A DNA stretch of 47,125 bases from Syncephalis plumigaleata (lineage: Eukaryota; Zoopagomycota; Zoopagomycetes; Zoopagales; Piptocephalidaceae). Shown here piece by piece: positions 1 through 47,125 of this stretch. Each line of letters opens with the position of its first letter. The first letter of the stretch is position 1. A program made the translations under genes and the position numbers. The notes under the pieces were generated by a model. That model saw only the letters and a list, made by a program, of their open reading frames with translations, did not search any database and was not told where the DNA came from. The stretch is taken from positions 1 to 47,125 of the forward strand of contig JAIXMF010000069.1 in the NCBI GenBank assembly GCA_025201365.1, in the 5' to 3' direction.

Positions 1-1041
1 GATTCATTGGTTCGAACCCAGGACCTTCAATGAGATCTTCAATTGTTTCGGCAATACGATCAAGATCCTTACGCGCTGAGTCGTATTGTAATTGTCTAGT
101 CCTAGAATGAACACCATTCCTGCCCACCAGCTTGCTTTCGGCTGGATTCAAGAGCGATGAAAGGTCGTAATCAATAATGGTGGCTGTCAACTGGCCTGTT
201 TGAGTATCTTCATATACTAACACATCTAGATTGGATGATTAGTTTGCATACTATAGATGGTAAGAATAGGATAGTCACAACGACACTTACTTAGTTCGTG
301 CAAGTCACCATGCACGATTCCTAGGCTGTGCAAGTAGGAAGCACCTAATTTATGGGCACATATTAGCATTAGAATAATAAAAAGGTATAAAGAATGAATA
401 CAAGCTTACCCAAAAGAATTTGTGGTAGAACTCGAGCAAAGAGTGCGACTTGGGTCATGGCATGTTTTGAGTTAAAATAATCCAGCAGTATCGTGCCAGG
501 GACAAAGTTGTAAACAAAGCAATTCTCTTTGCCAGTGAAGAACGCGTGGAGTGGATGCTGAATATGGTTCTTGCCTGGATGGCTTCTCGCGGCTGGTTGC
601 CCTTCGCCAGCTTTGAGTATCTAGTTGATGCATGTTAGCGATACAGGAGTAGTATGAAATGGCATTGTATTAGTTACCTTAAATATTTCGGCTTCCACTC
701 CTAGGTCAACTCCACACTTCACGAAGCCTGGATATTTCCCCATCCAGGTGGCACTGGCAAATGCCAAACTTTGATGTCCTCCAAGCCAATTGATATTCGT
801 GAGCCCATTGTTTTTTCGATTGACGGGATTGTTCAAATAGATCCGACCAGCGGCATTTGCAGTCGTCTCAACTATTAAAAATATAGAATGAATGTTAATG
901 GTCTTGCTTGTTTGTTATCTTGTGTAAAACCCTAGAAAGCCTACCTCCAATTTCTCCAAATGCGGCCTCACTTCCCGTAATACCGATAGTGGCGGCAATC
1001 GCACAGAAGGCAGCAGCAATCAAATAATGAAACTGGCTCAT
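1..1041 (-). CDS. Secreted protein-kinase-like protein, 3' end outside window
   Basis: Five exons on the minus strand: 1041-945, 871-678, 620-410, 344-291 and 225 to beyond base 1. All junctions are GT-AG and in phase, giving 260 residues inside the window. The N-terminus (MSQFHYLIAAAFCAIAAT...) is a clear signal peptide. Downstream come a kinase-like fold with a catalytic loop HGDLHELN (exon 4/5 junction) and a metal-binding motif IIDYD in place of DFG. The HGD...N plus D-Y-D layout is typical of the kinase-like (choline kinase/APH-type) superfamily, so catalytic residues appear intact. Known for the family: fold and metal/ATP residues. Inferred: an extracellular or secretory-pathway kinase. 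The substrate cannot be told. The gene at 9696-11001 is a paralogue with the same intron positions. The C-terminal part lies outside the window. Confidence 0.8.
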
Positions 1042-2396
1042 TTTGGAAATAAAAGAGTGTGTTATCGTGTCTAGCGTTGTTAAACTTGAAAAAAGAAGAA
1101 GAAGAAGCGTTGCTTGTCGTTGTATTGGAGAGAGAGAAGGGGTGGTTGTTAATGCTGGATGTCATGCTATCGTTTACGCGCCTCTTTATAATGCTTGAAC
1201 GATATGCCATAGCAATGATAATTAAGGATGGTTTCAGCAAACATATGTTTCCAATAGTCTCTCCAGGAGAGAATACAAGCACATCGTTCAATACACTGTA
1301 TTCACTTGTTAGGAAAGTTCAACGTGCACATCAAGCAATTGGTGGCATCCTAATTTCCGCATGTCCCAGCTCAACGTGCACCTCTAGCTATTGTTAAGGC
1401 AATATGTCATGGAATGGTTTATAGAAATGCACGATTATATTGTTTCCAAATCAGTATTGGACCATTAGAGTAAGAACCACAGGAGGTATTGATGATGTGG
1501 TTCGATTGGCTTGTCTCAAACCACAGCATTCTTATTAGGGGTAGTTCATTAGCCTACTCAAGTTTCACGTAGCCGGCCATAAATTGGTGATTGGTTTTTT
1601 TGTATACTAAAATGCTTCAAAGTGTTAACCTAAAATACTAAGTACCTTTATGCCTGTTAGAAAACTGCTACACGTCTGTATCTCACTGGCAGATACTTGC
1701 TAATCCTACTATAGCTCATACAAGCCTATGCTAACATTTTAATTAGAAAGACGTGCTTGGCTTTTCTTAATCTAACGATGGATATCTGCAATTGTATCTG
1801 ACAATCTATACACTGTTTGCATAAACATTAACAGCATCGTCATCAATTGATACGACTAGGCAAAAACTAGTCTCATCTGTTGTCTGTCACGCTTGCCTAT
1901 TCCTAGCAGTAAATGATTGACATCTGATACAGATAAGTCCATTAGTAAGTGTATCCGAGACTGTTACCCTGTTTATCCATTTCAAGCTTGTACATGTATA
2001 TGCTTCATCATTCTCCTATGGTACTGGATAGAAGTATCGAACGTTGTTAGTTACTGCGATTAGACAAGTTGTGCATGCATATGTGTACTTGGGACAATTC
2101 TTAGCATTCCAATGTGTATGAAACATTCGGATATCGGATATTATACATAATCCGTGCTAACTACAAGTTGGTGTATTTACAAATAAACATTTTTATTATT
2201 GCCGTAAAGATGTTCTGTTTTCCTTGATAGTCATAGCATTGGATGAGAGTAAATGGTTCCCCTTAAAAGCATGCGTACAATAACATTGGCTGGAAAACCC
2301 TGTACTCACCTCACTCGCCCATTCACTCTACTCCTTTCTCCTTATTATTATTACTATTGCTGGCATTGCTCATTCATTCTGTTCTCTATACTTATT
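1042..2396. other. Intergenic, divergent promoters, no gene seen
   Basis: AT-rich spacer between two divergent genes. Short open frames here have no recognisable domain, no splice pattern and no codon bias, so I call none of them. No tRNA or other RNA gene could be recognised by eye. Confidence 0.6.
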
Positions 2397-3835
2397 ATGC
2401 CAACACCTGTAGCCACTGAGAAATGGAAGGACACGCTTGCGGGCAGGTGAATAAACATGGAATAATAAAAACATACAAGGAAAAGAGTTGCAGCTGTCTA
2501 ATTAGAACGCGATACCATCATAATGGTGTTCATGTGTATCTTCTCTTTATTGCTCATTAACGATATACATCGTATGTCATTAATAGTCTAGCAGGTATGG
2601 CACAAGTAGTTGTGGGACAACCATTGGATACGGTAAAAGTAATAGGATAGCGTTGTAATATTCATTGAATGAGAGGAATAACCATGGATATACATACGTC
2701 TACCTATTAGGTACGACTACAAGTGGAAAATGCGGCAAAAGGTCAATTCAAAGGTCCTTGGCATTGTATGGTGGATACTGTACGTCGTGAGGGTTTCCTA
2801 GCCTTATACAAGGGTAAGTATCAAGTAGATGCTTGCAAATAAATATGGATGATATACAATCAATGCAACTATTCTGTTACAGGTATGGCAGCACCATTGG
2901 TGGGCATTTCAGCCGTTAATGCTCTACTATTTACTGCGTATTCGAGTCTAAAGGACGTACAAGTGAAATGGTTCAATCTCAAGAGTACCGATCAATTGAG
3001 TGCATGGCAGTTGGCGAGTGCCGGTGCCGGTGCCGGTAAGCGAATACTAGCTACTCTTCTTACTTCAGTTTAGTATATATCCATATCTAATAGGTGCAAT
3101 AATGGTTTATTTGATTCAATAGGTTTCGTCAATACTATACTGGCATCACCAGTTGAAATGTTAAAAGTACGATTACAAGTACAAAGATCGATGGCTGGAT
3201 CTACCACTACTACTCAGCATGTAGTATCACAATATCATCATGGTCCCATTGATCTAGCTCGATCGGTAATCGTAAAGGATGGTTGGCGACATGGTTTAAT
3301 GCGTGGTTTCTGGGCTACTGCAGCTAGAGAGATACCTGCTTATGCGGCATTTTATACGAGTTTCGAAGTAGTAAAACGACAATGTCTATTACAACGTCAT
3401 CGTGATGTATCGACTACTACTGCTACTACTACGCTCAATACCGACGATAGTAATATCGAGATAATTCAACCTGCCTTATGGCAATTAATGCTCGCCGGAT
3501 CTACGGCTGGTATAAGCTGCTGGTGTGCCTGCTACCCATTGGATGTTATTAAATCACGTGCACAAAATAGTCGGCATCGTTTATCGTCTAATTATATCAT
3601 GGAGATAGCGCGGGATATCTACAGGAGTGAAGGGATCATGGGATTCTGGCGAGGATTTACACCATGTGTACTTCGTAGGTAAGTAATAATTAGTGGAGGA
3701 GTAAAAATGATTTATTCATCTTCATAATGGTGTGTATTTACGTGTGCTATTCACTTCTTCCCATTTATTATTAGTATTCCCGCAGCAGCAGCAACCTTCA
3801 CTACCTACGAACTAGTCATGCAAGCCCTACATTAG
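2397..3835 (+). CDS. Mitochondrial carrier protein, YMC1/carnitine-carrier-like
   Basis: Six exons: 2397-2446, 2587-2638, 2711-2813, 2883-3035, 3123-3678, 3775-3835. The spliced protein has 324 residues, near the usual ~300 for the SLC25 family. It has the three tandem repeats, each with the carrier signature: QPLDTVKVRLQ, SPVEMLKVRLQ and YPLDVIKSRAQ. The first half (AGMAQVVVGQPLDTVKVRLQ, then LYKGMAAPLVG) resembles yeast YMC1/YMC2 and the carnitine/ornithine carrier group, so it should be an inner-membrane transporter of an amino acid or acyl-carnitine type metabolite. The exact substrate cannot be read from the sequence. The start is the first ATG that keeps the frame into the DTLAGSLAGM segment. 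It converges with the peroxiredoxin gene, 148 bp apart. Confidence 0.9.
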
Positions 3836-3983
3836 CACTAGATACATCTACACACACACACACATGCATGCATGCATATATAATGATGAGGAATGATGAC
3901 AAGAATAATAGTAACGATTGATAGTGTATAAATGGGAAGAAGAGACGACGGCGATGCTACTACTACACACACACGCCATCGAC

Positions 3984-5691
3984 TTAGTAAGTGGATTCAA
4001 AGTAGGTCTTGGAACCAGTAGGATCTGGAGTCATTCCCTTGCTACCCTTGCTCCAGTTAATGGGGCACACTATTATCATCATCGTTATTATCGTTATTGT
4101 TATTACACATAGAAACTATAATGAATCATATATATTAACTATCTTACCTTCACCGTGCTCATCAGTGAACTTGATGGCTTCAACGAGACGAAGGGCCTCA
4201 TCGACATTACGACCGATGGGCAAGTCGTTAATATGACTGATACGTAGAGTACCACTTGGATCAATAATGAACAAACCACTATATTATAATAGTAATAATA
4301 AACGTATTTATATTTTGTTACTAATCAATTGACTAATCAGCTATTTAATCCACACTTACCGAAGGGCAACATCGTTATCCTTGCTCAAAACACCATACTT
4401 GCGAGCGATATCCTTGGTAAGGTCAGAGACTAGATATTATACGTATATATGAGAGATTAATGATCGGATAGCCACGCATGATTCTACTTCTATTGACTTG
4501 TATAAAGATGCTTACCCAATGGAATCCTATTAATAACAGTTGCAATAAGTAAGTAATCAAGCAAGTAATCAATTAGTTATACACTTACTTTAGACCACCC
4601 AAACCACCAGCTTTCCTGTATAGACAACAATGCATAAATATTGATTAGTATACACATGTTCTACTAATGACTATTACACATTATATTATTTACTTGTCGG
4701 TGTTGCTGTAGAATACAAAAGAGAGCACATCACAACAGTTAGTAATGTATTCATATGTGCATTGTGACAATAATGCTTCACTTACTTCCAGGCCAAATGG
4801 GAGTATTCACTATCGACCGAGATACCAATAACATCGGCACCGGCATCATTGAAATCCTTAACACGGTCGCTAATAGAAGAAGAAGAGGAAGAATACACGT
4901 ATTCATCATTAGTCAATGTATTTTATGTATTGATACACTAATAAATAACAATATATGGCTTACCTGAAGGCAATAAGTTCAGTTGGGCAGACAAAGGTAA
5001 AGTCCAATGGCTATAATGAAGAGGGGAGAAATAGAATGATATCGAATGAAAAGTAATTAGTATGCTATGTTAGGATGAATGGATATGAGTAAGGTGGTTG
5101 GTTGGTTGGCTGTTCTTTCAACACAAACGTGTACACGTCATCAATGCAAAAAAACATGATGTCATAAAACACGGGTAGAGATATCATCTTCATTTTTATT
5201 ACTCCCCCAACCATCCAGCCACCCACTCATATATCATTTATGAGAGAACTGCGATATAGAAGTAGAGAAACTTACGTAGAAGACCATGACAAGGAAACGA
5301 CCCTTATAGTCGGAAAGGCTCAAATCCTTGAATTCAGTGCCAACAACAGCCTTGGCCGTCCACTCTGGAGCGGGGAACTATACGGCAGAAAGTAGAGCAA
5401 TCAACGATATTAGTAACCATTATTAACAATACGTAGAATAAACACGTAGTAACAGTATCGAGCGAGACGTTTACATACTTGAACGCGAGCTACTTCAGAA
5501 GACATGTTGTGGTGGTGACGTGCAGATAAACTAGCAAGTGGAGTAAGTGTACGTGAAGTAGAAGAAGCGATAGCAGAAATCGAGTGATGCACAGAAGAAA
5601 GAGCTGTAGTGCGGGTCAACGGGGCGGGCGAGTGTACGCGCAGCCTTTTAGCTGGATTCATCCGGAAGATAGTCGAGCGAACGGCCTGCAT
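3984..5691 (-). CDS. 2-Cys peroxiredoxin with mitochondrial presequence
   Basis: Ten exons on the minus strand: 5691-5479, 5377-5276, 5010-4964, 4869-4786, 4705-4694, 4615-4589, 4526-4516, 4429-4360, 4278-4148, 4069-3984; 260 residues. It reduces H2O2 and organic peroxides with thioredoxin as donor. The peroxidatic Cys113 is in [10 protein letters not shown], the resolving Cys234 in EVCPINW, and the GGLG motif (156-159) is of the over-oxidation-sensitive type. Residues 1-62 are rich in Arg/Ser/Thr with no acid cluster, as expected for a mitochondrial presequence. An internal ATG at 5505 (MSSEVARVQ) would give a normal 198-residue cytosolic enzyme. Exons 5 and 7 are only 12 and 11 nt. Each junction is in phase, and the assembled protein matches the family without gaps ([20 protein letters not shown]). 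Confidence 0.93.
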
Positions 5692-6177
5692 AAAGACGAG
5701 CGACGGAGGCGGAATATGCCAATGAATGAACTGTATGTATCGGCGAGTTTCGGAAGGAAACGGAAATGTTTATCCTAGATATACGTCGATAATTGGACGA
5801 TGACGAGTAGAACAGAAAAACTGACGGTTTCAAATGGGGCGCGCTTATTGCTATTTGTATGAAAATTAGAAGGAAAAACTAGTTTCATATGACTAATACG
5901 TCGGCAAATGGTTATGGGAAAAGTAATAGAGCGAGGATGGATCTGATTGAGGCAGAAAGATGCGTCATAACTCAACATTTTCATTAGATATAGATTGGAG
6001 GTGGATCAGACGTGGCATAGACCTAGTGTTTTGATTCACACCATTTGCCACCGCCACCCACTCGCCACATCACTTGACGGTAGGTGATCTGCCCACTCGC
6101 TCTGTTCGCCCTCTTTTCTGCTATATCGGAGTGCTTCCAAGTTCGCGAGCATCCATCCATCCATCCATCCATCCAAC
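5692..6177. promoter_or_regulatory. Shared promoter region of peroxiredoxin and RPS15
   Basis: A 486-bp spacer between two divergent start codons. It ends in a (CCAT)n tract at about 6151-6175 just before the RPS15 ATG. No further gene is seen. Confidence 0.5.
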
Positions 6178-7156
<979 letters not shown>

Positions 7157-7398
7157 ACGCACACACATACGCCAGCCTATGGTGTGTACATGGCGCTTTT
7201 TATTGGTGACCGACACATATGACTGGAATAAACACATTTACTGCAGTCAATATTACGACATGTGGATAACAGTAATGACATACATATACATATATACATA
7301 TATGTATATGTATATTGAATACGTAGAAATAATATAGATTTGATGTGTTTGTTTATTATGTGCTATAAATAATATTATTAAGGTAAGGGGAATAATGA

Positions 7399-9171
7399 TC
7401 ATGATGATTTACTACCAAGTGAGCGTGTCCATGCATCCAATGTACTCTGTTGACGTGATGCAGATGGTGAAGGTACTTGAACTGCCACTACTGTATGTTG
7501 CTTAATATACTTGCTATTTCGATTGTTATCAATGGTAGATGGTGATGATGGTGGTGATGATACATCATTACGCGTAAGCCATGTATCTGGCGATAGTTCA
7601 ATCGAGGATTGTGTAGGACGACGTTTTCGTTTATGTTGTTTAATCGACGTTAAATCACTCGATGCTACGTTATCCTTGTCACTTTCACTATTTGCAAACC
7701 CTACTGCATCATCCTCTTCATCTTCATCTTCATCTAGTATGATTCGAGAAGAACGAAGGCGCATATTATGATCACTAGAGTCTAGTGCTCTTGATGAATT
7801 ACTGTACTGTTTTATATAATCTTCCTCTTCCTCTTCTTGGTCCGTTGAATCAATATCGCTATTCTCAAATGTGTACCGTTTTACAATTTGTCTATTTCTC
7901 GTTCTACTCTCGTATACTGTGTTATTTTGCAGTAAAGCAAATGTCCGTTCTCGTGATCGTTCTAGTCGTTGTTTTTGCTAATACGAAATATTGCAAATAA
8001 TCATGAATACATATATATACATATATACATATATATAAGCGATATACACACACATACCTGTTGTATATTTGTAGCTCGCGTTAGTAGTCGTTGTAAGGCA
8101 TTTTTCAATTCAGATTCAGCATTAAGGAATTCCTTACGAAACACTTCAATCAGTCCTTCTAGTTCGGTTAATGTAGTGGCCACCTACGAAGCAATATATA
8201 AATATATATAAATAAAAGATATTTCCATGAATTAACATTCCTACTAGTACTTACAACTTCCCATGCATCATAATCATAAGACTGTAGTGCGATTCGTTTC
8301 TCGCGTCGATAAACACGCGGCCAATCTATAAGGTGTAATCGTTCAACATGATAAATATATCTAGCAAATTACATGTACGCATGCTTAGTTTGATGATATA
8401 CCTCCGAAAAACCAGTAACTACGCTGTTGCTTATCGTATCCCACCGGCTGACTATTTAGTATGTTTAACGAATTCTTATCCAAACCACTGCCAGACTTTT
8501 TGTGGATCTGGTCAATCTTTTCCTTGATATTTTGATTCTTTTGTAAATGCAAATCACATAATAGCCATAGTATATTTAGCTAGATTAATGGAATGCATAC
8601 TACTTGTTAGTACTATGGTATTTTGTAAATACATATATATATACATATACATGTATCATAGAATAATCACCTTCGTCATTGCTGATAATGAATAATAAGC
8701 CTTTGGATTATCGGACGGTATTGGATTCTCCCTGAGTGGATGCATGTCCTCTAAGCGAGCATGCTTATACGCGAGCAAACGTGATAATGTTTTCTCCCAA
8801 CTTTCATTTCTATACGCAAATCGACATCAATCCTACTCGTAAGTATGTGTCGCTATCACGCGTCGCGTGTCATATCTATGCGAATACCAACCCTTTAGAC
8901 GTGTATAACGGTTTAAGCAATGCTCGATGGATATCGCTCAATACTGGACCCGGTCTGCCGCGTACCAACTCTTCTTCCAAGTCCTATCGGTTGACATTAG
9001 TCGCAAGTTCTCCTTTACCGTAGGGTGCTGTCATTTATTTACCATTGGATCCACTTCAAGCTTGTCTATACAGTCGGTGAACGTATTCAAGAATGCATTA
9101 AGGTAGACAAACTGCCACGTTGAACGAATGGCCATAATTTGCGGTGTAACACCTTGAGAAGACGCACTCAT
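7399..9171 (-). CDS. DDT/WHIM-domain chromatin protein
   Basis: Seven exons on the minus strand: 9171-9043, 8983-8892, 8809-8671, 8579-8402, 8325-8255, 8183-8058, 7977-7399; 437 residues. Residues ~15-130 look like a DDT domain (FLNTFTDCIDKLEV, LSDIHRALLKPLY, WEKTLSRLLAYKHARLEDMH, then the three-helix tail ending LNILWLLCDLHL). It is followed by a WHIM-like segment (QPVGYDKQQRSYWFFGGD). These two elements form the linker-sensing module of ISWI-type remodelling subunits (BAZ/WSTF, CECR2, RSF1, yeast Itc1/Ioc3). The C-terminal third is low complexity with acidic runs and a basic patch (KQHKRKRRP), probably a nuclear signal. The second intron has a weak donor (GTTGGT) but is the only choice that keeps phase and domain. 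Which complex it joins is not known. It converges with RPS15. Confidence 0.75.
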
Positions 9172-9695
9172 GTTTAACGCGTAGATAACTATGCTACATA
9201 AATATCAGCGGGTATACTATATTGTACGTAGAGATAACAGTAATAGGTATACTGGTAGGTTCACTTATTGTTACGAAAGATAACCAACAAATACACTAGC
9301 AGTAATTGGAAGAAAAGAAAAGAAAAGAGAGAAAGAGAAAAGAGGAAACGCGATTCGAGCAGATAACCATCACGACTTTTCCCTTTTCATTATATGCACG
9401 CGTGCGTATGAATTACTGGAAGTGTGTAATAAATGATTAATAATAATAACAATTTATAAAGATTTGGTGAATACATGACTTTTCCAACCAGTTAACATTG
9501 TTTGTATTGCAATGCATTGGTCATTAAGCATTCGTACATTACATGAGATATCAATCTGTCAGTATGGGTCAACATTGTCATTGGAATGATGATCGACTAA
9601 ACAAGCAAACATCTCCTACAAGAATGAAGCTATTTATTATGATGTATCAATAGTATAGTCATCGTTATAGTAAATGATAGCAGTTTGTCGTCTAT
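9172..9695. other. Intergenic, no gene seen
   Basis: Holds the upstream region of the DDT gene, including an (AAAAG)n purine run at about 9312-9350, and the 3' flank of the kinase-like gene. Nothing else is recognised. Confidence 0.6.
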
Positions 9696-11001
9696 TTAGA
9701 CATTCCTAATGGCCGGCGTTGCTAGTGTGTTGTAGTCATTGTCGTGATCGAGCAGTACATTGAACAACATGTAAGGCATTTCAGCCTTGATCATCTCATC
9801 TTTTAACTTCCACAAGCTTTGACGTTGTGCATAGTATAGCTTCACTTGATTAGCCAATGCAGGGTGGTTGATCCTAAAGTTAAGGGTAAGTATGTTATCG
9901 TAAGCATTAAAAAGGTTATTGATGAATGCAGCAGTTTGCTCAATGTCTTCCAGGTAAGCTTTAGATATCAAGCCTGACACTGTTTGACCTGGGTAATTCT
10001 GTCCATTGGCCATACTCTCTGCGTACTCTTTGAAGATAACTGTACGATCAAAGTCGATCAGCTTGATACCATGTATGTTATCTTTCTTGTCAGTAGAAAT
10101 CATAATATCTATCATGGTATTGGTTAGGCTTGTTCATATGATAAAGGCAATAACTTACGATCTCTTCCAATGCTATTAGAGGCAACGCCTACTCCATTAA
10201 GATATGAAATAGCTAAATAGGGTTATGATTAGTATTAGTGCTCAAAACTATTGCTACTAATGATAGACACACCTTCCATTACTCGAGCAACCATGTTTGG
10301 TATATGTTTGACCAAGGCAAATGAGTGTGCCCGCTTAAGGAACGATCTCAAATTAATATACCCTTGAGGATGCTCGAATACAATGCATCCTATTTCTTTA
10401 TTTGCTGACTGAGCATTATCCATGCGCCTCAGTAAAATACTATCTAATTCCTTCTTGGATACATGATCTGTTAATCCCTCGATATGCTAAATAGCAATGT
10501 GAGCTCATGTCATTAGACGGTATAGTTGTAGCTACTTACATCATAGAATGCCTTCACTTTCTCGTATCTATTATTCTCTTTGTAACATGTAACAAGAAGC
10601 TTTTGCTTATTCCATGTCGGTTTCATTTTATAGTGCGTGTAGTCAGAGTTATTTATCCAAGTTATCGATCTAAATTTGTATTTACCGGAAAACTCAACAT
10701 ATACATCCCCATTTTTTGGATCTACTGTTGCTTGTATAATCATTCTCTCTGATGATTGAGGTTGCCCTTGGTTGTTGTTTAGATGCATTGGTGTAGCTAC
10801 ATTATTCCGGTTATTGCTTCCAAATTGCATATTAGTATTGGGCTGCTGATTCCATTGTTGTCCCGTCATTTGTATTTGATTCGGATTGTTATTGGTGAAT
10901 GAAGATGGTGTATTCCACATATCCGTGCCATTTGCGTGATGGAATAGCATCATGCACACACATAGTATGATTGCAGATAATGAGGTCGTGCTGTATCTCA
11001 T
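9696..11001 (-). CDS. Secreted kinase-like protein, degenerate (pseudokinase)
   Basis: Four exons on the minus strand: 11001-10540, 10486-10273, 10212-10159, 10108-9696; 380 residues. A signal peptide (MRYSTTSLSAIILCVC...) is followed by an Asn/Gln-rich linker (~residues 30-85). Then comes a kinase-like fold with FVRF-type hinge context, an ...AISYLNGVGV helix and LIDFD as the metal motif. The catalytic loop that reads HGDLHELN in the paralogue at 1-1041 is here SNSIGRDH: the HGD triad and the Asn are gone. The middle exon is exactly 54 nt in both genes and the flanking introns have the same phases, so they are duplicates. Inferred: a secreted pseudokinase that may bind a nucleotide or a partner but is unlikely to transfer phosphate. 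The ATG at 11001 starts a normal signal peptide; further upstream in frame only non-ATG codons occur. Confidence 0.75.
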
Positions 11002-12327
11002 GATTATCTCGGTCGAGTAACTTCGTAATATGTCGTCAATAGATTCGATTCTTGTAGCCACACTTGTATTGATCTATATCGACGACTAGTGCAGTGTATT
11101 GCGTATACCAAACGGATTGGCTTTAACGTGTAGTTCTATGAGGAGACTTGACTACGATAAAAAGAAAAAGAAGAAAGCGTAATTATTATCGATAGTCAAG
11201 TGTTGACATTTTTATCATCCATTTATAGCTGTAGATACAATGATGGAGTTTATTTCTATTACAATGACACGTGTAGTCCGTAAAAACACTCATATGTCGT
11301 GTACCATATTGGGACTGAATCATGGTTGTGGATAACTGTTTTTGGATGTTGTATTCAAAATTGCCAGCACGCTACCTGTCATGAATGCCCTATTGACCTT
11401 TCTGTAAACCGTCTACATACACCAGATAGAATAGAGAGGAAAAAGGATGGCGCATAGTGATAATAGTCTTACTAGTGCGAAGCTAAGAGAATACACGCGA
11501 CATTTATTACTATACGAACTCGCAATGAAAGAAGTCACTATTAATCTCGGTGTTAAAGCAATATTCTATGGTTTATTAGAATTGTGCTAAGAGAGCAAGC
11601 TTATATATTTGTCTTTTAGTATAACAACTATAGTAGCAAAGCTATCAATATGTTCAAATGAGCAACTTCTCGAAGAAGTGCATAATAGACAGTTGTGCAT
11701 CGATAGTGTATAATAATATTAATTCCTACAAGACTTTCTCTTTCTGATTAACACTGTTGGCCTTTTTGCTTTTACTAATAAATAATAGCTATAATAATAA
11801 CACATGTAGTTAGATGTGTGAAAGCAATAACGCTCAACTGCTAGGGCAATGACAACTACTCAATAATAACAGTGGTTTTAATGAATGCGTAAATCTATTT
11901 ATAATTATCACGAAAGTTAATGACTAACACTGTTAACTGGTTGTAAAAGATCTGTGATTGGCGGCGTTTTCTTTTTTAGCATGCTATAATAAAAACAGGT
12001 ATAAGCATTTGCATATGCGCACATACGCACACACAATCCTCCTCACTCTTTCTCCATTCCATATAGTCGCCTACTTCACTATTGGACTTGCCCACTTATT
12101 GGCAGTCTCACTGTCTAGCGGTGATATTTCACCACCCTTGTTGTCACATCCATTTACTATTGTTCTTTCCTTGAGCTTCTTCTTCTTCCTCCTCGTATTA
12201 TCTCTACCACTTGTTGTCTTTCTTGTACGTAACTACTATCGTTTATTAGTTGTTTTGACACTATACTATCCAACAGATAGAAACAGCAGCAGCAGCAGCA
12301 ATAGCAGCAGTAGGAAAAAGTTTCATA
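11002..12327. other. Intergenic, divergent promoters, no gene seen
   Basis: AT-rich spacer. An open frame at 11958-12356 is rich in Leu/Ser/Phe from pyrimidine-rich promoter DNA and shows no domain. A CAG run (about 12284-12312) lies just before the F-box gene start. Confidence 0.6.
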
Positions 12328-14385
12328 ATGACTTCAGCTTATTGTTTAATCACTGAACATTCTAGTGATCATGATACTCACAATAGCAACGGTGATAAAG
12401 AAAAGAACGAAGCATGGCGTTGGAATATTAATAACTTTGGTGATACACAGGAATCTGCGTGTCTGTACTGTCTATCGTCGTCACCATTATCGTCGGCGAT
12501 AACAGCAAGCGACACAACGGAAGACACTGTTTCAGCGGTGGTTGACTCGATTAAAGCCACCACTACAGGAAGATTGGTACGGGTTATCGAGATAATACCA
12601 TGGGATGCTCGTCGATACATGTTAAAGAATGCGGGTGAAGTCGCAGCAATACGTTTGGGACGAACGTGTCGTGCAATGCGCGTACTAGTACGCAATGATG
12701 CAGGCCTTTGGCAACTATTCTATGCTCAGTCGTTTCTACGAGATGCACAACGCGTGGAACACGAGTTTCTCGAATGGTGTAGCGAGGAACGCGCCGACTA
12801 CTATAAATCGACGACTGACGATCTAATGGGACATGAACGGAATGAGTCGTCCTGTAACGGGTACGAATTGCGTAATGGTGCATTTGCTAATGCTCACGCG
12901 CGATGGAAGCATGCCAACTACTTGACGGATACACCGATTGCCGTTAACAAAGTTGCCGAAGAGCGTAGTATGGATTGGTACGCGGCCTATCGACGAAGAG
13001 CGGCCACCGAGGCTAACTGGCGTGCCGGTCGATACGTACGCCATAATATATTCCCGCCCGCCGTCGATGTACGCACGGCTGCCTTGCTTCACTCCAGGGG
13101 TATGATAACTGTGCCGCATATGATTGCGGGAAGTGCCGCCGGTTTGTTACTCTTGCAAGGCGATCGTCTTTATTGCGTTCACCAGCCATGCAGTCAGGAT
13201 GCGTCGTTCTACAAGCTAGAGGAGCTCGATCTGGAGGCGGAAACCGCGGGTATTCTACAAGTTCGTGCGGCGCACATGAGCGGAAACTGGATTGTCGTCG
13301 AGCTACACGACCCGCAGTATCCCGAGGCTGGTGGCTCGATTAGCGCGTGGCGTATTGGTAATCGACAAGCGAGCTGTGCCGTCGAACTCGAAGAGAGCAG
13401 TGAGCGTATTCAAGAGGTGCGTGGTCGATGGGCCTTGCTCACTCGTCGACAACAGGGTGCTACGCTATTTACAGTGGTGGATCTCGAGCTTGGTCTACGT
13501 AGTATCGGTGAATTACGCGTGCATTGTCGATCAGCGGAGATACTTCATGTGGATAACGAGAAGGTGCATCTACTGGTGAATGAACACATTGAAGGACAAC
13601 GTGACGATGAGGAGAACGACACAAGTGCCAATCTATCGGCTAATTCGACACTTGCTCAAGATGTTACGCTATCCTACTTGAATGAAACTACGGCAAATAC
13701 CGGCAACACTTCTTTGTTGCCAATAGCAACGGGAACCATTCAGGAACCGGTGATATCGTCAACATCGTCGTCAACATCAACATCGACATCGACATCGACA
13801 ACAAACTCTACTATTACATGTGCCATTTATTGTTTAGCGTTAGAATCATTGCCCACATTAGTGACCTCGGTGAAAATTCCCTCCCCTCCACGTTTGCTTT
13901 GTCGTTCCTTGCGTATTCGAGTTATTGATGCACGCCGTATTTTGTTAGAATACATTGAATCGGGTACTTTTGACGTACGAGTAGTAGTTCATCGATTGAA
14001 TGTCTCATTAACCAGCGATAACTTGCCTATAAGCCAGCTAACCTCCTATGACGACGATGCAAATCACGCCATTGTCCTTATCAGCTGGTATCGTCGACGC
14101 CCGGTGGTTATACGGGATTGTACCGCAATATGGACAAAGATGAACGCGCACGATGCAGCGGCTGGCTATCTCATATCGCCATCCCTCGGTCGATCGGGTC
14201 TACTCTTCCATAGCGAGTACTTTGAAGGGGATGCCACCCTGATGGACATGTCAACCTGGCAGCCACAATGCGATCTTGGCTACTGGCCACCCGCTGCCGG
14301 TCCCAACCTAGTGACACCGACATTCATTGCGCGAATGAAGGAAGGTGACGGTGGATTAGAGATATGGAATTTTGCAGCATGGTAG
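12328..14385 (+). CDS. F-box-like protein with C-terminal beta-propeller-like region
   Basis: An intronless frame of 685 residues, unusual beside its intron-rich neighbours. The N-terminal ~60 residues are low complexity. Residues ~80-140 (DARRYMLKNAGEVAAIRLGRTCRAMRVLVRNDAGLWQLFYAQSF) have the layout of an F-box: Leu/Ile-rich helices and a 'C+...LW..+' end. About 70 residues on is WYAAYRRRAATEANWRAGRY, the WY.AYRRR...NWR.G.Y motif often found after an F-box where the next domain starts. The remainder (beta-rich, with SAWRI, WALLTRR, VVDLELG) could be a WD-like propeller. Such proteins act as substrate adaptors of SCF ubiquitin ligases, but the Skp1 contact is inferred, not shown. A Ser/Thr run lies at about residues 475-495. 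Confidence 0.6.
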   Translation: MTSAYCLITEHSSDHDTHNSNGDKEKNEAWRWNINNFGDTQESACLYCLSSSPLSSAITASDTTEDTVSAVVDSIKATTTGRLVRVIEIIPWDARRYMLKNAGEVAAIRLGRTCRAMRVLVRNDAGLWQLFYAQSFLRDAQRVEHEFLEWCSEERADYYKSTTDDLMGHERNESSCNGYELRNGAFANAHARWKHANYLTDTPIAVNKVAEERSMDWYAAYRRRAATEANWRAGRYVRHNIFPPAVDVRTAALLHSRGMITVPHMIAGSAAGLLLLQGDRLYCVHQPCSQDASFYKLEELDLEAETAGILQVRAAHMSGNWIVVELHDPQYPEAGGSISAWRIGNRQASCAVELEESSERIQEVRGRWALLTRRQQGATLFTVVDLELGLRSIGELRVHCRSAEILHVDNEKVHLLVNEHIEGQRDDEENDTSANLSANSTLAQDVTLSYLNETTANTGNTSLLPIATGTIQEPVISSTSSSTSTSTSTSTTNSTITCAIYCLALESLPTLVTSVKIPSPPRLLCRSLRIRVIDARRILLEYIESGTFDVRVVVHRLNVSLTSDNLPISQLTSYDDDANHAIVLISWYRRRPVVIRDCTAIWTKMNAHDAAAGYLISPSLGRSGLLFHSEYFEGDATLMDMSTWQPQCDLGYWPPAAGPNLVTPTFIARMKEGDGGLEIWNFAAW

Positions 14386-15053
14386 CAACAGCATTAGCAT
14401 TAGTAATTCGTGTAATGATCCACGTACAGTTACGCACACAACCGCCGGAATGTTTTCCACTTTTACAGTCTCATTTATTTCTCCATGTACTCTTAATCAA
14501 TTCTATTCATATTATAATAAAGTTAGTTTCCCTTTGTTTAATGATATACAAAACGATACTAAGCTAAATAATAAAATGTTTACTTGTTTATGCTTCAAAG
14601 ATCATGGCTGTATTCCAGCAGTAATGTGAGACGAGATTCAATTTTCTAATTCTTTTCTAATAAATTATTTATTAATAAATGTTTAGAATTTGTAATGACA
14701 TGCTATGAACTATCACGACGGTAGTCGTTATCGCTGTAAGCGCAGTATCACCTCTCCCCTCTCCCCTCTCTCTTTGTGTGCATGTGTATGTAAGGCTATT
14801 GTGTACAGGACTTTTCCAATATTAAGAGGGCAAGCTTCTTTTTTTCGCAAGCCTTATTTCTTTTGGTGCCACTACGTGTGTACGTATATGTGAACGAGCG
14901 AATAAGCATAATAATATATACAAACAGATACACATATATATATCGCTTTATTTCGCGTTGTTTTTGTGTTCCGTTTGTCGTTCGCTATATAATCTGTTGG
15001 AAGTTCGGCCAATACGCTTTGCTTTTTATCATCTTGCAGTTTAGTTTGTAACC
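14386..15053. other. Intergenic, no gene seen
   Basis: Contains the 3' flank of the F-box gene and the promoter of the next gene, with a (CCTCT)n-like stretch near 14750. No RNA gene is recognised. Confidence 0.6.
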
Positions 15054-17295
15054 ATGTCGACGACAAATACTACGCGGAAACGCACTCACGTCAGTGCAAC
15101 AAACGGCGGTGATTCTGATCCATCGTCGTCAGCAACAGTAGCAGCAACAGTAGCAGCATCGTCAGTCTCCTCGAAAACCGCCTCTACTAATCAGCAACGG
15201 CAACCGTCCTCCACTGGTCGGGGCGGTTCCATGTTTTTCTTGCCTCGTTTAGCGGTACTACTTGCTAGTGCTTTTTCGCTCGGTCAACTCTACCAGGCGG
15301 GACCGGCTTATCTCGAACCGCTCTATGGAAACGTGTTCTCCCGTTTAGCGTTCATGCCTATGGCGTGCCTCTTCTTCGCGTCGGGTGCGATACGCGGCTA
15401 CGTCCAAGTGCGTTTTCCCGGCGGTAAACCCAACGATACACCGGCTATCCGTCGTTTACGCACGTGGCGTATTCTAGCGGCTATGCTCGACACACTCTCC
15501 GTGTTGTTGGGCGTTGCTCCCTACACCGTTAACTGGCTGTTCCGTTGGAGTGGAACTATGGGCCCGCTAAACGGCCCGCATATCACGCAACTTTTCCTGA
15601 CCTACTCGGCATTCGCCCTACTCGGTGTCGTCAATGGTATTGCTTGTTTCTCGGGACGTGCATCCGTGTTGCCCAGTGCACGCATTGCTCCTAGTGCTAT
15701 CGTGTACGCGACAGGACTGGCCGCTATCACCTGGCTGTCCACGCATGTCGAACCGACGCATTGCTGCGAGACCCTGCTATGGCAGGCCGGTCTCAACTCT
15801 GTCTTGTCCATCTTCATCAAGTTAATCGTCACGGAGGCACTTCGTCAAAAGATCACCGCCAATAATGCAGGTCAACCGGAGGCTGCCGAATCTTCAATGA
15901 TGCCATCGCGATTAACCCTACGCTATGCACCGCAATTCATTGTAACTACACTGGTGGCACTAGTTCTAATTCAGCATCCTCAGTGTCAACGTGGATTTAA
16001 TCCAGTAAGACCGTTGAACTGGTTTTATTACTAGTACTAATGTAAATGTAAATGTGATACTAGAGTAAGCATGTGGTCCCTGGCAATAATTATACGATGC
16101 ACGATCGAATTGAATCGATTACCGGGCAATTGTCGGTTGTAGATGAATCGACGCGTAACTTTCGTATGTTACGATCGGGTCATTCATTGATCGGTGGACA
16201 GTATTTGACGACTAACGACTCAATCTACGCGTCTTTCTACTATATGGAAGGTAATGACACACTCGCACACATACACACGCACAAATAATGTGAATAACTA
16301 GCGTATACGTATGATTAATGCTTATATTTACGATAGCGGGTCGTTTGCTACGAGATCGTAAAAATGACACGAAATCGGAAACCGCACTATCACTGTAAGT
16401 CATTATATAATCAAGTAGGATTAGATTTACATGTGTAGGGCTGCATCCGCAATAGCTAATGACTTTAATGTAGTGGTCTAGGCATTGGTGTTTCCGCCAC
16501 TTCATTATTGAAACATGGAATGACCGTGGATATTGTGGAGATCGATCCGATGGTCTACCATTATGCACGCGAATACTTTGGTCTACCCGAGCCACGTCAT
16601 GCCTTCCTAGAGGATGGACGTGCGGTTGTTACACGGGCTGCCGATCACGCTTACGATTACATTCTACACGATGTATTTAGCGGTGGATCCGTGCCTAAAC
16701 GTCTATTCTCGCTGGAATTCATTAAGGAAATCCGTCGAGTACTTAAGCCAGACGGTGTACTCACGCTGGTAGGTTAACATCGAGATATAGGTTGACGTGC
16801 GATTCCCTTGTTAATCATACGTGATAATTAGAATTTTGTCGGCTGCATCGAGGGAGATGACTCCATGGCTATGTATTCCATATGGCGCACCCTACAAGAA
16901 GTGTTCCCTCATGTGGCAGTATTTAAAGAGGCACCTCGCACTACTAGTAATGCCATTAATGTGGTAGGACAATCAATAATAGACACATGGTTATGGTGAT
17001 GATGATGATGATCTAACTAATATTTACAATTTATTAGGTATTTATGGCATCCACACTTCCAATTGAATTCCGCGCTTTTGTAGAAGACGATTATCTAGAT
17101 AGTGACATGCGCTATCATGCATTCCAACAGCTAGAGGCGAGTCGTATAGAGGTGCAGGATTTGGAGCTGCTCAATAAGGCCGATATCGTTACGGACGAGT
17201 ATAATCGGTTAGATCAATGGCAATATACGACAGCATTAGAACACTGGCAAATCATGCGTAATTTGTTACCGTTGGAGTACTGGCTTAATTACTAG
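15054..17295 (+). CDS. Membrane-bound spermidine-synthase-like (PABS-fold) protein
   Basis: Six exons: 15054-16004, 16064-16250, 16337-16394, 16474-16768, 16832-16963, 17038-17295; 626 residues. After a Ser/Thr/Ala-rich cytosolic start, residues ~55-315 hold about six hydrophobic segments (e.g. LAVLLASAFSLGQLY, MPMACLFFASGAI, IVTTLVALVLIQH). The C-terminal half is a Rossmann-type aminopropyltransferase/methyltransferase fold: LGLGIGVSATSLLKHG, VDIVEIDPMVYHYA, AFLEDGRAVV, YDYILHDVFSGG, FIKEIRRVLKPDGVLTL. In true spermidine synthase the catalytic segment reads YD.I..D..DP. Here it is HDVFSGGSVP, so the chemistry may differ. Fungal and bacterial membrane-fused relatives are annotated 'spermine/spermidine synthase' with unknown function. 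Called as such, not as a proven polyamine enzyme. Confidence 0.75.
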
Positions 17296-17749
17296 GAAGC
17301 GACAAGGGATTACACGCCTTACACTCTGGACTACCACTACAATATGACGACATATTATAAATACGATTAGAAAAGACGTTAATAAAAAGAATCAGTCAGT
17401 GACTAGCACAATTCGTCATGTACAATAGAGGCAAACGTCATATTTGATCATCGAGCAATAGTAAAATCATGCGTGCATCGTCTCTTTATTAAACTTTTAA
17501 TACTGTCATATACCCTACAATGAAGAAGAAGAAGAAGAAGAAGAAGAAGAAGATAATAATAATAATAGTTTATATATCTTAATTATGAAATCAGTGAATC
17601 AAATGTTATAATGTAATATTATTACTATTCACGTATTATCGCCAGGTCTATTTCAACCAGAACAATAATAAGCCAGATGTGAACTGACTCGATAATTGTT
17701 ATAGATAAGAAAACTAAATTACGCTCAACAGAAGAAGGTACAGATAGGA
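17296..17749. other. Convergent intergenic region with a GAA microsatellite
   Basis: 3' flanks of two convergent genes. A (GAA)n tract of about ten units at 17522-17553 runs into (TAA)n. No gene is seen. Confidence 0.7.
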
Positions 17750-18340
17750 TTAAAAGCCCCAGATGGCCAAGATAGCCACGGGTAGCAATGCGACCAATGA
17801 GCTAGTGAGCACCAAGGGTTGGGCATTTGGTGTAATAGCAGTGGCACCGCTGGATGGCATCTTGATTGGCGTCTTGGTTGGAGTGTTAGTGATGGTGGTG
17901 GTAGAAGTGGTAGTGCTGCTAGGTGTAGCGCTAGTAGAGCTTGACGATGAGCTGGAGGTTGGGCTCTGGCTAGAAGAGGAGGACGAGCCTGAAATGCTAA
18001 AGTAGTGACTGTAGTTTCTACCCACACGAATGACATAGTTGCCACTTGTAGACAAATCGGCTGGAATGGTAATGGTAGCTTTGAGATCCGATTCCTTCGC
18101 TTGATCAAAGGTCTTGATGGTCTTCAAGTTGTTCGGGTCGGTACCCTCCATCAATACAACGTCGACATTAGCATTTGGCGAAATGCCATTAGGACCGGCA
18201 ACCCAAGTAACATCGGTGGTTTCACCGGCGTTAACACTTGAACCTTTGATGGGGAAGTTGATGGCAACATCGGCAAAGACCACAGCCATATTGGCCAAGA
18301 CGGCAACGAGAGTAAGGGCAAGAGTACGCTTGGCAAACAT
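17750..18340 (-). CDS. GPI-anchored Kre9/Knh1-like cell-surface protein
   Basis: A single exon of 196 residues. An N-terminal signal peptide (MFAKRTLALTLVAVLANMAVVFA) precedes a ~95-residue beta-sandwich domain (ADVAINFPIKGSSVNAG, ETTDVTWVAG, SGNYVIRVGRNYSHYFSIS) that fits the yeast Kre9/Knh1-like N-terminal family. Next comes a Ser/Thr linker (residues ~120-160) of the O-mannosylated type, then a C-terminal hydrophobic tail (LVLTSSLVALLPVAILAIWGF) after small residues, as needed for GPI attachment. Known for the family: wall or surface proteins linked to beta-glucan assembly. The role of this member is inferred. The 5' leader holds (TTCG)n then (GATT)n tracts at 18357-18401. Confidence 0.88.
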   Translation of the reverse strand: MFAKRTLALTLVAVLANMAVVFADVAINFPIKGSSVNAGETTDVTWVAGPNGISPNANVDVVLMEGTDPNNLKTIKTFDQAKESDLKATITIPADLSTSGNYVIRVGRNYSHYFSISGSSSSSSQSPTSSSSSSSTSATPSSTTTSTTTITNTPTKTPIKMPSSGATAITPNAQPLVLTSSLVALLPVAILAIWGF

Positions 18341-20329
18341 GTTTATTGATTTATCCGTTCGTTCGTTCGTTCGTTCGTTCGATTGATTGATTGATTGATT
18401 ATTTTACTAAAAAACGAGTGTATTATCTCTTACACTCAGGCACTCTCACAAGATAATATCAAATACTATTTGTTAATAGTGAAAGAAGAATGTAATAGTA
18501 GAGGTAGTAGTAGTAGTAGTAGTAGTTTGATTAGACGGCAAGAAAGCCAACAATTATAGTAGTATTGCTGTATAGAAAAGAATAAAGTGAGAAGAGTGAA
18601 GAAGTAGAAAGCGACAAAAAAGCGCAAAAGTTCAGAGAAAAGACTAGCTTTAAACGACTTGCTATCGCGTTAGCACAACACGAATGCACACACACAGAGA
18701 GAGAGAAAGAGAGAGAGAGAGAGAGGATAAAAATAGGTAAGAGGCCACGAGAGTTGGCCGAGGTATTACTGAAAAAAAGTCAAGATGGACACGAGGGTAG
18801 AACACAAACTGCCTATAACAGTAAAGAGGTAAAGAGTGTGGCGCGTGTGTGTGATTTGTGAATGTAAGTAGATAGAGAGAGAGAAAGAGAGAGAGAAGGA
18901 AAAAACAAACAAGCAGTAAAGGCGAAGATGCTAGGCGAGAGAAGAAGTAAAAAAGAGACCTTTTGTACTAGACGGAATAAGCGGGGTGCATTTCAACGGG
19001 CATGTGTGTGTGTATATTCCTCAATTTCAATTACATCGATTACTACAAGTTGCTCCGACTTTCTCGGCGCTATTGAAGGAAACGTGTTTGCATTTGATCA
19101 CGTGGTGTATCGATACCATTCATTGGTGCTAACACCATGCTGTTCGTATTCAAGAAGGATTAAATTGAGGGTTACAGTAATGCATAACGGAGAAATGGCA
19201 GTTGCACGAATGGGCAAGCAGCGCAGTCGTGTGCAGGTTCATACCAGTATATTTGAATACAAGGCCAAGTCGAGAAAAAGGTTTAGACATTGACGCTAAA
19301 CGATATAGAATAGTAGCAGTAATAATAATAATAACTAATGTGATAATCAGAATAATATAAGAGAGTTAGCCAAATAGTGAGGTATGAGATACGTCATTAC
19401 TACAAATGGATAGCTCATTATTGAATTTGGATTCTCTATCTCGTTTCTCGTTTCTCGTTTCTCATTTCTCGCTTCCCTCCTTCCTTCCTTCCTTCCTTCT
19501 TTGCTTCCATTACCAATTATCCAACATATTGCCAGAGCTGTGATGATATGCCATTCCTGCCCCTTATGTTTCAATTATAATTGTGATGAGTATTCCATTG
19601 TCATTTATAAATGATATTCATTGCGTAACTCTGTTGGTTACTATGAAGCGCGGAAGATCAAGGAAGCCAAACTCATGATGATCGATTATTGTAATTGATT
19701 TTACGCAGTAGATTTACTAAATTGGTAATGCATATTCCTCGGCATAAAAAGTAGTATAACCAAGTCATTCGTCATTTGATGTGTAACTGATTGCCAAATG
19801 CAAAGAGGGGCAACACCACCATTTGTTTCAACATAACTAGACAGCAAAAGGCAAAGGTTACCTGTAGATTGTTACAGATTCATATTAGTATGCTACATTT
19901 TGAAACAATACGGCATTCATCATCACATGATGGATTGTTGGTAGGAGAGCATATGATAGATGCGCGCAAGAAATACTAAATGATGGATAAGACAACTATT
20001 GTTTATTTACTATGTACTAATACTAATGACGCGTATATTTGTATCTTCCTTGAACACGATCGATTATCGTAAGAAAAGGTTGACACATCACAAAAGAAAT
20101 TGTATGACATTGCTCGATTGTTGCCAATTCGTCGACTATCCTCATGACTCCTCTTCTTAGCCTAATAATGCCAAGTCAAACTAAAGAAGAAGAAGAAGCT
20201 GATGATGATGGCAGATACTATCGATGTCAATCTATAATAAATATTCATTTTATAAAGCATTAATTATTATGATAACAGTACTCATTCATTCATTCATTTA
20301 CTCACCTGCTTACGTAGTGGTTCGTGTGT
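18341..20329. other. 2-kb intergenic region, purine-rich, no gene seen
   Basis: Upstream of the GPI gene. Contains (TTCG)n and (GATT)n at 18357-18401, a GTA run near 18503-18525, and (GA)n tracts at 18695-18725 and 18872-18900. A frame at 18928-19293 encodes an atypical 121-residue Arg/Ser-rich peptide without a domain, and I do not call it a gene. A (TTCC)n patch is near 19478-19500. No tRNA or snRNA could be recognised by eye. Confidence 0.6.
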
Positions 20330-23300
20330 TTATACGAGTGGTCGTCCACTAAGAGCCGTATACAATGACAGCATACTGGCCAATACTACCACGCCTGTCG
20401 TGGAGGCCTCACCTACATCCGCCCATAATCGACCACGATGAGTGGCGGCATTTCTTAACGCTTGAATACACTGACCGGCTAGGAAGCTAGCCCAGAGCAA
20501 GTGTAAAAGCCAAACTCGATAGCCGGCATATTCAAGAGCACCTAGTATAAGCAATGCAATCGGCAATGTATAAACAATATGGACTATGGCGTCGGTAGTG
20601 TTCACCAATGCATTGGCACTGGCATAACGAGCACCGGTAGGTGTATAACTAGTGTTGTTGCTTTGCTCCAACACTTCTACAGTGGTAACAGTTGAAACGG
20701 TCTTTCCTTCGCCAATATCACCCGTGACATCAGTGGCATCAGTTACATCATTATTGGCCGACGACAATGAGGAAGACGAAGAGGAGGGCGACAACGCGGT
20801 GGTGCTTTGTGTAACGCTACGACGGCGACGACGACGAAGAAGTGATGGTTCATCAGATGGTGACACCACTTTCTTGTGTATCACAGCTGATGGTGACATT
20901 TCCCGCATTTGCTTCTGTTGATGTCGTCGACGACCCCATAATCCTAGCAGTAGTCCGAGTAGACACATACTATAGAATAAAGAGACGGGGAAGTAGTCTA
21001 TCGCTTGTTGCGCTCTATTAGGCAATAGATGATAGCCTAATTTACCCTCTTGACTGGATGCCGTCATGTGTGATCGAAGTGCAGGTGGTTCATCCGCCAT
21101 TGCTCGTCGTGGATCATAGCCATGCGGGTGGTGATGCTTCCCGTCATACAATGGCGTGCCATGCATCCAACGCTGATACGTGTTCTCTATTTGTTCCCTT
21201 GCCTTCTGCCATTGTCGTACCAGTGGCCAGGACGATGTTGTTGATTCGTTATTGTATACCTCCGGTACCGTTCGACTAATGGCGGTGTCGGGTCGTGGCA
21301 TCATCAGATGACTACGGTCCTCGTCGGCATTAGCATCTGCACCAATGAACCATTGCATCCATTGTTTCACCGTGGAACCAACAGGACTACCACGATGGCT
21401 GTCCTTGTCGTGGCGAGACATGCCAGGAGGTATACGTCCCTGCTGTTGTCGTGAAGGCGACGAGTATGGCCCAGCGGGAGACTGTGGCAATGATGGTCCG
21501 GCTTCGTTGCTGGCATCGCTATAAGCACCGAATTCGCTAATCAAGATCTTGCCAAGGATTCGGCTCTCCGTCATCATTTGCTCGTGTTGTTGCTCCGCCA
21601 CTCGATGCGCCGTGTCCAGCCAGCTGCGTAGACTATCGATGAACTCGCCTAGATCTCCAGTTAAAGCAGGTTCAGCTTGTTGACGCATCTTTCTGCTCAT
21701 CTCGTAGCGACGACGTGCCCATGTCTCCGACTGGTTAGCCTGCTGCATGATACGACGAGTCAACTCGTGGAATCGATCGTGTACCAGCGAGTCGACATCC
21801 GTGGACGGTCGATAGGATTGCATAATGCCGCCAAAGTAATGTTGGACCTTGTCGGCCGTATCGTCACGGATCGCTTGCACATTCGTGTAGGCATCGCGAG
21901 CCTCTCGTTCGACACGGGACAGCATGGCGCGCACGTACATGATCAATTGTTGACGATCCATCTCGGCGATATTTCGTTTCTGTCGACTATTAAGTCCGGA
22001 ACGACGTAAATGTTGCATCACTCGACGCAAACTAGTGCCGAGTTCCTCCTCCAGCGTATCCACATTGAGCTGCGTTGCTCGTACCGTTTGATCCGATTGT
22101 TGAATAAGCGTAATCAGTTGTTGTGACAGCTCATTAGCTGCCATCGAGCGAGTTTGATGGATAAAGCTATCACTCGGCTGTTGCTTCGTCGTAGTAGTAC
22201 TAGTAGTGGTGGTAGTTGTTGTTGCTTCTGACACTTTATCACGAATATCATCATATTCATCTTTGGCTGATGTGAATACATGACTAATTGGATCAAATAC
22301 ATGTTGCTGCGTCCAGTGACCGCCTCGAGTAAGCTGGTCTTGAATTGTCGACATCAATACATGCAAAGTGCCATGAGCCGTATCTTCCATTTGCTCTGCA
22401 CCTTCCTTCACCCGCTGCTTTGTATCTCTAGCCATCGATCCTGCCTTGTCGCGAGCATCATAGTACTTGTCCTTTACATACTCAGCTCCTTCTTCGGCCT
22501 TATCACGAGCACCATAATACTTGTCCTTCAGATACTCGGCTCCTTCTTCGGCACGATACTTAGCATCGTAATATTTGTCCTTTACATACTCAGCTCCTTC
22601 TTCGGCCTTGTCGCGAGCACCATAGTATTTGTCCTTTGCATACTCGGCTCCTTCCTCAGCACGATACTTAGCATCAGTGGCCATCGATCCTGCTTTATCG
22701 CGAGCATCGTAGTATTTGCCTTTCACATAATTAGCATCTTCTTCAGCCTTATCATGAGCAGCATAATATTTACCTTTCAAATACTCGCTTCCTTCTTCAG
22801 CACGATACTTAGCATCAGAAGCTACCGACTCAGCCTTATCACGAACATCGTAGTATTTGTCCTTTACATACTCGGCTCCTTCTCCAGCCTTGTCGCGAGC
22901 GGTATAGTACTTGTCCTTCACATAATCAGCTCCCTCTTCAGCACGATATTTAGCATCAGTAGCCATTGACTCAGCCTTGTCGCGGGCATCAGAAGCCATC
23001 GATCCTGCTTTGTCACGAACACCGTAGTACTTGTCCTTCACATACTCGGCTCCTTCTTCGGCCTTGTCGCGAGCGGTATAGTACTTGTCCTTCGCATACT
23101 CGCTTCCCTCTTCAGCACGATACTTAGCATCGGAAGCTACCGACTCAGCCTTATCACGAGCATCAGTAGCCATTGATCCTGCTTTGTCACGAGCATCGTA
23201 GTATTTGCCTTTCACATAGTTAGTTCCTTCTATCTTGTCATGAGCAATGTAACACTTACCTTTCAGATACTCGCTTCCCTCTTCAGCACGATACTTAGCA

Positions 23301-24814
23301 TCAGCGCCCATTGACTCAGCCTTGTCACGAGCACCATAATACTTGTCCTTTGCATAATCGGCTCCTTCATCAGCACGATACTTAGCATCAGTAGCCATTG
23401 ATCCTGCTTTGTCACGAGCATCGTAGTATTTGCCTTTCACATAATTAGTTCCTTCTACCTTATCATGATAATCGTAATATTTACCTTTCAAATACTCGCT
23501 TCCTTCTTCAGCACGATACTTAGCATAATCAGCTCCTTCCTCAGCACGATACTTAGCATCAGTAGCCATTGACTCAGCCTTGTCACGAGCACCATAGTAT
23601 TTGTCCTTCACATAATCAGCTCCCTCTTCAGCACGATACTTAGCATCAGTAGCCATTGATCCTGCTTTGTCACGAGCATCGTAGTATTTGCCTTTCACAT
23701 AATTAGTTCCTTCTTCTATCTTGTCATGAGCAGTATAGTATTTACCTTTCAAATACTCGCTTCCCTCTTCAGCACGATACTTAGCATCGGAAGCTACCGA
23801 CTCAGCCTTGTCGCGTGCATCATCCTTCACACTACCAGATTTATCGTATACACGCTGCGCTGTCTCAGATGCATCGTGTCCTGCTGACTGGAACCAGCTC
23901 TTCGCACCTTCTGTGGCCTCGGCATATTGCTCCTTCACTTTCTCGGTAGCCTTGCTTATCGGTGTGGTCATCGGCTCCATTTTCTCGCTTGCCTTATGCT
24001 TGACACGGCCCGCTTTGTGCATTAGAGCTTCCTGCGCTTGGATCAGGTTCGATTTGATCTCCTCTGTCAAATGGGCGAATTTATCTCCCAAGTGATCGCC
24101 CTCCTCTAGCATTCTGTTGGCCGCATCCTCAACCTGATGTCCATGCTCCACGGCACGTCGACGATTGTCTCGCGCTCGTTCCTCCAGCGCCACCTTGATT
24201 TCGTCGTATAGTCGCGAGATCCAATAGCGACGATCATCGTCATCATGATGCTCGCCTTCCTCCGTCTCCTCAGAAGGCGTGGTGCTCACCCATTCCTTGC
24301 CGCTCCAAACGACCGATGCACCTTTGTCTTTCAGTTGTTCCGATGCATCCCTAGCCGAATGCCAAAAGTCCTCGGCCATGGCCCAGCCACGCTCACGAGC
24401 CTGGTTGTAGGCGGCCTCAGAGGCGGTGCGCGCTTCGTCCAATCGGCCACGGAAGTAGCCCCAAGCCCAGTCGGGATTCTCGTTGTGCGCGGCGTACACC
24501 TCGTTCAAGCTGAGTCGTTGTCGTCCCGTGGCCTGGTCCAGCTTACCGTGATAGTAGCCGGTGGACCAGTCACGATCCATTTCCAGCTGAGTCTTGCCCC
24601 GATGACGAATGGCGTTCGCTCGTTGTTCGGCCTCCTCCAAATCGTAGGTTAGCCGTCCAAGCTCCTCGGCCGATCGTCCATACGCCCGGATCATTTGATC
24701 CTTAGCGGTAGACACCAAATCGGCCAGCCTTTTCTTCTGATCCTCTTGCTGACGTTCACGGCCAGAAGGATCCGTCGGTTCAAAGTAGGACCAAAACGAT
24801 TGCGCTATATCCAT
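20330..24814 (-). CDS. Giant LEA/apolipoprotein-like repeat protein with C-terminal membrane anchors
   Basis: One exon; ATG at 24814, 1494 residues, much longer than its neighbours. Residues ~1-330 are charged and helical with Trp/Tyr-rich segments (DWSTGYYHGKL, DWAWGYFRGRL). Residues ~330-805 are a tandem array of two helical modules: an 18-mer like EEGAEYVKDKYYGARDKA and an 11-mer like DKAESMATDAK. This resembles group-3 LEA proteins, perilipins and apolipoproteins, whose amphipathic helices lie on membranes or protect during drying. Residues ~810-1200 are coiled-coil-like. Four hydrophobic segments follow near the C-terminus (DYFPVSLFYSMCLLGLLLGLW, AIVHIVYTLPIALLILGALEY, LLHLLWASFLAGQCIQAL, TTGVVVLASMLSLYTAL), separated by a basic run (LRRRRRRS). 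Inferred: a membrane-anchored lipid-surface or stress protein. No named family can be assigned. Confidence 0.75.
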   Translation of the reverse strand: MDIAQSFWSYFEPTDPSGRERQQEDQKKRLADLVSTAKDQMIRAYGRSAEELGRLTYDLEEAEQRANAIRHRGKTQLEMDRDWSTGYYHGKLDQATGRQRLSLNEVYAAHNENPDWAWGYFRGRLDEARTASEAAYNQARERGWAMAEDFWHSARDASEQLKDKGASVVWSGKEWVSTTPSEETEEGEHHDDDDRRYWISRLYDEIKVALEERARDNRRRAVEHGHQVEDAANRMLEEGDHLGDKFAHLTEEIKSNLIQAQEALMHKAGRVKHKASEKMEPMTTPISKATEKVKEQYAEATEGAKSWFQSAGHDASETAQRVYDKSGSVKDDARDKAESVASDAKYRAEEGSEYLKGKYYTAHDKIEEGTNYVKGKYYDARDKAGSMATDAKYRAEEGADYVKDKYYGARDKAESMATDAKYRAEEGADYAKYRAEEGSEYLKGKYYDYHDKVEGTNYVKGKYYDARDKAGSMATDAKYRADEGADYAKDKYYGARDKAESMGADAKYRAEEGSEYLKGKCYIAHDKIEGTNYVKGKYYDARDKAGSMATDARDKAESVASDAKYRAEEGSEYAKDKYYTARDKAEEGAEYVKDKYYGVRDKAGSMASDARDKAESMATDAKYRAEEGADYVKDKYYTARDKAGEGAEYVKDKYYDVRDKAESVASDAKYRAEEGSEYLKGKYYAAHDKAEEDANYVKGKYYDARDKAGSMATDAKYRAEEGAEYAKDKYYGARDKAEEGAEYVKDKYYDAKYRAEEGAEYLKDKYYGARDKAEEGAEYVKDKYYDARDKAGSMARDTKQRVKEGAEQMEDTAHGTLHVLMSTIQDQLTRGGHWTQQHVFDPISHVFTSAKDEYDDIRDKVSEATTTTTTTSTTTTKQQPSDSFIHQTRSMAANELSQQLITLIQQSDQTVRATQLNVDTLEEELGTSLRRVMQHLRRSGLNSRQKRNIAEMDRQQLIMYVRAMLSRVEREARDAYTNVQAIRDDTADKVQHYFGGIMQSYRPSTDVDSLVHDRFHELTRRIMQQANQSETWARRRYEMSRKMRQQAEPALTGDLGEFIDSLRSWLDTAHRVAEQQHEQMMTESRILGKILISEFGAYSDASNEAGPSLPQSPAGPYSSPSRQQQGRIPPGMSRHDKDSHRGSPVGSTVKQWMQWFIGADANADEDRSHLMMPRPDTAISRTVPEVYNNESTTSSWPLVRQWQKAREQIENTYQRWMHGTPLYDGKHHHPHGYDPRRAMADEPPALRSHMTASSQEGKLGYHLLPNRAQQAIDYFPVSLFYSMCLLGLLLGLWGRRRHQQKQMREMSPSAVIHKKVVSPSDEPSLLRRRRRRSVTQSTTALSPSSSSSSLSSANNDVTDATDVTGDIGEGKTVSTVTTVEVLEQSNNTSYTPTGARYASANALVNTTDAIVHIVYTLPIALLILGALEYAGYRVWLLHLLWASFLAGQCIQALRNAATHRGRLWADVGEASTTGVVVLASMLSLYTALSGRPLV
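22400..23825 (-). repeat. Coding tandem repeat of 18- and 11-residue helical modules
   Basis: About 1.4 kb inside the giant protein gene. Units of 54 nt and 33 nt alternate irregularly (18+11, 18+18+11, 11+11). DNA copies differ at many silent sites while the Tyr/Lys/Glu/Gly pattern is kept, which suggests selection on the protein. One unit is truncated (GADYAKYRAEEG, near 23525). The opposite strand carries a long open frame (22280-22969) as a by-product. Confidence 0.85.
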
Positions 24815-25360
24815 GTTGCTGTTATCGTGAGATATGATTTCGAAGAAATAGTAGTAGTAGTAGTAGAATAAGAAGTAGAAGTAGAAGAACACGTCAAGCA
24901 GTCGTTTTTTACAAGAGATATTGAAAGATACAATGCGTGCTAGCTCGAAAAGTTCCAGGTAAAGTTGAAGTTAACCGGGGGCATAGTGCTAAGAGAAACC
25001 ATCTGTTTTATTTAAAACGAGTCAGTATCCGTAGAGGTGTCTCAGTTTGTAACGTCATCTATTGTTCATTGATGATTACATATTTTGTATGAAACAGTAT
25101 CAATGCATGATGATCATACCTATTAATATTTCTTCTGACGTAATTTGTACCTCACCTGGAATAAGAGGGTATGGAATACGCCAGTCCAAAAAAAGAAACT
25201 ACAGTCATGTCAGTCGATAGATACGCATACACATCGTCATCATCATCATGATCATCATCATTCAGTGTTGTATTTTATATAGATTAATAATGACATATAT
25301 ACATTAAAGTAATAAAATATCTAGCTTATTATTCAGCTTATACTATTTAAATAAGTTTAT
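24815..25360. other. Intergenic, upstream region of the giant repeat gene
   Basis: Contains a GTA/TAC microsatellite at about 24846-24865 directly upstream of the start, probably 5' UTR, and AT-rich DNA. A splice-like donor (CCAGGTGAGG on the minus strand near 25150-25160) could mark a 5'-UTR intron, but nothing confirms it. Confidence 0.5.
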
Positions 25361-27054
25361 TCATAATTCCGATGATGGTGGATCTAGCGTAGTTTCCGTT
25401 GTAATTGCTGTTGTTGATGTAACAGTATTAGTAGTATCAGTATCAGTAGTAGTAGTAGTATGAGTAGTAGTAGTGGTAGCAGTAGACTCTGCTGGTTGCG
25501 ACATTTCCGCGCGTGCTTGCTGCCAACGAGCCAGTGTTTCCGAGTCAACATAATCCCATCGCCACATGCAACCGTCCTCACCGACAACTAGTACGTTACT
25601 AGCATTGAAGGGTAATGAGCGTCATATTATATACATATACACGTATACCAACTTACTGATCATTCCTGGCAAATTGACTGCATAGTACGGGTCGATTGGA
25701 TCGGCGATGATGCAACTCGCGAATACTGCGACCGGTTGAGCACTTGTATATGATAACCCGACCATCTGGATCACCCACACAGATATACTCGCCGCAACGA
25801 CTATTACGTATAATTCGTGTAAGTAATTAGAACATAGCAATCACTCATTAGCAAGGTAGATATTACCTTAAACCGAATCGACAACGATAATCAATACCAC
25901 CACGCAATTGAATGGTACCCAATATCTATGAATATGTTTATTCAGTGTTAGCTATATTCATGCATGCTACTCGAGTCATGCTTACCTTTTCCTCACTGAT
26001 CGACCATAGAATTAATTTACCATTACGCGACTTTGATATCAACGCGTCATTTACAAGTGCAATATGATCTAAATGATAGCGGTCAGATAACATCATTTCA
26101 CATTCGTGGATGATGTGCTTACCAATTGCTGCGCTATGAGGCTTAAATAGCAACTGAGTATGTGCAGTATCGTTGGCTTCATTCTCCAGTGGCATGGTTA
26201 CCGCGTGTATCTCACCACTTCGCATGCCTACGAGAAAAGTGTCGTCATCCGAGCCGAAACACTATCGTTTACCAATTAGAAACTACTTTATCCTTCTTGC
26301 TTGTTTTCCTTGTTAATGCCACATCAGTAAACTCACCAATGAAGTTGCATTTAACGACCACATACAAAGACATGCACCATCTTTATTTAGTGACCAGCAA
26401 CGAACTGTACCATCAGCATACGCAGCTAGCAGTAACGGTTTCCTACGATGAGCACAGAGATCGACGACACTCGAGTCATCTATTCACATTAACTGTTAGC
26501 TTTACTCTAATGACTGCTTATCATTCATCTTACTGGCTGCCGCATCTAAACGACGAAATTCAGCGGAACGCGCAATGCTCAACAATCGTACAATGCCATC
26601 TCGACCACCTACGGCCAACCAGGCATCTGAAGGATCAGGATGTACGTTTATCCACGTACAACATGTCAATATCTAGTAGTGCATTAGTTAGTGATGACAA
26701 TGAAATAACATACATAATGCCTAATCACTAACTGATGCCTCGCCCGTTTCTTCGTTAATTGGTGTTTCATAATTGGTAACGATATCAAGATGATTGCCAC
26801 AATGTTCGTTATCGTAGATACTAGCCTGTTCATTGAGTCGTTAGCAAGAGATAATGATACTAGTACTATTAGCAATAGTGGTGATGGCTTACCTGGCCTC
26901 CTCCTATTGTTGCCACAAGATTGGAAAAACGCGGATGTATGGCCAGTTGCGTGATGGCTCGACCGTGATTCTCACGCACAAGTCGACGTAGATGAAAGTT
27001 GGCAAACTGCTCATCCTTCGTGTGTTCTATGCAACTCGTCTCTTCGCTTATCAT
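25361..27054 (-). CDS. EED/ESC-like WD40-repeat protein (possible PRC2 subunit)
   Basis: Eight exons on the minus strand: 27054-26893, 26825-26733, 26672-26534, 26479-26337, 26261-25986, 25925-25867, 25800-25657, 25598-25361; 417 residues, close to animal EED (~440). Blocks follow in EED order: HGRAITQLAIHPRFSNLVAT, ASIYDNEHCGN, ILTCCTWINVHP, LAVGGRDGIVRLLSI, LLLAAYADGTVRCWS, the HLDHIALVNDALISKSRNGK block (animal: YVDCVRWLGDLILSK), and CVGDPDGRVIIYKC. The last is VLVVGEDGCMWRWDYVD. A Thr/Ser-rich tail ends the protein. EED binds H3K27me3 and activates the EZH2-type methyltransferase. LRWD1-type and other fungal WD40 proteins look similar, so the PRC2 role is an inference. The last intron uses a CTAG acceptor chosen by phase. 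Confidence 0.7.
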
Positions 27055-27133
27055 GATAGACGACAAAGGAAACTAGTAAGTAGTAAAATATTACACAAGC
27101 ACGCGTAATAGAGTAAATAAATAAAAAACAATA

Positions 27134-27159
27134 CAGTGTTTTTCCATCCAATTTGCGCA
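27134..27159 (+). repeat. Left terminal inverted repeat
   Basis: Starts CAGTGTTTTTCCATCC and ends AATTTGCGCA; preceded by TA. Confidence 0.75.
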
Positions 27160-27658
27160 TTTATCCTTTAACATTTGCAGTTTATTAATAAATAGATTTA
27201 CACAATTGTTAACACCATTATCATCATAGAAATGCCAATTGATATAGCACGATAATAATAACAATTCAGTATTAGTAATGGATCATTTATTGATAGCGAT
27301 AACTATCATCATCAATTCTATAAGGTAGATGATACAAGTGTACTAGTATAGTTGGATATTGCCATGTCATGTACTTACAAGTAGCTATTGATTACCGTGT
27401 ATGGAATCGGGATATGGCTGCATGTCTGAATTTTATTCAGATTATTCGTAGTGTTCGTAAGGACAAGGGTGTTCCAACACAATTTGAACGAAGTACCATT
27501 CCTTCTAAACGTTCAAGACAAGGAGGACAAGACCAAGAGGGAACCAAACAACAAAAAACAATTCATCCGTGATAGTTATCGCTATCTACACCCCAAAATA
27601 CAGGGTAATTGTAAGTGTTATTATAACTATTATTTATTCGTAAAAACAGAAGGCTAAC

Positions 27659-27684
27659 TGCGCAAATTGGATGGAAAAAGCCTG
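27659..27684 (-). repeat. Right terminal inverted repeat
   Basis: Read on the minus strand it starts CAGGCTTTTTCCATCC and ends AATTTGCGCA, 24 of 26 identical to the left arm; followed by TA. Confidence 0.75.
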
Positions 27685-28449
27685 TAATTCAGCTAGATCT
27701 ACTTTACGTTATAATCTATACAAGTGAACATACACATGAACGCATTATTACGTCATATACAGACACAGATACAGATATTACCGCACCATGACTTCGTTGT
27801 CAAGTATGCGACTAACCTCGAATGGTGACATGTAATTAGTTTTAATTAATCGTTTGAGTATAGCATGTTTAACAAAGTATTTGAGCAGCACGCAAATTAT
27901 CGTTATTTGCCATACGTGAAATGAACAATGTGATGAATGAATTCGACCTTGAATCAATGTCGATAAATACTGCACAAAGTAGAAGGATGCGTACATTGTG
28001 GCTGCATCGCACATATTTATACTTTTGAAACTGGTGCATGACAGCAACAAACAACACTACAACGCTTTTATCATCCTTGCTTACCTCCTTATTTCATTGT
28101 ATAAATAGGCAGCGTTTTATACGAAGGGATAGATACTCGGTCTTTGGTCGCTCTATCTCTTTTTCTTAACCTCGCTCCATAGTTCCAATATTAACAATAC
28201 TAATAGTAGTAATAATTGTTATTACTGTCGTTACTAGTTCCGTATATATATATTTATAAATACATTGTTTTACTTGTAAATATCTTTCCGGATATACTTC
28301 TTTTCTCCTTGGTGGACTTTTAAATTTGAAAGTATATATCCTTTTAGTCTCGCTCTCTCTAGCTCGTCACTATATTCCTCTTTCTCTCTTTCTCTCTTTC
28401 TCTCTCTACTACCCTTTCATTCCTGAAACATTTCCTTTTTATCGTCAAT

Positions 28450-29665
28450 ATGTTGCTAGAAGCTGGAGATGGTGAGGTGCACTGCGAACTAGGCCCTAAC
28501 GGCAAGGCTTGCTTGCCTGTAATGCGAGCACGCTATCCGTTGAAACTACTCGCACCACGGGCTCACCAAGCAAAATCAGCATTGATATACGCATTAAGCT
28601 ACGGGTAGGTGCTTGTTTTTTCTCTAGAAGAGCGCGAAAAGATCATACAGCCACTAATATACAACCACATCTAGCGGAGGTCTTGTGTCGGGCGACTGTC
28701 CCTCCATGAAAGTACGTGTGATGCCTGGTGCAGCACTTACTATGCTTACTCAAGGCTCTACCAAAGTGTTTAAACGTCGACAACCCATGATATCACCCAT
28801 GATATCGCCATTGTCACCATCATCACCATCATCATATAACACTAAGAAGCAGGATGCCAGTCCTAATGACCGCATAAAGGATGACTTGACCAAAGTGGCC
28901 TCAGTTACGACTTTTCAGCGTGTAGATGCAAAAGTTGCAGAGCGTGCAGTATTGCTACAGCTACCTGAACCTATAACTTGCTTTGCTGGTGCAGACTTTG
29001 TACAACGACAACGCTACCTGTTAGCCGACGAGTCCTCGTCTGTCGTTATTGCTGACTGGTTCACCAGTGGTAGACATGATGCACACGGTGAATCATGGCA
29101 GTTCCACAAATATGATAGCTCCATTGAATTGTATCGTCATGGTCGTTTGGTACTTGCAGATCGCACTCTATTGGAAATGGATGAAGACGAGAGTAGCAGC
29201 AACAGCAGCAGCAATACGGACGACGACACTAGTAGCAGTAATGGCAGTGATACTTTATCGCCACCATTATCACCGTGTACCAACAACCATGCACATGTGT
29301 CTATTCAATCGGAATCACCTACCAATACTACAACTAGATTGCCTCGTTATGCAAGAACACTCGAACCATATCGCTGTCATGCTACTATTATCGTGTATGG
29401 TGATCGTGTAAAGTCGGTGGTAGAGCAAATACGCGCCGAATACAGCAAAGTATCGATTTCCTCTACGAAGAAAGCATCACATAATACCGTACCAAACATA
29501 CAGGAACATGTGTGGGCAGTATCTGATACTCGCGATAAAGCTGGTATCATCTTACGTGCCGCATCAACTACCACCGAATACATGCGTTTATGGATGCGTG
29601 GCCTACTACGTGATATAGAACCCATATGTGGTGACTTGGTTTACGAGCGTGTTTTTACATCATGA
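28450..29665 (+). CDS. ureD: Urease accessory protein UreD
   Basis: Two exons: 28450-28604 and 28675-29665; 381 residues. The family core is clear: YPLKLLAPRA, YALSYGGGLVSGDC split by the intron, VRVMPGAALTML, TQGSTKVFKRR, and ...PEPITCFAGADFVQRQRYLL. UreD (with UreF and UreG) delivers nickel to apo-urease, so the organism should make an active urease. A 35-residue Ser/Asp-rich insert (about residues 210-250, DEDESSSNSSSNTDDD...) breaks the beta-helical body, probably as a surface loop. A second low-complexity patch (SPLSPSSPSS) lies near residue 90. The pyrimidine-rich leader directly upstream supports this ATG. Confidence 0.9.
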
Positions 29666-29888
29666 TTGTTTTTATAGTCAAGCATGCTATCAACACTAGA
29701 CATGCACACACACACACATATATATATATGCTTTTCATTATTCAGTATCATTTCTATCATTTTCATAGCAATAATAACAACATTGTTCTTTGCATTCCTA
29801 TTAACATGATAAGCAACTGTACTATCTCAATGATATTTGAAATGATGATAATAAGCCTATATTTTCTTGTTCATACTAATATTTTATA

Positions 29889-30492
29889 CTAATCTAATGC
29901 CATCACTGTTCTCTGTGCATTTGTAGATGTTGCTGCTGTCGAACTGGCAGTTACACTCGTTGGACGACGATTTTCCGTTGTTAATCCAACTGCTGCTTCT
30001 GCTTCGGCTTGCGTATACGGTTCATCCTTCAATTCACGTAACCTAACAATGACATGTCACATTAATAACTATGCACTAGCATATAAATAATAGCAAGTAA
30101 TTACCGTTTCTTATGTGCCTTGCTTTTCAAATGAACATCCATGGCACTTGTCGAAATAAAGTATCGACTATTTTATTCATATGATTCATATGTATTAGTT
30201 GTCTATCTCTACTACTACATACCGCACTACACTTACCTGCACTCTACGCAGTAGAACTGGCCTAGACCTGGAAGATCAGCGTCAATTGGCTGAGCTTTGA
30301 GCTTCTCGACGTTTTCCGGTCGTAAATCATCGTGAATCTGGTCTAAATGTAATTCATTTCAAGTCAAGGTCATTACCAATAAACATAGTCAGGCTAAGCA
30401 TAAAGGATATCTTTCGTTCGTCGACGAGTGCGATGCGCCTTTTTAATAGCCTTGTTGTTCTTGTGAACACGCGAACGACGTTGTGGTGGCAT
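29889..30492 (-). CDS. BUD20: Bud20/ZNF593-type zinc-finger ribosome-export factor
   Basis: Four exons on the minus strand: 30492-30411, 30348-30237, 30167-30105, 30042-29889; 136 residues. A basic N-terminus ([20 protein letters not shown]) and [11 protein letters not shown] lead into a U1-type C2H2 finger, CVEC-x12-H-x5-H ([28 protein letters not shown]), then an acidic/Ala tail. Bud20 is a shuttling factor that helps export pre-60S particles. The first intron is not GT-AG: it starts ATATCCTTT and ends AC, and only that choice restores the conserved TKDLDQI motif in frame (see the intron entry). Other introns are ordinary GT-AG. It converges with ureD. Confidence 0.92.
30349..30410 (-). other. 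U12-type AT-AC intron in BUD20
   Basis: A 62-nt intron read on the minus strand. The 5' splice site ATATCCTTT is an exact match to the minor-spliceosome AT-AC consensus. A branch-site-like CCTTGAC (consensus TCCTTRAC) has its branch A about 15 nt from the 3' end, in the normal U12 range. The intron ends TTAC. Joining AAAG to ATTTAGACCAG encodes KDLDQ, the family consensus. No GT donor in the region keeps the frame open. Confidence 0.85.
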
Positions 30493-30834
30493 GTTACTGG
30501 GACGAGATTTAAAGAAGGAAAAAAAAGTAATGAAAAAAAAGAAAATTCCACCACAGAGTTGTGCCTATTAATAATGAACATCTATAATTAACTCATTCAG
30601 CATTCATTATCTACAGTCACACATACATTATCTCTTTATTCATTTACTTGCAATCTAGATGCATTAGATACAAGTTATTAGATTATAAGTAGTATAGTGT
30701 CAAATATAAATTATGATCATTGAATCAACAAGTAGTAAACAATAATGCGTATGCGTATGCGTATGAGATATGTTTATTTCGATACAGTTTAGATGTGCAG
30801 ATATATTTGCTATGTGCGTGTGTTTGCATAACAG
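30493..30834. other. Intergenic, no gene seen
   Basis: Promoter of BUD20 and 3' flank of the checkpoint kinase gene. AT-rich with a (ATGCGT)n patch near 30744-30763. Confidence 0.6.
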
Positions 30835-32584
30835 TTATAATGAACCACTCTCATGATTATCATGAATTCGATGAGACATGGAATGTTTTGTAGTCTCAAC
30901 AGCATCTGTAGGCAATCCTCCTCCATAGTGTCGCTTTGCAAGCATCGTGTACTCTTGTCCTATCTCCTGCGATGGTGGCAAGTCCCCTTCCTGGAGTAGC
31001 ATGAGTTCCGAGTTGAGTCGCTTGAAGGTTGGATCGGTCGTTTTTGTGGCATGACTGTCGGAATGTTGACATTGTACGGTGGACGCTCTCACCGGTTGAC
31101 TCGCCAGATTGTGCTTGGATCGTTTTGGTTGTGGTGGTGCTTGCGATGCAGTATCCGGCTGTTTTCGTTGTGTCTGCGTTAGAATGATATCGCCCATTGG
31201 CGTGGACTGCGTGTCTAATTCATTACTAAATCGTTTTCGCATTTCGTATTCATCGCATTTTATCCATGGATCATCCAGTGCCTGATGGACGGTGTAGCGT
31301 GTTTTTCTATTTAGATCGAGTAGATGCGATATAAATAGTTTGGCTACACATAATTGTTAGCAGGTGATTTAGGTATACAATAAAGCATAGATTGTCTACT
31401 ACTTACCTTCTTCCGATACACCTATCCAGTCTTCTTCTATAAATACTAGATCCTCTGTAAGGATATGTATCAATAGTTCCTCCGGTCCTTCTTTTTCCGC
31501 ACAATAGGGCACGGTAGCTAGTGATGCATCATCGTATTAAACGATTACTTTGTCTAAATAAACATTACGCTTACGCATTAACAACTTACCCGATAGCAAT
31601 ATGTAGAGAATGACGCCTATACTCCACATGTCGACCTCTTTCCCGTAGCCTTCCTCCGTGTAATTCAGTTGAAGTAATCTTTCAGCCGAGGCTTTGTTTA
31701 TCTTTAGCAGTTTCTCGTATACCGCCTTCATGCTAGACTTTCTCAACAACACATCTGGTGCTAAATAATGCTGCGTGCCACACATTGTTTTCTGGTAGAT
31801 GGCATTTTGCGTAAGGAATCGTGCCATACCAAAGTCAGAGAGTAACACGCGTGGATACTCCTCTTCTTGTACGAGTAGTACATTCTCTGGCTAGAAAAGA
31901 ATGGTTAATTTCATCAACAAGTACTAAATTGAGCATGCTTACTTTCAAGTCTGTCGATAGTGTCAACACATAGTCAAGTTAGTATAGCTTATAGATCATA
32001 GGCAACTGAAGAAACTACTTACCACGATGAATGATATTAAGATCATGTAAATGCTAGTAATTTACATATTTCTTGTTAGTGCATTCGCGTTATACAATCA
32101 TACGTTGTCTACCTTAATCCCGTGTAATATCTGGAAGATAATGTATTTTGCCTTTATCTCGGGTAGTTTCGATTGTTTACTGAAATACTCGAATAGATCA
32201 CCTCCTGCCGCGTATTGCATCATAATGTAAATGCAATTCTCTGTCTCGGCCATTTCATAGAACTTTACTATATTCGGATGTCCCTTTGCTATGCGTAGTG
32301 TTTTCATCTCTTCAAAGTAATTGGTACCATGCTTTGTACGCGTACTATTATGCAATGCATTCTTCTTGCAAACTTTCATTGCTACGCGTGTTCTAGTTGA
32401 TTTACACAGACCTAGGTAAACACTAGCAAATGTGCCACTATACGTAATTATCATAATTAAGCATATATGTCTATTAGTTACGATATGTCAATGCAATAAT
32501 TGTGATAATGCTCTTACTATCCCAATCGTTTCGATGATAAGCGATACTTGTAGCCTACTTTCTATAGGTGAAATAGCAAATAAT

Positions 32585-32615
<31 letters not shown>

Positions 32616-33545
32616 TAGCATGATGCTACATATAATCAGCTATATGCTTACCTCGTAGTAATCCTTGCTCGAGTCCACCGCTTGTGTTGGATCTACTGCC
32701 GTGACAAAGAACTTGAATTCCACTACAAGTCATCAATTAGTAATCGCTAGTTGTTAACTTGTTCATTCAATATTTACCCTTGGAGTTATAGGCACTCAAA
32801 GTGTCACCGGGACGAACGATAATCTCATCACCTTTATCGAATCTCGTATTGTTCCCTATACTATGCTTAGTACAATTGCTTTCGTATGAGATGATCCCAC
32901 TTACACATGGTACCATTAGCACTATGATCCTGTAGAGTGTCATGCGTGTAAATGAATTAGCTAGTTAGGCAGTCAGTAATAATACTAATATAAATAACTT
33001 ACAACACAAATGACCAGATCGCCTATCTATTATTTCCAGTATAGATTTAACAATGTTAGCTGGATAGCATCATGTATCAATACATCTACTCTACCATATA
33101 TACTCGAAACTGCTTCTTTGAAACGTAAGGCTCCTGTAGAACGTAATCACTAGCGTAATACGTTAGTGCACAGCTAGCATATTCATTATTAGAGCCTACC
33201 AATGCTGGTCGCGACCTACACATATCTCACTATCCTCATACAGCAGTATATCTAATGGATGCATACATGCATTCATTCATTAATAGCTAATAATTCGATG
33301 ATGGTATCATGCATAGATACTTGGCATAGCTGCTTACGTGTTTTCTGTTTGTCCGAAACTTCAAACCAGCCATAGAGTCGTTCACGCTGCTCCTCGCTTA
33401 GTGTTGCCCATTGACGAGGTACCTGGCTGTATTGCTGCGATGGCGTTTGGTCACAAGGATTCAACGAGAGAATCTGGGTCGCTTGTTCATTGTCGTCCTC
33501 TTCCGCCGCCGATTGCGATTGAGAAAACTCTGATATTTTTTGCAT
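30835..33545 (-). CDS. CHK2: Chk2/Rad53/Cds1-type DNA-damage checkpoint kinase
   Basis: Fourteen exons on the minus strand: 33545-33338, 33251-33200, 33149-33095, 33026-33003, 32929-32905, 32855-32778, 32722-32652, 32561-32518, 32437-32113, 32053-32023, 31950-31943, 31890-31590, 31517-31407, 31343-30835; 613 residues. The N-terminus is an SQ/TQ cluster (SQSQ, TQ, SQQYSQ) for ATM/ATR-like kinases. An FHA domain follows (VGRDQHCDYVLQEPYVSKKQ, DHSANGTMWNNTRF). The kinase domain has GYGTFASVYLG, Lys207 in VAMK, Asp305 in HRDLKPEN, and DFGMAR. Exon 11 is only 8 nt and encodes the DLK of HRDLK. The APE motif is APD, followed by a ~30-residue insert before GYGKEVDMWS. The tail has several TQ sites and basic KRSK, a possible nuclear signal. 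Confidence 0.93.
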
Positions 33546-33857
33546 TTTACAAGGGGTAATGCAAACGAGTAAGTAAGTATGCAAGTGTGGAGCGGCGTTT
33601 GTTCAGTTAGGAGAAGGAAACAAAAAAGAAATATTGTAATTCAGAGTTGTGTGAGCTACACGACGAGCATTTAATTGATGGCGAAGGAAAGGGAGGGGAA
33701 AAAGAGACGCGCCAATTGAGCATAATTAATTATTAAAATAACGCGCGTTACTATGACTCATTTTTTGTTACTTGATTGGAAATGGAAATCTACTCGAATA
33801 AGCATAAGCGTAAGCATCGATGACACATTCTATGCTATTCTTATTTATTAATAATTG
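33546..33857. other. Intergenic, no gene seen
   Basis: 312 bp: upstream of the checkpoint kinase and 3' flank of the methyltransferase gene. Contains an ACGCGCG-containing patch near 33740, which resembles the MluI-type (ACGCG) cell-cycle box of fungal S-phase genes; this is weak evidence. Confidence 0.45.
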
Positions 33858-35188
33858 TTACAAACGACGATAAAGACGAATAAAATAGCGCATATTATTC
33901 AATTCAAGCGGATAATTCGACTGTTTCGGATATCGATACCACTCGCTGTCCTCGCTTATAATTGGTTCAAAGTAAGCGTGTAGTGCATCGAATATCGTAT
34001 AGATCATATAGGTACGCTGACCCACTTTAAGATTAGAGAATGAACCGGCTGAATCTACAAGCTAGATGATGGCAATGGAGCATGTCTCAATATAGTTCAT
34101 ACTTATAGGATATGGGTGATACTTACTAGAAAATGCGCACCTGGTCGTAGACGTGTCACTAACGACTGGACGAGTTTCATCGCCTGTTGTTTATCGGTGA
34201 ACAGCTCATTCATGACGAACATGGCCGTGACAAGATCAGCTCGTTCGAATTCGGCACAAATGGCTGCTTTATCGGCTTCCGTTTCAGCATCCGTTTGCTT
34301 TGGATGCTCCATGTCTGTAGTATTGCTGGGCTTGTCTTCCTCATTGCTAGCATGTCCAACTAGGTTCAATACGTTTCCTTGCGAGAATTCGCATTTAAAC
34401 CGATCAACGGGTATTGACCATTTGTTACGTGCGGTCGATTCAATCTGCTGAATAACTTGACGCCAATCGGCGATATCCTGCATGTGCAACGTTACCTGCG
34501 GTGCAGTTTGTATCGATTCCTTCTCTTTCTCATTATTCTCTTCATTCGAGACTGATGGCTGCTTTGTAGCTTCTGTAGATTCAGTCGAGATGGGCTTACC
34601 CTTTTGATCCACATGTTTTACATGTACAATAGCTGCCATCATTGCTGCCAGTTCACTGCCTGCTCCGGCACCTAGCGCGTATATCCGAGTATTACCGGCA
34701 AGCAAGGCCAGTAATGCTGGATGCTGCGTAAACATATGATAATAGCATAATGCTCGACCGGGTACATATCGTGCCGCGTAGACTGGTAGATGAGCAGGTT
34801 CCGAAAATACTGCATTGTAGTCACGCACGTAGAAATACGCTTTGATTTGTTGTAAACGTGCATCGAAATCCGTCGCGCCAAATGTATCCTGTAATGCCAC
34901 TCGTAGCATGTCAAGTATAGCTATAGAACAGCAAGGTGCATTAGTATCCAATTCTACTCTTTCGTCATTGTATAAATTACATTGATGCGGATCTCGACCC
35001 AGTTCTTTCGGTGTTTTACTACCAAGTAACGCTATCCGTTCTATTGGTGTTTTCCGTTTTATTTGACCATTTGATGTTGATGTCGATTGTGTATTAGTCG
35101 ACTTGTTCCTTGACTTATCACTCGATCTATCATGTTTCTGCTTGTCGGTCGTGCTCGTTCTCGACGAGTTGGACGATTTCTTTGGCAT
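33858..35188 (-). CDS. BMT6: Bmt6-like 25S rRNA (uridine-N3) methyltransferase
   Basis: Two exons on the minus strand: 35188-34127 and 34061-33858; 421 residues. A basic Ser/Thr-rich N-terminus (~45 residues, nucleolar-type) precedes a SAM-dependent methyltransferase fold. Motif I is IYALGAGAGSEL at 169-180; an acidic post-II region (LHMQDIADWRQVIQQIE) and DLVTAMFVMNELF follow. The characteristic end is SEWYRYPKQSNYPLELNNMRYFIRLYRR, matching the fungal Bmt6 family that modifies 25S rRNA. Two Glu/Lys/Thr-rich inserts (~residues 200-225 and 275-300) sit in surface loops. The start is the first ATG; the in-frame codons upstream are non-ATG. The gene shares a 122-bp promoter with the TMEM70-like gene. 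Confidence 0.8.
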
Positions 35189-35310
35189 AGTATTGCTTCC
35201 TAATGAGCTAAACGCACTTCCTACCACTACTGGTCGAGGTTTGTAATAAATTGTATTGAAAAAAGTAGAAAAAAGATTTAGATTTTATTTACCTTTTTCA
35301 TTGTGTTAGT
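35189..35310. promoter_or_regulatory. Bidirectional promoter, BMT6-like / TMEM70-like
   Basis: Only 122 bp separate two divergent start codons, so the core promoters must overlap. A-rich at the centre (AAAAAAGTAGAAAAAAG near 35260). Confidence 0.6.
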
Positions 35311-36161
35311 ATGTTTTACCATAGCTCATTTTGCAGAGTGGCACGCTTTACTAGTGCTTCGCCTACTATTCGCACTACTACTCGTCTACTAGGCGTGGCT
35401 TCTACGTGGCCTGTAGTGGGATTACTTGACAAAAGCGTTGTACAGTTATATAGACGAGAGTATGCCACTCGATCCCGTGTCGCTTCCCTCTCGACAACCG
35501 AGAAAAAGCCTACCTTGCGCACGCTTATTTATACGGGTGCCTTCTCTAGCGTTATTCGCGCGTACAAAGCAACAGCCTCTATGTTCAGTGTCTGCGCGGT
35601 TATCGTCGTGCCCACTCTACTCGCGTATGGACACGATCCCTATGTGACCGCCACTCTTGGTAAGTCGAACAGTTGTCCTATTACCGCGATACTCGTGCGC
35701 TTACCCTCCATCATGTACTACGGTGTTTAGCGGGCGTGTCAGCATTAATGCCTCTCACATTGATCCACTATATGACCGGTCCTTATGTTACGCATATGTA
35801 TTTGCAAATACCAAAGAGTCAACCTAATATGAAGCCTGCCAAACTGGTTAGCGATACACATCCGATGGATTACACGCTCATACTGGAGACGTTAAACCTA
35901 TTTGGCGGTCGACGCGAGCATCACGTTCCCGTATCGCAACTGGCTTGTCTATCCAAGCCGAATAAGCTACGCTATCTTAACTGGATTCGTACGGGTGTGT
36001 CTTCGGAAACACGCGTCGCTAAACAGTCGCGTCAACCTACGGGATTCTTTGTTGATCCCCTTGCGGCCAAGTCCACCGATAATATATTCAATCGAGTATA
36101 CGAACGAGTACAACAGCAATCGGCATTGTCCTTGGCTGCATCAGTACAGAACTCTACGTGA
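35311..36161 (+). CDS. TMEM70-like mitochondrial inner-membrane protein
   Basis: Two exons: 35311-35659 and 35731-36161; 259 residues. An Arg/Ser/Thr-rich N-terminus (residues 1-60, few acids) looks like a mitochondrial presequence. Two membrane segments form the hairpin typical of the TMEM70/TMEM186 family: FSVCAVIVVPTLLAYG and VSALMPLTLIHYMTG, preceded by LIYTGAFSSVIRAYKATAS and followed by PYVTHMYLQ. A matrix tail of about 110 residues ends in low-complexity Gln/Ser. In animals TMEM70 assists assembly of the ATP synthase c-ring and complex I. The same role here is an inference from fold and topology. Confidence 0.72.
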
Positions 36162-36651
36162 TTACCTTCTCTATGTGTTTACTTGATAATAATAATAATA
36201 ACAGCAGCATTTATGATTGTTACTCTCATAACTATATTTTATTCGAATGAATAAGCGTTAGATATGCTATAATGTCAATTCATTTCTAGTATTCCTACAA
36301 GATAATAGGAATAAGCCATTGCAACTCGTATCAAATATATGTGACATAATCAATGATGATGATGAACTGTTATATCATGTCGTTCGGAATGTTTAATTTC
36401 TACATCGTAAGGAAACCGTCAGAAGGAAAAATCTTGTATGTCGTCACCGATCATCATATCCAGAAATGTATCACATTTCTTTTCCTTCTCTCTTTCTTTT
36501 AAAGTGGTCAACGGCAAGTGAAGCGTTGCTTAGCAGAGTACACCTATCGAGAAGACAAATTTCCCGCGTTCTCCTGTCCATTTACCATACTGCTAATAGT
36601 GGTGTATAGTTCTTGCGGTGATTAAGAAGGTTACACATCTGCTTATATGTT
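36162..36651. other. Intergenic, no gene seen
   Basis: 3' flank of the TMEM70-like gene and promoter of the PS synthase gene. A (TAA)n patch is near 36186-36205 and a pyrimidine run at 36478-36500. Confidence 0.6.
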
Positions 36652-38431
36652 ATGGCAATGCGCAAACGCGGTCAGAATCATTCTACGCAACAGCAGGAGT
36701 ATGATGACACGAGCGATGCTTCGGTCATAACCGAATCTACAGAAGCGTCAATAACTACTGCTCGTCTCTTTAATCGTGACCATATCTTCACTAAACCTTT
36801 TGCCGATGAAATAGACGCTACCATTACATTTCTTTGTAAGTATTTAGTAGTTTAGTAATTGAAGTAGGATACACTAATGAATATATGTTCATAGATAAGC
36901 CACATACCATATCATTGCTTATTCTAACCCTTGCAGTATTTGTTTATTTGGCCTTACTCACCGATGATGGAGACCGAGTAACCAATGTAAAACGGTAAGT
37001 GCACTGATATTATTGACCATTTTGCTATTGCATGGTAAAAGATATTTATTTTACTGTTTCCTCTTTTGCTATTAGTGGTATTATCATATGTAGTATTACA
37101 TTTCTAGTCATTGGATTAATACAATTCAGAGATGGTCCATTCATTCGTCCACATCCTGCAGTATGGCGCATTTCTCTAGGCATTAGCGTACTTTACCAGA
37201 TGTTTCTTACGTTCATTCTATTCCAAGTAGGTTACTAAATGATTCTACATTTAATGTTGCCACTAATACTAGGATGATTGTAGAACAAAGATGATACACG
37301 TAAGCTATTCGCTTATATCTCGCCCGAGCTTGGTGTACCACTTCCCGAACGATCCTACGCAGACAATTGTGAATTAACCTGGGATAATATGAATAATCAA
37401 CTTGATATATTCGTGCTAGCTCATGCACTTGGTTGGTGGGCCAAATCTATTATTATTCGTGATTACACGTTTGCCTGGATGATGTCGGTATTCTTTGAGA
37501 TTATGGAATACTCGTTGCAACATCAATTGCCTAATTTCGCCGAATGTTGGTGGGATCACGTAAGTAGTTGTTGATGTATAGAGTAAATGCAATTGGTTGC
37601 TAACCTACGATAACATAATAGTGGATTCTTGATGTCTTGGTTTGCAATTGGCTTGGCATATATTTAGGTATGAAGACGTGTCAGTACTTTGAAATGAAGG
37701 TTAGTACAATATGTATGCATATATGTATATATAATCATTCTGTTGACTAAATATCTTTATATCTTCATGTCTATGTAGGGCTACCGATGGGAGGGCATAC
37801 GTGATATTCCCAAGTATTCGGGTAAAATGCGTCGTACTGTACAGCAATTTACACCTCATAGTTGGACAAAGTTTGAATGGGGCGCTAATAAGAGTTTCAA
37901 ACAGTTCAGTATGATGCTTGGCATATCAGCCATCGTGAGTTACCTAACCGAATTATTAATACGACAATGTATTCTAATCACCATTACGTATCTTACTATT
38001 TAGTGGTTGGCCTGCGAGGTGAACGTCTTTTATCTTAAATATCTGTTCTGGATTCCACCAGAACACTGGCTTGTAACATTCCGATTGGCCATCATGTTTG
38101 CATTCAGTGTACCATCCATGCGTGAAGTATACGAATTTGCATCGAACAAGTAGGTTAAGCGTACATCTAACTAACTAACTAACTAATTAGCTAAATTACA
38201 TTCTCGTTATTATTTAGGAATTGTAAACGACTCGGTTCACATGCCTGGCTACAACTGGCCAACATTGCTACCGAGCTGCTTATCATTGTCAAGTACAGTA
38301 AGGGTGAATTCACAGAATCTGCTCCTACTAGTGTCATACTCTTCTGGTGTACCTTTATGTCAGCATTGGGCATCTATGCTTATTATCAATTTTGGTATCG
38401 ACCTCATCAAGAGAGATTGAAATCTGAATAA
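36652..38431 (+). CDS. PSS1: Phosphatidylserine synthase, base-exchange (PTDSS) type
   Basis: Eight exons: 36652-36835, 36937-36994, 37076-37226, 37284-37559, 37622-37699, 37779-37934, 38004-38149, 38218-38431; 420 residues. Family blocks are strong: FRDGPFIRPHPAVWR, NQLDIFVLAHALGWWAKS, then FFEIMEYSLQHQLPNFAECW with [20 protein letters not shown], and WIPPEHWLVTFRL. There are about eight hydrophobic segments, and the acidic/His residues of the catalytic centre lie in the QHQLPNFAECWWDHW stretch. This enzyme makes phosphatidylserine in the ER by swapping the head group of PC or PE. Yeast and most Dikarya instead use the unrelated CDP-DAG-dependent Cho1. The N-terminal 40 residues are hydrophilic. 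All junctions are in phase. Confidence 0.93.
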
Positions 38432-38497
38432 AATCACGTGGTTTATTAATGGAAACAACAGTTTTGTATTTATGTGATAATTATGAATGTGTGATAT

Positions 38498-38517
38498 ACA
38501 CACACACACACACACAC
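38498..38517. repeat. (AC)n microsatellite
   Basis: About ten AC units in the 203-bp spacer between the PS synthase stop and the RPL26 start. Confidence 0.9.
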
Positions 38518-38634
38518 CGCTCACCATCCACCCAAGAGTGACACTGCCCGTCCCACTTGCAAACGGGCTCCTCCTCCTCTTCCATTTGGCAAAGAATCGC
38601 ATTAGTCGCTATTCGCCAGTCGTAGCCTGTCGCG

Positions 38635-39741
38635 ATGAAGTTCAGCCAAGGTGCGCATTATATACATGGATGAATACATGATACTGTACATAGATAGATA
38701 GATAGATAGATATCCAGATGGATGGATGGATGGATAGAAAGATGAATATCTAGATGGATGCATGGATATGTGTAGTATATGGAATACTTTATGTAGTTGG
38801 TTTAACATATTGTTGCCACTATTCAAGGATTCTATTATATACATATATATCTACCTATATAACATACAACTACTACACGCTTATACGTAACAAACGATAT
38901 AATACTAGTGTTGTAACACTATACTACTACACTATTATAATAATCATGGTTACTAGCGTATATTTTCATATACACTTATGAATATGGAATCACTGTAATC
39001 AGTGATTCTTACGTTCATTGGCCAATATTGCTATGAACAACACTCTTAAGCGTAGCAAGTAACTATTACTGTTATACTAGAGTTATTACGGGGTGACATA
39101 TAAACCATAAGCATATTACTAACCCTAACTATTTTACGTTATTTTATTAATAGACGTTTCCTCCTCGCGCCGCAAGTGCCGCAAGGCACATTTCTCGGCT
39201 CCATCTCACTTGCGCCACAAGATCATGAGCTCTCAGCTCTCCAAGGATCTCCGTGAAAAGCACAACGTAAGTAGTTCTTGAATGATTGGCGATATTATCC
39301 AGATATTTTACTTATAACGCGTATCATCGTATACCTATATATATATACAGGTTCGCTCCGTTCCTATTCGTGCTGACGATGAGGTCCAAGTTGTTCGCGG
39401 TACCTACAAGGGTCGTGAAGGCAAGGTAGTGCAAGTCTACCGCAAGAAGTGGGTCATCCACATTGAGCGTGTCACTCGCGATAAGGTTAACGGTAAGATG
39501 ATACGAACTAGTAATATGTTATATTGCTATGCTAGTTGATATACAATGTAATTCATTTATCTAATGCTGTCTACTATGCTATTCTATTATGTGGCTTATG
39601 TCATTTCTAGGTGCCTCCATTCCAGTTGGTATCCACCCATCCAACGTGGTCATCACCAAATTGCACATGACCAAGGATCGTCAAACTGCTATTGAGCGTC
39701 GTGATCGCACCAAGTATGCCAAGGGCAAAGAATCTGCTTAA
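38635..39741 (+). CDS. RPL26: 60S ribosomal protein L26 (uL24)
   Basis: Four exons: 38635-38650, 39154-39266, 39351-39492, 39611-39741; 133 residues. It matches eukaryotic L26 throughout: [76 protein letters not shown]-type segment ([15 protein letters not shown]), ending in KGKESA. It binds near the polypeptide exit tunnel. The first exon carries just five codons plus one base, and the first intron is 503 nt, far above the local norm. That intron holds (GATA)n and (GATG)n tracts at 38691-38741 and a perfect 8-bp hairpin (38988-39007). Codon bias is as in RPS15. Confidence 0.96.
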
Positions 39742-40075
39742 ATTTATATAAAGTGGATCTTATGATCATACATGCGTATATCACTCTACTCATCTCATTG
39801 TGTGTCTCTTTTGTTTGTCTTGTTGTTGTTATTGCTATTAACGATCGATGAAATGAAAGACTGGCATTTATAGCCACATATACATATACATAGATAGATA
39901 GATAGATAGATAGATATAAGAATGAATAGAGGATTGCCAGTACAAATTGTATTTAATCATAGAAATAGCTAGCTTATTTTCAATGAACACTTAGATAGCA
40001 ACTAGTATATGTTGCATTTGTAATCTTCCTATTATTCTCCATACAGTCAGCGTCATCTATGGATATACATACGTA
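39742..40075. other. Convergent intergenic region with GATA microsatellite
   Basis: 3' flanks of RPL26 and ASF1. (GATA)n at 39891-39916. No gene is seen. Confidence 0.7.
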
Positions 40076-40845
40076 TTACATCGACATAGAAGTAGAGGTG
40101 GACATTTGTTCAGCCATTTGATGTTCTTGAATTAGCGGATCTTCTGCATTAGAATCCCTGTATAACATGATAAAAATCATTAGCATTAGCATTAGTATTG
40201 ACTGCTATTAAGACTGCTTACCAAGGAATGGAGTAGCGAGTGACCTTTGGCTTGTCGGCCAACACATTGCGATAGAGCTTATCCACGATAGGTGCTGCTG
40301 GTGGATTCTCCTTTAGCTCCTCCTCGAGATAACCCACATTGACGTAATAGCCGATACGTACGAATTCCTTGTCGCGATACGAGCATGTTAATAGCAGTAC
40401 AGTGACATCTAGCAGTTCAGCGGGTGGAATCATACTAAGATTAGGCGCATCAGTCTAGGGAGAACCATCGTGAATTGTGGTGAGTCATAGACATGCGTAC
40501 GCGTAAATAGTTAGATAGAGATTGATGAAGTGATAGAGTGAGCACTTACCTCGAATGTGAACTGATTAATGCCTACAGGCACTGGACCAACCATAATGGA
40601 ATCGAGCACTTGGTCGTGTTCCTCTGATTGAGCGGAACTAACGTAGATTAGCTTCCATTCCAAATCTATTGCAGAATAAATAGCGTAAATAAAACAAATG
40701 TAGGGTAGAAGAGGAGGGGGCACGCGTACACGCTACCTTCTTTAAGTTCCGAGATACACTCAAACTTGATATCCAATTTGAACGGTGTTGTAAACAAAGT
40801 TTGTGCATCGTGCACTTGCACATTAAGAATATTGACGACACTCAT
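40076..40845 (-). CDS. ASF1: Histone H3-H4 chaperone ASF1
   Basis: Four exons on the minus strand: 40845-40737, 40665-40550, 40454-40222, 40157-40076; 179 residues. The conserved immunoglobulin-like core is complete: [83 protein letters not shown]-type segment ([18 protein letters not shown]), [37 protein letters not shown]1 hands H3-H4 dimers to CAF-1 and HIRA during replication and repair, and in yeast binds Rad53, the orthologue of the checkpoint kinase encoded at 30835-33545. The tail is short and Ser/Met-rich instead of the long acidic tail of budding yeast. Confidence 0.96.
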
Positions 40846-41223
40846 AATAACACCGTGAACTAGGTTGAACAAACAGGAGACGAGTGAGCACAAGCACAAG
40901 GGGAGGACAACAACAACAGTAGAAGGGAAAAAGTACAAATAGGTACGGCTTCAAAGATCTTGAACGCGAAAAGAAACGACAAAAGAGAGGGAGCAAGAAG
41001 GAAAAGAAGAGAGCAAGAGAGAGAGGAAAATAAGAAATTGGTGTAGAGAGAAAGAGAGAGAGATTGAAATGAAAAAAGTCGCGTCACCGTTTTCTATCCC
41101 ACTCTACATTCTTCCTTTTGTTTCTTTTTGGCTACTATCGCGGTGGTTTATTGTTTGGCTGCTGGTCAGAGGAGATTCAACATACTACTACTACTACTAC
41201 TAGGAATACTCTATCATATCAAT
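40846..41223. promoter_or_regulatory. Divergent promoter region, ASF1 / Med27-like
   Basis: A 378-bp spacer with long AG/GA-rich tracts on the plus strand (40975-41065) and a (CTA)n run at 41186-41202. No gene is seen. Confidence 0.5.
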
Positions 41224-42820
41224 ATGGAGACAACTAACGCGCAACATATAAAAGCGTTAGACGTAATGCTAACTCAGGTAAACGTACACGTATAACGTAC
41301 AACTAGTGATGATATTTATCATTTGTATAGATTCGAAATGTACGAGGTTCAGCTCACACTCTAATACAAGATGCAACAACATTTAGTGCAGTGTCAGGTA
41401 TGTAAGACTAGTGTTGTTTGTACTAAGGTGTAGTCTTCTTATTCAATGATATACGACAACGACAACAACAACAACAATAGATGAACAGAGTGTTGACCGA
41501 TATCGTACATTGGCACAAACGACATTGGATCAGTTGACAAAACTAGCCGTGCAAGTGCAACAACATACAGGTAACAAGAAATATACAATGGTATGAGACT
41601 AGTTCATGCTTAATAGTATACATTATAGAATTATTCACTAGTACCAGTCAGTTGTCAGTACCGAGTATTACTCTAGTTGATTCTGTACAAGATCGGTAAG
41701 GATAATGTCATTCCATAGTCGATACTTGACTCATGTGTAATCTACCATTAGAGCATCAAATACAAATACTGAGATAGCCGATGAAGCAAAAAATGTAGAT
41801 TCTCAAGAGATATACGGGTAATTTGATATATAATTGGTGTGATCTCACTTGTGTTAATTGTAGTATAGTCTAGTTAATGATCGAGTCAAGAAGAGCTTCG
41901 AGTCATGGCGTCGAGAGAAGCATCTACAACGATCACAACCGCCTATTGCTAGTGGATTGGGAGAAGATCAAATCATGTAATACTATACACGTATGATGAT
42001 AGTGCTACATTCATTGACTTACTTTGATCTATTGATGATGATATAGGCAGGAAGCATCATCCCATGATAATAGCGAGATGCTTGATAAGTCAACACATCC
42101 TGTCCGAGAAATGTTAGAGTCAAATGTGATACCATCACTCGTGACTCGAGCACAGCAAGCCAATATTGATATTGATGTCAAGTATATTAACGGCGTGGTT
42201 GGACTATCACAAGGTGTTCAGGTGAGTGAGCAATCGACATTTACCATTCTACACGACTAATTAAATGGAATGATATAGCTTAGGGTCAATGACACATTTG
42301 TAGCGGTACTTGATATTGGTTTGAAGGACAATCTACTAAGGCTTAATCGTATTATCGTTCGAGAAACGGCTAAAGATCGAGTAAGTAATGGTGTGGCATT
42401 AAGTGATAGACCCTACTAACACGGGTGAATCAGTCAACCTGGGAGGAATCACCATGGTCAGCGTTTCGAAGCATGACTATTAATGCAACGCTAGTGGCCG
42501 ATCAATTGACCATGGATTACCCGCAGCTTGTTGTCGTCTACTTCCTGGCAAGTATTCTAGCAACAATTACAAATGAACAATACCGACTAATGCTCACTCG
42601 ATATTAGGATTGGCTGGTCAGTCATCATGACTTGCTAATGAGGCCGTGTCACAAGTGTCGTAAGCTATTTTGCTTCGATTCACCTGCCGATAAATTCTTA
42701 CCACCAGTGGCTCGCTATCCACTTGTGGCCGTTGATGAGCATGGTGTGGAGATACCAGCAGAGAATGGTCTACCCAGTTCCTCGTTTCATCGTCAAGCGT
42801 ATCATCTAACCTGCTTGTAA
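41224..42820 (+). CDS. MED27: Mediator subunit Med27-like protein
   Basis: Ten exons: 41224-41277, 41331-41397, 41481-41570, 41629-41695, 41752-41817, 41869-41976, 42047-42221, 42279-42380, 42434-42547, 42608-42820; 351 residues. The N-terminal 100 residues are helical, the middle is polar, and the C-terminal end carries paired cysteines (CHKCRKLFCFD, then FLPPVARYPLV and FHRQAYHLTC), the layout of the Med27 C-terminal zinc-binding-like domain. Med27 belongs to the Mediator tail/head junction of RNA polymerase II. The ninth intron has a GC donor (GCAAGT...TAG), a known minor U2 type; it is needed for the frame. The family call rests on the C-terminal pattern and length, so it is less secure than the gene model. 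Confidence 0.65.
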
Positions 42821-42972
42821 ATAAATAAATAATATTAATATTATGAAACGATGTTGAGATAAGCTCAAGAAACAACGCTTTTATTAGTAAAGACATGCAT
42901 ACTATATACAATTATTAGGAAAAGAAAGAAAGGAAAGGAAAGGAAAGAAAAGAAAAGAAAGAGAAATACTCA

Positions 42973-43768
42973 TTAGAAAACACCTTGCCAAACGTTCAAC
43001 TGATCTTTCAACATCTTAAGCATGAATATACAATCATTGTATTCATCTTGTGATAGTTTGTCCATTAATTCTTCAGCTTCATCAACTGCATTCTCGGCAA
43101 TGTCATAGGCTCGATCGGGATCATCACGGATTTCGTAGCAGAATGTCGCGTAATTAAGCGCGAGATGAAGACGAATCGAGAAGGTAGGAGGGAATTTAGC
43201 TCGTGCAATCTCCGTACCATGCGCGTAGGCCTGTTCGGCAGCATCCATCGTCTCCTGACAAGTCGGTCCTAACGAGAACTCGGTCATGAATCGATGGTAA
43301 TTGCCTTTCCTAATAATAATAGTAATAATAAAAGTAATCATTAGCGATGATTCCATTGTATATCATTATATATACATGTCCGTATGGTTACTTACATCTT
43401 ATAGTAGAGTAGGTAGCATTCATCAGTTTGAACACCGCGAATAAGATCCTCACCGAATATGCTGTCGAATTCTTGACAGATCTGGAGTAGTTCAGCCTGA
43501 ATCGATGCTCGGTCCTTCTTAAGTGTCTCCGCCATTACGTTGTCACCCTCGGCCGTGACACGCTTCTCGCTTAGACCCAAGTTACGCCAGCGAGCACGAC
43601 GAAGGGATATGACCGTCTTGTAGGCGTACGATAGCAGCTTCATCTCTCCAACTTGACATGGTTATCGATGCGAATGGCCTCGACAATCGAATGGAACATC
43701 TCTTCGTATCGACCATACTTTTGTGCATCCGCGGCCTTTTCAATAAGAGCGATACGTTCAGTGGACAT
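42973..43768 (-). CDS. 14-3-3 protein with an apparent one-base frame break
   Basis: Two exons on the minus strand: 43768-43396 and 43309-42973. 14-3-3 dimers bind phosphoserine motifs in many signalling clients. Helix A-B (IEKAADAQKYGRYEEMFHSI), LLSYAYKTVISLRRARWR, YYKMKGNYHRFMTEF, FPPTFSIRLHLALNYATF and the last helices (LSQDEYNDCIFMLKMLKDQL) are all recognisable. However, between HVKLE (frame 1) and MKLLSYAY (frame 2) the reading frame changes at about 43643-43648: one base is missing relative to the family pattern L..EE..LLS. Phase at the intron needs the same extra base. Helices C-D (SEKRVTAEGDNVMAETLKK) are divergent from ordinary 14-3-3. Either a consensus error, a pseudogene or a real frameshift; I favour an error because the rest is intact. 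Confidence 0.8.
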
Positions 43769-44992
43769 GAATGATGATGAGATGATAATATTAGGGATAA
43801 CACAGAACGGTATAGCGGTAGAGAGTAGACAATGTTACAGACAATGCGGCATGAACCATGCAAGACATAGGTGTCCACTTGCTGATGTATTTATATACCA
43901 CATGATCCATTGATGCAGTGATGGTGGCACTAGCCAGTCTATTTGGGCGATGCCAGGCCATTTGTTGAACCAGCAACATACTCCTCTTTTAGAAAAGCGC
44001 AAAAGCATGCCATCGTAGTTTGAATCTGAACATCGTCGCAAGATTTACGGTACGCATCATTTTGTCTATTGCAATCAATGTTAAACAAGCGTAAGATATG
44101 TTGTTTACATCAAGAAGTTACAAGTATAATAACATAGTATATCATATACTATCGCTGTATTACGAATGTCTAATATCCAACTTGTAGCGCAAATGAAAAA
44201 GTGCACACTAATAACACGTATAAAAAATTGGATAATTGCTCAAGCTATTTTTTCTTTGCCTCTTGTAAGTGACACGTGTGCTACTATCCCAACTGGGTGG
44301 CTGATCGCTTAATTAGACTTGAATGGTAAGAGCGTGTCGCGGATCGCCGCTCGTCAATAGTCGCTGTACACCCACGAATGCGTTAAGAGGCAAAGGGCGC
44401 TACGTGCTTCTAGTGCCGTATTAAGTTTATTCGACTTTTATCGCTCTACACGACACGACACAAGCACGTAGACACGCTTCATGATCATAATAAGCAAGCA
44501 CCAGTCGTATGGTATATGTCAATGATGCTAAAACTAAGCGTAAATTTCCGGTTGTCCTACAACGCACGCGCCACTCTTTCATTTGCGTAACGCGCCATTT
44601 CTAAGTTGCATTGACGCAGGAACCCGTTTATTACATTTTAGAATGGAAAAGAGCACGAGAAACGTGCCAACCAACAATATACTACAAGTATTGATGATGA
44701 TGATACTTTTTGCGCTCACAAGCATATTCACATGAGTGACAAGATAGATAGATAGATAGAGTAGTAAATAATATGCTGTGTATTAACATTCTATTATACA
44801 CTTGAATCTATACAACTTGCAAAATCATGTATAGCAATAATAGTGAATTCAGTTTATCTAGTACTGTTGTTTTAGTGATGATTCGGTCTAGACCACTCTA
44901 TCCATGGATTTGGCTTAAAACAGTAATGGTTGCGGATCATCCTTCTTCATCATCACTCTGCCTATCTTCTTTCTTTTGTTCCTTTACCCAAC
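43769..44992. other. Intergenic, divergent promoters, no gene seen
   Basis: 1.2 kb between the 14-3-3 and TMEM208 genes. It includes a fairly GC-rich patch (44280-44420 and 44555-44635) compared with its surroundings, with several CGCG-type words, and (GATA)n at 44743-44759. I could not fit a tRNA, snRNA or coding exon. Confidence 0.5.
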
Positions 44993-45783
44993 ATGGTAAT
45001 GTTGTTTCGCGTTCATGCTTGCTTACCATGTAACTAACCCTGTATTGTTACTAGGCAAACAAATCAGCCAAAAAGCAGACAGTTGAGAATGCACGTATTC
45101 TACGTAATGTTCAATGGGGTTTACTCATCGTTAATGTAATTCACTACAAATACGCGCGTATACTGTATACATATCTTGTATTACTAACACACACACGCTC
45201 TCTCTCTTGTCTACTGACTAGTCTATCTATGTCCTCGTGCAGTTTGGTTGGTATCGTGCCGATGTAACACGCTACAGTGCTTCTGGCTACTTAATAACCT
45301 GGCTACCCACCATATTTATCTATCGTCTCATGGCGAAAATGGCTCGACCACAACGAGACATGTCGGGTGCCATTGTTTCGGGAGGGGATGATTTGAATGC
45401 ACCCGGTCTTACATCGTAAGCTATACTACCAGTAATTAGCATCGATACTGCTGGATACACCGCTGATAGATTCATGCTTGTATTGTAGGTACATGTTTGA
45501 TATTCTTTATGTTACTTGGTTTGTACATTTGGGCAGTTTACTTTGGTCATTTATTTGGTGGTTCTATCTAGTGGTGAGTAGAAAATGCTAGGATAATAAA
45601 TCAATCAGTTATTGCTTATTAATACACATAGATTCCATTATACGCTGGCTATGCTATTTGGGGATTTGTCGCCCTATGCTAAAATCAAATGGCGGCGGAC
45701 AAGAGGAGATGAAGAGTAAACGTCAACAGAAAATGGAGAAACGACAACAGCGTGGCAATGTTCGTTACACGCAAACTCATTAG
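44993..45783 (+). CDS. SND2: TMEM208/SND2-like ER protein, frame break near 3' end
   Basis: Five exons: 44993-44995 (ATG only), 45055-45135, 45222-45415, 45489-45573, and 45632 on. SND2/TMEM208 helps target membrane proteins to the ER without SRP. MANKSAKKQTVENARILRN leads into paired hydrophobic segments (NVQWGLLIVNSIYVLV, GYLITWLPTIFIYRLMAKM), a Gly/Asp loop, then DILYVTWFVHLGSLLWSFIWW and VIPLYAGYAIWG. As written the frame stops at 45682 (137 residues). In another frame a typical basic family tail follows (MKSKRQQKMEKRQQRG, stop at 45783). The shift falls at the GGGG run 45660-45663 and needs one extra base, so a homopolymer error is likely. A 38-nt intron with a poor GTCGCC donor is a weaker alternative. 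Confidence 0.75.
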
Positions 45784-45926
45784 ATATTCGTATATCATAT
45801 TGATGAGATAGCAATTATTACAATTAAATGTCGTATTCCTACTACTACTACAACTCTTATTAGTAATAATATATCTTTTATTGTAGCTCCTATTAGTGTG
45901 AAATATAACACAATGACAATCGATAG

Positions 45927-47125
45927 TTATACGGCACCGGCACCCAATTGACTACGCTATTATTATAGTAGAGTAGTTCATTATTATTAGTTCATTACTA
46001 TTACTATCACTACACTTACCAATTGTAATATGATAGCACGTTGATCTGGTGATAAATTATCAATCTGTTGTGGTGTTAAACTAAGAGCTGTAATAATGCC
46101 GTTTGTTGTTGTAATGCATCCACATTACCACCTATTATTATTATTAGGGTGTTAGTAGGCTATTATATTAATAGTATATTTGTGTGTAATCTTATTCATT
46201 TACCAATAGCAGGCGCATTGGGTGGAGGTGGTGGTGGAGGTAGTTGTTGACCTGGTAATACTGCACCACCTGAAGGAGGTACACCCATAGACATACCAAG
46301 TGAATTGGCTAGATCAAATGCAGCTGAAGGTGTTTGAGTGGGATGGCCTGGTTGTGGCTGCTGTGCTGGTTGTTGTGCTGGTTGTTGTCCACCTTGTGCA
46401 CGCTAGATATCACAATATAGTTGTTGATTATCATTTATAATAAATAATGAATGACAAATACTCACTTGAATAGCCATCGTGTCTATTAGACCTAGTTTAA
46501 CGAGACAATCGAGTACAGCGTAGGATAGTTGTGGATTCTGTTGGAGTAACGTGCGTACATGATGTGGATGTGTTGTGGCTAATGCCTAGTATTAATCACG
46601 GTTAGGATTATTATTAATGAATAAACATTCAGCATTAATATACCTTCAATTGATAGACCACTTCTAGTAATTGTGCTTGATTGAGATTAGCTAACGCTTT
46701 AGCAATCAGTTCTGTAGAGGGAACATTTGGTGCGGTGGATGGAGTGGATCCACTAGGATGGCCACCCATACTATTATCGGGCATCGCACCAGGTCTTAAT
46801 CGCTATAAAATATGTATGTATGTGTACTAATTAGTACTAGTGCATGAATAACATGCTATACATACTTCGTCATGAGATCGATAATCGCGTGTATTTGATG
46901 CTGCTGATGCTGCTGATGGAGGAGGAAGTCCACGCTGACCCATGACACCAGGACCGGATGGTTGCATCTGTGCATTGGATGAAGTAGATGGTGGAGGTGG
47001 CATCATACCTGGTTGTGCTGGTGGTGGAGGTGGTTGCTGTTGTTGCTGTTGCTTGATGTGGCGGTGGTGCTACACCATCTTGACCTGATGGACGCGTCAT
47101 TTCAACGTCTGCAAAATCTAACGTC
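45927..47125 (-). CDS. CSTF2: CstF-64/Rna15-type polyadenylation factor, 5' end outside window
   Basis: Exons on the minus strand: beyond 47125 to 46866, 46802-46644, 46585-46466, 46402-46204, 46131-46020, 45956-45927. The window begins at what looks like the end of the RRM (TLDFADVE). Next are a Pro/Gln-rich linker and the hinge domain that binds CstF-77 (ELIAKALANLNQAQLLEVVY, QLKALATTHPHHVRTLL, QQNPQLSYAVLDCLVKLGL). After a second Gln/Pro-rich linker comes the C-terminal three-helix end (SLTPQQIDNLSPDQRAIILQL) that binds Pcf11. The protein binds GU-rich sites downstream of cleavage positions. Two frame breaks occur: near 47055-47062 (HQ to the Q-run, one base too many or two too few) and near 46081-46085 (LLQLL to SLTPQQ, one base missing). 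Other junctions are in phase. Confidence 0.85.

Follow-up and report, generated by a model that had tools for sequence, protein, structure and literature searches.

Does BUD20 of Syncephalis plumigaleata carry a genuine minor intron, and does the genome still encode the machinery that would remove it? The minor spliceosome has been lost from most well-studied fungi, and in this gene a segment that begins with AT and ends with AC interrupts the reading frame. The window analysed here is the whole stretch of 47,125 nucleotides that contains this gene. The segment was examined in its gene, in the proteins of relatives, in the rest of the 32.6 Mb genome and against the snRNAs and proteins of the minor spliceosome.

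The BUD20 gene and the signals of its first intron

The host gene was recognized from the window sequence as BUD20/ZNF593, which occupies 30492-29889 of the minus strand and encodes 136 amino acids in four exons (Table 1). With intron 1 left unspliced, the frame read TKDILYA and then ran into a stop, and with intron 1 removed, TKD-LDQIH was read across the junction. The spliced protein matched the solved structures of yeast Bud20 (E 1.6e-25) and human ZNF593 (E 1.3e-22) with alignments spanning the junction region, and its zinc finger was assigned to PF12171 by Pfam (43.9 bits). Comparison with 99 homologues showed the traits of the family, namely a basic N-terminus, TKDLDQI, a single C2H2 jaz-type finger and a YTQxEAEAA tail. 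The restoration of TKDLDQI on splicing, as proposed in the initial annotation, was thus borne out by the frame and by the Bud20/ZNF593 matches. Its description of the other introns as having GT or GC donors holds for BUD20 introns 2 and 3, the two that were considered here, both of which are GT-AG.

Table 1. Features of the BUD20 gene in the window (positions counted from the first letter of the window).
Feature	Position	Strand	Details
BUD20 exon 1	30411..30492	minus	ATG at 30492; 3' end ...CGAACGAAAG, phase 1
Putative AT-AC minor (U12-type) intron 1	30349..30410	minus	62 nt, phase 1; reads ATATCCTTTATGC...GACCTTGACTTGAAATGAATTAC
Putative minor 5' splice site ATATCCTTT	30402..30410	minus	ATG comes next; from sequence and duplexes
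Putative branch site CCTTGAC	30363..30369	minus	proposed branch A at 30364; duplex with U12 GUAAGGA
Putative 3' splice site AC (TTAC)	30349..30350	minus	15 nt from branch A; first AC past the branch site
BUD20 exon 2	30237..30348	minus	starts AT, TTA GAC CAG (LDQIHDDL)
Ordinary GT-AG intron 2	30168..30236	minus	GTAAGT...AAATAG; C2H2 finger intact when spliced at its acceptor
BUD20 exon 3 (zinc finger)	30105..30167	minus	Pfam and reading frame
Ordinary GT-AG intron 3	30043..30104	minus	GTAATT...TTGTTAG
BUD20 exon 4 to stop	29889..30042	minus	open frame 29889-30056

The donor of intron 1 agrees with the U12-type 5' splice site RTATCCTT, and in duplex computation it was complementary to the 5' end of the U11 of this genome (AUAAAGG) as well as to AAAGGA of U6atac. 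The branch site of such introns resembles TTCCTTRAC and lies no more than about 30 nt from the 3' end; CCTTGAC was found here at 15 nt, as part of ACCTTGAC, which differs from TCCTTRAC. The termini, which may be AT-AC or GT-AG in this class, are AT-AC. An exact minor donor, CCTTGAC about 15 nt from the end and a terminal AC had been described at the outset, and all of them were seen at 30410-30349.

The gene was also found on a second contig of 1.4 Mb (C329); 323 nt of the two copies show 6 differences, 0 of which fall in the 62-nt intron, so the intron is identical in both alleles of BUD20. The contig of the window (C350) resembles an alternative haplotype of part of C329, and other short contigs also have near-identical second copies; genome-wide counts therefore need merging. 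Elsewhere in the window, a 1546-residue open frame on the minus strand (20333-24970) contains many DARDKAESMATDAKYRAEEGADYVKDKYY-type repeats and hydrophobic stretches near its C-terminus, which we take to resemble late-embryogenesis-abundant or apolipoprotein-like helices, and one window protein had a metagenome relative only. Another protein of the window, 684 aa long, is distinguished from S. plumigaleata BDF22DRAFT_742549 by one residue.

The same position in relatives

Four related proteins carry marks at the position of intron 1. The S. fuscata database protein P0001 reads TKDILLKAIHDDL at the junction, that of Thamnocephalis sphaerospora (P0003) reads TKDILTIHEDL, and the partial model of S. 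pseudoplumigaleata (P0005) starts exactly at LDQIHDDL; all three models appear wrongly spliced or truncated at the minor intron. Since D-I-L is the translation of AAAG followed by ATATCCTT, gene finders would appear to have entered the intron and left it by a false site. The metagenome protein P0060 is an in-frame read-through with a 25-residue insert, equal to 75 nt, that starts with DIL and ends at NELH-LDQ. The first letters of the insert are compatible with ATATCCTN and the last with GAATTAC followed by AT, and the part between is unlike that of the intron in the window in length and letters; the insert looks like the same intron left unremoved. Taken together, these protein letters give strong indirect signs that the intron position may be common to the four relatives. 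No S. plumigaleata name was present among the 99 homologues as listed and none was more than 90% identical, and the BUD20 model of this species may thus be missing or broken.

Candidate AT-AC introns elsewhere in the genome

The pattern ATATCCTT-N22-52-CCTTRAC gave 45 matches in the genome and 3 in the reversed control, and its GT form gave 15 and 5, respectively; an earlier pattern, TATCCTT-N25-55-TCCTTRAC, had given 35 against 8. The chance expectation of the donor-branch pattern is about 0.004 per 47-kb window, before the exact codon is required. After merging of alleles and repeats, 28 AT and 12 GT matches were distinct. Not all of these are introns; some of the AT ones, such as the four-copy repeat at L055/L074/L083, have no resemblance to an intron. 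The strict-pattern matches were mostly AT- rather than GT- (28 versus 12 distinct, false matches included), which is the reverse of most species. CCTTTAT, with TAT at positions 9-11, was present at the donor of 12 of the 40 distinct matches.

The loci inspected were 12 and the window, followed by 25 distinct matches among 30 loci (L054-L083). For reconstruction 21 loci were chosen by their open frames, and 19 of these together with BUD20 were submitted to Pfam, L044 and L061 being omitted. The phase and acceptor were chosen by hand, with acceptors tried about 7-29 nt from branch A in the first set and about 8-27 nt in the second, and a Pfam domain match served as the independent check. A domain above cut-off spanned the AT-AC junction in 11 of the 20 spliced reconstructions, these being DCP2, MoCoBD_2, GOST_TM, zf-HIT, Es2, MIF4G_like, BRCT, DHHC, FH2, Prefoldin and CDC45. 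The other nine (BUD20, L082 and seven more) had no above-cut-off Pfam domain over the junction; in BUD20 this is because the zinc finger sits outside it.

All 11 domain-checked introns were AT-AC, ending in TAC (10) or CAC (1). Their last base was 11-26 nt from branch A, a range that includes the 15 nt of BUD20; 10-13 nt is typical of animals. An earlier AC was skipped in 6 of the 11, and hence the use of the first AC is no general rule. Three distinct GT-type candidates were available with flanks (L026, L029/L030 and L044), and L026, the only one given to Pfam, had no match; the AT:GT ratio therefore rests on pattern counts, with 0 GT-type introns verified by a domain. The L026 candidate, around position 1500, lies in a membrane protein, presumably an AKR1-like palmitoyltransferase, and has in-frame AC and AG acceptors three bases apart.

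Other ways of splicing the BUD20 junction

Could the BUD20 junction be explained by an ordinary intron of the major spliceosome, with the AT-AC motif a coincidence? The initial annotation had stated that no GT-AG alternative keeps the frame, and this was too strong, since 15 of the GT/GC-AG combinations tried near the junction keep it without a stop, and the gene models of two relatives apparently pick such sites. None of the 15, however, restores TKDLDQI or has a GTRNGT-like donor, and P0060 agrees in its letters with the donor and acceptor ends of the AT-AC intron, although its middle is changed in length and letters. As far as the sequence tells, the conclusion of the annotation holds, and we regard a major-type intron at this place as having a negligible chance of being correct. 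The pairing of the same minor donor with a downstream AG (TTTAG, 30343) is a closer competitor, as it would make a 68-nt AT-AG minor intron that preserves the frame, and this AG is 21 nt past branch A, inside the 11-26 nt range of AC ends in this genome. In-frame AG is also found elsewhere, in Es2 (10 nt) and CDC45 (31 nt). The use of AG in BUD20 would, however, remove [LIV]-D, which is present in 92 of the 99 homologues (81 in a first survey, plus 11 in which [LIV]D takes another form), the seven without it being P0001 and P0003, whose reading is disturbed, and five without the motif in their first 70 residues. LDQIH is retained in the S. pseudoplumigaleata model and in P0060. Furthermore, when in-frame AC and AG alternatives were listed 5-40 nt from branch A, 3 of the 11 domain-checked introns had none of either kind; all 11 read with AC, and an in-frame AG less than 30 nt from branch A occurred in 1 of them (Es2). 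We therefore consider the AT-AG form very unlikely and retain the AT-AC intron that ends at 30349.

Minor snRNAs and proteins of the minor spliceosome

The genome was searched with Rfam models at E up to 10, alongside 14 control genomes. The initial annotation had predicted that U11, U12, U4atac and U6atac would be encoded; U6atac and U11 were found above the Rfam cut-off, and U12 was accepted on its core and its two copies. The U6atac locus scored 33.7 bits, just above the cut-off of 33; it has an intact AAAAGGAGAGA, and its 5' GUGUUG is matched by CAACAC. Two further loci, L002 and L003, were rejected as U6atac, being ordinary U6. The U11 locus, for which the cut-off is 39, reached 35.7 bits when the whole genome was searched and 53.7 when the locus was rescored with laxer filters. 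Its 5' end is AUAAAGG where the model has AAAAAGG, a change that matches the CCTTTAT donors, and its duplex with the BUD20 donor was computed at -7.3 kcal/mol versus -5.2 for the model consensus.

The search for U12 was empty at the default threshold and at E 10 returned two loci, which at 27.4 and 22.8 bits fall short of the cut-off (53) but have the UUAAUGAGUAAGGA core. These loci (L021, 1503-1770, and L022 on the reverse strand) have in common a 269-nt block of 97.4% identity between unrelated flanks, which starts with GTCTTAATTAATGAGTAAGGATATAAC, the RNA 5' end, and finishes at a T-run; they look like two copies of one RNA gene. The U12 would be about 262 nt long, with a long predicted 3' hairpin, for a 151-position Rfam model, and U11 (about 198 nt, model 134) and U6atac (about 183 nt, model 126) were also long.

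Of the four snRNAs, U4atac is the most doubtful, its weak candidate, L020, having scored no better than chance (20.1 bits, E 4.8). For stem II, formed between the 5' part of L020 and the U6atac of this genome, an energy of -32.5 kcal/mol was computed; in the pairing control such a value was reached by 2 of 12,466 windows of the fetched loci, of which one was the strand complementary to U6atac. L020 was preferred to the better-scoring L019 (22.4 bits) because L020 contains both CGTCCTTGC, a stretch that the U6atac of this genome predicts, and the Sm-like AATTTTTGG; the pairing test was run on L020 alone. In the control genomes weak matches at E up to 10 were common for U6atac (11/14), U4atac (11/14) and U12 (7/14) and fewer for U11 (3/14), and none was over the cut-off in any of the 14.

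Proteins of the U11/U12-65K type had also been anticipated, and genes for 65K and U11-48K were found, the former by comparison with human 65K. The conserved segment of U11-48K matched chain F of 8r7n (E 1.3e-8), and a CHHC finger lies upstream of it on the same strand; the finger alone scored 19.5 bits for a Pfam cut-off of 21.1, with GTSF1 matched better than 48K. The first 65K query had no match in the genome and a longer one gave weak matches (best E 0.0045), the third-ranked of which is 65K by frame reading; the gene of the top match reads like a poly(A)-binding protein and was rejected. The 65K candidate has an RRM and a downstream segment with 51% identity over 59 aa to the human 65K. 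A segment of the candidate had no PDB match and its N-terminal part matches many RRM proteins, so the candidate owes its name to the similarity with human 65K. The search for CENATAC/CCDC84 gave no match in this genome or in any control genome, and is hence uninformative.

Discussion

These results together indicate that the segment 30410-30349 is almost certainly a genuine U12-type AT-AC intron in BUD20, a gene with a role in pre-60S ribosome assembly, and that a functioning minor spliceosome would remove it. In the proposed course of events, the U11 5' end AUAAAGG would pair with the donor CCUUUAU and the GUAAGGA of U12 with the branch site CCUUGAC. At the donor, U11 would next give way to U6atac (AAAGGA), which U4atac would bring in, with the AC 15 nt past branch A acting as the acceptor. 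The transcription of the snRNAs and the splicing itself we infer, and we would guess that the genome contains two to four dozen minor introns in all, this one included. A different view of the same intron would be that it is real but belongs to a minor spliceosome in decay, so that such introns are spliced inefficiently or left to the major spliceosome. The divergence of U12 and U4atac from the Rfam models and the wide acceptor distances (11-26 nt) could be read in this way, as could the missing CENATAC match were it informative. Against decay, the intron is matched by the pairing regions of U11, U12 and U6atac, stem II of U4atac fits U6atac, the two U12 copies have been kept 97% identical, and introns of this type sit in genes matching CDC45, DCP2 and MIF4G_like. 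We consider decay improbable and favour the removal of the BUD20 intron by a functioning minor spliceosome.

For comparison with known cases, Rhizopus and Phycomyces belong to the Mucoromycota and Blastocystis is a stramenopile. The accessible part of a recent survey (Larue and Roy, 2023, PMC10639083) counts minor introns at 205 for Rhizophagus irregularis and 249 for Basidiobolus meristosporus, reports no convincing ones in Ascomycota or Basidiomycota, and gives Zoopagomycota an ancestral minor-intron density that was low. According to the same text (PMC10639083), annotated introns were scored and the snRNA threshold was E 0.01; by the E-values obtained here, in a different search set-up, two of the four snRNAs would pass it. 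Donor and branch signals and conserved genes are shared with Rhizophagus and Basidiobolus (PMC10639083, as far as accessible). Rhizophagus is described there as having all four minor snRNAs, of which U11, U12 and U6atac were found here next to the weak U4atac candidate, and its commonest minor phase, phase 1, is that of the BUD20 intron. Zoopagales are a different lineage from both. Approximate counts of U12 introns, about 4 in Rhizopus oryzae and about 20 in Phycomyces blakesleeanus, come from Bartschat and Samuelsson (2010, PMC2846911) as quoted in PMC10639083; those few introns, in fungi that the accessible text of the paper calls Zygomycota, resemble the present case in occurring together with minor snRNAs, and BUD20 has no mention in that text. 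The apparent predominance of AT-AC is shared with Blastocystis, where 77% of the minor introns (196/253) are of this form according to the accessible text of PMC10639083. The Blastocystis introns are very short.

Minor introns in other early-diverging fungi are thus already known from the accessible parts of PMC10639083 and PMC2846911, and what is new is the lineage, the apparent AT-AC richness, the long snRNAs and a misannotation that could make surveys undercount. The main text of PMC10639083, as far as it was available, has no mention of Syncephalis, Thamnocephalis, BUD20 or ZNF593. In a literature search that was thin for subscription journals, no publication was found joining Syncephalis with minor introns, and PMC10639083 alone was found for minor introns and Zoopagomycota; none was found on ZNF593 with a U12-type intron.

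A wider proposal, which we advance tentatively and think slightly less probable than its opposite, is that Zoopagales (Syncephalis, Thamnocephalis) have AT-AC-dominated minor introns, enlarged snRNAs (U12 about 262, U11 about 198 and U6atac about 183 nt), a U11 whose 5' end has co-adapted with a CCTTTAT donor, and wide branch-acceptor spacing. Automatic annotation would mis-splice such introns, surveys of annotated introns would undercount them, and part of the reported loss in the Zoopagomycota ancestor might be artefactual. The candidate machinery described here would document a retained minor spliceosome in Zoopagomycotina, a lineage for which no report was found, and would provide a fungal case of apparent AT-AC predominance that is useful for the study of acceptor choice after a minor branch site. 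Other AT-AC genes in S. fuscata, T. sphaerospora and S. pseudoplumigaleata may be damaged in the same way as BUD20, and TKDIL in place of the TKDLDQI of relatives offers a practical sign of mis-modelled AT-AC introns in public fungal annotations, which bear on the counts of minor-intron gain and loss.
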